The notes beneath the pieces are model-generated. The model did no database searches. It saw nothing but the letters and a program-made list of their open reading frames with translations, and was not told the DNA's origin. A stretch of DNA of 64,000 bases. It comes from a candidate division WOR-3 bacterium (GTDB lineage: Bacteria > Hydrothermota > UBA3072). The stretch spans positions 45,956-109,955 of the forward strand of contig JBDRZZ010000004.1 of NCBI GenBank assembly GCA_039804165.1. Direction: 5' to 3'. Shown here piece by piece: positions 1 through 64,000 of this stretch (position 1 is the stretch's first letter; every line of letters starts with the position of its first letter). Position numbers and translations under genes: made by a program.

Positions 1-357
1 GAAGTAGAAGCTCCCTATGCAACAAATAGAGATCCTAATGAATACCCCCCTCTAAATATAGAAAAAGAGCTTTTCCAAAAACTATGGGAAGAAAGAAAAT
101 TAAGTAAATATCCCTACCTAAGGGATAACTTTGGACCTGTTGTAGTTCCAGAAGGATGCGTTTTCGCAATGGGCGATAATAGAGACGAATCCGATGACTC
201 AAGATTCTGGGGACCAGTCCCTATAAATAACATCTCAGGCTCCCCAATATTAATTTATTGGTCTTGGGATCCAGAGATTCCCTTTTCTTCTTTTCTACAA
301 AAAGTTAGATGGAATAGAATCGGAAACTTAATAATTCAAAAATATAAACCAAATTAG
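1..357 (+). CDS. lepB: Signal peptidase I, C-terminal part (truncated by the window edge)
   Basis: The frame is open from base 1 and ends at a stop at 355-357, so only the last 118 residues are present. The C-terminal box GDNRDESDDSRFWGPV is the conserved box E of type I signal peptidases, preceded by the FGPVVVPEG strand typical of the family. The enzyme is a membrane-bound Ser/Lys protease that removes signal peptides from exported proteins. The catalytic Ser and Lys lie upstream of the window and cannot be checked. A long acidic insertion before box E (residues about 5-40) is within the variation seen among Gram-negative LepB proteins. An ATG at 169 lies inside the domain and is not a start. 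Confidence 0.93.
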   Translation, partial: EVEAPYATNRDPNEYPPLNIEKELFQKLWEERKLSKYPYLRDNFGPVVVPEGCVFAMGDNRDESDDSRFWGPVPINNISGSPILIYWSWDPEIPFSSFLQKVRWNRIGNLIIQKYKPN

Positions 358-472
358 AGTCAAATAATTTTTACTCATATTTATAATTTTGCTCATTTAA
401 AAAATATAAGTTATTACTAATCAATATCTTAATTTTTGGAATGATTTTTTTATATTAAAATAAAGGTGTTTT

Positions 473-3400
473 ATGAAGAAAAATTTATTATTTGTTTTAA
501 TTATCCCTTATCTTATATATTGTAATGATTTAGGAATAAGGTTTGCACATCTTACAGCTCAAGACGGCCTTTCTCACAGTTGGATTGTCACTATCTTAAA
601 AGACAAATATGGGTATATGTGGTTTGGAACAGAAAATAATGGAATTAATAAATACGATGGTTACAAATTCACAATATATAAAAATGATCCAAATGATAAA
701 AGAACTATAAGTGATAATGGGATTAATGTTATATATGAAGATAAAAAGGGAATTTTGTGGGTTGGAACAAAAAGAGGGCTTAATAAATATAATAGAGAAC
801 TAGATCGTTTTATTCCTGTCAATTCTTTCATTGACGACTATGTCCAGGGAATTTACGAAAGGGAAGATGGTAATTTCTATATCACCACTATTTATAATTT
901 TGCCATTTATTATCCCGAAAAAGACTCCTTTTCTCTTTTAATTAGTGAAGATCAGAAATTGCCGTATGTATTTATAAAAAAGGGGATTATCCAATACGAA
1001 AAAAACAAATTCTTGGTTGCTACAAGAGCTGGACTTTTATCTTTAGACGCTACTACAAATCAGTTTACTGTTGTAAAGAAAGATATAGATATTAGATCTA
1101 TATATAAAGATACGAAAGGGAGAATATGGATAGGAACAGAAAAAGATGGATTATTTTGTATGACTTATGATAAAAAAAATCCCAAAAAATTTGTTTTCAA
1201 AAATTATAATCATCAAAATAACAATGAATATAGCCTAAGTCCAGGAGCAATTGTAACAATAGAGGAAGACAATAATGAATTCTTATGGATAGGAACAGAA
1301 AAAGATGGATTAAACCTAATGAATCTGAAAATTTTTGAAAAGAATAATTATCCTATATTTCACCACTATCGTAATATACCTTATGATAATTCATCTCTTT
1401 CAAATAACGGAATTACCTCTATTTATAAAGATAACGAAGGCACAATGTGGATTGGGGCTTATAATGGTGGTGTTAACTATTATAGCAAACTCTTATACAA
1501 ATTTCAACATATAAAGAGTATTCCAAATAACCCAAATAGCTTGAGTGATAATAATGTTAACGTGATCTATGAAGAAGAGGATCGTCTGTGGGTCGGAACA
1601 CAAAAAGGAGTTGATATATTTGATAAAAGAAACAATAAATGGGAACACTTATTTTATGAAGAAAGAAATCCTAACTCTTTGAGCCCAGGTGCTGTTTGGG
1701 CAATCTTAAGAGATAAGCACAATAATATCTGGATAGGAACTTGGGGTGGAGGATTAAGTATTCTAAATGAAAAGAAGAAAACATTTACTCATTATCTACA
1801 CAATGAAAAAGACGAAAACAGCCTTAGTAAAAACAACATTTTTGGAATCACAGAAGATAAAGAAGGAAACTTGTGGATTGCTACAATGGGAGGAGGGCTT
1901 GACAAGTTTGATTATAAATCAAAAAGTTTTAAGCATTATAAAAGCAATCCTGATGATCCTAAGAGTCTTACAAATAATTGGGTAAAAATGGTTATAGAAA
2001 CTCATTCTGGAGAGTTATGGGTTGCAACAACTGCGGGTGTCAATGTTTTTAATAAAGAAAAAGAAGTTTTTACCCATTTCATCCACAATAGAGAAGATCC
2101 AAGGAGTATTAGTTCTGATGCAATTGTTATTATTTTTGAGGACAGTAAACACAATATATGGGTTGGAACGGAAAATGGATTAAATCTCTTTAACCCAGAT
2201 AGTAATAATTTCATCCTTTATAATGAAGAAGATGGCCTGCCAAACAATGTAATAAGAGGAATTTGTGAAGATAATAAAGGGAATCTCTGGGTAAGCACTA
2301 ATAAAGGCTTATCAAAATTCATTAATGCTATTAATCGTCCAAAAAAACCAATTTTTGAAAATTATGATGTAAGTGACGGACTTCAAGGAAATGAATTTAA
2401 TAGTAGAGCTTGTCTTAGAGGAAAAGATGGAAGATTATTCTTTGGAGGAAATAACGGCCTTACAATCTTTCATCCTGATAGCATAAAAAGAAATCATTTT
2501 GTTCCTCCTGTAGTTATAACAAATATTCTACTTTTCAATAAAGAAGTTCCAATTGGAAGAGAAGATTCTCCATTAAAAAAACATATTAGTCTTTTAAAAG
2601 AAATCGTATTATCTTATAAGAATTCAGTAATCACCCTTGAATATGCGGCATTAAATTTCTTAGCCCCAGAAAAAAATCAGTATGCATTTATGCTTGAAGG
2701 CTTCGACGAAGATTGGAACTATGTTGGAAATAAAAGAGAGGTAACATATACAAATTTAGCTCCAGGAACTTATACATTTAGAGTAAAGGGCTCTAATAAC
2801 GATGGAGTTTGGAATGAAGAAGGAACTTCTCTCAAAATTATCATAACCCCTCCCTTTTGGAAAACAGTATGGTTTAGACTTATTATCTTAATATTCATTG
2901 GCGGATTTATTCATTTTATATTCTGGATTCGCGTAAAAAGAATAGTAGCCTATGGTCGTGAGCTTGAAAAGAAAGTCGCAGAAAGAACAAAAGAATTGGA
3001 AAGTTTCGCATATATAGTTTCCCATGACCTAAAAGCTCCTCTCCGAAGTATAAATCAATTATCTGAGTGGATCATTGAAGACTATTATGAGAAACTTGAT
3101 GAAAAAGGAAAAGAAAATTTAAAACTTCTTAAAGATAGGACCTTGCGAATGAACAATATGATTCAAGGAATATTAGAATACTCAAGAATTGGAAGGACCG
3201 AAGGCGAAGTTGAAAAAGTCGATTTAAACAGCTTGGTAAAAGAAACAATTGAGATATTATCTCCCCCAAAAAATATAAAAATAAAAATAGAAAATAAATT
3301 ACCAATCTACATGGCTGATAGAACACGCCTAATCCAGATTTTCCAAAATCTTTTAAGCAATGCAATAAAATACATAGACAAGCCAAAAGGCATCATAAAG

Positions 3401-3646
3401 ATTGGATGCACCGAAGAAAAAAACTATTGGAAATTCAGTATTTCAGATAATGGCCCTGGGATTGACAAAAAGTATCATGAGAAAATTTTTGAGATATTCC
3501 AAACTTTGGGCAATAAAAAAGAAGAAAGCACAGGGATTGGCTTAACCATAGTAAAGAAAATAGTAGAATTATATAAAGGTAAAATATGGGTAGAATCTAA
3601 ATTAGGTAAAGGAACAACATTTTTCTTTACCTTACCAAAGCAATAA
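473..3646 (+). CDS. Reg_prop/Y_Y_Y periplasmic sensor histidine kinase
   Basis: The 1057-residue protein begins with a signal peptide ending near LIYC. About 12-14 two-component-regulator propeller blades follow (repeated LWVGT/IWIGT..GG motifs, residues about 30-680), then a Y_Y_Y domain (about 712-785) and one membrane segment (about 798-820). The cytoplasmic part has a HisKA domain with phospho-acceptor H851 in SHDLKAPLRS and a HATPase with QNLLSNAIKY and DNGPGI boxes. It should sense an extracytoplasmic ligand, perhaps a carbohydrate as for Bacteroidetes relatives. Unlike classical hybrid members it lacks receiver and AraC domains. The separate receiver gene 25 bp downstream is the likely partner. 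AAAGGTG serves as the ribosome site. Confidence 0.92.
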   Translation: MKKNLLFVLIIPYLIYCNDLGIRFAHLTAQDGLSHSWIVTILKDKYGYMWFGTENNGINKYDGYKFTIYKNDPNDKRTISDNGINVIYEDKKGILWVGTKRGLNKYNRELDRFIPVNSFIDDYVQGIYEREDGNFYITTIYNFAIYYPEKDSFSLLISEDQKLPYVFIKKGIIQYEKNKFLVATRAGLLSLDATTNQFTVVKKDIDIRSIYKDTKGRIWIGTEKDGLFCMTYDKKNPKKFVFKNYNHQNNNEYSLSPGAIVTIEEDNNEFLWIGTEKDGLNLMNLKIFEKNNYPIFHHYRNIPYDNSSLSNNGITSIYKDNEGTMWIGAYNGGVNYYSKLLYKFQHIKSIPNNPNSLSDNNVNVIYEEEDRLWVGTQKGVDIFDKRNNKWEHLFYEERNPNSLSPGAVWAILRDKHNNIWIGTWGGGLSILNEKKKTFTHYLHNEKDENSLSKNNIFGITEDKEGNLWIATMGGGLDKFDYKSKSFKHYKSNPDDPKSLTNNWVKMVIETHSGELWVATTAGVNVFNKEKEVFTHFIHNREDPRSISSDAIVIIFEDSKHNIWVGTENGLNLFNPDSNNFILYNEEDGLPNNVIRGICEDNKGNLWVSTNKGLSKFINAINRPKKPIFENYDVSDGLQGNEFNSRACLRGKDGRLFFGGNNGLTIFHPDSIKRNHFVPPVVITNILLFNKEVPIGREDSPLKKHISLLKEIVLSYKNSVITLEYAALNFLAPEKNQYAFMLEGFDEDWNYVGNKREVTYTNLAPGTYTFRVKGSNNDGVWNEEGTSLKIIITPPFWKTVWFRLIILIFIGGFIHFIFWIRVKRIVAYGRELEKKVAERTKELESFAYIVSHDLKAPLRSINQLSEWIIEDYYEKLDEKGKENLKLLKDRTLRMNNMIQGILEYSRIGRTEGEVEKVDLNSLVKETIEILSPPKNIKIKIENKLPIYMADRTRLIQIFQNLLSNAIKYIDKPKGIIKIGCTEEKNYWKFSISDNGPGIDKKYHEKIFEIFQTLGNKKEESTGIGLTIVKKIVELYKGKIWVESKLGKGTTFFFTLPKQ

Positions 3647-3671
3647 TAACTTAAAAAGGAGGAGATTTTTT

Positions 3672-4082
3672 ATGAAGAAAAAACAAGCAATTTTACTGGT
3701 TGAGGATGACGAAGTAGATATAAAAAGCGTAGAAAGAGCTTTTAGCGATCTTAGGATTACAAATCCTTTAATTGTAACCCATGATGGGAAAGAAGCTTTA
3801 AATTATCTAAATAACGAAAAAAATAAGCGCCCGGGGCTTATCCTCTTAGACATAAAAATGCCAAGGATGAATGGAATAGAATTTCTAAGAATTGTAAAAA
3901 GGAAAGATAAATTGAAAATCATTCCTATTGTTATTCTAACTACCTCAAAAGAAGAAAAAGATAAGATGGAAAGTTTTAATCTTGGAATTGCAGGGTATAT
4001 GATGAAACCTGTGAATTACAAAGATTTCGTTGAAGTAATTAGAACAATTAAGATGTATTGGACTCTATCGGAGACACCATAA
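3672..4082 (+). CDS. Single-domain response regulator (CheY/Rcp1-like)
   Basis: The 136-residue protein is a lone receiver domain: acidic pair in LLVEDDEVD, phospho-accepting Asp in LILLDIKMPRMNG, Thr/Ser switch in ILTTS and conserved Lys in MKPV. The D-x-x-D-x spacing and the length match Rcp1-type regulators that work with phytochrome-like or other kinases without a DNA-binding output. A strong Shine-Dalgarno AAAAAGGAGGAG precedes the ATG. It lies between two kinase genes and its stop overlaps the next start (TAATG), so it probably takes phosphate from the upstream kinase and passes the signal on by protein contact. Confidence 0.92.
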   Translation: MKKKQAILLVEDDEVDIKSVERAFSDLRITNPLIVTHDGKEALNYLNNEKNKRPGLILLDIKMPRMNGIEFLRIVKRKDKLKIIPIVILTTSKEEKDKMESFNLGIAGYMMKPVNYKDFVEVIRTIKMYWTLSETP

Positions 4083-5524
4083 TGGAAAAGAAAAAATATC
4101 AAATACTTTTAGTAGAAGATAATAAATTTGACCAATTGGCTTTAAAAAGATTTGTAGAAAAAAACAATCTTCCTTATGAAATTGAAACGGCAAGTTCTAT
4201 CTCTGAATGTAAAGAAGCTCTAAACTCAAAAACATTTGATGTAATTCTCCAAGATTTCCAACTTAAAGATGGAACAGCTTTTGACGTGCTAAATTTAAAT
4301 TTAAAAGAACCTGTTATTATAATAACAGGTCTTGGAAATGAAGAGATAGCTGTTAACTGCATGAAGGCAAATGCTTATGATTATATAATAAAAGATCCTG
4401 AAAGTAATTATCTAAAGCTTCTACCCTCAATTATAGAAAACGTGATCCAAAGGAAAAAAGTAGAAGAACAACTTAAACTAATAAAACATTCTATTGACAA
4501 TGCCTCTGAATCTATTATTTGGTTATCTCCTTCTGGAGAAATTATATTTGCAAACAAATATTCTTTCAAAGAGCTAGGTTATTCTGAGAAAGAACTATTG
4601 ACAACAAAATGGCACAATATATGTCCTGAATTTACAGAAGAAAAATTTAAAGGATTTGTAAACACTCTCAAAAGAAAAGGTCACTTAAGCTTTGAGTCTT
4701 CTTATCGCAAAAAGGATGGCGAAACCTATCCCGTAAACATTCATGTAGATTATCAAATTTTTGGTAAGAAAGAAGTTATTTTTGTATCTGCTCATAACAT
4801 TACAGAACAAAAAAATATAGAACAAGAAAGACAAAAAATTCAAAAACTTGAATCTATCGCAATCCTTACAGGAGGAATTGCAAATAACTTTGAAAAATTT
4901 CTTAAAGACATCACTTTGAATGTTAAGCTTGCAATAACAAAAAGCGGAAACAATGAAGAATTAATTAATATATTAAAAGAGGTCCAAGAAACAGTAAATC
5001 TTGCAAAAGATCTAACAAAAAAACTATCTACATTTGCAAGTGGAGGAGCCCCTAATAAAGAAATTACAAAAATTTCAGAAATAATAAAAGAAGAAACAGA
5101 ATCCAATCTCAGAGGTTCCACCGTGAAATTACTTTATAATTTTCCAGAAGATATTTGGAAAGTAAGTGTGGATAAAAATCAGTTTAGGCAAGTAATTAAT
5201 AATTTACTCAATAATGCAAAAGAAGCAATGCCAGAAGGCGGAATAATAAAAATAAATCTTGAAAATACAACTGTAGAGAAAGATTCAAATCTACCTCTTA
5301 AAGAAGGAAAATACGTAAAAATAACAATCAAGGATAACGGTTTAGGAATTGCAAAAAAACACTTACCAAGAATATTCGAACCATATTTTACTACAAAACA
5401 AAAAGGAAGTGGATTAGGTCTTTCTCTTGTATACTCAATTATACAGAAACACGACGGATATATAGGAGTAGATTCAAAACTCGGAGAAGGGACTACTTTC
5501 TATATTTATCTTCCTGTAGCATAA
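4082..5524 (+). CDS. Receiver-PAS-histidine-kinase-like protein with a degenerate DHp site
   Basis: The ATG at 4082 overlaps the upstream stop (TAATG) and starts exactly at a receiver domain, so it is preferred to an ATG 24 bp earlier. Order of domains: receiver 1-125 (D58 in VILQDFQLKDG), PAS about 140-250, a DHp-like helix about 258-320, HATPase about 360-480 with NNLLNNAKEAM, DNGLGI and GSGLGLSLV boxes. The helix matches the GGIAHDFNNLL class of kinases but reads GGIANNFEKFL: the phospho-acceptor His is Asn268 (AAT at 4883). The ATP-binding part looks intact. It may act as a regulator, a phosphatase or an ATPase partner rather than an autokinase. The receiver domain at the N terminus suggests input from the upstream pair. 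Confidence 0.88.
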   Translation: MEKKKYQILLVEDNKFDQLALKRFVEKNNLPYEIETASSISECKEALNSKTFDVILQDFQLKDGTAFDVLNLNLKEPVIIITGLGNEEIAVNCMKANAYDYIIKDPESNYLKLLPSIIENVIQRKKVEEQLKLIKHSIDNASESIIWLSPSGEIIFANKYSFKELGYSEKELLTTKWHNICPEFTEEKFKGFVNTLKRKGHLSFESSYRKKDGETYPVNIHVDYQIFGKKEVIFVSAHNITEQKNIEQERQKIQKLESIAILTGGIANNFEKFLKDITLNVKLAITKSGNNEELINILKEVQETVNLAKDLTKKLSTFASGGAPNKEITKISEIIKEETESNLRGSTVKLLYNFPEDIWKVSVDKNQFRQVINNLLNNAKEAMPEGGIIKINLENTTVEKDSNLPLKEGKYVKITIKDNGLGIAKKHLPRIFEPYFTTKQKGSGLGLSLVYSIIQKHDGYIGVDSKLGEGTTFYIYLPVA

Positions 5525-5552
5525 TTAAATTAAAAGGTTTAGAAAAGTGGTC

Positions 5553-5580
5553 TTGACAACTCTCTTCAAATAGTTATTAA
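5553..5580 (+). promoter_or_regulatory. Promoter of the thioesterase gene
   Basis: TTGACA at 5553-5558, a 16-bp spacer, and TATTAA at 5575-5580. It lies in the only gap between the kinase cluster and the thioesterase gene, with the start codon 29 bp below the -10. Confidence 0.7.
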
Positions 5581-5608
5581 TTCAAAAATTATAAAGGGTT
5601 AACATAAA

Positions 5609-6112
5609 ATGAAGCAAAAAGTCAAAAGAAAACAACCAAATTCTAAAATGTGCTTTGTCTGCGGTCTTTTAAATAACCTCGGTCTTAAAGCTAATTTTTA
5701 CGAATTAGAAAACAAGAAATTGGTTGGGATTTTTAAACCAAAAGAAGAACACCAAGGTTATCCAGAACGACTTCACGGAGGAATAATTACTGCCATTATA
5801 GACGAAACAATAGGAAGAACTATTTTTATGAATTCTAAAGAGGATGTTTGGTTCCTCACCTTAGAAATTAATGTTAATTTTAAGAAGCCCGTTCCTCTTA
5901 ATGAGGAAATAAGAACAATTGCATGGCTCACAAAAGAAACAAGTAGAACTTACGAAGGACAAGGAAAGATTGTCTTAAGCAATGGAAAAGTTGCAGCTGT
6001 GGGCTACGGAAAATATATGAAAATACCTATTCAAAAGATAGCAAATTTCGATTATCAAGAAGATTGGAAAGTCACTTTCAAAAAAGAAGACCCAAAAGAA
6101 ATAGAAATTTAA
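5609..6112 (+). CDS. PaaI/4HBT hotdog-fold acyl-CoA thioesterase
   Basis: The 167-residue protein has the hotdog thioesterase core. Its key segment RLHGGIITAIIDETIG carries the HGG..a.lDe motif in which the Asp/Glu on the long helix is catalytic in PaaI-type enzymes. An N-terminal CFVCGLLNNLGLKANFY segment is the usual MCFVCG lead of this subfamily. It hydrolyses an acyl-CoA or aryl-CoA thioester in the cytoplasm; the acyl group cannot be told from sequence. It has its own TTGACA promoter and the next gene also has one, so it appears monocistronic. Confidence 0.85.
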   Translation: MKQKVKRKQPNSKMCFVCGLLNNLGLKANFYELENKKLVGIFKPKEEHQGYPERLHGGIITAIIDETIGRTIFMNSKEDVWFLTLEINVNFKKPVPLNEEIRTIAWLTKETSRTYEGQGKIVLSNGKVAAVGYGKYMKIPIQKIANFDYQEDWKVTFKKEDPKEIEI

Positions 6113-6115
6113 ATG

Positions 6116-6143
6116 TTGACTTTCGAGTTAAGTTCTATAAAAT
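6116..6143 (+). promoter_or_regulatory. Promoter of thrC
   Basis: TTGACT at 6116-6121, 16-bp spacer, TAAAAT at 6138-6143 (within TATAAAAT). It starts 4 bases after the thioesterase stop. Expected transcription start is near 6150, giving a leader of about 35 nt with no riboswitch-sized structure. Confidence 0.65.
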
Positions 6144-6184
6144 CTAATGGGTATAACCTAATTAAAAGAGTGTAAATTTGTGAA

Positions 6185-7546
6185 ATGATAAAATACTATA
6201 GCACAAATAGAGAATTAAACACTAAGGAAATAAAAGGTTTTAAAGGCGAAGTAACATTTAAAGAAGCTCTCTTTATGGGGCAAGCTCCGGATGGCGGACT
6301 TTTTATGCCAACCTATTTACCTTTATTCCCAGAAGAAAAAATCCTTTCTCTAAAAGGTAAACCTTATTTTGAAGTAGCATTTGAGATCCTTAGAGAATTC
6401 ATTAAATATGAGATAGACCAGAAAACATTAAAGAAAATTTGTGAAGAGGCTTACACTTTTAGCATACCTATTGAGGTAATAACTAAAAATGTTTATCTTG
6501 CAAGAATGGACGAAGGACCAACTGCTTCATTTAAAGATTTTGCAGCTCAGGTAATGTCAAGGTTAATGGAAGCCTTAAAAGAAAAAGAAGAAAAAATCAC
6601 TATTTTGGTAGCTACTTCTGGAGACACTGGAAGTGCAATAGGAAATGCATATAAGAATCTTCCAGGGATTAAAGTGTTCATTCTATATCCAAAAGAAGAA
6701 GTTAGCGAAATTCAATATAAACAGTTAAACGCTATAGGAGAAAATGTTAGCACTATAGCTATAGATGGAAAATTTGATGATTGTCAACATCTTGTGAAAC
6801 AAGCTTTTAGCGATCCAGAACTAAAGGAACTGAATTTAACCTCTGCGAATTCAATAAATATTGGAAGAATTTTACCTCAAATAGTTTATTATTTCTATAC
6901 TTATGTAAATGTAGTAGAAAAATTTGAACCTGCAATTTTTTCCGTTCCTTCAGGAAATTTCGGAAATTCTTTGGGTTGTGAATTCGCTCGAAGAATGGGT
7001 TTACCTGTAGCACCTCTTATAATTGCTACAAACGAAAATGATGAGTTTCCAAGATTCCTAGAAACAGGAATTTATAAGAAACTTGAGCCATCTCGAAAAT
7101 GCCTATCTAATGCAATGAACGTCGGCAATCCAAGCAATCTTGCAAGATATTTTGATCTATACGGAGGAATCTTAGATAGAAAAGGAAAAATTTACAGAAA
7201 TCCGAATCTTAACGAAATGAGAAAATATTTGTATTCTGTTTCTATAAATGACGAAGAAACAATTGAAACAATTAAAGAAATTTACGAAAAATATAATGTT
7301 TTACTTGAACCTCATGGAGCTGTAGGTGTAGCAGCTTTACTAAACCATTATAAAAAAATTGATAAACCTGCCATCTGTTTTGAAACCGCTCATCCTTCTA
7401 AGTTTCCAGAAATAATAGAAAAAACTCTAAATATAATCCCTAATCCCCATCCTTCCTTAATCGGTATCGAAAGTAAAGTTAAAGAGCCAAAACTTCTTCC
7501 AAATGATTACAAAACTTTCAAAGAATTCCTCTTAGAATTAAAATAA
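6185..7546 (+). CDS. thrC: Threonine synthase
   Basis: At 453 residues this matches the long bacterial/fungal-type threonine synthase. The PLP lysine sits in GPTASFKDFAAQ, the phosphate-binding loop is ATSGDTGSA, and the N-terminal YYSTN start is diagnostic. It converts O-phosphohomoserine to threonine in the cytoplasm. The C-terminal EPHGAVGVAAL segment is also conserved. No hom or thrB lies nearby, so the pathway genes are dispersed. The ATG at 6185 has only a weak GTGAAA upstream. A strong hairpin begins at its stop codon. Confidence 0.95.
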   Translation: MIKYYSTNRELNTKEIKGFKGEVTFKEALFMGQAPDGGLFMPTYLPLFPEEKILSLKGKPYFEVAFEILREFIKYEIDQKTLKKICEEAYTFSIPIEVITKNVYLARMDEGPTASFKDFAAQVMSRLMEALKEKEEKITILVATSGDTGSAIGNAYKNLPGIKVFILYPKEEVSEIQYKQLNAIGENVSTIAIDGKFDDCQHLVKQAFSDPELKELNLTSANSINIGRILPQIVYYFYTYVNVVEKFEPAIFSVPSGNFGNSLGCEFARRMGLPVAPLIIATNENDEFPRFLETGIYKKLEPSRKCLSNAMNVGNPSNLARYFDLYGGILDRKGKIYRNPNLNEMRKYLYSVSINDEETIETIKEIYEKYNVLLEPHGAVGVAALLNHYKKIDKPAICFETAHPSKFPEIIEKTLNIIPNPHPSLIGIESKVKEPKLLPNDYKTFKEFLLELK

Positions 7547-7581
7547 GAAGCGGAAGTTCCTTCTGGAACCCCCGCTTCTTA
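7544..7581. terminator. Bidirectional hairpin between thrC and hsp20
   Basis: A perfect 10-bp stem (TAAGAAGCGG at 7544-7553 with CCGCTTCTTA at 7572-7581) encloses a second 5-bp stem GTTCC-TTCT-GGAAC. It starts at the thrC stop codon and lies 16 bp from the convergent hsp20 stop, so it can end both transcripts. On the minus strand it runs into TTTTAATT; on the plus strand the T-tract is poor. Confidence 0.75.
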
Positions 7582-7597
7582 TTCCGCCCTACTTCCC

Positions 7598-8053
7598 TTA
7601 TTTCACCTCCACTTCAATTTCTTTGGGTTTCTCTTTCTCTACCTTAGGCAAAATCACCGTAAGAACTCCATTCTTAAATTCAGCCTTTACCTTAGATGCA
7701 TCTACTTGAGAATCAAAGGTCACGGTTCTCCTAAAATTCCCGTAGGAGCGTTCTACCCTAATATAAGATTCGCCTTTCTCTTTGGTCTCTTCTTTCTTCT
7801 CTCCTTCCAAATACAAAGTGTTATCCTTCATTTTCAGTTTTATGTCCTTCTTGTCAATTCCAGGAATCTCCACAGTCACTGTATACTTGCTCTCGTCTTC
7901 CTTAACATCCATTAGAGGATAGACACCCCTACCAGGAACCAGCTCTCTGAAACCTCTCATAAAATCTCTGATGACATTGTCAAAGTCCTCCCTTATATCA
8001 AAAAACTTATCCAACGGATCATAACTAACTAAATCTTTCCTAAACATAAACAC
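7598..8053 (-). CDS. Small heat-shock protein, Hsp20/alpha-crystallin family
   Basis: The 151-residue protein has a short N-terminal arm and an alpha-crystallin domain from about residue 45. Family marks are GVYPLMDVKEDESKYTVTVE, the VEIPGIDKKDIK strand, YGNFRRTV and the A-x-x-x-N-G-V-L hairpin (AEFKNGVLTV). A C-terminal I/V-rich tail is short. It acts as an ATP-independent holdase against unfolded protein. A strong AAAAGGAGGTG precedes the ATG. No CIRCE (HrcA) operator is visible in the upstream 100 bp. It stands alone, convergent with thrC. Confidence 0.95.
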   Translation of the reverse strand: MFMFRKDLVSYDPLDKFFDIREDFDNVIRDFMRGFRELVPGRGVYPLMDVKEDESKYTVTVEIPGIDKKDIKLKMKDNTLYLEGEKKEETKEKGESYIRVERSYGNFRRTVTFDSQVDASKVKAEFKNGVLTVILPKVEKEKPKEIEVEVK

Positions 8054-8149
8054 CTCCTTTTAAGATTTTTTACTCAAGTTTCATATATAAAGACGAAGGA
8101 AAATTTGAAAGGTTCCATTTATTTCAAAGATTTTATTCCATCAAATCAT

Positions 8150-10852
8150 TTATAAATTCCAAGGTATATTAAAACTTTTTTCAAATGAAAACTCAAAATT
8201 ACCTATATTAAAATCAAAAAAATCATTTATCCTTGGATTATGACATAACTTTCCACCAACTACCAATTTAGTAGAGTTAAAACCACCCTTAATTCCCCAA
8301 AGAAGATAAGATTTCCTTTCAAAAACTCTATACCCTAAACCAATACTTGGTTCTAGTCTTAAGATATAAAAGATAGAGGTCTCAATAGTAAAAACTGTTC
8401 CAATAGTAATTATAGGTTTCTCCCACTCAAAAGAATTGATAACCTCGAAAAACGGTCTAAACCATCCATCATTTAAATAAAACGGAATCAAACTATTCCC
8501 TTTTCCAATACTAAGAATTTGATAATCGATTCCAAATCTTCCTCCTATACCATTTTGCATATCTCTCTTTTCTCCGCAAATAGGTCTTAAATAAACAGAA
8601 CCTCTTCTCCCAACATTACAAACCATTATCCCCGAAAAATTTAAAGATAAACCAGGGAAAAAGAAAACACTCTTAAAATAAATATCAAAAATATTTCTCT
8701 CAACATCACTCCATAACTTTCTGGACTCCAATAATATAGATGGAGACAAAATATGCTTTTTATTATAATCCCCAAATAAAAAAACAGGAGAAAAAGTAAT
8801 AGGGAAATTTATCATACTAAGACTATCCTTATAACTTGCAATAAAATCGAGATAAATCCCTTGGAGCCCATTTTGCCAAGAAAGAAAAACTGGCTTTGAA
8901 AAAATTAAGTTGATCATTTTCTCATTTATTTCCTTCTTTAATTCAATAGACAAAAAAGGACCTCCTCTTAAACCTTCAATATATTTCGCCTCGTATTCTT
9001 CCAAATTGCTTTCCTTTACTCCAAGATACCAAGATAAAATTCTTGTTGCTGAAGCATCCATCCCTAAAGCATTAAGCCTAACAATCATTTCATTTTCTTT
9101 CTTATAGAAAGTTGGATACCTTAAAATTGGATCCCAAAGTAGATTTCTAAAATTATAGATATAGCCTCCCTCTCTATATTTTAAATTTTCATCTGTAGGT
9201 AAAGAAGCCTGGGGAAGCTCTTCTAAAGTTGATATTTTCTCCCCTTCTGTTAGCTCCACTGCTTCGATAGTCTGTCCTATTGGTGAAATCCCAATGAAAT
9301 AAATCTTTCTATCTAAAACAACAGGATAAGAACAAAAAGGAAGATTGGTAAGCCTATATAAAAAATCTTTCCAGAGATAAGCTTGCCAACTCCCTAACCT
9401 GTTTGAAGAAAACAAAAGACCTTCTTTAATGAAATTTAATCCACATTTTGAATAAGACTCTTCAATCTTTACAGTATCTCCTCCAAAAAAGAATATTTTA
9501 TTTCCTTTATCCTCATTATGTAAAAGAATAGCTATTTTTTCCCCTCCCACAACAACATCAAGAGGAACTTCTAACTCCGAATTAAAAATAACTTCCCTTT
9601 TATTATTATCAACTATTTCAATACAGCCACCTCTCCATCCATTTTGTTTACATATTATTAATTTACCATCCCAAAGAACATCAAAACTCTTCAAAGTGCC
9701 ATTGTCAGAATAAATCTTTTTCTTTTCTTTAGTATTCATATCAAAGCTATATATATCATTTTTAAAATGGCAACCAATTAGAGTTTTACCACTTATAAAT
9801 ACATCCCGTTTTCCATAAAAAATCTTTTCATTTCTTATTCGTATAGGAAAATCAGAAATGGCAGGCTCCCTCAGGATGACTTGAACCGCTTTTGTCTTTG
9901 GATCTAACTTTAAAATCTCAGAATATGAAACACTTTTATAAATTGAACTCTTTATAACTTTTCCCCTTACGAAATAAAGATTACTCCCATCACTTGTTAA
10001 AAATTCTAAAAAATCTTTTCCTGAATATATTATTTCTGATTCCTGAGAAAAATTATAATCTTTAAGCTCCTCCTTCATCCTATTCTTAAGCTCCTTATAT
10101 ATATCAAAAGAAAACTTCTTATAGGCAGCTCTATGACTTAACTCTAATCCAATTAAAGGGAACGAACTAGCATATCTATCAGCCCAATCAGAGATTCTTT
10201 CTTCTCCATATTTTTCTCCTCTATATCTTGAAATAAAACCTCCCCAAATATAAAATGAATTATTATAAGGAAACTTGTAGGGATTATAAGTAAAATCCTC
10301 CACTTCGGGAAATTTATCATCTCTTGCGCAGACAAAACCGTAAGCATCAAAAAATCCCTCATTTAACCTCCCTTCAAAAGGAAATTGCCTACTTTCGGAA
10401 TAAACTGCGTAAGACTCAGCTATCCAATCAGGAACATAAACATTGGGAGCTATAATTTTCCCAAATAACCTTTGTAATATTTTAGGAAAGCCTTTTACGC
10501 TTGTCATATTTGCAATATGAGTATACTCATGAATAACTCCAACTCTCCACCAAGAAGAAAAACTCCCAAAAACGGGGTTAGGAGTTGGGATATATGGATT
10601 TAAGATTATTGTATTAAGAGTAGGAAAAGCATATCCGGAAACAACTCCTCCAATATCATCAATAAAAATTAAAGTCCTTATGGGCTTATTATGAGTAAAA
10701 TCTATAACATTCTCTCTATACCTTTCTAACAAAGCAAGTTGGCTTTTTGCACAACCCAAATATGATTCATCAGGATAAATTATTGTAAATTTTTCACTAC
10801 TTATAGAACCCCAGGATATAATAATAAAAAAAAGCATATCTACTTTTTTCAA
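8150..10852 (-). CDS. Surface gluzincin metallopeptidase with beta-propeller and C-terminal barrel-like region
   Basis: The protein has up to 900 residues and starts with TTG at 10852 or with ATG at 10837 (codon 6). A short signal sequence (MLFFIIISWGSISS) leads into a peptidase domain. This carries HEYTH (residues 108-112) and, 34 residues on, WIAES with E146, the HExxH...E zinc ligands of the peptidase MA-like/M1-like gluzincins. Residues about 270-560 form TolB/WD40-like propeller strands. The last about 280 residues alternate short hydrophobic strands with glycine/aromatic turns, as in an outer-membrane barrel. It is probably anchored in the outer membrane with the peptidase exposed. Neither start has a clear Shine-Dalgarno. 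Its substrate is unknown. Confidence 0.8.
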   Translation of the reverse strand: MKKVDMLFFIIISWGSISSEKFTIIYPDESYLGCAKSQLALLERYRENVIDFTHNKPIRTLIFIDDIGGVVSGYAFPTLNTIILNPYIPTPNPVFGSFSSWWRVGVIHEYTHIANMTSVKGFPKILQRLFGKIIAPNVYVPDWIAESYAVYSESRQFPFEGRLNEGFFDAYGFVCARDDKFPEVEDFTYNPYKFPYNNSFYIWGGFISRYRGEKYGEERISDWADRYASSFPLIGLELSHRAAYKKFSFDIYKELKNRMKEELKDYNFSQESEIIYSGKDFLEFLTSDGSNLYFVRGKVIKSSIYKSVSYSEILKLDPKTKAVQVILREPAISDFPIRIRNEKIFYGKRDVFISGKTLIGCHFKNDIYSFDMNTKEKKKIYSDNGTLKSFDVLWDGKLIICKQNGWRGGCIEIVDNNKREVIFNSELEVPLDVVVGGEKIAILLHNEDKGNKIFFFGGDTVKIEESYSKCGLNFIKEGLLFSSNRLGSWQAYLWKDFLYRLTNLPFCSYPVVLDRKIYFIGISPIGQTIEAVELTEGEKISTLEELPQASLPTDENLKYREGGYIYNFRNLLWDPILRYPTFYKKENEMIVRLNALGMDASATRILSWYLGVKESNLEEYEAKYIEGLRGGPFLSIELKKEINEKMINLIFSKPVFLSWQNGLQGIYLDFIASYKDSLSMINFPITFSPVFLFGDYNKKHILSPSILLESRKLWSDVERNIFDIYFKSVFFFPGLSLNFSGIMVCNVGRRGSVYLRPICGEKRDMQNGIGGRFGIDYQILSIGKGNSLIPFYLNDGWFRPFFEVINSFEWEKPIITIGTVFTIETSIFYILRLEPSIGLGYRVFERKSYLLWGIKGGFNSTKLVVGGKLCHNPRINDFFDFNIGNFEFSFEKSFNIPWNL

Positions 10853-10889
10853 AATAATAAAAAATTTTTTTATTTCAAGAGGAATCCTT

Positions 10890-10898
10890 ATTATAACA
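10890..10898 (-). promoter_or_regulatory. Extended -10 promoter candidate for the metallopeptidase gene
   Basis: On the minus strand TG-T-TATAAT reads from 10898 to 10890, an extended -10 with consensus hexamer, about 38 bp before the TTG start. No good -35 is seen at 16-17 bp, as is common for extended -10 promoters. Confidence 0.4.
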
Positions 10899-11032
10899 GA
10901 AATTGGGGAAATATAGAGCTTAAAGATTTACCTTAAACGAGTAATATTAAGATATTGCGAATATAACCTAGAATTATATTTTTAAATTGTAAAAAAATAT
11001 AAAGAAGTATAATTACCTTTAAGGAGGTTTTA

Positions 11033-11236
11033 ATGGATTGTATAAAAGAAGCAAATTTAAAGAAATGTAATTGCTCTTATAATCCCTGTTCCAGAAAAGG
11101 AAGATGCTGCGAATGTCTCCATTACCATCTAAGCGGAAGGGAACTTCCGGCTTGCTTCTTCCCACCTGATGTTGAGAGAACTTATAATAGATCTTTCGAA
11201 AAGTTCGCCGAACTTGTAAGAGAAGGAAAAATATAA
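11033..11236 (+). CDS. Cysteine-rich small protein, DUF6485 family
   Basis: The 67-residue protein has eight Cys (3, 12, 14, 19, 25, 26, 28, 41) in its first two-thirds, including CxC and CCxC clusters, and ends with PPDVERTYNRSFEKF. I recognise it as the DUF6485 family, whose function is unknown to me. The cysteine spacing suggests a metal site (zinc or iron-sulfur); this is inference. The ATG follows a strong TTTAAGGAGGTTTTA ribosome site. It is isolated between a divergent and a convergent gene, so it is likely monocistronic. Confidence 0.85.
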   Translation: MDCIKEANLKKCNCSYNPCSRKGRCCECLHYHLSGRELPACFFPPDVERTYNRSFEKFAELVREGKI

Positions 11237-11260
11237 TCAAAGAGTGTTTTTAAATAAAAG

Positions 11261-11284
11261 CTCCTTTAAATTGATTAAAAGGAG
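11261..11284 (-). terminator. Hairpin terminator of the envelope operon
   Basis: CTCCTTT at 11261-11267 pairs with AAAGGAG at 11278-11284. On the minus strand the hairpin follows the Omp85-like gene stop and is followed by CTTTTATTT. It separates this gene from the convergent DUF6485 gene. Confidence 0.5.
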
Positions 11285-11290
11285 AGATAG

Positions 11291-12586
11291 TTATCTTTCT
11301 TTAAACTTAAAATACACCCTTCCATCAGAAAAAGGGGCTTCAAAAGGAACACCATATTCCAGAGAAAACTTTCTAATTTTAATTCCAAATCCATAAGAAT
11401 ATTGCCATCTTTCTTCAAAGAAATTAGCATCTATAAAAGGATAAAAAGCAATTCTACCCAATTTATTTATATATTCAAGGCCAATAACAGCTCCTTCTTT
11501 TAAAGGCATCCCAGGGTAACCTCTAAAACTTCCAAAATAAGTGTGGATACCTTCAAGTAAGCAAACCTTAAAATATTTAAACCTTAGAATAAAGGATAAA
11601 AAATAAAAATCACTTAATATTTCGAGATCCCATCCTCCACTTTTTCTAAATCTTTCTCTATAATAAGTATAAAAGAGCTTAGAGTTATAAGAGATATTTG
11701 TTTCTCCAAAAAGGAATGAATAACTTGTATCTTTTGTAGAAACAAGCTCTACGCCAGATTGAATAAGAAAGGAAACTTCTCTATAAGGATATTGAATCCC
11801 TCCTTCAAAAGAAATTAAATTATAAAAATCTTTTATATAATCATGACTTAATGAAAAACAAAAATCCACTGGAAAAGAAAATATTCCTGGTTCAATATAT
11901 TTAAGCAGTTCATTCTGATATTTTTCTCCTTCTTTTTTCAGTTCTAAATCCACCGTTCTTCCAGAACCCCATAAATTTTTGTTTCTGAATCCCAAAAGAC
12001 CACTAAAACCTCCATTACCTGAATACGAAACAATTCCTTCAAAATTTTGCTCTCTTTTTTCCCTTAAAAAAATAAATAAATCAATCCAACCTTTATTTAC
12101 AAAAGGAACTATTTTAAATGAATCAATTTCAACATAACCTAAATCTTCCAATTTATAAATTTTCCTTCTAATCTCTTCTTCTTTAAATAGTTCACCTGAA
12201 GCAATTGAAATCTTATTTCTAAAAACCTCAGGCTTAGTATAAGAAAGACCTATTAAAAAAACTTCTCTTATTCTTTCCAAATATCCAGCTTCTATTAATA
12301 ACCTACAGTTAATATATTCTCCATCAAGGAAAAATTCCATAGGGGTAACCTTAACAAATGGAAACCCTCCTTCTGAATAAAAATCTATAACCTTTTCTAT
12401 CCCCTTATTAAATAATTCTTCATTAAATTTTTCTCCTTTTTTGGGTAATAAACTCTTAATCTTTTCTTCGGAAAAAATAATATCTCCTTCAAGAATAATT
12501 TCCCCAACCTTAAATCGGTTATCTTCCTCAAAGGAACTCTTCCCAATTTCTTGAGATGCCCAGAGAATTATGAAGATCAACAACAT
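11291..12586 (-). CDS. Omp85-superfamily outer-membrane protein (BamA/TamA-like, short)
   Basis: The 431-residue protein has a signal peptide (LLIFIILWASQEIG). Two POTRA-like domains follow at about residues 25-95 (VGEIILEGDIIFSEEKI, then YSEGGFPFVKVT) and 96-165 (IGLSYTKPEVF, LGYVEIDS). The remainder is a beta-barrel ending in an aromatic strand (RVYFKFKER). Full BamA has five POTRA domains, so this is a minimal form closer to TamA, TpsB or other accessory Omp85 proteins. The glycine-rich LLGFRNKNLWGSGR near residue 200 is the first-strand motif of the family. It is the last gene of a minus-strand operon with two lipoproteins, and may insert or export surface components. Confidence 0.8.
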   Translation of the reverse strand: MLLIFIILWASQEIGKSSFEEDNRFKVGEIILEGDIIFSEEKIKSLLPKKGEKFNEELFNKGIEKVIDFYSEGGFPFVKVTPMEFFLDGEYINCRLLIEAGYLERIREVFLIGLSYTKPEVFRNKISIASGELFKEEEIRRKIYKLEDLGYVEIDSFKIVPFVNKGWIDLFIFLREKREQNFEGIVSYSGNGGFSGLLGFRNKNLWGSGRTVDLELKKEGEKYQNELLKYIEPGIFSFPVDFCFSLSHDYIKDFYNLISFEGGIQYPYREVSFLIQSGVELVSTKDTSYSFLFGETNISYNSKLFYTYYRERFRKSGGWDLEILSDFYFLSFILRFKYFKVCLLEGIHTYFGSFRGYPGMPLKEGAVIGLEYINKLGRIAFYPFIDANFFEERWQYSYGFGIKIRKFSLEYGVPFEAPFSDGRVYFKFKER

Positions 12587-12600
12587 TAAAAATTTATTTT

Positions 12601-12951
12601 TTACCTATTTGTAAAAACAGTGTCAACAAAAGAGAATTTAAAATACAGAGTCTTAAACTTAAGAATAGGTAAAGAATCTGTATATTCAAAACTCAAAACC
12701 TTATAACCCTCCCAATCATCTATAAATATATGGATATTCTCTTCTTTAAAAGGTATATTTAACTCCTTAGCCTTTTCAAGCAATCTTTCCGGAATACTTT
12801 CAAAAGAATAAGGTGAAGTAGGGTCTAATAGCCTTATTGCCTCATCTTTTAAAGAAGAATAATTTACTCTTATCTTTACAAATCTTACTCCAAGATAAGC
12901 ACAATATCCCAAAATGCCTAAGATAATACACCAAAGTAAAAATCTAATCAT
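12601..12951 (-). CDS. Small single-pass membrane protein, function unknown
   Basis: The 116-residue protein has one N-terminal membrane segment (about residues 4-25, LLWCIILGILGYCAYLGVRF) and a short extracytoplasmic domain rich in charged residues. I recognise no family. It lies between the TPR lipoprotein (9 bp away) and the Omp85-like gene (14 bp away) on the same strand, so it is probably part of the same envelope operon. Its alternating hydrophobic strand pattern in the second half suggests a small alpha/beta domain. Confidence 0.7.
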   Translation of the reverse strand: MIRFLLWCIILGILGYCAYLGVRFVKIRVNYSSLKDEAIRLLDPTSPYSFESIPERLLEKAKELNIPFKEENIHIFIDDWEGYKVLSFEYTDSLPILKFKTLYFKFSFVDTVFTNR

Positions 12952-12960
12952 TTAAGTCAC

Positions 12961-14133
12961 TTACCATCTAACTTTTTTAATCTCCTCTATGTTCTTCTCA
13001 GCCCTTGCAATTCCTTCTTTTGCATAACTAACCCATTTAGGATCAGTAGATTTTACCCTAACTTTTTGCCAAATTCTGATAGAGCTTTCAAATTGCTCAA
13101 TAGCAGGATTCCACTTTTTATCCCCCATATACTTTAAACCTACCCTATAATAGTACTCTCCATAAAGAGCCAAAAGAATCTCATCATCAGAATCTATTGA
13201 AAAAGCTCTATCTATATATTTCTTAACGCCTGGAAGATTATCTCTAAGAAGCTCAAGGTTTATTAATTGATAATATACACTTAAATTATCCGGTTCTATT
13301 TCTAAAGCCTCCTTATAATAACTTTCTGCTTTTCCGTATTGCTTCATTTTCAAATACACATTACCAATATTCAATCTACTTGAAACATGTTTTGGAATCA
13401 TCTTGAGTATTGAATTATATTCCTCAATAGCTTTACTATACTCTCCAAGCTCGGTATAGGCTTCCCCAAGTCTTTTTATAACATCAATATCATTTCCAAA
13501 AAAATCCTTAGCTTTCTTAAGAAATTCAACCGCTTTTGCATAATCTCCGCTCTCAAAATAAGCATTTCCAAGTCTAAAAGCTATCCCCCCATTATTAGGT
13601 GCATATTCATAAGCCTTCTTGTAATTTTGAATCGCTTCCTGAATTCTACCTTGGGATTCAAGATAACTCGCATAAAGATCATAACCATTTGCATCATTCG
13701 GTTTATCTCTTATAACATCCAAAAAAAGTTGCTCTGCTTTTTGAGGTTCTCCCAACTTTCCATAAATAGAAGCTATTGCGAGAATAACTTTCCTCCTTTT
13801 TTCTTGATCTGAAGTGCATCTTAAGGCTTTTTTGCAAATTTCAAGAGCTTTTGGAGTATCTCCAAGTTCAATATATACCTGCCTTAAAGCAAGATATGCC
13901 TCAATATAAGAAGAATCCGCACCTATAGATTTCTCAAGAAGTGAAATCGCCTTTTCATAGTTTTTCTGTTTCATATATTCATATGCAAAGCTATAGTATC
14001 TTTCTGCTTCAGAGATCTCTTTCGTCTCCTGAGTAGGCTCCTTTTCTTTTACTTCTTCTTTTACACCACTTCCTGCGCATCCAATAAAAGAAGCTATCAA
14101 AAAAAGAGAAAAATAAATTTTAAAGATTTTCAC
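12961..14133 (-). CDS. TPR-repeat lipoprotein
   Basis: The 390-residue protein has a type II signal peptide with lipobox SFIGC (C19), a charged Glu/Lys linker and about eight tetratricopeptide repeats from about residue 40 to 330. Typical repeat units are A-Y-x-x-L-G-x-x-x-K-A. A basic tail follows. TPR lipoproteins act as protein-protein scaffolds in the periplasm, for example in outer-membrane assembly or secretion. It starts 3 bp after the stop of another lipoprotein and is followed by a small membrane protein and an Omp85-like gene, which supports a joint envelope role. Confidence 0.88.
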   Translation of the reverse strand: MKIFKIYFSLFLIASFIGCAGSGVKEEVKEKEPTQETKEISEAERYYSFAYEYMKQKNYEKAISLLEKSIGADSSYIEAYLALRQVYIELGDTPKALEICKKALRCTSDQEKRRKVILAIASIYGKLGEPQKAEQLFLDVIRDKPNDANGYDLYASYLESQGRIQEAIQNYKKAYEYAPNNGGIAFRLGNAYFESGDYAKAVEFLKKAKDFFGNDIDVIKRLGEAYTELGEYSKAIEEYNSILKMIPKHVSSRLNIGNVYLKMKQYGKAESYYKEALEIEPDNLSVYYQLINLELLRDNLPGVKKYIDRAFSIDSDDEILLALYGEYYYRVGLKYMGDKKWNPAIEQFESSIRIWQKVRVKSTDPKWVSYAKEGIARAEKNIEEIKKVRW

Positions 14134-14136
14134 TCC

Positions 14137-15501
14137 TTATTCCTCCTTTCCTTTTGCCTTTTGTCTTGTTGAAACAATCGTTTTTTCCACATCTCTTGCC
14201 CTAGCCCATAAAAAATAAGTGCTTTGAGTCTCATCTGTTTCATAAAAAGGTCCCCCCCCTTCCCCAAAACACTCCTTAACAAGCTCTCCATAATTGTTAA
14301 CGAACCTAACTACCATCACCAATGGAGTAGAATCTGCATCTAAAGCCTGAGACTTTAATATATATCCGTCTTTTGTAAGCTCTAAATAAGGATCCTTTGC
14401 AAGATCTCTTCTTAATTCCTTCATTGCTTCTTCTTCTTTAAATAACTCATAAAGATTTCCCTTTGGAAGAGAATCATTTTCTTCTTCATAACGTTTTACC
14501 ATTGAAGAAGCATTTCCGAGAGCGGAATAACCACTTAAAACTTTATTTGCATTTATAACTTCACCTCTTTCGGTATAGAAGGAGTTAAAAAGCTCCATCG
14601 CAACAGGTAATTTCTTTTTGCTTTCAGAAAGCCTTTCAACAAAAGAAATCCTTTGTTTTCCATTTACATAGGTAAACATCTTCTGATCAAAATTCTTCAA
14701 TTGTTGGATTAAAATAGAATCTCCTTCAGGATTAAGCGCTTCTATAATTTTATCAATTTGTCCTTTTATATTATCCGAATATAGAGCAATTGTATCTACT
14801 GTATCTCTTGGAATTAATTTTCCTTTAACTTCTAAAAGAGGATGATCTAACTTTTTTTCAATATGAGTAAATAAAGCATTAACCGTTTCTTCTACAACAA
14901 GGTCCGTTTTCTTTAGCTCATCCCTTATTAAAAGATTATCTCTAATTTCATTTATAAGAGATTTCAGTTCCTCTTTTTCTCTCTCCATTGAATTCAATAT
15001 CTCTTTCTTTTTTTTCTCTACATCAATTTTTGAAATAAAATCATAAAGAGCTTTTATCTCAGAAGCCACATTCCTATACTCATAACTTCTTGCTTCTTTA
15101 ACTTCATAAGATGCATAAGTAAAAGCCGAATCAATTGAAAGAAGATACTTAGAAATGCCTCTCTGTAAAGAGCTATCTGCATAAACAAGATCTCTTTTTA
15201 ACTCCCTTATTGCACCTTCACATTGAGTGATTTTTGTGTTAGCTCTCATTACAACCATTCTCTTCTCTGTTATCCATTTTGGCTCAGGATTTATTTCCTT
15301 TTTAAAATATGGATATAAACTCCTCTCCCAACCTACCTCAGAAGGATACTGTCCTTTCTTTAACATATATCTCTCAAGAGCATTTCTTATTTCCTTAAGA
15401 CCAGCTTCTGCCTTCAATCTATAAGCCATTCCAGCAAAAAACTCTTCTCCAGTGCAGGAAATCAAAACCAATAATATAAAGAAAACAAATTTTTTACTCA
15501 T
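14137..15501 (-). CDS. Predicted lipoprotein with coiled-coil region, function unknown
   Basis: The 454-residue protein has a short type II signal peptide with LISC (C16). Residues about 32-55 (LKEIRNALERYMLKKGQYP) resemble the helix-to-YP turn of pseudopilins such as GspG, but the pilin transmembrane start is absent. The middle (about 85-320) is helical with heptad-like Leu/Lys/Glu patterns. The C-terminal part (about 350-430) again looks globular (LAKDPYLELTKDGYILKSQ, reminiscent of pseudopilin-like modules). It is the first gene of the envelope operon with TPR lipoprotein and Omp85-like genes. I cannot name its function. Confidence 0.7.
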   Translation of the reverse strand: MSKKFVFFILLVLISCTGEEFFAGMAYRLKAEAGLKEIRNALERYMLKKGQYPSEVGWERSLYPYFKKEINPEPKWITEKRMVVMRANTKITQCEGAIRELKRDLVYADSSLQRGISKYLLSIDSAFTYASYEVKEARSYEYRNVASEIKALYDFISKIDVEKKKKEILNSMEREKEELKSLINEIRDNLLIRDELKKTDLVVEETVNALFTHIEKKLDHPLLEVKGKLIPRDTVDTIALYSDNIKGQIDKIIEALNPEGDSILIQQLKNFDQKMFTYVNGKQRISFVERLSESKKKLPVAMELFNSFYTERGEVINANKVLSGYSALGNASSMVKRYEEENDSLPKGNLYELFKEEEAMKELRRDLAKDPYLELTKDGYILKSQALDADSTPLVMVVRFVNNYGELVKECFGEGGGPFYETDETQSTYFLWARARDVEKTIVSTRQKAKGKEE

Positions 15502-15526
15502 AAATTTTCAATCTCCCTTCTCTTTT

Positions 15527-15599
15527 TGGAGCCGACGGGACTTGAACCCGTGACCTCCTGACTGCCAGTCAGACGCGCTACCAGTTGCGCCACGGCCCC
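15527..15599 (-). tRNA. tRNA-Ala (anticodon GGC)
   Basis: The reverse complement folds as a full cloverleaf. The acceptor GGGGCCG/CGGCTCC has the G3-U70 wobble that is the alanine identity element. The D stem is GCGC/GCGC, the anticodon loop CTGGCAG gives GGC, and the T arm is ACGGG-TTCAAGT-CCCGT. The discriminator base is A. The 3' CCA is not encoded, so it must be added after transcription. Confidence 0.95.
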
Positions 15600-15654
15600 T
15601 ATATAAAGTTATAATAATGTTAAAAACAAAATTGTCAAGATTTCAATAAAAACG

Positions 15655-16797
15655 TTAAATTCTAAATTCAGAAATAGCTTTACAAACCTCTCTTAGCTCC
15701 CAAATTTCCATCGTATTATAAAAAGGAAGTCTAAGAAGACGATCACTTACATCCTCAGTAACCGGTAAATCACCCTTCCTATAACCAAATCTCCTTCCCA
15801 TAGGAGAAAGATGAAGGGGCTGATAATGAAATACACTTAAGATACCATTCTTTTTTAAATGAGAAATTAATTTATTTCTAATTTCATAAGAAGGAAGTAA
15901 AATATAAAATAAATGGTAAGATTGGTCACAATAAGAAGGGACGAAAGGTATCTTAACTCCATTTGAGATAGCCCAATCTGATAAATTTTCTTTATAAAAA
16001 TTCCATATTTGTTTTCTTTTTTCTTGTATAAATTTCCTTTTCTCTAATTGGCCAAAGAGAAATGCTGCAAGTATATCTGAAAGAACATAGCTTGAGCCAA
16101 TATCTTTCCAGGTATACTTATCCACTTCCCCTCTAAAAAATTTAGCTCTATCTGTTCCCTTTTCTCTAACAATCTCGGCTCTCTCTATAAATTTCTTATC
16201 ATTTATTATTAAAGCCCCCCCCTCTCCACAGGAAAAATTTTTTGTTTCATGAAAACTCAAAGCACCGAAGGTGCCAAAAGAACCCAAAAACCTACCTTTA
16301 TACTTACCAAGAAATCCATGAGCGTTATCCTCAACAATATAAATACTGTATTTCCTAGCTAGCTTACATATCAAATCCATCTCACACCCAACACCTCCAT
16401 AATGAACAGGAACTATTACTTTTGTCCTTTCCGTTATTAAAAATTCGAGTTTTTTCTCATCCAAGTTCAAAGTGTCTGGCCTTATATCAACAAAAACAGG
16501 TTTGGCTCCTCGCAAAAGGAAAGCGTTTGCGGTAGAAACAAAAGTAAAAGAGGGAAGTATAACTTCGTCCCCCGGTTTAATCTGAAGTAAAATAGCTGCT
16601 ATCTCAAGAGCATGGGTGCAAGAAGTTGTTAGTAAAACTTTTGAAACATCCAAAATATTCTCTAATAATTCTTCACACTTCTTCCCATAAAATCCGTCTC
16701 CTCCTGTATACTTATTTTCCTCTATAGCTTTTCTCACATACTCAAGTTCTCTTCCCAAAATACCAGGCTGGTTAAAAGGAATTTTATGTTTTCCCAT
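15655..16797 (-). CDS. wecE: dTDP-4-amino-4,6-dideoxygalactose transaminase
   Basis: The DegT/DnrJ/EryC1-type PLP aminotransferase is 380 residues long from the ATG at 16797. This start has GGAGGAG at the right distance and begins with MGKHKIPFNQP, matching the WecE N terminus. A farther upstream ATG would extend it into the previous gene. SFHETKN carries the PLP lysine. Long stretches match WecE (PGDEVILPSFTFVSTANAF, IVREKGTDR, KYTWKDIGSSY). It makes dTDP-Fuc4N or a close amino sugar for a surface glycan, using glutamate as amino donor. It overlaps the flippase-like gene by 14 bp and ends the glycan operon. Confidence 0.92.
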   Translation of the reverse strand: MGKHKIPFNQPGILGRELEYVRKAIEENKYTGGDGFYGKKCEELLENILDVSKVLLTTSCTHALEIAAILLQIKPGDEVILPSFTFVSTANAFLLRGAKPVFVDIRPDTLNLDEKKLEFLITERTKVIVPVHYGGVGCEMDLICKLARKYSIYIVEDNAHGFLGKYKGRFLGSFGTFGALSFHETKNFSCGEGGALIINDKKFIERAEIVREKGTDRAKFFRGEVDKYTWKDIGSSYVLSDILAAFLFGQLEKRKFIQEKRKQIWNFYKENLSDWAISNGVKIPFVPSYCDQSYHLFYILLPSYEIRNKLISHLKKNGILSVFHYQPLHLSPMGRRFGYRKGDLPVTEDVSDRLLRLPFYNTMEIWELREVCKAISEFRI

Positions 16798-17728
16798 TTT
16801 TTCTCCTCCTGAAATATTCTCTGACTTCGAATAAACCTCCAACAATTCCCACAAAAATTTTATTAAGGTAGATAAGAAAAGAAAAAGTTATCCCTTCTGT
16901 TAAAGGAACTTCAAATTTGGAAAGAAGAAAGGCTAAGCTTCCTTCTCGCACACCAAGACCTCCAATAGAAATAGGCAAAATCGTTAGGAAATAGACCAAA
17001 GGCATTACCCCCCAAAAAACAATTAGAGATAAATTTATATTTATTGCCTTTGCCAATAAAAAAGAAACAAAAATATCCACACCTTGAAAAAGAGTAGAAA
17101 GGGCTAAAACAAAAACAAGAACTTTCCATCTAAGAGAGAAAAACGCTTTTAAGATCCTATCAATAAAACAAAAAATTTTATTCTTAGAGTTTTTAATACT
17201 TTTGAAATGAATTATTAAAATTAATAGAATAAAAATAAAAAGAAGAAAACTTATTGCAAGTAATATTCTTTTAAAAAAAAGAGTAAAAGATAATCTTTTT
17301 AAAAGAAAAAAATAACTAAAGAATAGAAAGAAGAATAGAGAAATCACACCTAAAAGGCGTTCCAAGAAAACAACCCCAGTAGCTATACTTAATTCACATC
17401 TTGTCTCAAAGCAACTTATCCCAATTCTTATAAAGTCTCCTCCGATAATTCCTGGTAGAAAAATGTTATAAAAATTCCCACTTAGGTAGCCTTTGTATGC
17501 TTGAAGAATTGAAAAATTAATTTTATTCTCCTTAAAAATTAAATGCCACCTTAAAGCTCCAAAAAAAATCCCCCAAAAACATAAAAGAAATGCAATAATA
17601 AAATAAATTTTATCCAGATTCTTAATTATCAAAAAAGTCTTCCTCCAATCAACAAGAAAAACAAGATAGGAAATTAACCCCGAACTAATAATCAATCTAC
17701 AAAAAACTAAAATTTTACTTTTTCTCAT
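16784..17728 (-). CDS. Flippase-like integral membrane protein (UPF0104 / LPG-synthase TM family)
   Basis: From the ATG at 17728 the protein has about 314 residues with 7-8 membrane segments. Motifs LSGNFYNIFLPGIIGGDFIR and LPISIGGLGVREGSLAFLL are the two signature glycine-rich loops of the lysylphosphatidylglycerol synthase TM region/UPF0104 family. Standalone members sit in glycan clusters and are thought to move lipid-linked sugars or act with glycosyltransferases. The upstream in-frame ATG at 17791 lies deep inside the sulfotransferase gene; the chosen start overlaps that gene by 14 bp, the same overlap as at its other end. Its exact cargo is unknown. Confidence 0.85.
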   Translation of the reverse strand: MRKSKILVFCRLIISSGLISYLVFLVDWRKTFLIIKNLDKIYFIIAFLLCFWGIFFGALRWHLIFKENKINFSILQAYKGYLSGNFYNIFLPGIIGGDFIRIGISCFETRCELSIATGVVFLERLLGVISLFFFLFFSYFFLLKRLSFTLFFKRILLAISFLLFIFILLILIIHFKSIKNSKNKIFCFIDRILKAFFSLRWKVLVFVLALSTLFQGVDIFVSFLLAKAININLSLIVFWGVMPLVYFLTILPISIGGLGVREGSLAFLLSKFEVPLTEGITFSFLIYLNKIFVGIVGGLFEVREYFRRRKNGKT

Positions 17729-18890
17729 TTGACAAAGACCTATACTTAAGATAGGCACTTTCAAATAAAAACCATCTTCGCGCTTCTTCATTAGAAATAG
17801 GAGTTGCTTGAATTAACTTATCATACCGTTCTATTTCTTCCTTTACATTAATAGAAGAATAATCAAGTCCGTCAGAAAATTTCCTATGAGTTATTTGGAA
17901 TGGTTCTTTAAAAGAGTAGAGAACTTTATCATCAAAATCTTTTATTTGGCTTAATTTATAACCAAGATATTTCATCTCAGGCAAACAACAACTTTCAATA
18001 TAAGCAACAACGTCCCTTGACAAAAAATCCTTATATTTTCCAATAGAGTCTTTTGAAATAAAGTTTTGAGTCTTAAAGGAAGAATTACCCCTCCATTCCC
18101 TACCATACTGATCCTTAATTTCTTCTTTCAAAATATTGAAAGGAAATTCTTCAATTCCCAAAAAGGAAGCAATTTTATTCAAAATTTCTAAAGGTCTTTT
18201 AACCAAATCCTCATATTTAATCCACATAAAATTACTTAATCTCTCACATTCAATAGCAAAAGCTACACTTTTTCTCCACAATCTCAAGTTATATAAAATT
18301 GGTCTTATCTCTCCAGCTAAATTACCTCTCTTTTGAAAATTTAGAGAAGTTATCATATCTCTTGGGTCTCTTAATATAATTATAATCTTAACTTTCTTAG
18401 ATAATAAATAAGGAACATATTCCTCACATAAAATTTCTTTACTTCCCACGTAAGAAACCCCTTCTCTAAAAAAAATCTCAAGAATGAATTCATTCAGCTG
18501 TGTATATAGTTCAAAAAATTTACCCGGATTAAAACGATCCCGGAAACCTAAAATTTCTGGAGTCCAAAGGCCTATTCTGTACTCTTCTAATCTCTTAAAA
18601 ATCTCTAATAAATCTAATTGAGAAAAAACTCTTCTTTCAAGAAAAGCATAAAAGTCTTCTAATTTGTAGGAATTTTCCAAAAAGAGATGCCCAAGAGGAT
18701 AACGTCTTTTAATAGAAATACTTTCGTAGAACTTTTCCTTGGCATAAAAATAAAGAACGGGAAAAGGCTGGGAAGCAACAACTATTTTTTTATGAGAATG
18801 TAAAAGCTTCTCTAAAAGAGTGGTTCCAGATCTATAACAACCTGTAACAAAAATGATTTTAGGAATTATTTTTTGATTCATTGTGTTCAT
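17715..18890 (-). CDS. Sulfotransferase family protein
   Basis: The 391-residue protein has the 5'-phosphosulfate loop CYRSGTTLLEKLL (residues 18-30) and the 3'-phosphate-binding motif ILRDPRDMITSL (about 172-183), the two PAPS-binding elements of the sulfotransferase fold. LSNFMWIKYEDLVKRPLEILNKI is also typical. It would transfer sulfate from PAPS to a hydroxyl of a carbohydrate or lipid. Genes on both sides (GT2 upstream with 32 bp overlap, flippase-like protein downstream with 14 bp overlap) suggest the acceptor is a surface glycan or glycolipid. No PAPS-synthesis gene is in the window. Confidence 0.85.
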   Translation of the reverse strand: MNTMNQKIIPKIIFVTGCYRSGTTLLEKLLHSHKKIVVASQPFPVLYFYAKEKFYESISIKRRYPLGHLFLENSYKLEDFYAFLERRVFSQLDLLEIFKRLEEYRIGLWTPEILGFRDRFNPGKFFELYTQLNEFILEIFFREGVSYVGSKEILCEEYVPYLLSKKVKIIIILRDPRDMITSLNFQKRGNLAGEIRPILYNLRLWRKSVAFAIECERLSNFMWIKYEDLVKRPLEILNKIASFLGIEEFPFNILKEEIKDQYGREWRGNSSFKTQNFISKDSIGKYKDFLSRDVVAYIESCCLPEMKYLGYKLSQIKDFDDKVLYSFKEPFQITHRKFSDGLDYSSINVKEEIERYDKLIQATPISNEEARRWFLFESAYLKYRSLSNEKK

Positions 18891-19797
18891 AAATTTCTTT
18901 TATAATTGTATAAGGCCTTTCCTTTGTCTCCAAAAAAATCTCTGCAAGATAAATACCTATAATTCCAATACAAAGAAGAACTAATCCTCCTAAAAGCCAA
19001 ATTGATACAATTAAAGAAGGCCAACCTTTTAAATAAACCTTAAAGAAAATTCTCCGAATAATGAGATATAAAGCAGAAATAGTTGAAATCGAAGAAACTA
19101 AAAACCCAAGGTAGAATATAAAAACAAGAGGTCTATTACTAAAAGAAGTTATAGCATTTACAAATAAGGAAATCCTTTCCCAAATTGTGTAGGAAGTCTT
19201 GCCTCTTGAATGTTTATCTACTTGAATTGATGCTTGTTTGAATCCTGTAATTGCTATAAGTCCTGCGAGATATGGAACTTTATCTTTATGTTTAATAAGA
19301 CTTCCCAAAAATCTTCTATTCATCATTCTTGCACTGACAGGATTTTCCGGGACAGAATAACTGGAAAGCAAATTAAAAAGTCTATAAAATAAATAACCTG
19401 TTAACCTCCTAAAAATACTTCCTGTACGTTTTTTTTGCACTCCATATAAAAGGTCAAAATCTCCTTCTTTAAATCTTTTATAAAAAACCCCTAATAGCTC
19501 AGGATCTTCTTCCAAATCACAATCTATCATAAAAACTATTTCTCCCTTAGAATGTTCTAAACCTGTGATAAAAGCTTTATGATGACCAAAGTTTCTTGAA
19601 AGGTTGATTATCTTTACTTTGGGATCCTTTTCATATAAAGATTTTGCAATTAGCAAAGATGTATCCGGTGAACCATCATTTACAAAGATTATTTCATAAT
19701 CCTTCGTTATTTTCTCAACTTCTTTTTTGATCCTATTATAAAACTCTTCTATATATTCCTCTGATTTATACAAAGTTGTTATTATTGAAATTTCCAT
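18859..19797 (-). CDS. GT2 glycosyltransferase, polyprenyl-phosphate type (DPM1/ArnC/GtrB-like)
   Basis: The 312-residue protein has a GT-A domain with the nucleotide site IIFVNDGSPDTS, the DxD-like IDCDLEEDP and a NLSRNFGHHKAF segment, all typical of the dolichol-phosphate mannosyltransferase-like branch. Two C-terminal membrane segments follow (about 225-255 and 265-290). It should load a sugar on a polyprenyl phosphate at the inner face of the membrane. The ATG is one base from the WbqC stop, and the 3' end overlaps the sulfotransferase gene, so translation is probably coupled. Confidence 0.9.
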   Translation of the reverse strand: MEISIITTLYKSEEYIEEFYNRIKKEVEKITKDYEIIFVNDGSPDTSLLIAKSLYEKDPKVKIINLSRNFGHHKAFITGLEHSKGEIVFMIDCDLEEDPELLGVFYKRFKEGDFDLLYGVQKKRTGSIFRRLTGYLFYRLFNLLSSYSVPENPVSARMMNRRFLGSLIKHKDKVPYLAGLIAITGFKQASIQVDKHSRGKTSYTIWERISLFVNAITSFSNRPLVFIFYLGFLVSSISTISALYLIIRRIFFKVYLKGWPSLIVSIWLLGGLVLLCIGIIGIYLAEIFLETKERPYTIIKEIYEHNESKNNS

Positions 19798-19798
19798 A

Positions 19799-20497
19799 TC
19801 AAAAACTCTTCATATATTTTGGAGCTTCTTCTCCGACATTAAAAATCAAATCAATAATACTCACATAATGTTCAAACGGAGGGAAAAGCTGCTCATACTC
19901 TGGATATCCCGAATAATCCACATACGTAAGTTTTATCTTTTCGGATGCAAAAAGTTCCTCTTTAATATAAGCTTTAGCTGAAGGACCAGAGAAATATTCA
20001 TTTGCCCCAGATTGCTTACACAAATCGATAAGCTTCTCTGTGCTATCTTTACTATAAATCTTGTAATCCATAGACCAGCTAATCTTCGTTCCTATATTCA
20101 AAATCTTACAAATGAGTTTAATGAATTTGTAATTAATCTCGCTCAGATACTTATCGGTTATATTTAAATATGTTTCTTCAAAAATTTCCTTATATTCTTT
20201 AAAAAACTTAGCTTTAGGATAAGCGAAAGAAGAGATCGTTTTCCAGTGTTCTTTATTCCAAATTTCACTTGCTACTTCTGTATCTTTTATTTTCTGCTTA
20301 TATCTTCCTTTTGTCTTTACTGGTATTGTCAACCACAATAGACCAGCTGGAGTCTTAATCCTATTCCTATTTCTCCAATCTCTTTTAGTATATTGAGCAT
20401 CATCATACAAAATAAACTCGTCCACCATATTGATAATATCAAAATATCCTTTCCACGGAATATAACTTGATTGAATAATTGCAACTTTTTTATTCAT
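19799..20497 (-). CDS. WbqC-like family protein
   Basis: The 232-residue protein opens with VAIIQSSYIPWKGYFDIIN and has FILYDDAQYTKRDWRNRNRIKT, the hallmark of the WbqC family found in O-antigen and capsule loci. The family role is in surface polysaccharide synthesis, but the reaction is not firmly known. It leads the five-gene glycan cluster, in which every gene overlaps or nearly touches the next. An overlapping short frame (20490-20645) may lie just upstream. Confidence 0.9.
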   Translation of the reverse strand: MNKKVAIIQSSYIPWKGYFDIINMVDEFILYDDAQYTKRDWRNRNRIKTPAGLLWLTIPVKTKGRYKQKIKDTEVASEIWNKEHWKTISSFAYPKAKFFKEYKEIFEETYLNITDKYLSEINYKFIKLICKILNIGTKISWSMDYKIYSKDSTEKLIDLCKQSGANEYFSGPSAKAYIKEELFASEKIKLTYVDYSGYPEYEQLFPPFEHYVSIIDLIFNVGEEAPKYMKSF

Positions 20498-20645
20498 TGA
20501 AAATGATTTCGTTATTTATTATAAAATTTCCCTTCAACTTATTAGGTTTAATCTTCTCCTTAACAAAATCTCTTCCTCTTAAATTGAAGTAAAAATCTTT
20601 AAAATTTATATAATTTCTCTTTTTTTCTAATACTAAGAATAGCAT
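20490..20645 (-). CDS. Possible 51-residue leader or small protein before the WbqC gene
   Basis: On the minus strand an ATG at 20645 opens a 51-codon frame rich in Lys, Asn and Phe. Its stop (20492-20490) overlaps the WbqC start by 8 bases (ATGAATAA). A TTGACA-17-TATTTT promoter ends 11 bases before the ATG, so the mRNA would be almost leaderless. No Shine-Dalgarno precedes it. The protein matches nothing I know. It could be a small coupled gene, a remnant of a larger one, or chance in AT-rich DNA. Confidence 0.3.
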   Translation of the reverse strand: MLFLVLEKKRNYINFKDFYFNLRGRDFVKEKIKPNKLKGNFIINNEIIFNE

Positions 20646-20656
20646 GTTATATTCTG

Positions 20657-20685
20657 AAAATAAAAAACATAGTAAATTTTGTCAA
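20657..20685 (-). promoter_or_regulatory. Promoter of the glycan cluster
   Basis: Minus strand: TTGACA at 20685-20680, a 17-bp spacer, TATTTT at 20662-20657. It is the best promoter upstream of the WbqC gene and would read the whole minus-strand cluster. Confidence 0.5.
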
Positions 20686-20744
20686 GAGCTTAGAAAATTT
20701 CTGGTTCTAAACCAAATTTTTCTATCTTTAATTCAAAAAGGGGG

Positions 20745-20772
20745 TTGCAGAAAAACAGAATATATATAAAAT
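20745..20772 (+). promoter_or_regulatory. Promoter of the leuCD-icd-sppA operon
   Basis: TTGCAG at 20745-20750, a 16-bp spacer and TAAAAT at 20767-20772 (inside TATAAAAT). The same -10 and spacer occur upstream of thrC. The start codon follows 27 bp below the -10. Confidence 0.6.
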
Positions 20773-20798
20773 TCATAGAGTTAAAAGAGAGGTGAAAA

Positions 20799-22055
20799 TT
20801 GGGAAAAACAATCTCGGAAAAAATCATTTCTGAACACTCAGGACGAGATGTTAAAGCCGGAGAACTTGTGGTGGCAAAAGTGGATATAGTTATGGCACAA
20901 GATGGGACTGCTCCCCTTTCAATTCAAGAAATTCAAAAAATGAATCTTGAAAGAGTTTTTGATAAAAGAAATTCTATTCTCTTTATAGATCACGCTTCTC
21001 CAAGTCCAAGAAAAGAACTATCAAATTCACAAAAAATTATTAGAGAATTTGCAAAAAAAACAGGGGCATTTCTCTCTGATGTTGGAGAAGGAGTATGTCA
21101 TCAGAGACTTATTGAAGATTGGGTAAATCCTGGAGATCTTGTTGTAGGTGCGGATTCTCACACCTGCACATCTGGAGCCCTTGGAGCTTTCTCTACCGGA
21201 ATGGGATCCACAGACATCGCACTTGCTTTTGCCTTAGGAAAAGTTTGGCTTCGAGTTCCAGAAACCTATAGATTTATCATAGAGGGAAAACTACCTGAAG
21301 GTGTTTTTTCTAAAGATATAATTCTCCACATAATAAAGGAAATTGGAGCAGATGGAGCCACATACAAAGCTATGGAATTTGAAGGAGATACAATAGAAGG
21401 CCTAACGATGTCCGAGAGATTTGTATTAACTAATATGGCTGTAGAAGCTGGGGCTAAAACAGGATTGATTCCAACAGATACTATTACAAAAGAATATCTC
21501 ATAAAAAGAGGTAGAGGGGATAAATTCAAAGAAATTCATTCTGATTCTGGAGCAAATTTCGAAAAAACCTTTAGGATAAAAGTCAACGAGCTTGAACCCA
21601 AAATAGCTTTACCTCATAGCGTGGATAATGTAAAAGGTATTTCTGAAATTGGAGAGGTAAAAATAGATGAGGTTTTTATAGGAACCTGCACAAATGGAAG
21701 ACTTGAAGATCTAAGGGTAGCGGCTTCCATCTTAAAAGGAAGAAGGAAACATCCAGATTTGAGGTTAATAATTATCCCTGCTTCAAGAGAAGTCTTCTTA
21801 GATGCATTAAGAGAAGGACTTATTGAGATTTTTTTAGAAGCAGGAGCAGCTATTGAATCTCCTGGTTGCGGTCCTTGTGTAGGAATTCATAAGGGAATCC
21901 TTGGAGATGGGGAAAAAGTTTTTTCTACTCAGAATAGAAATTTTCTTGGAAGAATGGGTAATCCTCAAGGATTCATTTACCTTGGTTCCCCTGCCACCGC
22001 AGCAGCAACAGCTATAGAGGGAAAAATCGCCGATCCAAGGAGGTATTTAAGATGA
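20799..22055 (+). CDS. leuC: 3-isopropylmalate/homoaconitate-type dehydratase, large subunit
   Basis: The 418-residue protein starts at a TTG with a good AGAGAGGTG 5 bases upstream. It belongs to the short (archaeal/LeuC2-type) branch of the aconitase superfamily. The [4Fe-4S] ligands are in GTCTNGR (one Cys) and SPGCGPCVGIHKG (two Cys), and the DHASP and GADSHTCTSGALG motifs are intact. It hydrates/dehydrates a 2-isopropylmalate-like tricarboxylate with the small subunit encoded by the next gene (ATGA overlap). No leuA or leuB lies nearby. The next gene after leuD is isocitrate dehydrogenase, so citrate-isocitrate is a real alternative substrate. Confidence 0.9.
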   Translation: MGKTISEKIISEHSGRDVKAGELVVAKVDIVMAQDGTAPLSIQEIQKMNLERVFDKRNSILFIDHASPSPRKELSNSQKIIREFAKKTGAFLSDVGEGVCHQRLIEDWVNPGDLVVGADSHTCTSGALGAFSTGMGSTDIALAFALGKVWLRVPETYRFIIEGKLPEGVFSKDIILHIIKEIGADGATYKAMEFEGDTIEGLTMSERFVLTNMAVEAGAKTGLIPTDTITKEYLIKRGRGDKFKEIHSDSGANFEKTFRIKVNELEPKIALPHSVDNVKGISEIGEVKIDEVFIGTCTNGRLEDLRVAASILKGRRKHPDLRLIIIPASREVFLDALREGLIEIFLEAGAAIESPGCGPCVGIHKGILGDGEKVFSTQNRNFLGRMGNPQGFIYLGSPATAAATAIEGKIADPRRYLR

Positions 22056-22561
22056 TTCAAAAAATTATGGGAAAGGTCTGGAAATTTGGAGATAATATTT
22101 CTACGGACCACATAACACCCGGAAGATATTTCCACCTCAGAAGCGACCTTAACGAACTCGCAAAGCATGTCTTAGAAGATGCAGATCCTTCTTTTGCTTC
22201 AAAGGTAAAACCTGGGGACATAATTGTAGCAGGGAAAAATTTCGGCCTTGGGTCTTCAAGAGAACATGCTCCAAGAGTATTAAAAATATCTGGAATTTCC
22301 TGTATTATTGCAAAATCTTTTGCCAGAATTTTTTACCGTAACTCATTCAATATAGGATTACCCCTACTCATCTCCGCCGAGGTTGATAAAATTAACTCAG
22401 GTGATCTTCTTGAAATTGATCTTGAGAAAGGCGAAATTTTAAATACAACAAAGGGAGAAACTTATATCTCTTCTCCCCTACCTACTTTTATGAGAAGATT
22501 GATTGAAGACGGTGGAATAGAAGAACACATCAAAAAATATGGTGATTTTAAAGTAGAATAA
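22052..22561 (+). CDS. leuD: 3-isopropylmalate/homoaconitate-type dehydratase, small subunit
   Basis: The 169-residue swivel subunit has [13 protein letters not shown], the [14 protein letters not shown] active-site loop and [18 protein letters not shown]. The start at 22052 overlaps the leuC stop (ATGA). An ATG 15 bases later is also possible and fits the common M-G-K-V-W-K-F start. The specificity loop after GRY reads FHLRSD. In the archaeal families I recall YLRT for homoaconitase and YLV(Y/M) for isopropylmalate isomerase, so this loop matches neither. Substrate is therefore uncertain. Confidence 0.88.
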
Positions 22562-22575
22562 CTTGGAGAGTACGA

Positions 22576-23901
22576 ATGATACAATTTGAGAAACTTAATT
22601 TTCCAGAAAAAGGAGAAAGAATAGAAAATAAAGACGGTAAAATCCTCACTCCTAAAAATCCAATAATTCCTTTTATAGAAGGTGACGGTATTGGTCCTGA
22701 GATAATGAAAGCTTCTATCTTAGTGTGGAATGAAGCTGTAAAACTTGCATACAATTCAGAGAGAAAAATAGAATGGTTTGAAATATTTGCAGGAGAAAAA
22801 GCCTTAGAAAAATATGGAGAACCTCTGCCTCAAGATACATTAAAAGCAATAAAATATTTTAGTCTTGCGATAAAAGGACCTCTTACAACCCCAGTAGGAG
22901 GAGGATGGAGAAGCTTAAATGTTTCATTACGTCAGATTCTTGATCTATATGCTTGTGTTAGACCCGTAAGATACTACCGGGGAGTGCCATCACCTGTAAG
23001 AAATCCTGAAAAAATGGATATTGTAATTTTTAGAGAAAACACTGAAGATGTGTATTCAGGAATAGAATGGAAACAGGGCAGTCAAGAGGCAAAAAAAGTC
23101 ATTGACTTCTTAAATAAAGAAATGGGGACAAGTCTTGAATATGACGCAGGAATAGGAGTTAAACCTATAAGTATTTCAAAAACAAAAAGACTTGTGAGAA
23201 AGGCAATTCAGTATGCTATATTAAACAATAGAAAAAGTGTAACCCTTGTTCATAAAGGAAATATAATGAAATTCACTGAAGGTGCATTTAGAGAGTGGGG
23301 TTATGAAGTTGCCTTAGAAGAGTTCAGAGACAAAATTATAACAGAAGAAGAACTCTGGGATGAGGTAAAAGAAGAAGATGGAGTTACTCCAATAAAAAAA
23401 GAAGGATTCTTTAAAGATTTAAGGGGAGGAAAAGAAGCAGGGAATCCTGGGGAAAGAATAGTGATAAAAGATAGAATTGCAGACCAGATGTTTATGCAAA
23501 TCTTAACGAGAACCGAAGATTATGATGTTATCGCTCTCCCAAATTTGAATGGGGATTATCTCTCAGATGCAGCAGCTGCAGTAGTAGGAGGTCTTGGTAT
23601 AGCTCCTGGAGCAAATATTGGCGATAATGTTGCTCTTTTTGAACCAACTCATGGTTCGGCTCCAAAATATAAGGGTCTCAACAAAGTTAATCCCAGCTCC
23701 TTAATTCTTTCTGGGGTTATGATGCTTAGATATATTGGATGGAAAGAAGCAGGAGATTTAATTGAAAAGAGCCTTGAAAAAACCTTTATGGATAAGAAAG
23801 TAACTTATGACCTTGCAAGACAATTGGAGGGAGTAAACCCATTAACAACTTCAGAATTTGCAGAAGCAATAATTGAAAGAATGGAAAAGGGAGGAAATTA
23901 A
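22576..23901 (+). CDS. icd: Isocitrate dehydrogenase, NADP-type
   Basis: The 441-residue protein is the E. coli-like type I enzyme. Isocitrate-binding [22 protein letters not shown] keeps the Ser, Asn and Arg residues. HGSAPKYKG and VTYDLAR keep the Lys-Tyr and Tyr...Arg residues that select NADP. It oxidises isocitrate to 2-oxoglutarate and CO2. A homoisocitrate or isopropylmalate dehydrogenase role is unlikely given the SxN motif. It is in one operon with leuCD (14 bp gap) and shares its stop base with sppA. Together they could make 2-oxoglutarate for glutamate. Confidence 0.93.
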
Positions 23902-26129
23902 TGTTATTTTTAATCTTATTTTCATATATAAGTTTCCCAATAGCCACTGTAGAACGATCCCGAGCTCTTTATTCAAATCCAGCAGGTTTATCAATCCACT
24001 CTTGTCCTGAGATATCCATAAGAAGTGACGAATTCTGGACTTCGATAAGTATTCCTTTTCTGGGCTTTGCTGGAGGAATTCGTTTTATAAACGATTCCCT
24101 TGAATTTATGACAGGGGTAAGCCCATTTCACTATAAAGACAAATTTTCTATTGGATATATGTACTCTTCATGGGATAATAAATATACCTTAGGATTTATA
24201 GGAAGACCTATAAAATGGGTCTCAACAGGATTAACTACAAATTTCCCAAGTAAATCAGGTTATGATTTTAATTTTGGAATTTCTATTATGCCAGGATGGG
24301 ATAGATTAATCTTATCTTCTGACTTTTTTGTTGACAGGGGGCCAGAAAAAACTAAATATTACCTTCAAAATCTTACAGGAAGCTTAGAAGTCTTAGAAGG
24401 GATAAAAATTAATTTTTCTCTTTTACCATTTAATAACAACTTAAGAAAAGGAAAAATTTATGGGGGCTTGGAATTTTCATTTGGCAATTTACTTTTAGGA
24501 GGCTCTAAGGGTGACAAAAAAAGTGAAGGAATCTTAACAGCTTCTTTAGTGCCTTATCCCACTTTGCTTAAAGAAAAACCTCATTCCATAATGATAGAAA
24601 TTGAGGGGGATTATCCTGAAGTTCCAGCGCCACGAAACTTATTAGGAGAAGAACACTCCTTTCTTAACCTATTAGAACTCCTTGAATATGTAAGTAAAAC
24701 CAAAAATATTGATAGTGTGGTTGTTTACATAAAACCAAATTCTCTAGGTCTTGCTCAAGTTGAAGAAGTGAGATCTCAACTCCTAAAGATCGCAAAAGAA
24801 AAATTCTTAATTGCGCATTCTGATTTTCTATATTTCAAAGATTTATATTTAGCTTCTGCGGCAGATTTTATCTCTCTTTCTCCTCCAGGTATGGTTTATT
24901 TTCCTGGAATTTACCTTTCGAAGCTTTACATAAAAGGTGCTTTAGAAAAATTAGGAATAGAAGCGGAAGTAAGTGAAGTAGGGAAATATAAGTCAGCTGG
25001 AGAGATGTTTAAAAGAGAAAAAATGAGCGAATACGATAGAGAACAATTACAAAAATTTCTTGATGATCTTATAGAAGTAGTTACAAAAGAAATTGCGGAG
25101 TCAAGAAAAATAGACCAGAATAAGATAAAGAATCTTATGGATTCTCTTGGAGCCTTTACACCTCAAATGGCAAAAAAAGAAGGAATAATAGATACCATAG
25201 CTTACTTCGATGAAATAAAAAAGTTTATAGGAATTAAAGGTGATGGAAAGCTATGGAGAGGGAAAAGAATTCCAAGAGAGTTTGTGACAACAGACATACC
25301 AAAAATAGCAGTTTTAGCCCTTGAAGGTTCTATCATTGTAGGGAAAAGTTCTCGTTCACCGATAGATTTCCCTATTTTTGAAAACTCTACAATAGGTTCA
25401 GAGACAGTATCAAAGGAACTGGAAGGATTAAGAAAAGATCGCTCAGTAAAAGCTGTGGTTATAAGAATAAATTCTGGAGGAGGAAGTTCTATTGCCTCTG
25501 ATTTAATATATAGAGAAATTTTAAGGTTAAAAGAGAAGAAACCCGTAATAATCTCATTAGGAAATATAGCAGCTTCTGGAGGCTATTATATAGCTGCACC
25601 TGGGACAAAAATACTGGCTGATAAAACAACTCTAACAGGCTCTATCGGAGTTTGGGGAGCAAAATTTGTCACAGAAGGTTTCTATAACAAACTTGGAATT
25701 ACCCGCGATGTCGTAAAATGGGGTAAACATGCGGATGCTCTTAGTGACCAAAGACCTTTTTCTTACTACGAAAAAAAGATGTTTGAAAAAATGTTAGACC
25801 ATATATATAACAAATTCATAGAAGTAGTTTCTACTTCAAGAAACATTCCTCTCGAAAAAGTAGATTCCATTGGGGGAGGTAGAATTTGGAGTGGTTTATC
25901 TGCCAAAGAAATTTCTCTTATTGATGAATATGGTGGTCTTCTCGACGCAATTAAGGTTGCGGAAAAAGAAGCTGGAGTTAGAAATTATAAAATAATTCTT
26001 CTTCCAAAACCCTTAAAGTTCTTTGAAAGACTTTTCGGTCTTGAAGAAATCTCTTTCTTGCCAATAATAAAAATGATAGAAGAACCCTACCTTTACTTTG
26101 AGCCCACTCGGATTAACCTCGGAGAGTAA
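23901..26129 (+). CDS. sppA: Signal peptide peptidase SppA with N-terminal PorV-like beta-rich extension
   Basis: The 742-residue protein has a duplicated S49 (protease IV) fold from about residue 230. The catalytic Lys is K364 in GKYKSAGEMF and the nucleophile is S559 in NIAASGGYY, both present. SGGGSSIASDLIYREI marks the second half. Residues 1-225 are not part of the normal family: a signal peptide, then YSNPAGL and repeated short beta strands such as FGISIMPGW, which resemble PorV/outer-membrane barrel proteins. Standard SppA is anchored in the inner membrane; this one may sit in the outer membrane. Its ATG overlaps the icd stop by one base. Confidence 0.88.
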   Translation: MLFLILFSYISFPIATVERSRALYSNPAGLSIHSCPEISIRSDEFWTSISIPFLGFAGGIRFINDSLEFMTGVSPFHYKDKFSIGYMYSSWDNKYTLGFIGRPIKWVSTGLTTNFPSKSGYDFNFGISIMPGWDRLILSSDFFVDRGPEKTKYYLQNLTGSLEVLEGIKINFSLLPFNNNLRKGKIYGGLEFSFGNLLLGGSKGDKKSEGILTASLVPYPTLLKEKPHSIMIEIEGDYPEVPAPRNLLGEEHSFLNLLELLEYVSKTKNIDSVVVYIKPNSLGLAQVEEVRSQLLKIAKEKFLIAHSDFLYFKDLYLASAADFISLSPPGMVYFPGIYLSKLYIKGALEKLGIEAEVSEVGKYKSAGEMFKREKMSEYDREQLQKFLDDLIEVVTKEIAESRKIDQNKIKNLMDSLGAFTPQMAKKEGIIDTIAYFDEIKKFIGIKGDGKLWRGKRIPREFVTTDIPKIAVLALEGSIIVGKSSRSPIDFPIFENSTIGSETVSKELEGLRKDRSVKAVVIRINSGGGSSIASDLIYREILRLKEKKPVIISLGNIAASGGYYIAAPGTKILADKTTLTGSIGVWGAKFVTEGFYNKLGITRDVVKWGKHADALSDQRPFSYYEKKMFEKMLDHIYNKFIEVVSTSRNIPLEKVDSIGGGRIWSGLSAKEISLIDEYGGLLDAIKVAEKEAGVRNYKIILLPKPLKFFERLFGLEEISFLPIIKMIEEPYLYFEPTRINLGE

Positions 26130-26207
26130 AATAATTTAATTACCTCTTTACTTTTTGATTTTCTTATATAATTTATATAGAAGGTTTTATTTTCTTAAGA
26201 TCTTATT

Positions 26208-28262
26208 ATGAAAGATTTTAAAGAAAAAAATTCAAAAATTTTAATAAATACTTCCTTAGAAGAGAACCTATTTAAGAGTTTTATGAGAAGTACTCCACTC
26301 CCTACATACTTTAAAGACAAAGAAGGTCACTACCTTTTTGTTAGCGAATCATTCATAAAGCAAAAAGGATTTCTTACAATATCTTCTCCAGAAGAAATAG
26401 TAGGTAAAACAGACTTTGATATTTATCCTGAGTATTTTGCCAAAAAAGCACAAGAAGACGAGATTCAAATAATAAAAACAAAAAAAAGTTTTATTAAAGA
26501 AGAAGAACTAAATACACCAAAAGGAAAGCTACATTTACTAATTACGAAAGCTCCTCTTATAGATGAAAAAGGGAATATTATCGGAATAATGGGAATCCAT
26601 GAAGACATAACTGAAAACAAACTTGCAAAAGAAGAATTAATTAAAGCTCAAAAAGAAGCAGAAAAAGCTTCTCTTGCAAAAAGCACATTTTTAGCAATTA
26701 TGAGCCATGAAATTCGCACTCCTTTAAATGCAATAATAGGAATGAGCGAAATCTTAGAAAATACAATTCTTTCAAAAGAACAAAGAGATTATCTTAAAAT
26801 TCTAAGAGAAGCTGGTGAAACCTTACTTTCAATAATTAATGACGTCCTCGACATTTCTAAAATTGAATGTGGGGATATGGAAATTGAAAAAACCGAATTT
26901 GAACTACCTAGACTTGTAGAGAAGGTTTGCGATATCTTGGCAATCAAAGCACATTCTAAGGGATTAGAACTAATAGACCATATAAGTCCAAATGTTCCTG
27001 TAAGACTCATTGGAGATCCATTCCGACTTCGTCAAATTCTTGTGAATCTTATTGGGAACTCAATCAAATTTACAGAAAAGGGAGAAGTTGTTCTAAGCAT
27101 AAAACTCGCAGAAAATAAAAGACGTAAAAAAGGAAAAAGCGTTCCCCTTTTATTTTCTGTAAAAGATACAGGAATTGGAATACCAAAAGATAAACAAGAA
27201 ATAATTTTTGAAAGCTTCAAACAAGTTGATTCCTCTACAACTCGAAAGTTTGGAGGAACAGGATTAGGCCTAAGTATATCAAAACGGCTTGTGGAATTAA
27301 TGGGTGGAAATCTATGGGTGCAAAGTGAAGAGGGAAAAGGAAGTGAATTCTCTTTCACTATAGAATTTGGAATACCAAAAAAGAAAAAAGTCCAAACCTT
27401 CATTGAACCAGAGGAAGTAGACATAAGAGGGATTTCAACCTTAATTGTAGATGACAATGCTACAAATAGACTTATCTTAAAAGAAATTCTAACAGCATGG
27501 GCTGCAGAGGTAGTAGAGGCAGAAGGAGGAGAAGAAGCAATCTCAATTATAAAATCAGCAAGAGAAAAAGGTAAGCATTTTCGGTTAATCTTACTTGATA
27601 GGAGGATGCCAAGAGTTGATGGATTTAAAGTTGCAGAATTTATAAGAGAAGACAAAAAAAGCGAAGAAACTACCACAATAATGATGCTCACCTCGGATTA
27701 TAGAATCTCAGACTTAAATATGATAGATAAATTAGGAATTAGCTGCTATCTTGTAAAACCAATCAAAAGAGATGAACTAAAAAACGCTATTCTTACTACC
27801 CTTGGTTTATGGAAAGCGAAAAAAATAAGGGAGAAACCAGAAAAATTAGAAGTAACCGACCTTCCCCCTATGAAGATCTTGCTTGCAGAAGACACAGAAG
27901 ACAATCGTTTACTACTAAAAGCGTTTTTAAAGGAATCTAAGGTAGAGTTGGATATAGCAGAAAATGGTAAAATTGCTTTTGAGAAATTTAAGAAGAATGT
28001 TTACGATTTAGTTCTTATGGATATGCAAATGCCTGTTATGGATGGATATACAGCAACCAAGAAAATAAGAACCTGGGAAAAAAGAAATGGAATAAAAGAA
28101 ACTCCAATAATTGCTCTTACAGCATATGCATTAAAAGGAGACGCTGAAAAAAGCCTGGATGCTGGATGCAACACTCATATTTCAAAACCAGTAAGAATGG
28201 AAACTCTTCTTAGAGTTTTACACGAATTTGCTAATAAATTAGGTCTATACCAAAGGAGATAA
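26208..28262 (+). CDS. Hybrid sensor histidine kinase: PAS - HisKA - HATPase - REC - REC
   Basis: The 684-residue cytoplasmic protein has no membrane segment. PAS domain about 25-140 (TYFKDKEGHYLFVSESF), HisKA with H167 in MSHEIRTPLNAI, HATPase about 265-390 (DTGIGIP, GGTGLGLSI), receiver 1 about 405-525 (D464 in LILLDRRMP) and receiver 2 about 547-670 (D605 in LVLMDMQMP). Both receivers keep the Asp and Lys. It is of the BarA/TorS-like type that needs an Hpt protein, and the next gene, 3 bp on, encodes one. No DNA-binding regulator is nearby, so the output is not visible here. Confidence 0.93.
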   Translation: MKDFKEKNSKILINTSLEENLFKSFMRSTPLPTYFKDKEGHYLFVSESFIKQKGFLTISSPEEIVGKTDFDIYPEYFAKKAQEDEIQIIKTKKSFIKEEELNTPKGKLHLLITKAPLIDEKGNIIGIMGIHEDITENKLAKEELIKAQKEAEKASLAKSTFLAIMSHEIRTPLNAIIGMSEILENTILSKEQRDYLKILREAGETLLSIINDVLDISKIECGDMEIEKTEFELPRLVEKVCDILAIKAHSKGLELIDHISPNVPVRLIGDPFRLRQILVNLIGNSIKFTEKGEVVLSIKLAENKRRKKGKSVPLLFSVKDTGIGIPKDKQEIIFESFKQVDSSTTRKFGGTGLGLSISKRLVELMGGNLWVQSEEGKGSEFSFTIEFGIPKKKKVQTFIEPEEVDIRGISTLIVDDNATNRLILKEILTAWAAEVVEAEGGEEAISIIKSAREKGKHFRLILLDRRMPRVDGFKVAEFIREDKKSEETTTIMMLTSDYRISDLNMIDKLGISCYLVKPIKRDELKNAILTTLGLWKAKKIREKPEKLEVTDLPPMKILLAEDTEDNRLLLKAFLKESKVELDIAENGKIAFEKFKKNVYDLVLMDMQMPVMDGYTATKKIRTWEKRNGIKETPIIALTAYALKGDAEKSLDAGCNTHISKPVRMETLLRVLHEFANKLGLYQRR

Positions 28263-28265
28263 GTT

Positions 28266-28571
28266 ATGAACGAAACAGAAAAGATTATAATTAAAGTAGA
28301 TCCTGAGATAAAAGACCTCATCCCAGGATTTCTTCAAAATAGACAAAGAGACATAAATAATATAGAATCTCTTTTAAAAGAGGAAAATTTCGAAGAAATT
28401 GAAAGAATTGGACATAGTATGAAGGGCTCAGGAGGAGGTTATGGCTTTACCGGTATATCTGAAATAGGAAGGTTTATAGAAATGGCAGCAAAAGAAAAAG
28501 ATATTCAAAAAATAAAAAAGGGAATAGAGGATTTGAAAGATTATTTAAATAGAATTGAACTTGTAGAATGA
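28266..28571 (+). CDS. Histidine phosphotransfer (Hpt) protein
   Basis: The 101-residue protein has the Hpt motif IGHSMKGSGGGYGF with phospho-accepting H50, inside a four-helix bundle pattern. Hpt proteins take phosphate from a receiver domain and pass it to another receiver. It lies 3 bp after the hybrid kinase and overlaps the following HAD gene by 4 bases, so it is the natural partner of the two receivers of that kinase. Confidence 0.9.
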   Translation: MNETEKIIIKVDPEIKDLIPGFLQNRQRDINNIESLLKEENFEEIERIGHSMKGSGGGYGFTGISEIGRFIEMAAKEKDIQKIKKGIEDLKDYLNRIELVE

Positions 28572-29269
28572 AATATGAGCTTATCCTTTTTGATCTTGAT
28601 GGAACCCTTCTTGATTACGAAAAAGCGGAAGAATATGCATTAAAAAAAAGTATGGAATTCTTCAAAATCAATTTCTCTCCAGAATTATTTTTAAATGAAT
28701 ATAGAAAAATCAATAAAGATTTATGGGAAAAATACGAAAAAAACGAAATATCTATCAAAAAATTAAAATTCGAAAGATTCAATCTTTTGTTTAATAGACT
28801 TAAGATAAAACAAAACACAAGAGCTTTTAGTAAAATTTACTTACATTTTATCTCAAATGCTTCTTTTACAATAGAAGGAGCAAAAGAAATTCTCTCTCAT
28901 CTGTTTGGGAAATACAAAATTGTATTAATAACCAATGGAATTCACTTTGTCCAGCAAAAAAGAGTGAATAAATCTCCTCTAAAAGATTATTTTAATTTAT
29001 TAGTAAGCTCAGAAAAAGTGGGAATTCCAAAACCAAATCCTATTTTTTTTGATTACATCTTTAAAAAAATAAGACATAAAGAAAAGAAAACAACCTTAAT
29101 TGTAGGAGATTCTTTGTTTAGTGATATTAAAGGGGCAATTGACTTTGGAGTTGACTCATGCTGGTTCAATCCTCATCAAATTAAAAATAAAGAAAAAATA
29201 AAACCTACTTATGAAATAACAGAATTAAAACAGTTAAGGGAAATAATTGATAGGGGGGAAAAATGTTAA
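28568..29269 (+). CDS. HAD-family nucleotidase, YjjG-like
   Basis: The 233-residue haloacid-dehalogenase protein has motif I LFDLDGTLL, motif II ITNG, a Lys in GIPKPNP and motif IV VGDSLFSDI. ITNGIHFVQQKR, the SEKVGIPKPNPIFFDY segment and the CWFNPH end closely follow E. coli YjjG, which removes phosphate from non-canonical pyrimidine and other dNMPs. It is probably a house-cleaning nucleotidase. The ATG overlaps the Hpt stop (ATGA) and its 3' end overlaps the next gene by 7 bases. Confidence 0.85.
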   Translation: MKYELILFDLDGTLLDYEKAEEYALKKSMEFFKINFSPELFLNEYRKINKDLWEKYEKNEISIKKLKFERFNLLFNRLKIKQNTRAFSKIYLHFISNASFTIEGAKEILSHLFGKYKIVLITNGIHFVQQKRVNKSPLKDYFNLLVSSEKVGIPKPNPIFFDYIFKKIRHKEKKTTLIVGDSLFSDIKGAIDFGVDSCWFNPHQIKNKEKIKPTYEITELKQLREIIDRGEKC

Positions 29270-29739
29270 TAGGAATTTTTTCAGATACTCATGATAATAT
29301 AAATAGAATAAAAGAAGCAGTAAGAATTTTGAAAGAAAAAGAAATTAAAAATCTCATTCATCTTGGAGATTATTGCTCTCCTTTTTCAATACCTTTACTT
29401 GAAATCGAAAAAATCTACGCAATATTTGGTAATAATGATGGAGATAAATTAATGCTACAAAAAAGAGCAAATGAATGCGGCTTCCAAATCGTTCAAGGAC
29501 CCACAAATTTAATAATCGAAGGGAAGAATATAGCAATAATGCATGAACCATATCAATTAGAAGCCTTAAGAAAAAGCAACTCTTACGATGTAATTCTCTA
29601 TGGACACACTCATGAAGTAACCATAAAAGAGAATCCCCTTACTATAAATCCTGGCGAATTATGTGGTTATCTTTCTGGCAGGTCAACTTTTGTAATCCTT
29701 GATTTATCTTCTCTCAAATACGAAATTATAGAAATTTAG
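29263..29739 (+). CDS. Metallophosphoesterase, YfcE/MJ0936 family
   Basis: The 158-residue protein has the full calcineurin-like metal set: GIFSDTHDN, HLGDYC, FGNNDGD, MHEP (His) and YGHTH. Small single-domain members of this YfcE/MJ0936 group hydrolyse phosphodiesters with Mn or Ni. The physiological substrate is not clear. The ATG at 29263 has GGGGGGAAAA upstream and overlaps the HAD gene. It ends a four-gene transcript that starts with the hybrid kinase. Confidence 0.88.
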   Translation: MLIGIFSDTHDNINRIKEAVRILKEKEIKNLIHLGDYCSPFSIPLLEIEKIYAIFGNNDGDKLMLQKRANECGFQIVQGPTNLIIEGKNIAIMHEPYQLEALRKSNSYDVILYGHTHEVTIKENPLTINPGELCGYLSGRSTFVILDLSSLKYEIIEI

Positions 29740-29848
29740 AATATGGTGGTCTAATTGCTCCTCCCAAAACTTAAGGCTTTTTAGGAACTACAACTTTAAC
29801 CTGTGTAAGCGAAATTTTGAAGGAACCAATGAAAATTAAGTTATCTAG

Positions 29849-30085
29849 CTACCCTCTAATAATTCAACTATTTCTATTATTTACGCTATTCCTGAAAGAA
29901 GCTCTGTAAACTTAAATCTTTACAACTTGCTTAGAGAGAAGATAAAAAGCCTTGTTAAGGATATAAAAAGTAGAGGAACATATTTTGTATAGTTTAACAC
30001 ATCCGATCTCTCAAACGGCGTATATATTCTTGAATTTATAACAAGAAACAAACGCTTATCAAAACAGCTAATAATCTTGAAATAA
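29849..30085 (+). pseudogene. Decayed T9SS-type C-terminal sorting domain
   Basis: This stretch reads like the end of a T9SS or FlgD-like sorting domain: ISIIYAIPERSSVNLNLYN, then LSNGVYILEF and a Lys-rich KQLIILK end before TAA. It is broken. A TAG lies at 29990-29992, the reading frame shifts near 29855 (an SYP turn occurs one frame away), and a TAG at 29846 closes the frame upstream. No start codon exists in the fragment. The rest of the gene (29740-29848) is not recognisable. It appears to be the remnant of a once-secreted protein gene; the whole gap 29740-30157 holds no intact gene. Confidence 0.7.
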
Positions 30086-30157
30086 TATAGAAAATAATAA
30101 TCACTTTACTCAATTTTAGAGCTTAGTCTCATTTTAATGTTATTTTGCTTTCTCTCA

Positions 30158-32230
30158 CTAAGCAAACAAATATCCAAAGATACAAATTCCTAAAGAAAGA
30201 AGAAGTGTAGGAATTATGCCTATTACAGGTAAAAAAATAAAAGAGAAAAGAAAAGCTCCAATGCATCCTCCTATAAGATCTAAAGCATAAACTAAAGGTG
30301 CAGGAGCTCTTACACCCTTTTTTTCAAAAATTACTCCTGCATTTGTATAAGTCCAACCCACAACCATCCCAGCAGAAAAACTTATAATAGGTATTAAAAC
30401 CAGAATAGAGGGCATAAAAAACTCTATTTCAATTAAAAGATACTGAAAAGAAAGTAAAATTGAAAGAAAAAGAAACGGTTTTTTTAACTTATCTTCAAGC
30501 TTTAATCTCTCAGAAAGATAGGTTCCAATCCCAATTCCAAACATAAAAGAACCTGTTATAAGCCCAACAAGATAGTATAAATTTCCATATTTAATCTGGA
30601 GAATTAAAACGCAAAAATAAGAAATCCCAAAGGAAAAAGCCCCTATTATAGAAACCCGAAAACCTGTCTTCTTTAAAAGAATAGGAATTGGAATAAAAAA
30701 AAGAATAAAAATAAATGGGGTATCAAAAAGATTCTTTAAAATTTTTAATCTTTGATTCTGCTTTTCAAGATGAAGAAGAAGAGAAAGAAGAAAAGCTTTT
30801 GGTCTATTATCTGTATTAAATCCAATGAAATTGTTATTTAATTTTTTTTCAATTTCCCGAATCCGCAGAGGAGGTAAAGAAGACAAAATTATGTACTCAT
30901 CCAAATAAAAAAGCCCTAACTTTTTTACCTTTTCTTTAATTCTCTTTTCCTCATAGTAAAGAGGACTTTTTGAGAAAACCAATCTTAAGGTTAAGCCAGG
31001 AATAAAGTAATAATAAGGGAAATAAGATTTATAAGTCCAAAAGATAAGAGAATTATAATCTAAAACGCTCTCACTTAAGTAGTCCTCTCCGGAAGAAATT
31101 AGAAAACTTACAACACCATCCTCTTCCATTCTATTTGAAAGAAGCTTGGCAAATTCAAAAGTATAAAAACGATTACCCGATATTGAAAGAGGATCACCCA
31201 TTCCCAAAAAAATTCCGTCAAACTTTTCTGAGGTATTTTTTAGAAAAAGTCTAGGATCAGAAGCTATAAAATTTACCCTTCGTAGGAGCTCTTTATTTAA
31301 ATATTTACTCAAAAAATCTATGATTTTAGTATCTGGATAAACTATCGTAATTTCTTTATATTTAGAAAGCTGTTTAATAACTTCGGGACTTGGTAATCCT
31401 AAGTAAAGGATATTTTCTTTTTCAGAAGGAGAAAGTAAAATAGGTAAATGAATAAATTCGGCTGTGAGCTCATCTGGAAAAGTATAAGAAAGAACCCCAT
31501 TTGAGAAAAAAGAAATTTGATCATCCTTTTGTAATTCAATATATCTTCCGTATTTTGTTTCAATTATCTCCCTAACCTTAAAACCAAAATAAAACTTTTC
31601 GGTGGTTCTTTTTAAAGTTCCTTCAATTCCCGTAAAAGCGAAAAATAAAAGAAAAATCAAAAAAAGGGGAATAAATCTCCTCCCTTTCAGTAATATAACC
31701 GGAATTAGAAAAAGAGCACTTACAAGAATAAGTTTTCTTGTTGGAGAAAAAGATAAAACAAAAACATAAGAAAAAATGATTCCTCCTAAAAGATCTCCAA
31801 TTGCAGCAAAAATATAAGGTCTTGTTATACCTCTTAGTTCACCTTGAGCTAATCGAGAAATTTTCTTCTGTCCTAAAGCAAATATAAGACCGAAACCCAA
31901 ATATAGAGGCATAAGGAGAAATAAAATCTTAATAAGAAGAAAATAACTAAGTATTTCCCCCGATTTAACACCTAAAAGAGTGGGTAAAAAACGGAGTAAA
32001 AATATAGAAAAAGGAAAATATAAAGAAAGAAATAAAAAGCTGAGGTAAAGCTTTTCTTCATTTATCTTCCTTCCTAAAAGAGCCCCAATTCCACCTCCAA
32101 AAAGCCAAAAAGAGATAACCAAACCATAAGTTAATTCATTTCCATGAAATATCATATAAATTTCCCTTATTATTATATTCTGGGTAAGGACAGAAAGAAA
32201 ACCAGAGAGAAAAATAAAAAATAAAAACAA
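30158..32230 (-). CDS. Membrane-embedded spermidine-synthase-like protein
   Basis: About 690 residues. An N-terminal set of about six membrane segments (residues 1-205) and a C-terminal set (about 490-690) flank a soluble spermidine-synthase-like domain (about 215-480). That domain has a Rossmann start (ILYLGLPSPEVIKQL) and a DGIFLGMGDPLS strand where polyamine synthases have the catalytic Asp region. I call the start TTG at 32230, since AGGAGG is 8 bases before it; the GTG at 32239 directly abuts the Shine-Dalgarno. The membrane-fused class is common in deep bacterial lineages, and polyamine synthesis is not shown for it. It overlaps or touches the upstream ACT-like gene. Confidence 0.8.
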   Translation of the reverse strand: MFLFFIFLSGFLSVLTQNIIIREIYMIFHGNELTYGLVISFWLFGGGIGALLGRKINEEKLYLSFLFLSLYFPFSIFLLRFLPTLLGVKSGEILSYFLLIKILFLLMPLYLGFGLIFALGQKKISRLAQGELRGITRPYIFAAIGDLLGGIIFSYVFVLSFSPTRKLILVSALFLIPVILLKGRRFIPLFLIFLLFFAFTGIEGTLKRTTEKFYFGFKVREIIETKYGRYIELQKDDQISFFSNGVLSYTFPDELTAEFIHLPILLSPSEKENILYLGLPSPEVIKQLSKYKEITIVYPDTKIIDFLSKYLNKELLRRVNFIASDPRLFLKNTSEKFDGIFLGMGDPLSISGNRFYTFEFAKLLSNRMEEDGVVSFLISSGEDYLSESVLDYNSLIFWTYKSYFPYYYFIPGLTLRLVFSKSPLYYEEKRIKEKVKKLGLFYLDEYIILSSLPPLRIREIEKKLNNNFIGFNTDNRPKAFLLSLLLHLEKQNQRLKILKNLFDTPFIFILFFIPIPILLKKTGFRVSIIGAFSFGISYFCVLILQIKYGNLYYLVGLITGSFMFGIGIGTYLSERLKLEDKLKKPFLFLSILLSFQYLLIEIEFFMPSILVLIPIISFSAGMVVGWTYTNAGVIFEKKGVRAPAPLVYALDLIGGCIGAFLFSFIFLPVIGIIPTLLLSLGICIFGYLFA

Positions 32231-32235
32231 AGGAA

Positions 32236-33939
32236 TCACCTCCTCATTACCCTTGAGATGATCCCTTCAATTTCCTCTCTCTCAATAGGCTTTCCTTCCT
32301 TAGAAATAAGAGCAATTAAAATGTTTTTATCTTCCAATTCTATTCTTGAAAGGGTTAAATTAAATTTCATAGAAAATTTAAGCAACTTACTCGCAATAAT
32401 TTTTTCCTTTGAAGAAATAAATATCATTATTGTGCCATTTTGAATAGTTAAGACATCATACAAGATCTTAAAAGGCTGAGAAGCGCTAAGAAGTTTATAA
32501 ATTGCTCTCATAATTTTTGAAAGCTCAGAACTTGGAGTGCTTATTCTCCAAAAATCTTCCAAAGAATAATAAATTTTCTCTATTTGCTTTTCTGGAACGT
32601 CTGGGAAATCTTTTATAAGAGCTTCCACCTTTTCTGCATCCATTTCTCTCATTCCTTCATCAAAATCACGAATTTTTCCAAGATTCTTAATTAAGACTTC
32701 CTTTATTTTTTGATATAGTTCAGAAACTGCTTCAAATTCATCAAGTTCAGCTTTTACGTCAAATATAAGTAAACCTGCATTTGCTTGCTGTCTCAGTTGA
32801 TGAGAAGAAAGAAGCGTTAAACCCTTTATTTTATTAAATTCAGCTATTATTTTCCTACTTTTTCTCTCTGCATCTTCTTTTTCAATAACTATTAAAATCT
32901 TAAATTCAAGGAAAAACTCTGTTGAATTTGTAAGAGAAAAATAAACCTGTGGAATTTTACTCTTCTCAAACTCTGTGATTAGGCGAGGAATTATAGCTCT
33001 TAAATAATGCTCTAACCCTACAGGAGTTTCTTTCCCCTTCCTATGTATTTTCTCTAAAACTCTTTTTATCTTATTATAAGAAGAAGGAGGATAAGCTTTA
33101 CCTTCTTTATTTGTTATTTCTATTCTCGCTATGAGAATTCCTTCTGGGGTTACAAATTCTTTATTATAAACAATTCTTGAATCAGGTAAGACAAACGAAA
33201 TTGAATCAAGTATTGCTTTTAAATGTATATCTTTCTCGTATACTCCTACTGTGATACCAGTAAGATTCTCTTTAACTGTTTTTAAATTTTTTATATAAAC
33301 CTGGATCTTCCCATTTGTTCTCTTCACCTCTTTTTGAGCCTTGTAATTCATAATTATTTGTTCCGCTAAATCTTCTGGTCGTCGTTCTGTAATGTAAGCC
33401 TTTGTCCGAGAAGCAAAGAACTTAAAAGCTTCTCCTTCTGGAGCTAAAAGTTCATTCACAAAATCTTCTTTACAGCTTTTCTTTATTATATTTGTAACCT
33501 TAGAGTAAACCTCAAGCCTCTTTGCTTCTATTGACAAAAGAGCTTCCTTTGCTTTGGTCCCCACACCTATACTAAAAATATTCTCAATTATTTCTTTCTT
33601 GTCTTTTTGAAATCTTTTTAACTCATTTTCGTCTCTTATCTCTACTACAATTATTATAATCCCTAATTTCTCTCCATTCACTTCCAATATAAAACCAGAC
33701 TCATAAGAAACATTCCAACCCTTCTCATGAATAGCGCCAAGAATAGCTGTGGAAAAACCAGGCCAATCTTTACCTATCACCCCCATTGAGAAACAAAAAG
33801 GATAAGAAGGTTCTAAAGGGATATTTTTAGTAAAAATTTTAATAAAAGAAGGAGATTTTATCCATTTATTGACCAAATTTCTTATAATTTTATCTTCTTC
33901 CTCTTTGGGAAAGAAGTTCTTAATTTTTAAATTATTCAT
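32236..33939 (-). CDS. Large protein with ACT-like repeats, function unknown
   Basis: The 567-residue protein has several ACT-like beta-alpha-beta units. The clearest is at residues 50-115, with MGVIGKDWPGFSTAILGAI, the DxPGL-type turn of regulatory ACT domains; further units appear near 220-300, 315-395 and 490-560. Segment RRPEDLAEQI resembles parts of the regulatory half of large NAD-glutamate dehydrogenases, but the catalytic domain is missing. No membrane segment is seen. It could be an amino-acid sensor. The stop of this gene overlaps the start region of the membrane protein downstream. Confidence 0.65.
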   Translation of the reverse strand: MNNLKIKNFFPKEEEDKIIRNLVNKWIKSPSFIKIFTKNIPLEPSYPFCFSMGVIGKDWPGFSTAILGAIHEKGWNVSYESGFILEVNGEKLGIIIIVVEIRDENELKRFQKDKKEIIENIFSIGVGTKAKEALLSIEAKRLEVYSKVTNIIKKSCKEDFVNELLAPEGEAFKFFASRTKAYITERRPEDLAEQIIMNYKAQKEVKRTNGKIQVYIKNLKTVKENLTGITVGVYEKDIHLKAILDSISFVLPDSRIVYNKEFVTPEGILIARIEITNKEGKAYPPSSYNKIKRVLEKIHRKGKETPVGLEHYLRAIIPRLITEFEKSKIPQVYFSLTNSTEFFLEFKILIVIEKEDAERKSRKIIAEFNKIKGLTLLSSHQLRQQANAGLLIFDVKAELDEFEAVSELYQKIKEVLIKNLGKIRDFDEGMREMDAEKVEALIKDFPDVPEKQIEKIYYSLEDFWRISTPSSELSKIMRAIYKLLSASQPFKILYDVLTIQNGTIMIFISSKEKIIASKLLKFSMKFNLTLSRIELEDKNILIALISKEGKPIEREEIEGIISRVMRR

Positions 33940-33941
33940 CT

Positions 33942-34559
33942 TTAATGAGTCATTGCATAAATATATATATTTATACCCATTTTAAAAGCTTTTTCTCTGA
34001 GTTCAGGTGGATCTTTATAAACATAAGGGGAAGCCCAACCATCCGAAATATTACTGTTATATGTATAAAATAAAGCAAGCCTCCCATCCAAAAATAATCC
34101 ATAGCCTAAGGGAGCTCCTTTATAATGCTCATGGATCTTCGGTAAGCCTTCTGGCAATTTATAGAAAATATTGTAAATTTCGTGATCCTGAGGAAGTTGG
34201 ACTAAATTATGCTCTGGAAAAGCTTTTCTTATCTCCTCTCGAAAAAACTCATCCATTCCATAGTCATCATCCACGTAAATGAAACCCCCATTCCATAAAT
34301 ATTTTCTAAGATTTTCCAGTTCTTTCTTAGAAAGATTTATCTTCCCATGTCCTGTTAAAAAGAGAAATGGATATGAATATATTTCAGGATCATCTAATGA
34401 AAGCACAATTTCTTCCTCCGGAAGTTTAATCTTGGTTCTATTATTTATTTCTTTTGCAAGATTTAGGATAATGTCTGGATCGTTATACCAATCTCCACCC
34501 GAATATTTAACTCTCACAATCGGAGGATTAACAAGAGAAATAAGAATTAGAAAAATCAT
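33942..34559 (-). CDS. DUF4159 domain protein, secreted
   Basis: The 205-residue protein has a signal sequence (MIFLILISLVNPP) and a DUF4159 domain: VKYSGGDWYNDP, YPFLFLTGHGKINLS, RKYLWNGGFIYVDDD and a final YNSNISDGW. The fold is related to class I glutamine amidotransferase-like domains, but no catalytic Cys is evident. In many bacteria it sits near AAA-ATPase/vWA gene clusters; none is seen here. It lies 2 bp upstream of the ACT-like gene and 6 bp after the Xer gene on the same strand, so all may be co-transcribed. Confidence 0.85.
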   Translation of the reverse strand: MIFLILISLVNPPIVRVKYSGGDWYNDPDIILNLAKEINNRTKIKLPEEEIVLSLDDPEIYSYPFLFLTGHGKINLSKKELENLRKYLWNGGFIYVDDDYGMDEFFREEIRKAFPEHNLVQLPQDHEIYNIFYKLPEGLPKIHEHYKGAPLGYGLFLDGRLALFYTYNSNISDGWASPYVYKDPPELREKAFKMGINIYIYAMTH

Positions 34560-34565
34560 ATAATA

Positions 34566-35471
34566 TTATCCTCTTGGGTGATAGGAAGAGAGAATATCTC
34601 TTAGATAATTTCTATCAACATGAGTATATATTTGGGTTGTAGATATATCTGAATGTCCTAAGAGAATCTGAACTGTTCTCAAACTCGCACCTCTTTCAAG
34701 TAGATGAGTCGCAAAGGAATGTCGAAGAGTGTGCGGAGTTACATCTTTTTTTATCCCACTTTTCAAAAGATAGCGATTAAATATCTTCCATAGCCCCATT
34801 CTTGAAATTTTGTCACCTCTTTTAGTTAGAAAAAGAAACGAGGAATTCTTTTGGTCTAGAGTTGGTCTTTCTTCATTTATATATCTAATCAGAGCTTCCT
34901 TCGCTTTATTCCCAAGAGGGACTATTCTCTCTTTACCACCTTTTCCTCTAACTCTTATAAAATCCTCTTTTAAAAATAAATCTTCTTTCCTCAAATTGAG
35001 AAGTTCGGAAACTCGTAAACCACATCCATAAAGCAATTCTAAAATTGCCTGATCTCTTAAGGAATATTTTCCACCGCTTTTTGCGCTTTCTATTAAAGAT
35101 TCTACTTCATCAATTGATAAAAACTTAGGTAATCTCCTTTCTAACTTAGGAGATTTAACTTCATTCATTGGAGTTGTCTCAATTAACCCTTCTCCAACCC
35201 AAAAGAGAAAAAACATCCTTAAAGAAGAAAGTTTTCTTGCAATAGTAGTGGTTGACTTTTTCCCTTTCTCTAAGTATTCAATATAAGCTTGAATATCCTC
35301 TTTATTTATATCCTTAATTGGTTTCTTAGCAAATTCCATAAAAAAAATAACATCTCCCTTATAACTCTCTACAGTGTTTTTTGATAATCCTCTTTCAACC
35401 TGTAGATAATGAACGAATTCCTCTATGGAATCTTTATCTATTCCTTCACAATGTATGAGAGGAGTTCCCAT
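34566..35471 (-). CDS. Tyrosine recombinase, XerC/XerD type
   Basis: About 301 residues. N-terminal SAM-like domain (IEEFVHYLQVERGLSKNTVESYKGD) and catalytic domain with Arg in GCGLRVSELLNL, Lys in GKGGKER, HTLRHSFATHLLERG (His and Arg), GHSDISTTQIYTHV with the nucleophile Tyr. This is the full set R-K-H-R-H-Y. It should resolve chromosome dimers at a dif site. The upstream gene ends at 35438, so any start overlaps it; I choose the ATG at 35471 (34 bp overlap), which lacks a Shine-Dalgarno. A farther ATG at 35528 adds a Cys-rich extension not seen in Xer proteins. Confidence 0.9.
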   Translation of the reverse strand: MGTPLIHCEGIDKDSIEEFVHYLQVERGLSKNTVESYKGDVIFFMEFAKKPIKDINKEDIQAYIEYLEKGKKSTTTIARKLSSLRMFFLFWVGEGLIETTPMNEVKSPKLERRLPKFLSIDEVESLIESAKSGGKYSLRDQAILELLYGCGLRVSELLNLRKEDLFLKEDFIRVRGKGGKERIVPLGNKAKEALIRYINEERPTLDQKNSSFLFLTKRGDKISRMGLWKIFNRYLLKSGIKKDVTPHTLRHSFATHLLERGASLRTVQILLGHSDISTTQIYTHVDRNYLRDILSSYHPRG

Positions 35472-36046
35472 ACTATAGAATCTGGCATTATTACTCTTTT
35501 TATGAGACCCACATTTGGTGCAAACCATTCGTATTGAAGGAGAGTATCTTCATCTTCAATTACTTTCCTCCTCATTTGATAAACATTATTATACTTTGTG
35601 TTATTTAAAATAACATCAGTGCTTTTAACTGAATCTATCGAAATATATAAGTATTTCCTTACTGTATCTCCTTTATAGGTAGTAAAAAATGTAAATTCTC
35701 TTTCCCAATTTTCTCCTTCAATTGGAGGTAAAAAAAGATATGGTTCGTATACTTTTCCAAAATAAATTTTATCTCCCTCATAAGTTTTTACCAAATCTCT
35801 CACTTTATTAACTATTCCTTTCTTCCTCTCAAAGTATTGAAGATCGCCCCCTACATCTACTCCGAATAAATTTTCTCTATCTTCTATTACCTCAACTACA
35901 ACCTGATAATTTTCTTCTTTAACCTTATAAATCCACTTATTCCCTTCTTTTAAAGGGAAATAATCAGCTGTCATTCTTATAGAAAAAGGATTTTCACAAC
36001 TCAAAACCAAGACCAAGATCAAGAAAATCCACATCCATCTTGCCAT
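35438..36046 (-). CDS. Predicted lipoprotein, function unknown
   Basis: The 202-residue protein has a type II signal peptide with LVLSC (C17). The rest is a beta-rich domain with a DYFPLKEGNKWIYKV opening, which is common in small lipoproteins of deep-branching phyla and resembles calycin-like domains. A central loop of aromatic/charged residues and a final WELLSYIV strand suggest an extracytoplasmic beta barrel. It overlaps both the upstream small protein (53 bp) and the downstream Xer gene. Confidence 0.75.
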   Translation of the reverse strand: MARWMWIFLILVLVLSCENPFSIRMTADYFPLKEGNKWIYKVKEENYQVVVEVIEDRENLFGVDVGGDLQYFERKKGIVNKVRDLVKTYEGDKIYFGKVYEPYLFLPPIEGENWEREFTFFTTYKGDTVRKYLYISIDSVKSTDVILNNTKYNNVYQMRRKVIEDEDTLLQYEWFAPNVGLIKRVIMPDSIVWELLSYIVKE

Positions 36047-36428
36047 TAAAAACCTCTCTTAAAGAAAAACCAATCTGCAGACAGGGTTTCTCCTTCGGAA
36101 AAGAATAAAAGAAACGAACCAAGATAATTGGGAAAAGACCCTTTTCCAAACCACTTTCCCTACTTCTTTCACTTTTTACAATACCCATTTCGGGGAAAAA
36201 TCCAAACCTTTCTTTAAAAAAGAACTCTTTTCCTAAAGCTATTCCAAATATTTCTACTTTATAATTTGCCCCATTATAAAAAGAAGCTATAAAATCATAG
36301 TTAATTTTATATTCCCCTCCAACCATTAAAGAAAAACCAGAAGGAAGATCAAAAGAAGTAACACCCATAGGCATAGAAGAACTCACAAAAAGGTTAAACT
36401 CTATAATAAATAGAATTATGTTATTCAT
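35994..36428 (-). CDS. Small predicted outer-membrane beta-barrel protein
   Basis: The 144-residue protein has an N-terminal signal sequence (MNNIILFIIEFNLFVSSS). It is built from about eight alternating hydrophobic/polar strands with Gly and aromatic ends, such as GFSLMVGGEYKINYDF, and ends in LGLGFEL, as outer-membrane barrels do. No family could be named. It overlaps the following lipoprotein by 53 bp, an unusually large overlap, so translation of the two may be linked. Confidence 0.65.
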   Translation of the reverse strand: MNNIILFIIEFNLFVSSSMPMGVTSFDLPSGFSLMVGGEYKINYDFIASFYNGANYKVEIFGIALGKEFFFKERFGFFPEMGIVKSERSRESGLEKGLFPIILVRFFYSFPKEKPCLQIGFSLREVFNGKMDVDFLDLGLGFEL

Positions 36429-36488
36429 AATTAATTAATATTAAAGAACTATTTGATTTTGTCAACTCTAAAAAAAGTGCCTTAAAAC

Positions 36489-39155
36489 CTATTTTACCTT
36501 CTTTAGAAACCTCTCTATGATACCCTTAATAATATAACTTTTCTCATTTGGAAGAATTTCTAAAAATAAAGTTTTTACATCCTCTCCTCCAAGAAGTGAA
36601 AGCCCTCTAACAGAAAATTCCCTTTTTTTCCAATCCGAATTTTTTACATATTCAAAAAGTAGCTTTTTTACTTCGTCTTTATAAAAACTATCACTATATT
36701 TCTCTATTGCTTTTGAAACCACAATCAAAAACTCAGGAGGAAAATCTCCTCTTAAATTTTCTTTTATATAAGGAATAATAAGAGTATCAAATTGAACCAA
36801 TGAATTTATAGCAGCTGATTTCACTATAAGAGAGGGAGAATTAATAAGAGGGAGTAAAGGCCTAATTGCAGCTGTATCTCTTATCTCCCCTAAAGCTGTT
36901 ATAGAAACGACTAAAAGACGTTCATCTTTTAAAGAAAGGTAAGAAATTAATTTATTAACAGCTCTTTTCTCTTTTATTTTACCAAGAGAATAAACAATTG
37001 TTCTTATAAGCTTTTCTTCTTCCCTGGAAAGAGCTGAAATAAGAGAATCTCCAAGATTTTTCAAATTTAATTCTCCAATTAATAAATAAACATTCCTTCT
37101 TGCTTCTTCCTCGTTTACCGAAATATATTCCCTTAAATAATTCTCAACCAATAAAGAATCCTTCAATTCCTTTAAAAATTTTATTATAGCCCTCAACTCA
37201 AGAGCATCTTTTGTATTAAGTTTATCCTCAAAAATATACTTAATGGATTCTTTTTCTCTTTTTAAAAGAGCCTTTCTTGCTTCTTTCACTCTATCTTTGT
37301 TATTCCCAACCTCCCACTCTGAAGCAATTTTAAAAATTTCTTTTATAGACATACGAGAAAAATCTGGAACCTTTCTTTGAGGAATTTCTTCTCTTTCTTC
37401 ACTATTTTTATCAATTCCAACACCATAATCTCCATTAATCCAGTAAGTGTCATCACTCCCTCTTCCCTCAGGATAAAAATCTTTACCCATTAAATCTACA
37501 AAAATACCAATTCCAGAGAAACCCCGAGAGTAATTTGCATCTCCTATTCCAAGTTCTTCAGTAATATTATAAACATCTTCCCCAGAAAGGTCTGCAAATA
37601 TACCAATAGAGTTGTGAAGCCCAAGCCCTACCCCACCAGAAACCATATACCAATCATTTCCCGAAGAATCTATAAGAATACCACAAGAAAGATCATGTCC
37701 TTCTCCTAATCCAGGACCTTTACTTGAAAAATAGACATCATTTCCTCCAATATCAGCAAGAAATCCATAGGAAAGATGAATTCCCGTACCTTTAGAGTAT
37801 TCGGTAGAAAGGTATTTATCTTCACCTTCCTCATCTAAAAGAAAACCTGCAGAACACCAATAACTTACTCCCTGGGCGTATACATCTCCATTATAAAAAT
37901 CATTTCCACTTTTGTCATAAAGGAAACCAATCCCTCCTCCAAAATCTGGTCGTCTTCCCAATCCAAATCCTTGCGCCATAGAAAGAAATGAATTAGGATT
38001 AAGAGGGGTATTAAAATACTTTCCTCCCGCATAATAAACATCTGAACCACAAAAATCTGCCAAAATTCCAAAGCCAAGGGTGCTTCCAAAACCTTCCCCA
38101 AAACAATCCGTAGAATAAAAATCGTTTCCAGAATGGTCTAAAAGTATCCCAATTCCAAAATTAGCAGCTCCAAGGGAAAAAATCCCTCCTTTATAAAAAT
38201 CATCCCCTTCAAAATCTTCAATAAAACCAAAACCAAGATAACCACAGCCAATAGAGAAATGAGTTCCATAATATTTATCATTACCACCAAAATCAAAAAT
38301 AAATCCCACACCACCAAACCCTGAACCAATAGATATTATATCTTCTCCTAGATACACATCATTCCCTTCAACGTCAACAATAAAATTCAAGGCTAAACTT
38401 GAATCTAAAAGACCAATACCACCTCCACAATTAATATAATTATCATCTCCTCCCGGATCAATAACAAATGATGCTCCTTTATACTCATCTTTTCCTCTTG
38501 TTCCAACAAAAATTACACCAAATTTAGATTCAAATTTAAGAGGTAGAACTCCATCTTCTATTTTTCTAAGTAGTTTTGGAACTTCTTCTGCAATCTGAAT
38601 TATCAAAATCCCTACCCGAATTAACTTTTCAAAATCTACTTTCTCAACAATCTTAATAACCGTATCCTCATTTATTCCAGCTGTGTCAAAAGAAATATTA
38701 TATTTATTAAGTAAAACTACCTTAAGCCAATCATCCTCTGGGGAATCTTCATTTTCCCATCTACGAGGCAAAATAGAAAGTAATATCAATCTTTCTCTTC
38801 TATTAAGACTTTTAAAAGCTTCCTGGTAAAGTCTACCTGCCTCATTTATTATAGAAACTAAATCAGGTAAAGAATCAATGGGTAATGAGATATCTTTAAA
38901 AGAAAATCCTAAGTCTTCGGAAATGGTTTTTATAAGATTATTTTTTGAACCGTTTAAAGCTTTTTTTATTCTACGAACATATTTTTCCCCATTTAAAGGG
39001 GATTCCATCAATTCTTTCACTATAGGTAAAACAAAAGAAACTTCTGCCCAATCCAATCTTGGAAAATCAAAAGCCTCTTTTTCTAAATTTAGAATCTCCA
39101 AAGCATTGTTTATCTCTTTCTGAGGAATAAAAAAAATAACTAATAATAAAACCAT
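36489..39155 (-). CDS. Repeat protein: 12 DxxGxDxY units followed by HEAT-like repeats
   Basis: The 888-residue protein has a short signal sequence and an N-terminal helical region (about 12-205). Twelve copies of D-x-x-G-x-D-x-Y follow at residues 233, 261, 288, 314, 340, 367, 414, 441, 468, 496, 522 and 554. Most lie 26-28 apart, with glycine-rich IGxGxGxxGFG strands between them, a pattern of a right-handed beta helix or solenoid. The 47-residue step at 367-414 holds a loop insertion. HEAT-like repeats fill about 625-880 (ALSREEEKLIRTIVYSLGK and related). The acidic D/N/G units could bind calcium. A surface role is inferred; no family name is known to me. Confidence 0.8.
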   Translation of the reverse strand: MVLLLVIFFIPQKEINNALEILNLEKEAFDFPRLDWAEVSFVLPIVKELMESPLNGEKYVRRIKKALNGSKNNLIKTISEDLGFSFKDISLPIDSLPDLVSIINEAGRLYQEAFKSLNRRERLILLSILPRRWENEDSPEDDWLKVVLLNKYNISFDTAGINEDTVIKIVEKVDFEKLIRVGILIIQIAEEVPKLLRKIEDGVLPLKFESKFGVIFVGTRGKDEYKGASFVIDPGGDDNYINCGGGIGLLDSSLALNFIVDVEGNDVYLGEDIISIGSGFGGVGFIFDFGGNDKYYGTHFSIGCGYLGFGFIEDFEGDDFYKGGIFSLGAANFGIGILLDHSGNDFYSTDCFGEGFGSTLGFGILADFCGSDVYYAGGKYFNTPLNPNSFLSMAQGFGLGRRPDFGGGIGFLYDKSGNDFYNGDVYAQGVSYWCSAGFLLDEEGEDKYLSTEYSKGTGIHLSYGFLADIGGNDVYFSSKGPGLGEGHDLSCGILIDSSGNDWYMVSGGVGLGLHNSIGIFADLSGEDVYNITEELGIGDANYSRGFSGIGIFVDLMGKDFYPEGRGSDDTYWINGDYGVGIDKNSEEREEIPQRKVPDFSRMSIKEIFKIASEWEVGNNKDRVKEARKALLKREKESIKYIFEDKLNTKDALELRAIIKFLKELKDSLLVENYLREYISVNEEEARRNVYLLIGELNLKNLGDSLISALSREEEKLIRTIVYSLGKIKEKRAVNKLISYLSLKDERLLVVSITALGEIRDTAAIRPLLPLINSPSLIVKSAAINSLVQFDTLIIPYIKENLRGDFPPEFLIVVSKAIEKYSDSFYKDEVKKLLFEYVKNSDWKKREFSVRGLSLLGGEDVKTLFLEILPNEKSYIIKGIIERFLKKVK

Positions 39156-39183
39156 AAAATAATCTATTTAGCCTTATCCATCT

Positions 39184-39203
39184 TTAAAACCCCCTTAGGG
39201 TTT
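39184..39203 (-). terminator. Terminator after the sugar-acid operon
   Basis: On the minus strand AAACCC (39203-39198), a 5-base loop and GGGTTT (39192-39187) form a short stem followed by TAAA. It starts just after the HAD-gene stop at 39205 and before the repeat-protein gene, so it probably ends the uxaC-to-HAD transcript. Confidence 0.4.
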
Positions 39204-39204
39204 A

Positions 39205-40113
39205 CTAACTAACCCAAGGTGGATTCTCTGGTAAACACTTATCAAACTCTTCCAAAAGTTTATCTTGATAATTACCTTTATATTTCTCATTTAGAAAAAG
39301 GTCTATAGCCTCTTTATAAAACCTTTCCCAGGAAATTTCCTCTTTCCCAGGAATTATGGGATAAAATAGAGCATTATTCGCCTGGGCTGCCTTAAGGTCT
39401 CCGGGAGCGTCTCCTATCATTAAAATATGATCCTCTTTGTATTTTCCTCCTGCTGTAAGCTGAAGATGGTCTTTTTTCTTTCCTAATTCTTGTCCCGCAA
39501 TAATGCTTGCATATTTATCAATTTTGTGTTCCTTCCATTCCCTTTCTAAAGCCTCCCCTGGAGTAGATGAAACTACTATTATATCTGCATTTTTAGAAAG
39601 TCTCTCAAGACTTTCCCTCACCCAGGGAAAGGGAGGGATTCCCTTCACGATTTCCTTTATAGCCCAATTTACCTTCTCACTCCATTCTAAAACAAGTTTC
39701 AGTTCTCTTTTTTCTTCTTCATTCTCAGATTTTTCAATAGCCATTTTAAGACCTTCATTACTAAGGAGACTATTTGGATCATCCACCCATTTAAAATAAT
39801 AAGGAAATCGAGGAACTTCAAAATTACGTAACTTAACCATCGGGTGAGAAGGTAAAAGCTCACTTAAAATCCTTTTCAAGGTTACGTGACGATTGGCCCC
39901 CCTTGTCTTAGAAAAAAGATCCGCAAATTCCTTACATTCTCTTGCAGCCTGAGCCACAGGTTGAAGACCAAAATAACCAATCATCCAAGGGCAAAAACAC
40001 TCTCTTTGTTTAATCCCCATCGTATCAAAAACGCATCCATCAGAATCTATTCCTACAAAAAACTCATTTTTAGGTTGAAATTCTAATAATTTCTTTTGAG
40101 CCTCTCTAATCAT
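39205..40113 (-). CDS. HAD-like hydrolase, sugar-acid operon
   Basis: The 302-residue protein has motif I FFVGIDSDGCVFDTM, motif II VVSSTP and motif IV LMIGDAPGDLKAAQ with the acidic pair. A large cap lies between about residues 45 and 165, including NRHVTLKR. The first Asp of DSDG is the nucleophile and the second Asp, expected for phosphatases, is present. It may be a sugar phosphatase. It is the last gene of the run that begins with uxaC, 26 bp after pfp, and its substrate may belong to the same pathway. Confidence 0.75.
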   Translation of the reverse strand: MIREAQKKLLEFQPKNEFFVGIDSDGCVFDTMGIKQRECFCPWMIGYFGLQPVAQAARECKEFADLFSKTRGANRHVTLKRILSELLPSHPMVKLRNFEVPRFPYYFKWVDDPNSLLSNEGLKMAIEKSENEEEKRELKLVLEWSEKVNWAIKEIVKGIPPFPWVRESLERLSKNADIIVVSSTPGEALEREWKEHKIDKYASIIAGQELGKKKDHLQLTAGGKYKEDHILMIGDAPGDLKAAQANNALFYPIIPGKEEISWERFYKEAIDLFLNEKYKGNYQDKLLEEFDKCLPENPPWVS

Positions 40114-40139
40114 TTAACCTCCTTTTTCGAAATTCATCA

Positions 40140-41429
40140 TTATCTATAAGCCATAGGAACATATTCTTTTAATTTCTTCTCCGCAAAGATTGGTTTAAAC
40201 CTTGCAAATCTCATTAAACCATCTTCAAGTGGAACACGAACCCAATTTCCTTCTATTAAAGGTCTTGCATAATTAATAAAGTCATCTGTTACATCAATCC
40301 TATTTGGAGCAATCCAGGAAGATGGGAAAGTTCTCTCGGAATTAGCAACTTTCTCAAGAGGCACTTTGCTATAATAAACTTCATAAGAAGAAGTATCTTT
40401 TCTTAAAATTGTTGCCATATAACCAGAATCTCCAGAAGCCGCAATATTCACAGCTTCCTCTCCTACTTTATAAGCTTCTTCCAAGTCAACTTCTGAAGCA
40501 TAAACAATGGCATTTCTCTGATCGGTTCCTGGAATTTGCATTCTCGCAGCTCCATGAGCTTTAAGCCCAACCTTATTAAGGAAATTTGTTACTATCTGAG
40601 CAACTGTGGTTTCACTTGAAGAATACTCAATATGTCCAAAAAGATCTTTCTTCTCTCCAAGATCTCCAACAGGGAAACCCTCACTTATAACTACTATCAC
40701 TCTCCCACTTCTCTTTAGTTCATCATTCACATTATCTGCAAGTTCTGAAAGATTTAATCCGCTTTCTACTAAATAAATCTGAAGAGGTAATTCTCTTTCA
40801 GGATCCGCAAGACGAGCAGAAGCTGGAATAAATCCAATCTTCCTCCCCATGGCTTGGATAACAAGAACTGGATCACTTGGACAAGAACCTTTATTCTCTT
40901 CATTGGCATTTTGAATATAAAAAGCCCAATATCTCGCTACACTTCCATAACCAGGAGTGTGGTCTATTAATTTAAATTCAGAGTCTCCAACATCATTATC
41001 AATTGTTTTAGGAATCCCTGTAACGATAAGATCAAGACCCCTCTCTTTTGCAAGGAGTCCCACTTTATTAGCAGTATCCATAGAATCATTTCCACCTATA
41101 TAAAAAAAGTAACCAATATCATGGGCTTTAAAAACTTCCACAATGCGTTCAAAGTCCTCTTCTTGGCTTTTTTTCAGCTTATAGCGACAAGTCCCTATAG
41201 AACCCGCAGCAGGGGTAGTTTTAAGAAGATCAATCTCCTTTTTATCTTGAGCACTTATATCTAATAATTCTTCTTTCAGAACCCCTTCAATTCCATGAAA
41301 GCCACCATAAATTTTCCCAAATTTCTCTGGAAATTTCTTGCAAGTTTCTATAACCCCTCTAAGGGTGTTATTTATAACAGGTGTTGGACCACCTGATTGT
41401 GCTACAACAACATTCTTAGGTTTATTCAC
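40140..41429 (-). CDS. pfp: Diphosphate-fructose-6-phosphate 1-phosphotransferase (PPi-PFK)
   Basis: The 429-residue protein is a PFK-A superfamily member. The donor loop reads GGNDSMDT and the catalytic loop PKTIDNDV. Asp at the second site and Lys before TIDND are the residues that make these enzymes use pyrophosphate rather than ATP. It phosphorylates fructose 6-phosphate reversibly. In this operon it can take hexose phosphate formed from pentose phosphates into glycolysis. It lies 17 bp after the LarA-family gene. Confidence 0.93.
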   Translation of the reverse strand: MNKPKNVVVAQSGGPTPVINNTLRGVIETCKKFPEKFGKIYGGFHGIEGVLKEELLDISAQDKKEIDLLKTTPAAGSIGTCRYKLKKSQEEDFERIVEVFKAHDIGYFFYIGGNDSMDTANKVGLLAKERGLDLIVTGIPKTIDNDVGDSEFKLIDHTPGYGSVARYWAFYIQNANEENKGSCPSDPVLVIQAMGRKIGFIPASARLADPERELPLQIYLVESGLNLSELADNVNDELKRSGRVIVVISEGFPVGDLGEKKDLFGHIEYSSSETTVAQIVTNFLNKVGLKAHGAARMQIPGTDQRNAIVYASEVDLEEAYKVGEEAVNIAASGDSGYMATILRKDTSSYEVYYSKVPLEKVANSERTFPSSWIAPNRIDVTDDFINYARPLIEGNWVRVPLEDGLMRFARFKPIFAEKKLKEYVPMAYR

Positions 41430-41446
41430 GTTTTACACCTCCATTT

Positions 41447-42694
41447 TTATTTTAAGCGATATAAAATTTCTCCTGCATTCCAGACAAGAAGTTTCCCTTC
41501 ATTTTCTTTATTCTCCCAAGAGGACAAATCAATCTCCTTTGGATCTCTATATCCCAAATTTATAAGTTCACATCTTTCCTTAGGAATTCCGGTAGCAAGT
41601 ATTACATTTATCCTAGGTTTTTCAATCCCATCTTTATAAGTTCCAATCCCTTTAACATGAGTAGAATGTGCTTTTATCCCTCCAGGAACCCAGGAAAATT
41701 TTTCCTCCTGGGCAAGAAAGTAATCTCTTACATGATAACCAACCTTATCTAAAATCTTTCCGTGAGTGTAAGAAACCTCAGTAATGTGGGGAGCGTAAAT
41801 TATAAGTTCTCCACCATCCTCTACAACATTCTCAAGCTTATACATAACTTTTCCTGCTGTCCAAAGATCCTCATACATCTTTGGAGCAACTCCAAGAACC
41901 TCTTTAAAAGGTTTATCTTTATATATTATATGGAGTTTTTTAGAAAGCTCCACTGCTTTATCCCAGGCTTCTTCTGGAGTTCCAATAAATAAACCACTTA
42001 ATTTTCCATCTTTAACAACAAGACTAAAACAAACCTTCGGAATTTTAATAAAAGAAGAGGCAAGATCTATAACTTTCCTCACAGGCGTGTCTTTTATTCC
42101 ATTTATTTTCATATTGGTTATTAAAGCTCCAAGCCAGTGAAAGAAATTTAAAATCCGAGGCCCAGAAATGCCTGGGAAAAAATATTTATTTCCTCCAGAA
42201 AATCCCACAACTTCGTGGGGGAAAGTCGGTCCTACAATTACCAAAATATCATAATCTAAAACCATTTTATTTATCTCCACATCCACTCCTTCCCTTATTA
42301 ACCCTTCCGTAATCTCTTCAATTTTCTCTTTCGAGATAGTCCCTATTCTCACAAGAGAAGAAGGATCATTCCATTTGTGATTAAAAAAGTTTATGGTAGA
42401 ATATTTCTTCTCTTTCTCTTCCTTTGTAATCCCTATAAGTTTCAAGATTCTATCTTCACTTAAAGGAGGATGAGTTCCAAGAGCAATAAGATAATCCAAT
42501 TTTTTTACCTTATTTCCAATTAAATCATATATTACTTTAAAAAAAAGAGGTAAAGGAGCTGTTCGGGTGTGATCTGGGATTATAACAAGAATTTTCTTTC
42601 TTGAAAACTCTATATCTTGAAGCACTTTTGAGGAAAATTCCAGCACCTCTTCTTCTAGTAAGTGCCCCTTCTCCAATCCCTTACCAATTACCAT
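41447..42694 (-). CDS. LarA-family nickel-pincer racemase/epimerase
   Basis: The 415-residue protein (DUF2088) has PDHTR (residues 40-44), ALGTHPPLSE with H75, FFNHKW with H106, and FPHEVVGFSGGNKYFFPG with H160 and K170. These match the histidines and the pincer-linked lysine of LarA. The family includes lactate racemase and other 2-hydroxyacid racemases/epimerases, including D-gluconate 2-epimerase. The neighbours here are sugar-acid enzymes, so gluconate-mannonate epimerisation fits better than lactate. LarB, LarC and LarE are not in the window. Its start overlaps the gnd stop. Confidence 0.88.
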   Translation of the reverse strand: MVIGKGLEKGHLLEEEVLEFSSKVLQDIEFSRKKILVIIPDHTRTAPLPLFFKVIYDLIGNKVKKLDYLIALGTHPPLSEDRILKLIGITKEEKEKKYSTINFFNHKWNDPSSLVRIGTISKEKIEEITEGLIREGVDVEINKMVLDYDILVIVGPTFPHEVVGFSGGNKYFFPGISGPRILNFFHWLGALITNMKINGIKDTPVRKVIDLASSFIKIPKVCFSLVVKDGKLSGLFIGTPEEAWDKAVELSKKLHIIYKDKPFKEVLGVAPKMYEDLWTAGKVMYKLENVVEDGGELIIYAPHITEVSYTHGKILDKVGYHVRDYFLAQEEKFSWVPGGIKAHSTHVKGIGTYKDGIEKPRINVILATGIPKERCELINLGYRDPKEIDLSSWENKENEGKLLVWNAGEILYRLK

Positions 42695-44094
42695 TGGGTG
42701 TGGAAAATTCCTTCTTTATCCACTCTTTTATAAGTATGAGCCCCAAAGTAATCCCTTTGTGCCTGAATAAGATTTGCAGGTAAACGTTCCTTTCTATAAC
42801 TATCATAATAAGCAAGAGAAGAGCTAACCACTAAAGAAGGAATCCCAAACTCCACCGCAGTTTCAACAACCTTTCTAAGAGAACTTTGTGTGTTATTTAA
42901 TACTTCTCTAAAGTAATCATCAAATAACAAATTTGGAAGGAGAGGATTCTTCTCATAAGCTTCTGTTATATTTCCTAATATTTTAGATCTTATTATACAA
43001 CCTCCCCTCCAAATTCTTGCAATGTCTCCGAGCTTTAACCCAAATCCATATTCCTTTGAAGCAGCAGTTAAAAGAGAAAGACCTTGAGCATAAGCAATAA
43101 TCTCGGAAGCATAAAGAGCATCATGAACCTCCCTTAAAAATTCCTCCTTATCTCCATTAAACGTAAGAGACGGACCTTTTAGTAATTTTGAAGCTTCAAC
43201 TCTTAAAGCCTTACAGGCAGAGATAAATCTCGCCTCCACAGCAGCATCAATTGAAGGAATAGAAACTCCTAAATCCATAGCATTTTGAGAAGTCCATTTC
43301 CCTGTTCCTTTTTGAGAAGCCTCATCAAGAATAAGCTCCACAATAGGCTTTCCTGTCTCTTCATCTACTTTAGCTAAAACTTTCCCAGTTATTTCTATAA
43401 GATAAGAACCTAAAACACCTTCATTCCACTTAGAAAAAATTTCTGCTTGTTCCCTTATGGGTATCTTAAGAACATCTTTCATTAAATCATAAATCTCTGC
43501 AATAGTCTGCATAATTGCATATTCAATCCCATTATGAACCATTTTTACATAATGTCCTGCACCACCTGGTCCCATGTACTCACAACAAGGTTCTCCTTCT
43601 ACCTGAGCTGCTATCTTTTTAAATATAGGAGCAATAGCATCATAAGCTTCTCTATGACCTCCAGGCATAATGGAAGGTCCTTTTAGAGCACCTTCTTCTC
43701 CTCCACTTATACCAGTTCCTATATAAAGAAATCCCCTTTCGCTAACCTCTTTTGCCCTTCTCTCTGTATCTTTAAAAAATGAATTTCCTCCATCTATTAT
43801 AATGTCACCTCTAGAAAGATGAGGAATTAATTCACTAATCACCTCATCAACAGGAGAACCAGCTTTAACCATTAAGATAATCTTCCTTGGTGTTTCAATT
43901 GAATTTACGAATTCCTGGATAGAATGAGTTCCAATTATGTTTTTTCCCTTAGCCCTTTCCTCCAAAAATTTATCAACTTTTGAGGTTGTTCTATTAAATA
44001 CAGAAACAGTAAAACCCTTACTTTCTATATTAAGAGCAAGATTTTCCCCCATCACTGCAAGACCAATCAATCCTATATCTGCTTTCTTCTTCAT
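42688..44094 (-). CDS. gnd: 6-phosphogluconate dehydrogenase, decarboxylating
   Basis: The 468-residue protein is of the full-length NADP type. The NADP site reads GLAVMGENLALNIESKGF and FNRTTSK; the catalytic loop GGEEGALKGPSIMPGG and VHNGIEYAIMQ with Lys/Asn are intact. The C-terminal ISACKALRVEASKLL and AQRDYFGAHTY are also present. It turns 6-phosphogluconate into ribulose 5-phosphate, CO2 and NADPH. It sits in a hexuronate operon (uxaC-SDR-gnd-LarA), which suggests the flux enters as gluconate. Confidence 0.95.
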   Translation of the reverse strand: MKKKADIGLIGLAVMGENLALNIESKGFTVSVFNRTTSKVDKFLEERAKGKNIIGTHSIQEFVNSIETPRKIILMVKAGSPVDEVISELIPHLSRGDIIIDGGNSFFKDTERRAKEVSERGFLYIGTGISGGEEGALKGPSIMPGGHREAYDAIAPIFKKIAAQVEGEPCCEYMGPGGAGHYVKMVHNGIEYAIMQTIAEIYDLMKDVLKIPIREQAEIFSKWNEGVLGSYLIEITGKVLAKVDEETGKPIVELILDEASQKGTGKWTSQNAMDLGVSIPSIDAAVEARFISACKALRVEASKLLKGPSLTFNGDKEEFLREVHDALYASEIIAYAQGLSLLTAASKEYGFGLKLGDIARIWRGGCIIRSKILGNITEAYEKNPLLPNLLFDDYFREVLNNTQSSLRKVVETAVEFGIPSLVVSSSLAYYDSYRKERLPANLIQAQRDYFGAHTYKRVDKEGIFHTQW

Positions 44095-44116
44095 TTATAA
44101 AAAACCTCCTTTCTCT

Positions 44117-44932
44117 CTAAACACCTCCAAAAGCGGAGAACCCCCCATCAATAGGGATAACTACTCCATGAATAAACTTTGACCCTGGAGAAATTAACCA
44201 AATCACTGTAGAAATAAGATCCTCCGGGATCCCAAATCTTTTCATTGGAGTATGTTCAATTATAGCTTTTCCTCTTTCTGTCAATTTAGAGGTTTTCTCA
44301 TCTATCAGTAAAAATTTATTCTGTTCGGTCAAAAAAAACCCAGGAGCAATTGCATTCACCCTTATTTTATCTGAGTAATTTTGAGACATATATACTGCAA
44401 GCCATTTTGTAAAATTACTTACAGCAGCTTTTGCAGCAGAATAAACAGGAACTCTAGTAAGAGGACTAAAGGCTGACATTGAAGATATGTTTATAATAAC
44501 TCCTTCTCCTCTTTCAGCAATAACTTCTCCAAAAACCTGGGAAGCAAAAAAGGTCCCTAAAAAATTCAAATCAATCACCTCTCTTACAGCTTTCTCTTGA
44601 AGCTCAAAGAAAGACAAATTAGGTCCTGTAGTGGCTAACGCCTTATTTCCTCCAGCTCCATTTATCAAAACATCCACTTTTCCAAATTTTTTTAAAATTT
44701 TTTCTTTAGCTTCTAAAAGACTTTTTCTATTTTCTACATCTGTTTTAACTCCAATATTTTCAATATTTCTTTTATCTAAATCTTCACTAACTTCTCTAAT
44801 TCCACCCTCGGAAATATCAAGAATAGCAATTCTTCCTCCGAACTCACCAATAGCCTTCGCTATCTCAGAACAAAGAATACCGGCTCCCCCTGTAATAACA
44901 ACCACTTTTCCTTCAATATCGAAATATTTCAT
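44117..44932 (-). CDS. SDR-family fructuronate reductase-like oxidoreductase
   Basis: The 271-residue short-chain dehydrogenase starts at the ATG at 44932, because GGAGGAG lies 3-4 bases upstream; an ATG 12 bases earlier falls on the Shine-Dalgarno. GGAGILCSE is the nucleotide loop, the active-site Ser and YSAAKAA provide the S-Y-K triad. VVIPIDGGFSAF closes it. The variant is the one often linked to uxaC and uxuA in Gram-positive and Thermotoga-type loci, reducing D-fructuronate to D-mannonate. It lies between uxaC (17 bp gap) and gnd. A typical UxuB is of another family, so function is by context. Confidence 0.85.
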   Translation of the reverse strand: MKYFDIEGKVVVITGGAGILCSEIAKAIGEFGGRIAILDISEGGIREVSEDLDKRNIENIGVKTDVENRKSLLEAKEKILKKFGKVDVLINGAGGNKALATTGPNLSFFELQEKAVREVIDLNFLGTFFASQVFGEVIAERGEGVIINISSMSAFSPLTRVPVYSAAKAAVSNFTKWLAVYMSQNYSDKIRVNAIAPGFFLTEQNKFLLIDEKTSKLTERGKAIIEHTPMKRFGIPEDLISTVIWLISPGSKFIHGVVIPIDGGFSAFGGV

Positions 44933-44949
44933 TATCTCCTCCATAAATA

Positions 44950-46314
44950 TTATAATTTCACAAGTCTTTTTGTGTTCAGATAAGAAACATCTTCAACAAT
45001 TCTAAGAGCCACTTCAAAAGGAATCTGACCTCTTTCAACCATCTTTCCAACCACATTACATAAAGTTCTTCTAAAAACCTCAATCCTAGAACCATAAGAT
45101 AAAAGCTTTCTTGAATCACTCACCATTCCCAAACAGTTTGCAAGAAGATCTACAGAACTCGTGTAATTAAGATGAAATTCAATTCCAAAAGGACTATCGT
45201 TAAACCACCATGGAGCTCCTATCATCACATTAGGAAAAGCTCGTGCAATTGTTGTAATTGTAGGAAGATGGGTAGGATCTAAACAATAAAGCACAATTAT
45301 AAGATCTTCAAATTCATTTAGAAAATATCTCAATCCTTCTGCGAAATCTATATTTTGAGTTGAAATATCACCTCCAGAATCAGCGCCAAGAGTCTTATAT
45401 AATTTTCCCCTATAATTTCTCAAAGCCCCAATATGAAGTTGAATAAACCAACCCGCATCTTTATTTATTTTCCCAATCTCATAAAGCATAAAAGCCTTAA
45501 ATTTACTTACCTCTTCTTGAGTCAATTCCATTCCTCTATATGCTTTATCATAAATCAAAGAGACTTCTTTTTCTCTCACAGGAAAAGAATAAGGCCTCTC
45601 CAATCCAAAATCACAGGAAATACACCCATGTTCTTTAAAATATCTTTGGCGTTTTTCTAAAGCTGAAATTAGCCCAGAAATACGAGAGGTATTTTCCTTT
45701 GTAATTTCTCCTAACCTTTCTATATAATTTTTCCATTTATCTTTTTTCTCAATCTCAATAGCTTTATCAGCGCGCCAAGTGGGAAGGATTATCGGACTAT
45801 CCATTTCTTTTTTAATCATTTCATGATTCTTCAAATCATCTATCGTATCATCAGTTGTGCACATAAGCTCTACTTTCATCTCTTTCAATAATCTCCTTGG
45901 TGAAAGATCTCCTCTTTTCAAAATAGAAGAGGCTTCTTCCCATATTTCCATAGCAGTTTCTTTTGATATAAGCTTTTTTATCCCAAATCTCCTTTTTAAA
46001 TCCAAATGAATCCACTCATAAGTAGGATTCCCAGCAAAAGAAGGAAAAACTTCTGCAAGAGCAAACCATTTCTCCTTATTTGAAGCATCACCAGTAATCT
46101 TATCTTCACTAACACCTCTTCTACGCATCAATTCCCAAACATAATGATCAGTTGCTCCCACTATTTCCCAAATATCTTTGGGTGATTTATCTTCTAAAAC
46201 TTCTTTTACATCAACATGAGAATGGAGATCTAAAATTGGTAAACTTTTAACTCTCTCAAAAAGCTCCTCGGCAATTTTTGTTTCTAAAAGATATCTATTA
46301 TCTAAAAATTTCAT
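44950..46314 (-). CDS. uxaC: Glucuronate isomerase (uronate isomerase)
   Basis: The 454-residue amidohydrolase-superfamily protein has DLHSHVDVKEVLEDKSP, the SGLISAL region, LYCLDPTH and the GAPWWFNDSPFGIEFHLNYT and MVSDSRKLLSYGSRIEVFRR segments typical of UxaC. It isomerises D-glucuronate to D-fructuronate or D-galacturonate to D-tagaturonate. It is the first gene of a six-gene minus-strand operon. A TTGACA-type promoter with a palindrome in its spacer lies about 50 bp upstream. Confidence 0.94.
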   Translation of the reverse strand: MKFLDNRYLLETKIAEELFERVKSLPILDLHSHVDVKEVLEDKSPKDIWEIVGATDHYVWELMRRRGVSEDKITGDASNKEKWFALAEVFPSFAGNPTYEWIHLDLKRRFGIKKLISKETAMEIWEEASSILKRGDLSPRRLLKEMKVELMCTTDDTIDDLKNHEMIKKEMDSPIILPTWRADKAIEIEKKDKWKNYIERLGEITKENTSRISGLISALEKRQRYFKEHGCISCDFGLERPYSFPVREKEVSLIYDKAYRGMELTQEEVSKFKAFMLYEIGKINKDAGWFIQLHIGALRNYRGKLYKTLGADSGGDISTQNIDFAEGLRYFLNEFEDLIIVLYCLDPTHLPTITTIARAFPNVMIGAPWWFNDSPFGIEFHLNYTSSVDLLANCLGMVSDSRKLLSYGSRIEVFRRTLCNVVGKMVERGQIPFEVALRIVEDVSYLNTKRLVKL

Positions 46315-46365
46315 AATTTACCGCCTTTTTTATGATTAAAAAGGAAACCATTTTCTTCGTTTTTA

Positions 46366-46393
46366 AAGGTAATTGAAAAGTTCAATCTGTCAA
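46366..46393 (-). promoter_or_regulatory. Promoter of the uxaC operon with a possible operator
   Basis: Minus strand: TTGACA at 46393-46388, 16-bp spacer, TACCTT at 46371-46366. The spacer contains the perfect palindrome ATTGAA-AAG-TTCAAT (46372-46386). A protein bound there would block RNA polymerase, so a uronate-responsive repressor is plausible. No regulator gene lies in the window for this operon. Confidence 0.5.
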
Positions 46394-46459
46394 GTGCATA
46401 TCCAAAACTTCACAAATTTGTCACAAAAAAATTACTCTTAGGGGGTTCAAAAAATCCCC

Positions 46460-46487
46460 TTGACAGTAAATTAAAAGAGTTTATATT
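46460..46487 (+). promoter_or_regulatory. Promoter of the inverted-repeat-flanked secreted-protein gene
   Basis: TTGACA at 46460-46465, a 16-bp spacer and TATATT at 46482-46487, the same arrangement as the proB promoter. A hairpin (GGGGGTT/AATCCCC, 46441-46459) lies directly before the -35. The left inverted-repeat arm is just below the expected transcript start. Confidence 0.6.
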
Positions 46488-46502
46488 ATAAAAAGAGTTT
46501 TT

Positions 46503-46571
46503 ATGAGTAAGGAGATAAAATTGAAGAATCGTCAAAATATTAGGTTAAACCAAAAAGGAGGTGAAGCGTGA
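46503..46571 (+). CDS. Possible 22-codon leader ORF
   Basis: An ATG at 46503 opens a 22-codon frame that crosses the left inverted-repeat arm and stops at TGA (46569-46571), overlapping the GTG start of the next gene (GTGA). It could couple translation to the gene, or it may be chance. No Shine-Dalgarno is clear before the ATG. Confidence 0.25.
   Translation: MSKEIKLKNRQNIRLNQKGGEA
46519..46546 (+). repeat. Left arm of a 28-bp perfect inverted repeat
   Basis: This 28-bp sequence is the exact reverse complement of 47483-47510. The arms enclose one gene and its ribosome site; the left arm lies between the promoter and the Shine-Dalgarno. The match stops sharply on both sides (A versus G before it, A versus T after it). 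Confidence 0.95.
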
Positions 46572-47461
46572 AGAAATTCTTGGTGTTATTCTTGGCTTTT
46601 GTGCTTCTTGTGCTTCCTGCTCTTGCAGTCACAGTAGACTTTGAAGATAGGGAGATAGACTCCGAGAACATTAGACCTTTTGCCAAATATAGACTCTGGA
46701 AAGATAGAGCTATTCCAGCCCCTAAGGTTATAGGAAGTGAGCAAGGACTTCCGGTTCGCCATGGAACAAGGGGACTTTTACTCCCACTTGTTGATACTTC
46801 TGGCTTATTAACAACTACATCGAGATGGCTCCTTATTGCAAAAGATTCTGCAAGAGGTGGAGGACCTACTCAGAACGCTTTTGACCAAGAAATCTGCAAT
46901 AGCTTACAATTCGGTGATACATTATGGTATTATCTATATGTCCCAAGTAGCGCTGTTCAAAAGGTAGATTCTATTGTAATTTTTGAGAGAGACTCTGACT
47001 GGACTCACGACCTTTACACAATTTATCATATTCAGGATCTTACTCCAGATGCATGGAATGAGCTAATATCAACTGTTTCAGAGACCAATTATAAGGGCGA
47101 AGCTCTACAACTCCGCTTTATTCAGACAGACTTTGAAATTTATTCTGATTCAAGTTACTTAAACCCAGCTTGTTCACTCTATTTTGACTACTTCTCTACA
47201 GATGGACCATATGGCATTTTAATAAAAGATAAAAATGGAATAAAGCTTGAAGCTTTAATCAACAAGATAAAAATTTCTTCGGAAAAATCGGCTCTTGCAA
47301 TGGTTTCTGTTTACGGAGTGGATGGAAGTAAGAAGATGGATTTACCAATAATGATTCCGAACGAAGTTGAACTTACTGATTTACCAGCCGGTGTATACTT
47401 TGTTAGAGTTGTCTCGGGCCCTGGCTCTGCCCAGATAACAAAGCTTTTAGTTGTTAAGTAA
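46568..47461 (+). CDS. Secreted protein with T9SS-type C-terminal sorting domain
   Basis: The gene starts with GTG, preceded by AAAAAGGAGGTG. The 297-residue protein has a signal peptide (MKKFLVLFLAFVLLVLPALA). Its middle (about 20-220) is a beta-rich domain opening VTVDFEDRE, which looks like a jelly-roll, perhaps carbohydrate-binding. The last 70 residues resemble the type A sorting domain: VSVYGVDGSKKM, LPAGVYFVRVV and a Lys-ending LLVVK. It should be exported and attached to the cell surface. It stands alone, between its own promoter and a strong terminator, and inside a 28-bp inverted repeat. Confidence 0.82.
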   Translation: MKKFLVLFLAFVLLVLPALAVTVDFEDREIDSENIRPFAKYRLWKDRAIPAPKVIGSEQGLPVRHGTRGLLLPLVDTSGLLTTTSRWLLIAKDSARGGGPTQNAFDQEICNSLQFGDTLWYYLYVPSSAVQKVDSIVIFERDSDWTHDLYTIYHIQDLTPDAWNELISTVSETNYKGEALQLRFIQTDFEIYSDSSYLNPACSLYFDYFSTDGPYGILIKDKNGIKLEALINKIKISSEKSALAMVSVYGVDGSKKMDLPIMIPNEVELTDLPAGVYFVRVVSGPGSAQITKLLVVK

Positions 47462-47482
47462 AAAGAGGGGGATAGGACCCTA

Positions 47483-47510
47483 AACCTAATATTTTGACGA
47501 TTCTTCAATT
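47483..47510 (-). repeat. Right arm of the 28-bp perfect inverted repeat
   Basis: This is the exact reverse complement of 46519-46546. It lies 22 bp after the stop of the secreted-protein gene and 2 bp before the terminator hairpin, so it is inside the 3' untranslated region of the mRNA. Confidence 0.95.
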
Positions 47511-47512
47511 CT

Positions 47513-47543
47513 AAAAAGAGGAAAAAATTCCTCTTTTTTATTT
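47513..47543 (+). terminator. Terminator of the inverted-repeat-flanked gene
   Basis: AAAAAGAGGAA at 47513-47523 pairs perfectly (11 bp) with TTCCTCTTTTT at 47528-47538 across an AAAA loop and runs into TATTT. It is directly after the right repeat arm. Confidence 0.85.
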
Positions 47544-47563
47544 AAAGATTAATCTAAAGCATA

Positions 47564-47591
47564 TTGACAAATAATCTTGATTTTTTATATT
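47564..47591 (+). promoter_or_regulatory. Promoter of proBA (leaderless)
   Basis: TTGACA at 47564-47569, 16-bp spacer, TATATT at 47586-47591. The proB ATG begins 9 bases below the -10 hexamer, so the transcript should start at or next to the start codon. The TTG of the -35 is not a translation start. Confidence 0.75.
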
Positions 47592-47599
47592 ACCTAAAA

Positions 47600-48730
47600 A
47601 TGAATAAAAAATATAAAAGAATCGTTGTAAAAGTCGGAAGTTCTGTAATAACTTATTCCTCAGGAAAGCTAAACCTTACGATGATTGACAACATTGTAAG
47701 GCAACTTGTGGATCTTAAAAATCGTGGTAAGGAGATTATCGTTGTAACTTCAGGAGCGATTGGAGCTGGAATGGGTGAGTTAGGTCTTGATAAAAGACCG
47801 AAATTAATAACAGAACAACAAGCAATGGCAGCCATTGGGCAGGGGCTTCTTATAGGAGTATATAATAAATTTTTGAGAGAGTATGGAGAAAGAGGAGCAC
47901 AAATTTTATTGACTTCAAGTGATCTTGAAGACAGAACTCGCTATTTAAATGCCTTTAACACATTAATGACTCTTCTTGAATATGGAGTTATCCCTATCGT
48001 AAATGAAAATGATACGGTTGCAACAGCTGAAATTAAATTTGGAGATAATGACACTCTATCCGCAAAAGTGGCTGGACTTGCAGAAGCTGATCTTTTAATA
48101 AACCTAAGTGATGTTGAAGGACTTTATAAGGGAGACTTTTTAAAAAAGAGAAAAAAAGACATTATTCGGAAAGTTGAAAAAATTACTCCAGAAATTGAAA
48201 GTTTAGCAGGAAGTAAAGGAAGCGAAATAAGCATAGGAGGAATGGTAACAAAGATCGAAGCTGCAAAGATTGCTGTAGAATCTGGAATAACAATGGTAAT
48301 TGGTCCTGGTTATAGAAAAAACGTAATTATAGACATCGTTAATATGCTTGAAAATAATAAAAAATATGATATTGGAACAACATTTTTACCTACAGAAGAT
48401 ACTCTTTCTAAGAGAAAGCAATGGCTTAGCTTCAATCTCCCAATTTGTGGGAGTTTGGTTGTAGATAAAGGTGCTGAAGAAGCAATTGTAAAAAAAGGAA
48501 AAAGTCTTCTACCTGGAGGAATTGTGGAAGTAATTGGAAGTTTTCCTTCGGGAAGTTTAGTAAAGATATTAAATGAGGAAGGAAAAGAAATTGGAAGAGG
48601 TCTTGTTGATTATTCAAGCTCGGAAATAGAGAAAATCAAAAGGCATCACTCAAGTGAAATATTCTCTATCTTAGGTTACGTAAATCAGGAAGAAGTAATC
48701 CACCGAAGAAATTTAGTAATAGGAGTTTAA
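47600..48730 (+). CDS. proB: Glutamate 5-kinase
   Basis: The 376-residue protein has the amino-acid-kinase core (KRIVVKVGSSVITY, VTSGAIGAGMGEL, VNENDTVATAEIKFGDNDTLSA) and a C-terminal PUA domain (about 285-376), the E. coli-type layout. It makes gamma-glutamyl phosphate from glutamate and ATP, the first step of proline synthesis. The ATG at 47600 gives the normal N terminus; an in-frame TTG 36 bases upstream falls in the -35 box. No Shine-Dalgarno is possible, because the mRNA begins at the ATG. proA starts 2 bp after the stop. Confidence 0.94.
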   Translation: MNKKYKRIVVKVGSSVITYSSGKLNLTMIDNIVRQLVDLKNRGKEIIVVTSGAIGAGMGELGLDKRPKLITEQQAMAAIGQGLLIGVYNKFLREYGERGAQILLTSSDLEDRTRYLNAFNTLMTLLEYGVIPIVNENDTVATAEIKFGDNDTLSAKVAGLAEADLLINLSDVEGLYKGDFLKKRKKDIIRKVEKITPEIESLAGSKGSEISIGGMVTKIEAAKIAVESGITMVIGPGYRKNVIIDIVNMLENNKKYDIGTTFLPTEDTLSKRKQWLSFNLPICGSLVVDKGAEEAIVKKGKSLLPGGIVEVIGSFPSGSLVKILNEEGKEIGRGLVDYSSSEIEKIKRHHSSEIFSILGYVNQEEVIHRRNLVIGV

Positions 48731-48732
48731 TA

Positions 48733-49992
48733 ATGGGGATAAAAGAAGAAGTAATCGCTCAGGCAAAAAAGGCAAAAGAAGCTTCAAGAGTTTTAGCTAA
48801 AGCTTCAACAAATCAAAAGAATGAAGCCTTGCTTAATATGGCTAAAAATTTGGAAGATTCTATTGATAAAATAATTGCTGCTAATAAAAAAGATATGAGC
48901 TCTGCAAAAAAAGCAGGGCTTAGCAAGGTCCTTTTGGACAGATTAGAACTAAACGAAAAAAGAATTAAAGGAATGACAAAAGGGCTTAGAGAAGTTGTTC
49001 AGTTAGAAGATCCAGTTGGAGAAATTATTGGAATGAAAAGAAGACCTAATGGTCTTGAAGTTGGAAAAGTGAGAGTTCCTCTTGGAGTAATTGGAATAAT
49101 CTACGAAGCAAGACCAAATGTTACTGTAGATGTTGCTGGTCTATGTCTTAAATCTGGAAATGCTGTTATTCTTAGAGGTGGTTCTGAAGCTTTTAATTCT
49201 AATAAGATATTAACGGAAATAATTCAAGATGGAATTAGTAAGGTTGGTTTACCGAGGGAATCCGTCCAATTAATCCAAACAACGGATCGCAAAGCTGTTG
49301 ATGTTTTATTAAAATTAAACGAATATTTAGATGTTTTAATCCCAAGAGGTGGAGAAAGCTTAATCAAACGAGTTGTAAGAGAATCGAGAGTTCCAGTTAT
49401 AGAAACAGGAACAGGAAATTGCCATGTTTATGTAGATTCCTATGCAGACATTGATATGGCTATTAAAATTGTTTATAATGCAAAAACAGACCGCCCCAGT
49501 GTTTGCAACGCAGCAGAAACTCTTCTTGTCCACAAAGACATTGCAGAAAAGTTTCTTCCCCTTATGTATAAGAAATTTTCTGAAAAAAATGTAGAACTTA
49601 GAGGATGTCCTCTTACAAGAAAGATTCTACCTGATATAAAAAAAGCAACCGAAGAAGATTGGTATAAAGAATACCTTGATTACATTATGGCAGTGAAAAT
49701 TGTGAATGATATTGATGAGGCTATAAATCACATAAATAAGTATAGCTCTAAACACTCTGAAGCTATTGTCACAAACCACTATGAGAATGCAAATAAATTT
49801 TTAAGAGAGGTTGATTCCGCAGCTGTATATGTTAATGCTTCCACAAGGTTTACTGATGGAGGAGAATTTGGGCTTGGAGCGGAAATTGGAATAAGCACTC
49901 AAAAGCTCCATGCAAGGGGGCCTATGGGCCTTACTGAACTTACATCCACCAAATTCATAATAAGAGGCAACGGGCAAATAAGAGAGACTTAA
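48733..49992 (+). CDS. proA: Gamma-glutamyl phosphate reductase
   Basis: The 419-residue aldehyde-dehydrogenase-type protein has the catalytic Cys in PSVCNAAETLLV, the GVIGIIYEARPNVTVD nucleotide-site region and the ARGPMGLTELTSTK end, all standard for ProA. It reduces gamma-glutamyl phosphate with NADPH to glutamate semialdehyde, the second proline step. It follows proB by 2 bp and is translated from the same mRNA; the next gene begins 34 bp downstream. No proC is present. Confidence 0.95.
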   Translation: MGIKEEVIAQAKKAKEASRVLAKASTNQKNEALLNMAKNLEDSIDKIIAANKKDMSSAKKAGLSKVLLDRLELNEKRIKGMTKGLREVVQLEDPVGEIIGMKRRPNGLEVGKVRVPLGVIGIIYEARPNVTVDVAGLCLKSGNAVILRGGSEAFNSNKILTEIIQDGISKVGLPRESVQLIQTTDRKAVDVLLKLNEYLDVLIPRGGESLIKRVVRESRVPVIETGTGNCHVYVDSYADIDMAIKIVYNAKTDRPSVCNAAETLLVHKDIAEKFLPLMYKKFSEKNVELRGCPLTRKILPDIKKATEEDWYKEYLDYIMAVKIVNDIDEAINHINKYSSKHSEAIVTNHYENANKFLREVDSAAVYVNASTRFTDGGEFGLGAEIGISTQKLHARGPMGLTELTSTKFIIRGNGQIRET

Positions 49993-50026
49993 AATAAAAA
50001 CTCCATTTAATTTTAAAGGGGTCTAA

Positions 50027-50581
50027 ATGCCTATTTCATTTTTTGATACATGGATTTTTACCTGGATTATATTACCAATTTTAATATTCCTTTCAAGAGC
50101 GGCTGACGTATCTCTTGGGACTATGCGAATCATATTTGTCTCAAAAGGACAAAGATTCTTTGCCTCTCTTTTAGGATTTTTTGAAATTTTAATTTGGATT
50201 GTTGCAATTACAAAAGTTATGCAGAATATAACCAATTTCTTTTATTATATAGTTTACGCTGGAGGTTTTGCAACAGGAATCTATCTTGGGATAATAATCG
50301 AAGAAAAACTTGCTCTTGGACTTTTTAGCATCCACGTTTTTACTACAAACGATGCAAAAAAACTCCTAAAAATCCTTAGAGATAATAACTATGGAGTAAC
50401 AAGCAGAATTGCTCAAGGTGAAAAAGGAAAAATAAATGAGCTTTTCATTGTAATTAGAAGAAAAAATCTAAATCCTGTAATGAAAATCTTAAGAGAGTAT
50501 GACCCCAGTGCTTTTATTTCTATTGAGGATGTGCGATTTGTAAAAGGAGGAACTTTTCCTGACCTTTCAGATAAAAAATGA
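50027..50581 (+). CDS. UPF0316 / DUF2179 membrane protein (YebE-like)
   Basis: The 184-residue protein has three N-terminal membrane segments (about 8-27, 45-63 and 69-90) and a C-terminal DUF2179 domain (about 105-175), which fits the UPF0316 family, also called DUF5698 at the N terminus. Function is unknown; DUF2179 domains occur in YitT-type transporters as small ligand-binding modules. AAAGGGG lies 7 bp before the ATG. It is 34 bp after proA and ends 3 bp from a convergent gene. Confidence 0.85.
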   Translation: MPISFFDTWIFTWIILPILIFLSRAADVSLGTMRIIFVSKGQRFFASLLGFFEILIWIVAITKVMQNITNFFYYIVYAGGFATGIYLGIIIEEKLALGLFSIHVFTTNDAKKLLKILRDNNYGVTSRIAQGEKGKINELFIVIRRKNLNPVMKILREYDPSAFISIEDVRFVKGGTFPDLSDKK

Positions 50582-50584
50582 AAC

Positions 50585-51940
50585 TTACATAGGAGGAGGT
50601 TTTATTAATCCCTCTTTTATAAGAAGTTGGGTTTCATTTCTTGATTTGGTTATTATTTCTATAGCTTTATTCCTCAATTCGTTTTCACTCAAATAAACTC
50701 TCGCAACTCCCTCTTCGATCGCTTTAAGTCCTACTGCAACAGCTTCATTAACGAAAACCTCCCATTCATCCATCGAAGGAACAATGTAAGTTTCTTTTAA
50801 GCCTTTCTCTTCAGCTGTTTTTGCAATAGCATAAGATGCAGCTATTATCATTTCATCAGTTATTGTCTTTGCATTTACATCAAGAGTTCCTCTAAAAATT
50901 CCCGGAAAACCAAGAGAATTATTTATTTGATTCTCAAAGTCTGAGCGACCAGTCCCTACAATCCTCGCTCCCGCCTCTTTTGCTTCCCAAGGCCATATCT
51001 CTGGAATTGGATTCGCCACCGCAAAAACAATTGCATCCTTATTCATTTTTCTAATCCACTCTTTTTTTATTGTGCCGGGTCCGGGAGTAGAAGCTGAAAC
51101 CATAACATCAGTTCCTTCTATAGCTTCTCCTATATCACCTTTTTTATCTTCTCCATTTGTTATACAAGCAAGTTCCCATTTATAAGGATTAAACTCCTTA
51201 TTTCTCTCAAGATCTTCTCTACCTTTATGAAGAATTCCTTTACTATCAGCAACCACAACATTTTTTGGATCTACCCCAGCCTTAAAAAGAATTCTACAAA
51301 GAGCAATATTTGCTGCTCCAGCTCCTATAATTGAAAACTTCGCTTTATGAATCTCTTTTCCAACCAATTTCAACGCATTAATGATACCCGCAAGTTCTAT
51401 AGAAGCAGTCCCTTGTTGATCATCATGCCAAACAGGAATTTCAAGGTCATTACGGAGTCTATCAAGAATATAAAAACATTTAGGGTTTTCAATATCCTCA
51501 AGATTTATTCCTCCAAAGGAAGGGGAAACTATTTTCACTGTCTCAATAAATTTCTCTGGATCTTTTGTATCCAGAACCAAAGGAAAGGCACTCACTCCTC
51601 CAAGATATTTAAAGAGAAGACATTTCCCTTCCATCACCGGCAAACTTGCAAAAGGGCCAATATCTCCAAGTCCAAGAACTCTTGTGCCATCAGAGATTAC
51701 CGCTACATTATTCCATTTATTCGTAAATTTGTAGATAAGAGAAGGATCTTTATAAATCATTCTACAGGGTTCTGCTACCCCGGGAGTATACCAAACGCTA
51801 AAGTCTTCTAATTTACTTACAGAACACTTTACAGAAACTTCTATTTTCCCTTTGTAAAATTCGTGCCACCTTGGAGCTATCTCCTCTGGAAGTTTAGCCT
51901 TCCTTTTTAAATTTTCTATTATTTCATTTTCTTTCTCCAT
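50585..51940 (-). CDS. maeB: Malic enzyme (NAD(P)-dependent, decarboxylating)
   Basis: The 451-residue protein is the short bacterial type. Motifs: VWYTPGVAEPCR (Tyr at the active site), DGTRVLGLGDIGP, HDDQQGTASIELAG (metal Asp) and the nucleotide fold GAGAANIALCRI. SFGGINLEDIENPKCF is also conserved. It turns malate into pyruvate and CO2. It abuts the fumarase beta gene (no gap), so malate from fumarate feeds straight into pyruvate. There is no phosphotransacetylase extension of the kind seen in long MaeB. Confidence 0.93.
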   Translation of the reverse strand: MEKENEIIENLKRKAKLPEEIAPRWHEFYKGKIEVSVKCSVSKLEDFSVWYTPGVAEPCRMIYKDPSLIYKFTNKWNNVAVISDGTRVLGLGDIGPFASLPVMEGKCLLFKYLGGVSAFPLVLDTKDPEKFIETVKIVSPSFGGINLEDIENPKCFYILDRLRNDLEIPVWHDDQQGTASIELAGIINALKLVGKEIHKAKFSIIGAGAANIALCRILFKAGVDPKNVVVADSKGILHKGREDLERNKEFNPYKWELACITNGEDKKGDIGEAIEGTDVMVSASTPGPGTIKKEWIRKMNKDAIVFAVANPIPEIWPWEAKEAGARIVGTGRSDFENQINNSLGFPGIFRGTLDVNAKTITDEMIIAASYAIAKTAEEKGLKETYIVPSMDEWEVFVNEAVAVGLKAIEEGVARVYLSENELRNKAIEIITKSRNETQLLIKEGLIKPPPM

Positions 51941-52549
51941 TTATAACTCCTTAATAATTCTTCTTTTAATCTTCTCTAAGTTTTTCATCCACTTCCTCAT
52001 AAGATCATTATAAAAACTATTTCCCCTTGCATCCATAGTTACCAAAAGAGGTCCAAAGTTTTCAACTTCTAAAATCCAAAGAGCTTCTGGTATTCCAAGC
52101 TCCTCCAAGAAATAAACATTTTCTACTTTCTTTATACATTTTGCAGCAAGAACTCCTGCTCCTCCTGGAAAATGAGTATAAACTGCACCCACTCTCTCTA
52201 AAGCTTTTAAAGTCTTCTCTCCCATTCCCCCTTTACCAATTATCATTTTCACATTAAACAAACTCAAAAAATCACTTTCAAGATTTTCCATCCGGATTGA
52301 AGTTGTTGGCCCTCCTGATAGCACTACCCATTTACCTTTCTCCTTTCTTACAATGGGTCCTGAATGAAAAAGAGCCATTTCATGAAGATTAAAAGGAAGT
52401 TCCTTTTCATTCTTTTTTAATTCAATTAATCTTTTATGGGTTTCATCCCTTGCGGTAAAAACCTTACCAGTTAAGAAAATAATATCCCCAATAGATAAAA
52501 TTTTAACGTCTTTTTCTAAAAGAGGGGTTTTAAGGTAAAACTTTTTCAT
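51941..52549 (-). CDS. Class I fumarate hydratase, beta (C-terminal) subunit
   Basis: The 202-residue protein corresponds to the C-terminal domain of the class I (iron-sulfur) fumarase. Motifs TGKVFTARDETHKRL, SGGPTTSIRME, IGKGGMGEKTL and FGPLLVTMDARGNS are typical. The class I enzymes of many anaerobes are split into two genes, as here. It pairs with the alpha subunit encoded 2 bp upstream. A tartrate dehydratase function is the usual alternative for such pairs, but the malic enzyme neighbour favours fumarase. Confidence 0.9.
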   Translation of the reverse strand: MKKFYLKTPLLEKDVKILSIGDIIFLTGKVFTARDETHKRLIELKKNEKELPFNLHEMALFHSGPIVRKEKGKWVVLSGGPTTSIRMENLESDFLSLFNVKMIIGKGGMGEKTLKALERVGAVYTHFPGGAGVLAAKCIKKVENVYFLEELGIPEALWILEVENFGPLLVTMDARGNSFYNDLMRKWMKNLEKIKRRIIKEL

Positions 52550-52551
52550 TT

Positions 52552-53412
52552 TTATATAACTTCTATAGAACCATCATTCTTTATTCTAACAGAGCTTCTT
52601 CTATTTGCCCAACATTGGATAACTATTCCTAAAGGAAAAGAACCCGGATGACGATAAGCGTATTCAATATGAACATCTAAAACTGTGGTTTTGCCTCCTA
52701 AACCCATTGGGCCTACCCCGGATTTATTTATCAATTCTATTAACTCTTCTTCCATCTTTGCTATCCTTTCTTCTGGATGTCTCTCTCCAATCTTACGGAA
52801 AAGAGCCTTCTTGGCAAGGCAAAGACAAACTTCAGCACCCCCACCTATCCCAACACCCAATATAGTTGGAGGACAAGGTTTCCCTCCTATATTTATAATG
52901 TGTTCTAAGATAAATTTTTTAGCTTCAAATATTCCTCCCTCAGGATTAAGCATTCTTAAAACACTCATATTTTCTGAACCTCCACCTTTGGGCATAAAAT
53001 TTATTTTGCACTCATCGCCCTCTTTAATATCCCAAATGATGTAAGGAAGGTTCCTACCTGTATTATCCCCAGAGTTTTCCCCTGTAAAAGGGTTAACAGC
53101 ATTAGGACGCAAAGGAATTTCTTTCGTCGCTTTTTTAACCGCTTCTTTTATAGAATTTCTTAATTCACTAAAATACTTGAAATTACTTCCGGCTTCTATA
53201 TAAAAATTCATTACCCCAGTGTCTTGACAAACTGGTATCCTCTCCCCAAGAGATATTTTAATATTTTCAAGAATCGCTTCAAGCTGAGTTTTAGCAATTC
53301 CTTTCTCCCTTGCCTTAGCTTTTTCCAGGGAACTTATAACGTCTTTAGGAATTTCTATTTCTGCCTTTTTGATTGCCTCTATTATTTTTTCTTCTAATTT
53401 TTTCTCAAACAT
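52552..53412 (-). CDS. Class I fumarate hydratase, alpha (N-terminal) subunit
   Basis: The 286-residue protein has the iron-sulfur Cys residues in PVCQDTGVM, GGKPCPPTILG and EVCLCLAKKALF, and the GGGSENMSVLRML segment of class I fumarases. The cluster is a [4Fe-4S] that acts as a Lewis acid, so the enzyme is oxygen-sensitive and fits an anaerobe. It pairs with the beta subunit 2 bp downstream to convert fumarate and malate. It lies 3 bp after a methyltransferase gene. Confidence 0.92.
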   Translation of the reverse strand: MFEKKLEEKIIEAIKKAEIEIPKDVISSLEKAKAREKGIAKTQLEAILENIKISLGERIPVCQDTGVMNFYIEAGSNFKYFSELRNSIKEAVKKATKEIPLRPNAVNPFTGENSGDNTGRNLPYIIWDIKEGDECKINFMPKGGGSENMSVLRMLNPEGGIFEAKKFILEHIINIGGKPCPPTILGVGIGGGAEVCLCLAKKALFRKIGERHPEERIAKMEEELIELINKSGVGPMGLGGKTTVLDVHIEYAYRHPGSFPLGIVIQCWANRRSSVRIKNDGSIEVI

Positions 53413-53415
53413 CCT

Positions 53416-53922
53416 TTAAAAGAACTCTCTTTCCTTAGAATGCTTCTTTCCCACAACAACATTCTCCAATCTTTCTGCTTTCATCATTGTGCTTAAAAGA
53501 CCCATTTGAATTTCTGCACGTTCTATAGTTGATTCTATTATGAATATTAGCCCATTATTCTTTAAAACCCTCATAGCCTCTTTATAAGCGCTCAAAGGTT
53601 CCGTTCCAAACTGTTCTAACCACGGAACAGAATAAATAAAAAAAATTCCATCAATTGACTCCTCGGAAAATGGAAGGCAATTTGCATCCGCTTTCAAAGG
53701 AAAAATCCTCTCAAATACTTCCCTACTAATTCTCTTTTTCTCAAAGGATTCTATAAGCCTCTCTTCAAAATCTAACATCCTTTGGTAGCGATCTATAGCG
53801 AAAACTGTTAACCCTCTCGAAGCCAAAAACACAGAAGGTTCAATATTATCCCACGAGCCCATATCTATTGCTTTTTTTCCAGGACCCAAAAAAGAATCAA
53901 TAAAAATTTCTTTGTCTAACAT
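53416..53922 (-). CDS. SAM-dependent methyltransferase-like protein
   Basis: The 168-residue protein has a class I methyltransferase core without the last strands. Motif I is altered (KKAIDMGSWDN), then acidic motif II VFAIDRYQRM and LPFSEESIDGIFFIYSVPW follow. It may modify a small molecule or cofactor; the target is unknown. It heads the fumarase-malic enzyme operon, 3 bp before the alpha subunit. The ATG has no Shine-Dalgarno and lies 6 bases below a -10, so the mRNA is probably leaderless. Confidence 0.75.
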   Translation of the reverse strand: MLDKEIFIDSFLGPGKKAIDMGSWDNIEPSVFLASRGLTVFAIDRYQRMLDFEERLIESFEKKRISREVFERIFPLKADANCLPFSEESIDGIFFIYSVPWLEQFGTEPLSAYKEAMRVLKNNGLIFIIESTIERAEIQMGLLSTMMKAERLENVVVGKKHSKEREFF

Positions 53923-53928
53923 AATTAA

Positions 53929-53956
53929 AAATTAACCCTTTAATTAGTTATGTCAA
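53929..53956 (-). promoter_or_regulatory. Promoter of the fumarase-malic enzyme operon
   Basis: Minus strand: TTGACA at 53956-53951, 16-bp spacer, TAATTT at 53934-53929. The ATG (53922) follows 6 bases later. With the divergent promoter at 53987 it forms the mirror TGTCAAG...CTTGACA. Confidence 0.65.
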
Positions 53957-53986
53957 GCTCCCTTATAAAAATTAATTTTCAAAGAC

Positions 53987-54014
53987 TTGACAAACTTAAA
54001 TAGAGCATTAGTAT
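53987..54014 (+). promoter_or_regulatory. Promoter of the TRAP operon
   Basis: TTGACA at 53987-53992, 16-bp spacer, TAGTAT at 54009-54014 (followed by AAAAT). It diverges from the fumarase promoter with 30 bp between the two -35 boxes, which suggests shared control. Confidence 0.55.
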
Positions 54015-54076
54015 AAAATTAAACAATGGGAGAAGGAGATTCAATTAATTTTCAATCCTAAATAAAAGGAGGCCCT

Positions 54077-55084
54077 ATGAAGATAAAAAATATATTCAGT
54101 ATAATTTTTATTCTTCTTACCATAATAGGAATAAATTTCGGTTGTGGTAAAAAAGAGAAAGAACCATCAAATATAATTAATCTAAAATTAGGGCATTCTC
54201 TTGATATAAACCACCCTGTGCATAAGGCGATGGAATTTTGGTCAGATACTTTAAAAAAAGTAACCAATGGAAGAATAATAATAAAAATATATCCTGCAGG
54301 ACAACTTGGAACAGAAAAAGACTTAATTGAACAATTACAAATGGGAATAATTGATCTTGCAAAAGTCTCCTCCGCGAATCTTGAAGCCTTTGTCCCAAAG
54401 ATGAGAGTCCTTGGAATGCCTTATCTTTTTAAAAATAGAGACCATAAGTGGAAAATTCTTAATTCTGATATAGGGAAAGAATTATTAAATGCAGGTTTAG
54501 AGAAAAATCTAGTTGGAATAGGTTTTTATGAGGCAGGAGAAAGAAGCTTTTACACTATAAAACGCCCAATAAATACTCCAAAAGATTTAAAGAATATGAA
54601 AATAAGAGTCATAAAAAGTCCAATGGCTATTGAACTTTTAGAGTGTTTTGGAGCTTCCCCCACACCAATCAGCTGGGCAGAGTTATACACTGCTTTACAA
54701 CAAGGACTTGTAGATGGGGCTGAAAATAACCCACCTTCATTTGTTTCCGCAAGACATTACGAAATTTGCAAATATTATTCTTTAGATGAACACACATCCC
54801 CTATGGATGTAGTTTTAGCAAGTAAATCTAAGTGGGATAACCTAAAAGAAGAAGATAAAAGAATAATAAAGGAGACATTTCTTGTATCTGTAGGATTCCA
54901 AAAAAAACTATGGAACGAAGAAGAAAAAAGAAATTTTGCGAAACTTGATTCTGCAGGAGTTAAAATAATAATTCCGGATAAAGAACCTTTCATTAAAACC
55001 TCTAGTTTAATGTATGAAAAATATGCAAATGATGAGGTTATAGGGGAATTAATCAAAAAAATCAAGGAGTTTCAAGAGAAATAA
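54077..55084 (+). CDS. dctP: TRAP transporter solute-binding protein (DctP family)
   Basis: The 335-residue lipoprotein (C23 in NFGCGKK) has the DctP fold: LKLGHSLDINHPVHKA, YPAGQLGTEKDLIEQLQMG and the conserved Arg in MKIRVIKSPMAI that binds the ligand carboxylate. DGAENNPPSF and HYEICKYYSLDEHT are typical of the group that binds uronates and sugar acids as well as dicarboxylates. Its ATG has AAAAGGAGGCCCT. It captures an organic acid for the DctQM channel encoded next. Substrate: a C4-dicarboxylate by neighbourhood (fumarase, malic enzyme) or hexuronate by sequence resemblance and uxaC 8 kb away. Confidence 0.9.
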   Translation: MKIKNIFSIIFILLTIIGINFGCGKKEKEPSNIINLKLGHSLDINHPVHKAMEFWSDTLKKVTNGRIIIKIYPAGQLGTEKDLIEQLQMGIIDLAKVSSANLEAFVPKMRVLGMPYLFKNRDHKWKILNSDIGKELLNAGLEKNLVGIGFYEAGERSFYTIKRPINTPKDLKNMKIRVIKSPMAIELLECFGASPTPISWAELYTALQQGLVDGAENNPPSFVSARHYEICKYYSLDEHTSPMDVVLASKSKWDNLKEEDKRIIKETFLVSVGFQKKLWNEEEKRNFAKLDSAGVKIIIPDKEPFIKTSSLMYEKYANDEVIGELIKKIKEFQEK

Positions 55085-55090
55085 ATAAAT

Positions 55091-55603
55091 ATGTCTTTTA
55101 AGAAAATTCTTTCATCCTTGTCTTTTTTACGAAATAAAATCCTTAGCTATTTTGTTATATTCCTTGTGGGAATAATGGTAATAACAGTCCTATGGCAAAT
55201 TTTTACAAGGCTTGTTTTAAGATCACCCGCAGTATGGACAGAAGAATCTTCAACTTATATGTTAATGTGGTGCGGGTTAATTGGGGCATCATATGCATAC
55301 GGGAAAAAATCCCATATCGGAATGGAATATTTTGCTTATAAGCTCAACGAATATTCTAGAAAAATACTCGATATCATAATCTCAGCTCTTGTAGGATTTT
55401 TTGCATTTTGGATTATGCTAATAGGTGGAATAAACTTCATTCGTAATGCCTTTATTCACCACCAGACCTCACCAACAATGGGAATTCCAACAGGTTATCT
55501 ATATCTTTGCCTTCCAATAAGCGCTTTTTTTATAATTACTTATTCTATTGAATTTATCTTTAAGGATATTCATTCTTTAATTAAAATAAGGAAGAAAAAA
55601 TGA
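55091..55603 (+). CDS. dctQ: TRAP transporter small membrane subunit (DctQ family)
   Basis: The 170-residue protein has four membrane segments, the second carrying AVWTEESSTYMLMWCGLIGASYA, a DctQ hallmark, and HIGMEYF. It is needed for coupling of the large subunit with the solute-binding protein. It lies 6 bp after dctP, and its stop overlaps the dctM start (ATGA). The order P-Q-M is the usual one. Confidence 0.93.
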   Translation: MSFKKILSSLSFLRNKILSYFVIFLVGIMVITVLWQIFTRLVLRSPAVWTEESSTYMLMWCGLIGASYAYGKKSHIGMEYFAYKLNEYSRKILDIIISALVGFFAFWIMLIGGINFIRNAFIHHQTSPTMGIPTGYLYLCLPISAFFIITYSIEFIFKDIHSLIKIRKKK

Positions 55604-56892
55604 ATGAACCTCTCTTTGTAATGATTTTTACATTTATTTTGCTTCTTATAATGAATGTCCCTATTGCGGTAACAATAGGACTATCTACATTTTGGGCAAT
55701 TTCATCTATCGGAGAAATCTCTGGAATCAACGTTGTGGCTCCTCGTCTTGCAACTGGAATAAATAGCTTTTCTTTACTGGCAATACCTTTCTTTATTCTT
55801 ATGGGTCTTTTCTTAGGAAAAGGCGGAATCGCAAGGAAACTAATAGACTTAGCTGAAGCTTTGGTTGGAAGATTTCCTGGAGGTCTTGCTTTTGTAAATA
55901 CCTTAGGATGTATGTTAATGGGAGCAATTTCCGGGTCTTCTGTTGCGGCAGTTTCTTCAATTGGAGGGGTAATGATTCCTGAAATGACAAAAAAAGGTTA
56001 TGACAAAAACTTTAATATTGCATTAACATCCTGTTCTGCCACAACAGGTTTACTAATACCACCAAGTAATCCAATGATTGTTTATGCTTTGGTTACAGGA
56101 ACCGTATCTATTGCTGCTTTATTTTTAGCAGGGGTTTTTCCTGGAATTTTAGTTGGATTCTCATTAATGATTGTTAGCGCAATTATTGCTAAAAAGCATA
56201 AATATGTAAGTGGAGAACGTATCCCTCTTAAAGAAACAATTAAAAGGTTTTTTAGTGCTCTTCCAGGACTTCTCTTAATTATTATTGTTATAGGAGGAAT
56301 TATTACGGGCATATTCACCCCCACAGAAGCAGCAGGAATTGCGGTTGTATATGCTTTTATTTTAGCTGTCATAGTATATAAAGAAGTAAAATGGAAGGAA
56401 ATTCCCGGAATTTTACTTGAATGTGGAGTAACCTCATCTGTGGTGATGTTTCTTATCGGAACATCCACAGGAATGTCTTGGTTTATGGCTTCTCAAGATA
56501 TTCCAGAGTATGTAGGAAAAGCAATCCTATCTATTTCAACTAACAAGTTTGCGATTCTTCTTATGATAAACATTCTATTTTTATTTGTAGGAACCTTCTT
56601 AGATATGACTCCAGCAATCCTTATATTTACCCCTATTTTCCTTCCAATAATTCAACAATTAGGCATAAATCTTGTTCACTTCGGCATCATAATTATTGCA
56701 AATCTCTGCATAGGGCTCTGCACTCCACCTGTAGGAACTGTTCTCTTTTTAGGGGTAAGTGTTGGGAAAGGCAAAATTCACGAAGTTATTAGAAGTTTCT
56801 TGCCCTTCTTCGCTTTTATGATAATCTCCCTGCTTTTAATAACTTATATTCCAGGAATTTCACTTCTTCTCCCAAAACTATTTGGGCTGTGA
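55600..56892 (+). CDS. dctM: TRAP transporter large permease subunit (DctM family)
   Basis: The 430-residue protein has about 12-13 membrane segments. Motifs include LLAIPFFILMGLFLGKGGIARKLIDLAE, MGAISGSSVAAVSSIGGVMIPEM and IPPSNPMIVYALV, all from the DctM family and its sodium-coupling regions. FTPTEAAGIAVVYAF and CIGLCTPPVGTVLFL complete it. It carries the organic acid inward with Na+. It ends 8 bp before a strong bidirectional terminator. Confidence 0.95.
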   Translation: MNEPLFVMIFTFILLLIMNVPIAVTIGLSTFWAISSIGEISGINVVAPRLATGINSFSLLAIPFFILMGLFLGKGGIARKLIDLAEALVGRFPGGLAFVNTLGCMLMGAISGSSVAAVSSIGGVMIPEMTKKGYDKNFNIALTSCSATTGLLIPPSNPMIVYALVTGTVSIAALFLAGVFPGILVGFSLMIVSAIIAKKHKYVSGERIPLKETIKRFFSALPGLLLIIIVIGGIITGIFTPTEAAGIAVVYAFILAVIVYKEVKWKEIPGILLECGVTSSVVMFLIGTSTGMSWFMASQDIPEYVGKAILSISTNKFAILLMINILFLFVGTFLDMTPAILIFTPIFLPIIQQLGINLVHFGIIIIANLCIGLCTPPVGTVLFLGVSVGKGKIHEVIRSFLPFFAFMIISLLLITYIPGISLLLPKLFGL

Positions 56893-56900
56893 TTAAATAA

Positions 56901-56931
56901 AAAAAATAGGGGGAAACTCCCCCTATTTTTT
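56901..56931. terminator. Bidirectional terminator between dctM and the PorV-like gene
   Basis: AAAAAATAGGGGG (56901-56913) pairs with CCCCCTATTTTTT (56919-56931) across a small AAACT loop. It has a T-tract on both strands, so it can end dctM (plus) and the PorV-like gene (minus). Confidence 0.9.
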
Positions 56932-56950
56932 TCTAAAACTAAAAAGCTTC

Positions 56951-57940
56951 TTAGAAAGAAAAACCAGCAGAAGCTCTATGAATCATATCATAATATCGAA
57001 CGAAACTTACAGCGTAATCTAACCTTACCTTCGCCTTAATACCTGCTCCTAAATTTAATCCGTTTTCCAAATAGTCATTAAACTGATATCCGGCTCGTAA
57101 GAAAATCATATCTTTGTATCCAAATTCTCCTCCTAAAAGGATTTGTTCATCCCAATCACGAGGGTGAATCCCATCTATTTCCACAAGAAGAGAATAATCC
57201 GGATGTTCTCCAAAGAAATCCAGAATGTCCATACTAACACCAAGAGTAAAAGTTAAAGGTAATTCAAAACCAATCCTCTCATAAACAACTCTTGGAGAAA
57301 AATTCCTAACAGACATACCAAAAGCAAAACTCTTAAAACCTGGATAGAAAAGTAAACCAAAATCAGCAGAGAAAGTAGAAGTTTCGTTCTTCTTCACTAT
57401 AGTGTCAGTATCAGCAGGTTCGACCCCAGGAACCTCAAACATATTTTCTCCAAGATGTTGGGTAGCGTATTTGAACTGGATTCCTGTTGTGAATTTATCA
57501 GTAAACTCTATTGCATAAGCCAACCCAGCACAAAATGCAGAAACTTCTAATGGACCAGTATCTCCAAATCCTACTTCCCCCATAATAACCTGAGTCCCAT
57601 AAAAATCGTCACCATAATCAGGATAAATAAGGTGAAAACCAAAACTTCCCCATTTTCCAGCGTCATAAGCAGCCGCAAGATAAGCATAATTTATATCAGC
57701 AATCCACTTTGTTCCACCAACAGATAAATCAAAACGAGAATCTAACTCTCCTATGCACGATGGATTGTAGAACAAAGCTGTTGCATCTTTACCTATTACT
57801 GTAAAAGCTCCTCCAAGTGCAGAAGGACGAGCTCCTGTATTTACATCTAAAAAACCATAACCTGCTTGAGCAACTTTATCCACTCCATAAACATTAACAA
57901 AAAGAACAAAAATTAAAATGAAAACAATAAATTTCCTCAT
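56951..57940 (-). CDS. porV: PorV/PorQ family outer-membrane protein
   Basis: The 329-residue protein has a signal peptide (MRKFIVFILIFVLFVNVYG). The start AGYGFLDVNTGARPSALGGAFTVIG and LFYNPSCIG is the signature of PorV/PorQ barrels, and the end has the strands of a beta barrel (YAVSFVRYYDMIHRASAGFSF). PorV is the shuttle of T9SS cargo in Bacteroidetes, a role inferred here. It ends an operon with a TonB-dependent receptor and a T9SS-type protein, 10 bp after the latter. Confidence 0.85.
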   Translation of the reverse strand: MRKFIVFILIFVLFVNVYGVDKVAQAGYGFLDVNTGARPSALGGAFTVIGKDATALFYNPSCIGELDSRFDLSVGGTKWIADINYAYLAAAYDAGKWGSFGFHLIYPDYGDDFYGTQVIMGEVGFGDTGPLEVSAFCAGLAYAIEFTDKFTTGIQFKYATQHLGENMFEVPGVEPADTDTIVKKNETSTFSADFGLLFYPGFKSFAFGMSVRNFSPRVVYERIGFELPLTFTLGVSMDILDFFGEHPDYSLLVEIDGIHPRDWDEQILLGGEFGYKDMIFLRAGYQFNDYLENGLNLGAGIKAKVRLDYAVSFVRYYDMIHRASAGFSF

Positions 57941-57950
57941 CTTTCGCCCC

Positions 57951-60260
57951 CTATCTAATTATTAAAAACTTACGGGATACAGTCTGACCAGTCTCATTAT
58001 CTCTTATATAAGCAATATAAATTCCACTAACAGGTCTCTGGTCTGCCTTTGTAATTAGATATTCATTACCAACATACCAAAATTCCATACCTCCACCCTT
58101 ATGCTCAATGGTTCTCACAAGTTTCCCTGACTCAGTTAAGATGGTTATTGTGCAATTATCCGTTAGATTTGCAAAACCAATTTTATAACCTCCTCCTTCT
58201 GTATACCCTCCTATAGCTTTAATATTTAGAGGATTTGGAACAACTCTAACAGAATCGAGATTGGATGCGGCAATAGATTTTAACCTTGCTGGTGCCAGAG
58301 TCATTGTTAAGAAAATTCCACTTTCAGCTCCATTATTCCCAACAGCTGTTATAGAATAGAAATAATCCACTCCTGGAGTAATATTCTTATCTTCATATAA
58401 TCTTTCACTCCCAGAGACAGAATCAATTAACTGCCAATCACCAACAATCTTATCTCCTACTTTACTATATACATAATCACCTAAAGCCCTATAAATTCTA
58501 AATTTTGCAATATCTGAATCAAATCCTGGTTCATAACTCCATTCAAGTTTTATCATATCGGATCTTGAAGTAACCTCAAAGCGAGAAGGAGGTGCAGGAG
58601 AAGCAGGAATTTCGTAATTCATATTAAAGTTTCTCTGGGCATTCATTCCATTATTGAAAAGAGAATCCTTACCAGTGGCAACCATAAGGTCTTTTGCAAT
58701 ATCATTCAAAGTTGGCTTAGGAGATAACCCTGTGGGATAATAAACATTAAATATTGGATCTCTTTTCTTTAATTCCTCAACCATTGTAGCAGAATCTAAA
58801 TTCGCAAGCCAGTCATAAGAAGTTGCTACCCCAGCTGCCCAAGCTTCTCCAAGAAGATATGAAGTCTTCCTACTTATTGCACCACCCACATATGCATAAA
58901 CAAATCTTAAAGTGTCACCATAATCCATATCATATGGACCAATGGAAAGATGACATTGCTGGTCAAATCTAAGATATGTAATATCCTCTGCGTAAGGATA
59001 ACCTCTTAGAGGATCCAACTCTCCCCATCTATCCAGGGGTTGCTCATAATAAGTTTTCCCACCACTTGCAGTAGAATCATAAACATCATAAAGACTATCC
59101 ATCGCATAAACCTCTTCTCTAAAGAGTAAATCGTTAGGAGTGGGTGGGTTATCAGAAATACCAAAACCTCCTTTTACCATTAACTCATAAGCTTCAACAT
59201 AATCCTCAGGTGGATTTTCTAAGACCGGAAAATCCCATATAATCCAGCTTGATTCTGTGATCAGACTTGAATGCATTGAAGGTTGAGCAGGATCATTGCT
59301 TAGGGCAATATTAGGAATAGGATGATTTTGTCTTACTTTTGTATTTTTGGGAGCAAATAAAACGGCAGTCCCTCCAAAACGAGCTCCATCTAAAACAGTT
59401 CCATTAACACTACCGGGTTTAAGGCCATAGCTATCCTTTGATACTCTTGCCCTTAGAGGGGTAACATAATCAATCCGAAGAGAATCATCATCCTGAGGAT
59501 AAGAAAGGCGTGTATCATGATTTTCCGTAGTCCCAGCCCAAGTTGCCATTACTTTATTATTTCCAGTTCCATTTATCATAGCCTCAGTAATTCTTGTAAT
59601 ATAAACACCTTCTAATTTCTGACCCGGAAGCTCTATCTCAGGATCTTTATCAACATTTCCTGTATTCACAAAAGTCCAATCCCATATTATATAATCATCA
59701 TGACCCGGCTGACTCCAAGCTAAAACCCTCTGGATAGCATCCACTCCTACATTTAATCTCACATGAGATTCAACCATTACATCAGCGGTCCCCCCCAAAA
59801 TCTTTTCCGGAGCCACTTCATCTCCAAACATAAGTGGAGGGGTTAGTGTTTTCCCATCCACAATTACCTGTGTTGGAGGATACCTAAAATACCGACGGAT
59901 ATAATAACCTTCTTCATCTGGAACAGAAAACTGGTAAATATCAAGGGCTCTTTTACGGCAAGCATGACCAGTAACATAAGCATCCCAGACATATCCAGTT
60001 GTATCTTTCCAGTTTCTTACACCAAAAAACATTCCGGAATTCTTGAGAATTCCACCAGGCCACATTTGAGAAATCTCTTCCATTAAAACATAACTACCTC
60101 TAAAATAAATGCACATAGCATGATCCCGAACATCCTCACTATAGCAACCATGATCATAAACACGAGCTTGCATTTTCCCAACATCTATTGTCTTAAATAA
60201 CTGAGCATAAACAAAAGTTGCAAGAAAGAAGCTTAAAAATACTACTATTCCCTTTTTCAT
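57951..60260 (-). CDS. Large secreted protein with fibronectin-like and T9SS-type C-terminal domains
   Basis: The 769-residue protein has a signal peptide (MKKGIVVFLSFFLATFVYA). The main part (20-540) is a beta-rich domain I do not recognise. A fibronectin type III-like module lies at about 560-655 (PPSRFEVTSRSDMIKLEWSY, ITPGVDYFYSITAVGNNG). The C-terminal domain (about 670-769) resembles FlgD-like/T9SS type A: VRVVPNPLNIKA, ITILTESGKLVRTIEH, PVSGIYIAYIR and a Lys/Arg-ending tail. It is probably cell-surface-bound. It lies 16 bp after the receptor gene and 10 bp before the PorV-like gene. Confidence 0.82.
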   Translation of the reverse strand: MKKGIVVFLSFFLATFVYAQLFKTIDVGKMQARVYDHGCYSEDVRDHAMCIYFRGSYVLMEEISQMWPGGILKNSGMFFGVRNWKDTTGYVWDAYVTGHACRKRALDIYQFSVPDEEGYYIRRYFRYPPTQVIVDGKTLTPPLMFGDEVAPEKILGGTADVMVESHVRLNVGVDAIQRVLAWSQPGHDDYIIWDWTFVNTGNVDKDPEIELPGQKLEGVYITRITEAMINGTGNNKVMATWAGTTENHDTRLSYPQDDDSLRIDYVTPLRARVSKDSYGLKPGSVNGTVLDGARFGGTAVLFAPKNTKVRQNHPIPNIALSNDPAQPSMHSSLITESSWIIWDFPVLENPPEDYVEAYELMVKGGFGISDNPPTPNDLLFREEVYAMDSLYDVYDSTASGGKTYYEQPLDRWGELDPLRGYPYAEDITYLRFDQQCHLSIGPYDMDYGDTLRFVYAYVGGAISRKTSYLLGEAWAAGVATSYDWLANLDSATMVEELKKRDPIFNVYYPTGLSPKPTLNDIAKDLMVATGKDSLFNNGMNAQRNFNMNYEIPASPAPPSRFEVTSRSDMIKLEWSYEPGFDSDIAKFRIYRALGDYVYSKVGDKIVGDWQLIDSVSGSERLYEDKNITPGVDYFYSITAVGNNGAESGIFLTMTLAPARLKSIAASNLDSVRVVPNPLNIKAIGGYTEGGGYKIGFANLTDNCTITILTESGKLVRTIEHKGGGMEFWYVGNEYLITKADQRPVSGIYIAYIRDNETGQTVSRKFLIIR

Positions 60261-60276
60261 TTTTCAATAACCTCCT

Positions 60277-63200
60277 TCAAAAAGAAACCCTTATTCCAAA
60301 CTGAATAAATCTTGGATCAAGATAATAGAGAAATTCTCTATTTGGGTTATTTATATATGGTTTATCCTCGCTTCTTAAATCTCCAACACGATCAGGCTCT
60401 TCTCCTTCCTCAGGTCCCTTAAGAGTGGGATCTCCTTTAAGTGGGGGCTTATTATAAATATCAAGATGAAGTGACTTTAAATACGCCTTTCTATCAATAT
60501 CATCTGAGAAAGCCTGAGTAGAGAGTTCCTGCCAATCAAAGACATTATGAACATCCATAAAGAGATCCATCTTAAATCCTGCAATAGAAAGATTTTTACC
60601 AATACTTATATCCATATTTCGCTCATCTGGCCATTGGATGTTGTTCTCCAACTCATCCCTATAAGGGTCGTATTTTGTCTCTGGAATCCAGGTTTCATAT
60701 CTGCCCGCTCTCCAACTATAAACAGCTGTAAAATTATAACCTCCAAAAATTATTCCCCAATTATCAGGAGAAGATAAAGTTAGCTGAGCTCTAAACACAG
60801 GTCGTGGAACAGGTCTAGCTTCTTCAGGGTTTATTTTTGAACTCTGAGATTGCTTTACAGGATCCTCAAAATACTTATCTAAACCAATTTTCCCTGATGT
60901 TTCAACTCTATAATCATAATTAAGCCAGCCTCTTAAAAACCTTCCAATATCTTTTCTAAATTCAATCTCAAAACCCCTTATATCACTATAACCTGTATTT
61001 TCTGGCCTTTTATAATTAGCATCCCCATAATAACTCTCATATTCAACATCATTACATTTTTTGTCCGCATCTTTATAATAGCCAGAAATCCTCGCTAAGT
61101 AAGTATTAGCAATGCTGCTTTCTAAACCCACTTCATAAGAGATTGTTCTTTCCATATCTAAATAAGGATTCCCAAGGGTGAGAATCGGATCTTTATACTC
61201 ACCCCAGTCAATTCTGAATCTCTTATCATTAGGAGGTAAAGAATAAAAATGCCCGTAGCTAAAGAATAACTTGCTTCTCTCTAAGATTGGGAACGAAATC
61301 CCAACCCTTGGACTTATCTTAAAGATACCTGGAACATCCTCTAAAGGAGCTCCTTCAGAGAATAGCATTTTTTTCATATAAGCCGAATAATACAGTGAAT
61401 ACACATCTTCTTCTTTTGGCCACTTAACATTCGGATCTGCATAATCAAAACGAAGACCTAAATTTGCAAACATCCCTTCAAATTCAATTTTATCCTGAAT
61501 ATACCCACCAATAAGAATCGGATACGCATCAGAAGTGTTATAACAATATTGTTGCCCAGAATAAGTTAATTCTTGACCACTATCTGGCCAAACCCAACCA
61601 TCATTTGAAATCCAAAATTCATGAAGTTTATCATATTGATAGGAAAAACCAGTTTTCATTTGATTATATTTGTTTATCTGAGAAGTAAAGTCAAAACTCA
61701 AACTATAGGTTTGAGACCAAGAAGTGTTCCAAGTCCCAAGTTGGTGAGAAGAACCATAACCTGCCCCTCCTGCATCATAAAGATAATTGGGTTCATAATC
61801 AGGATCAGCCCATCCAAAAGGAATATTATCCACTGCTATTTGACTTCCAATTTTCTGTTCCCCAAACCATAGGACTACAGTATCTCCTCCCATTCTATGA
61901 GGAACTCCATAATAGAATTTAGCATCATTATCTCTACGGATATAAGTTAAATGAATATCATAAAAAGTATTCTCATTTATTGCATGCTGGAGAGAAATTC
62001 CCGTCATCTTTGCAATTACATCAAAAGGTGTTAATCCATTAGGTCTATAAAGAATACCAAGACTCAATTTATCACTTCCATGATAAATTCCATCCCATTC
62101 TCCATTTGGTAGAATTATATCCATTCCACTTCTTAAATAAACCTGACCATTAAATCCATGAGGCTTAGCCAAATTGCCTAGAGGATCAGTCCACCCCCAT
62201 GACCATGGAGATAGAGTGTTAGTAATTGAATATGCACTTCTTAAACTCGCTTTAACATTCCCTAACCTAGAAGTTAGCTTTAAACTTGCCGTCCGCTCCC
62301 TATAATAATCTCTACTATCTGGAATTGCAAACGTTTCATTGTGGTCTCTATAAGAAGTGTAAAAACTCATATTCCCCAAAGCCTTTCCAATTAAAGGAAT
62401 TGGCCCTCCAAATCCAACATCAGCAGTCCAGTCTGGTTTATCACCATAATGACCCCTTCTTTCCTCATGCTTCCTACTATAAGGAACCTTTTCATATCCT
62501 ATTAATGTATCATTTCTGTAAATGGGAGCATACATTGAATCCCCACCATTATAGATAAGCAATAAAGAATCCGTTCTTGGAATATCAATCCTCCTCATCC
62601 AGAGAAATCTATCACGGAGCTCTTCTGGAGTTGTTTTTATCTTCAATTTCTTTGCTTCGGTAATCCATCCTGTAAAACTAGGATACGTTTTCCAACTTAT
62701 TGTATCACCTTTTTTCTTCCAAACCGTTGTTCCTTTCCAACAAACGCTATCAGGAATCCCATCTCCATCAACATCTCCATCAAACAAAAAAGACTTATTG
62801 TAATAATTATCAGGAGAGAAAATCGAAGGCCCACAATGTTTCTGATACCCCTTAGTGTATCTATACTCAAAAGAACCTTCATATTTTGTGGGAGAACCTT
62901 CTCGTGTCACAACATTTATAACTCCTGCTGTAACATTTGCATATTCGGCAGCAAAACCTCCCTTTATCAAATTTACCTCTTTTATCTCGCTTAAATTTGG
63001 CATTAAAATTGGCTCATTTGCTCTCTGGTCAACAAGTAAAAGTCCATCTGCCATTAATTTCGTCTCGCTTCTACTTCCTCCTCTAATACTCCAACCATCA
63101 ATTCCAGCCTGCAAATTAAGATATTGCGCTACATCTGTAATAAGAGGAACAGCTTCTATATCAGACTTAGTGGCAGAAAAAGAGCTCGAAGAAAGATCTA

Positions 63201-63609
63201 ACTTTATAACCTCTCTCTGCGCCTCAACAACAACTCCCTCTCCCTCCACTACAGCAGGCTCTAATTCAAAATTGAGAGTTGTTGTGTGATCTGAGGTGAC
63301 CAAAACTTTTGTCTTTGTAACACTCTTATAACCCATCATCCTTGCTTGAACATTGTAAGTTCCAGGATCTAATCTTATTATGTAGTAGTAACCATTCTCG
63401 TCACAAGCAGCACCCCTATCAGTTCCTTCAATTATCACATTAGCACCAGGTAAAGGTTCACCAGTTCGAGCATTTACAACAACACCGGCAATCTTTCCAG
63501 TAATCGCAGCTTTTAGATTCGGAGAAAAAACTAAAAAGCAAAGAGTCAAAAATAGAGAAAATAAAATCCATCTGGGGAACAAATTTCTTCCTTCATTTCC
63601 TATTTTCAT
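60277..63609 (-). CDS. TonB-dependent receptor with N-terminal carboxypeptidase-regulatory-like domain
   Basis: The 1110-residue protein starts at the ATG at 63609, which has AAAAAGGAGGTATT; an ATG 105 bases earlier lacks one. Signal peptide about 1-38, a CarboxypepD_reg-like domain at about 40-120 (ITGKIAGVVVNARTGEPLPGANV, the OAR/SusC-type prefix), a plug (about 125-235, ending VINVVTREGSP) and a 22-strand-like barrel. No TonB box is obvious. It should import or bind a large ligand, or, as the OAR group, act in surface display. The next two genes are a T9SS-type protein and a PorV-like barrel, so a cargo or receptor complex is likely. Confidence 0.88.
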   Translation of the reverse strand: MKIGNEGRNLFPRWILFSLFLTLCFLVFSPNLKAAITGKIAGVVVNARTGEPLPGANVIIEGTDRGAACDENGYYYIIRLDPGTYNVQARMMGYKSVTKTKVLVTSDHTTTLNFELEPAVVEGEGVVVEAQREVIKLDLSSSSFSATKSDIEAVPLITDVAQYLNLQAGIDGWSIRGGSRSETKLMADGLLLVDQRANEPILMPNLSEIKEVNLIKGGFAAEYANVTAGVINVVTREGSPTKYEGSFEYRYTKGYQKHCGPSIFSPDNYYNKSFLFDGDVDGDGIPDSVCWKGTTVWKKKGDTISWKTYPSFTGWITEAKKLKIKTTPEELRDRFLWMRRIDIPRTDSLLLIYNGGDSMYAPIYRNDTLIGYEKVPYSRKHEERRGHYGDKPDWTADVGFGGPIPLIGKALGNMSFYTSYRDHNETFAIPDSRDYYRERTASLKLTSRLGNVKASLRSAYSITNTLSPWSWGWTDPLGNLAKPHGFNGQVYLRSGMDIILPNGEWDGIYHGSDKLSLGILYRPNGLTPFDVIAKMTGISLQHAINENTFYDIHLTYIRRDNDAKFYYGVPHRMGGDTVVLWFGEQKIGSQIAVDNIPFGWADPDYEPNYLYDAGGAGYGSSHQLGTWNTSWSQTYSLSFDFTSQINKYNQMKTGFSYQYDKLHEFWISNDGWVWPDSGQELTYSGQQYCYNTSDAYPILIGGYIQDKIEFEGMFANLGLRFDYADPNVKWPKEEDVYSLYYSAYMKKMLFSEGAPLEDVPGIFKISPRVGISFPILERSKLFFSYGHFYSLPPNDKRFRIDWGEYKDPILTLGNPYLDMERTISYEVGLESSIANTYLARISGYYKDADKKCNDVEYESYYGDANYKRPENTGYSDIRGFEIEFRKDIGRFLRGWLNYDYRVETSGKIGLDKYFEDPVKQSQSSKINPEEARPVPRPVFRAQLTLSSPDNWGIIFGGYNFTAVYSWRAGRYETWIPETKYDPYRDELENNIQWPDERNMDISIGKNLSIAGFKMDLFMDVHNVFDWQELSTQAFSDDIDRKAYLKSLHLDIYNKPPLKGDPTLKGPEEGEEPDRVGDLRSEDKPYINNPNREFLYYLDPRFIQFGIRVSF

Positions 63610-63732
63610 TAATACCTCCTTTTTGTTGAATTTTCTATAAATAGAATAATACCTGAAAAAAGACTCCTCTTTTTTGAATTTTTCCAATTGCTTTTTATTC
63701 CTATCAAATCTCAAAACCTCTTACTGTTATTT

Positions 63733-63760
63733 TTATTATACAAATTTAAAATTTTGTCAA
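63733..63760 (-). promoter_or_regulatory. Proximal promoter of the TonB-receptor operon
   Basis: Minus strand: TTGACA at 63760-63755. The -10 is TAATAA at 63738-63733 with a 16-bp spacer, or TATAAT at 63740-63735 with a 14-bp spacer. The start codon follows at 63609. Confidence 0.45.
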
Positions 63761-63834
63761 TCGGAATTTCCCGTATTTTCTCATAAGCATATGGATTATT
63801 CATTTATAAAACATCAAGTTTAATTATAAATTAA

Positions 63835-63862
63835 AATATATTTATAAAATAATTATTGTCAA
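63835..63862 (-). promoter_or_regulatory. Distal promoter of the TonB-receptor operon
   Basis: Minus strand: TTGACA at 63862-63857, 16-bp spacer, TATATT at 63840-63835, the same arrangement as the proB promoter. It would give a 5' leader of more than 200 nt. The gap 63610-63855 holds no other feature I can support. Confidence 0.5.
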
Positions 63863-64000
63863 GAGAAAATCGTTGGAGAAATGTTAAATCCAAAGCAGGT
63901 GGTGGACACTTTGTGGAGGTTGTGGGGATAAAAAGGGTAGATTTAAATATAAACCCAAAAGAAGTTATGAAAGAATATAAGGTATTTTGCACAAAAAGGG
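63856..64000 (+). CDS. Possible 5' end of a gene running off the window
   Basis: A frame is open from TTG at 63856 to the end (48 codons), with later in-frame starts GTG 63913, GTG 63922 and ATG 63967. It reads RVDLNINPKEVMKEYKVFC near the end, which looks protein-like, and the stretch 63890-63950 is richer in G than its neighbours. I recognise no family and the promoter here points the other way, so it is uncertain. Confidence 0.25.
   Translation, partial: MSRENRWRNVKSKAGGGHFVEVVGIKRVDLNINPKEVMKEYKVFCTKR

Follow-up and report, generated by a model that had tools for sequence, protein, structure and literature searches.

Inverted repeats around a secreted-protein gene of a candidate division WOR-3 bacterium are predicted to form a stem closing its mRNA

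One review names only three interactions between the 5' and 3' UTRs of bacterial mRNAs, with short pairing in each (PMC7821165). The members of this class compared here are hbs, icaR and RNAIII. In the Bacillus subtilis hbs mRNA, as that review summarizes it, the 5' UTR pairs over 14 nt with the 3' UTR and is thereby protected from RNase Y (Braun et al. 2017, via PMC7821165). In the Staphylococcus aureus icaR mRNA, a 7-nt motif covers the Shine-Dalgarno sequence and creates an RNase III site (PMC3868564). Here we describe a gene enclosed by much longer inverted repeats in a 64,000-nucleotide stretch of DNA (the window) from a candidate division WOR-3 bacterium. The parts of the locus are as follows.

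46460 to 46489, plus strand: candidate sigma-70-like promoter, TTGACA, 16 or 18 nt, then TATATT/TATTAT (consensus scan, 11 of 12 matches)
46503 to 46571, plus strand: candidate upstream ORF of 22 codons, MSKEIKLKNRQNIRLNQKGGEA (read from the sequence)
46519 to 46546, plus strand: 5' arm of the predicted closing stem (exact inverted repeat; its only matches in the genome are to its partner)
46555 to 46561, plus strand: Shine-Dalgarno sequence AAGGAGG, outside the stem (read from the sequence)
46568 to 47461, plus strand: secreted-protein gene, 297 aa, with a T9SS type A sorting domain (ORF; TIGR04183 at aa 235-295)
47483 to 47510, plus strand: 3' arm of the predicted closing stem (exact reverse complement of the 5' arm; +22 to +49 nt from the stop codon)
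about 47513 to 47540, plus strand: putative terminator hairpin, AAAAAGAGGAA-AAAA-TTCCTCTTTTT, with a T-rich tail (sequence and predicted fold)

The initial annotation had described two 28-bp arms that were exact reverse complements and enclosed one T9SS-type gene, with a promoter outside the left arm, a terminator outside the right arm and no transposase gene fragment in either. This description held throughout. The arms match at 28 of 28 positions, or at 97% when extended to 31 nt, and are separated by a spacer of 936 nt. In the protein encoded by the enclosed ORF, a signal peptide is accompanied by a C-terminal domain for type IX secretion, the TIGR04183 match (23.1 bits) lying just over the cut-off of 23; the N-terminal part of the protein is genus-restricted, and a structure prediction was poor (pLDDT 46.6) and was left unused. 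The promoter was called from its match to the consensus alone, which is not proof of a promoter. The terminator hairpin has 11 bp and begins 2 nt past the right arm; it is predicted by the fold, though a simple terminator scan did not list it. The surroundings of the arms showed no transposase fragment. Further copies of the 28-bp sequence, a check that the annotation had proposed, were sought in the organism's own 1.96 Mb genome with up to 3 mismatches allowed, and only the two arms were found; the backwards sequence gave 0 matches and so did shuffles of the window. The 5' arm lies within the candidate upstream ORF, which shares GTGA with the start of the secreted-protein gene. This ORF lacks a clear ribosome site and may be a product of chance; if it were translated, ribosomes would open the stem.

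When the predicted window transcript was folded, all 28 of the 28 arm pairs were present in the minimum-energy structure, with a mean pairing probability of 0.98. The complementary segments lie between promoter and Shine-Dalgarno sequence on one side and between stop codon and terminator on the other, the transcript ends being predicted. On this layout, the start of transcription would lie shortly before the left arm and its end at the hairpin right after the right arm, which would place both arms in one short mRNA. Pairing of the 28-bp arms would then tie the mRNA ends together, much as 16S and 23S rRNA precursors are closed by their stems. Since the arms lie outside the expected ribosome footprints at the start and stop codons, translation could proceed inside the closed loop, with the stop codon held near the start. 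The most likely effect would be that both mRNA ends are shielded from exonucleases and from end-dependent endonucleases. The arms are thus probably the two strands of an RNA closing stem, and the stem most likely stabilises the mRNA, a prediction that we draw from sequence. As in hbs, so far as the review describes it, the 5' and 3' UTRs of one mRNA are predicted to pair, and end protection in the manner of hbs would be the natural reading of the window stem. The hbs pairing differs in extent: it covers 14 nt, whereas the stems described here and below, predicted from sequence, have 24-28 bp, occur at several unrelated genes and have a common geometry.

The duplex could instead be imagined to repress or destroy the mRNA, either because the ribosome site is hidden or because an RNase III substrate is made, and the pairing of icaR 5' and 3' UTRs does act in this way (PMC3868564). 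The initial annotation had likewise suggested that the duplex might occlude the ribosome site region. That suggestion was not borne out, as the 5' arm ends at 46546, 8 nt before the Shine-Dalgarno sequence, which is left clear of the stem and is not covered by the 3' UTR. With the Shine-Dalgarno sequence outside the stem, icaR-type repression is not what the layout naturally suggests, and given also that an RNase III gene was not found in the class (see below), we consider it quite improbable.

To place the window stem in its genome, 1.52 Mb (78%) of the genome was taken as stretches, those of this genome (G000) and of a sister genome (G001) being picked first around T9SS genes, and the region before the start of each of 1422 predicted genes was compared with the region after its stop. 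Gene starts in the scans were called by a simple script and transcript ends were predicted. RNA duplex energy was not discriminating as a genome-wide score, because long gapped duplexes swamped the list, and it was replaced by a gapped pairing score. Ungapped complementary flank matches of at least 20 were found at 6 of the 1422 genes, against about 0.13 predicted from swapped 5' and 3' flanks (1 of 11,326); none of the 11,326 swapped flanks scored 22 or more. Three of the six genes have stems of the same secreted-protein type: the window gene (28/28), L099:9007-9336 (26/26) and L102:15772-16482 (23/24). L099:9007-9336 encodes a 109-aa secreted protein downstream of a GH8-T9SS gene, and L102:15772-16482, flanked by an HTH_34 regulator gene on one side and a TonB-receptor-like gene on the other, encodes a 236-aa protein that carries a signal peptide. 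The other three were rejected as stem cases, two (L072 and L145) being REP/RAYT repeats and one (L155) parS-like palindromes. The REP-type repeats, GGGTCAGGTCTTGA and GGGTCAGACCTTGA, form inverted pairs around transposase-like genes resembling RAYT (L145:10954-11878 and L072:4671-5678), and the 22-bp parS-like palindrome, TAATGTTTCACGTGAAACATTA, flanks an rsmG-like gene on both sides (L155:5618-6205). Two further candidates were set aside, L151 for its CTAAATCC repeats and L097 for a match that falls within the coding start and is likely due to chance.

A second scan covered all inverted repeats in the same 1.52 Mb with a score of at least 20 and a gap of about 0.15-6 kb. It gave ten matches, of which five were left after removal of the REP family (L145, L162, L072 and L094) and of parS (L155). 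These five are the window, L099 and L102 stems, the stem of the 23S rRNA (29 bp, L092) and the stem of the 16S rRNA (24 bp, L096). A mirror-repeat control on the same 1.52 Mb gave one score of 20 and none of 22 or more. The mirror-repeat and swapped-flank controls exclude a chance origin of the window inverted repeat. The rRNA stems of this genome, like those predicted for the three genes, are long helices that close one RNA from both sides and fall in the same size class. They differ in enclosing an rRNA rather than a coding gene and in sharing a core sequence absent from the mRNA stems. The 16S (L096:3058-4722, C15) and 23S (L092:5421-8516, C12) rRNA genes are on separate contigs, each with its own stem, and the two stems have TTGATAATTGAATAG in common.

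In the sister genome, G001, 627 genes (755 kb) were put through the gapped scan. The top score among the 627 genes, 20.9, went to L105:8070-8981 (the same gene as L008), a homolog of the window gene; the next score was 15.5, and against controls the stem had a P of about 0.0003. Its 24 pairs, one of them G-U, are interrupted by a 2-nt bulge and are formed by 5'-AAAAGAGAAT--CATCCAACTCAAAA at -43 to -20 with 5'-TTTTGAGTTGGATG-TG-GTTCTCTTTT at +25 to +50. The two proteins are 27% identical and the arms are unrelated, so the pairing layout is the same in the two genomes and the sequences are different.

The position of the arms was similar in each case. Relative to the start codon, the 5' arms lie at -49 to -22 (window), -57 to -32 (L099) and -53 to -30 (L102); relative to the stop, the 3' arms lie at +22 to +49, +18 to +43 and +32 to +55, respectively. 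Across the four loci, all from one genus and the sister genome included, 5' arms fall within -57 to -20 and 3' arms within +18 to +55. The arm sequences are unrelated between loci, the best pairwise score being 6. All four stem-gene proteins look secreted, by a crude signal-peptide test that 18.5% of the genes in this genome and 29% of those in the sister genome also pass. The arm pairing was also predicted by folding at L099 (25 of 26 pairs, mean probability 0.98) and at L105 (14 of 14 core pairs, 0.91). L102, where a local hairpin was preferred and the arm pairing probability was 0.37, is the weakest of the cases. The 5' arm of L102 (16512-16535) includes TATAAT, a possible promoter element, and the inverted copy of this arm after the gene could be an antisense promoter. 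L099 and L102 are probably operon genes, so that each stem there would close off a single cistron within a longer RNA and not tie true mRNA ends.

Similar position with free sequence is the mark of selection on pairing; sites for a recombinase, a transposon or dif would keep their sequence. Unrelated sequences in the same geometry speak against a recombinase site or a mobile element and in favour of pairing of mRNA ends. Of the two readings put forward in the initial annotation, the mRNA panhandle thus gained support, from the same-position stems with unrelated arms at two other genes and at the sister homolog and from the complete fold of the window arms. The other reading, phase variation through an invertible DNA segment, is disfavoured. 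It would have a recombinase flip 46547-47482 and so cut the gene off from its promoter, and it draws on the perfect inverted repeat around one surface-type gene, the promoter just outside it and a XerD encoded about 11 kb away in the same window. Invertible elements and dif modules are likewise inverted repeats around a gene, but at this locus there was no shared recombinase site, dif similarity or dedicated invertase. The window arm sequence occurs nowhere else in the genome, and because the arms of the similarly placed stems are unrelated, one recombinase could not recognise all of them. Among the recombinases of the genome, the tyrosine type is represented only by XerC-like and XerD-like proteins and the serine type by a single large protein of the integrase type; the sister-genome stem has a bulge and a wobble pair. 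An invertible switch is therefore very improbable.

The arms might also be traces of a mobile cassette: the ends of an IS or MITE, or a dif module like those of Acinetobacter, in which 28-bp Xer sites are inverted. The arm length of 28 bp is that of a dif site, and the window gene is non-syntenic, other genes preceding proB in the sister genome. There was, however, no target-site duplication and no further copy of the arms in the genome, arm similarity to dif was no better than that of shuffles (P 0.6-0.7), and there was no match among plasmids, phages and viral contigs. Moreover, the arms differ at each locus while their distance from start and stop is always similar. This origin has at best a slight chance of being correct.

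The stems are rare, which would suit a neutral accident, that is, a functionless inverted duplication made by template switching in replication: only 3 of the 1422 genes have one, and most homologs are without it. The full-length family of the window protein has four members, the window protein and L007 in this genome and L004 and L008/L105 in the sister genome; no full-length homolog was found outside these two genomes, and the window protein as query in a genome-contig search gave no match. Two of the four family genes (window and L105/L008) have a stem. The paralog L007 was rejected as a further example because its stem was not significant, and the homolog L004 because its 14-nt match lies inside signal-peptide codons and has a control-level score (P 0.22). 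No clear stem was seen among 16 homologs of the L102 gene scored in other WOR-3 genomes. About 54 other T9SS genes of this genome are without a stem, so it is not a general feature of secretion genes. Against a neutral accident, only 0.7% of random placements put both arms in intergenic DNA with exactly one gene between them, yet 3 of 3 observed stems have this layout, and a homolog in another species has an independent stem. Nor was any equivalent single-gene stem seen among 881 genes (829 kb) from assorted bacteria, in which the strong inverted repeats were interspersed or of low complexity. A neutral accident is accordingly unlikely, and a closing stem in the mRNA continues to be the reading that we favour. 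We infer that cells do form the stem, that its role is to stabilise the mRNA or favour re-use of ribosomes, and that selection acts on expression of the secreted proteins.

A perfect duplex of 28 bp is normally a substrate of RNase III. Searches for RNase III (TIGR02191 and PF00636) in this genome and nine others of the class (G000-G009), all incomplete MAGs, gave no match. Among 60 sampled relatives, TIGR02191 did match in 23, all of them members of other WOR-3 classes. Because ten incomplete genomes of the class agree, a true absence of RNase III is likely on the sequence evidence, although the class may possess a diverged enzyme. A cleavage site of the icaR type would then be unlikely, and the stems of the 16S and 23S rRNAs must be processed in another way. 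Such RNase III-independent processing may extend to the mRNA stems. In its strongest form, the proposal would be that rRNA-like closing stems on selected secreted-protein mRNAs are handled by the RNase III-independent machinery that matures rRNA, giving long-lived, ribosome-re-using and perhaps covalently circular mRNAs; this we regard as improbable.

In sum, if the reading of the arms as an mRNA closing stem is correct, these genes would have a new bacterial mRNA architecture, a natural closed loop, in which long, near-perfect stems of unrelated sequence enclose single genes, each stem with its arms at comparable positions relative to start and stop. The setting, with RNase III not found and rRNA processing stems kept, raises the question of how a cell without RNase III deals with long double-stranded RNA, and a second question, whether bacterial transcripts are stabilised when their ends are tied together.
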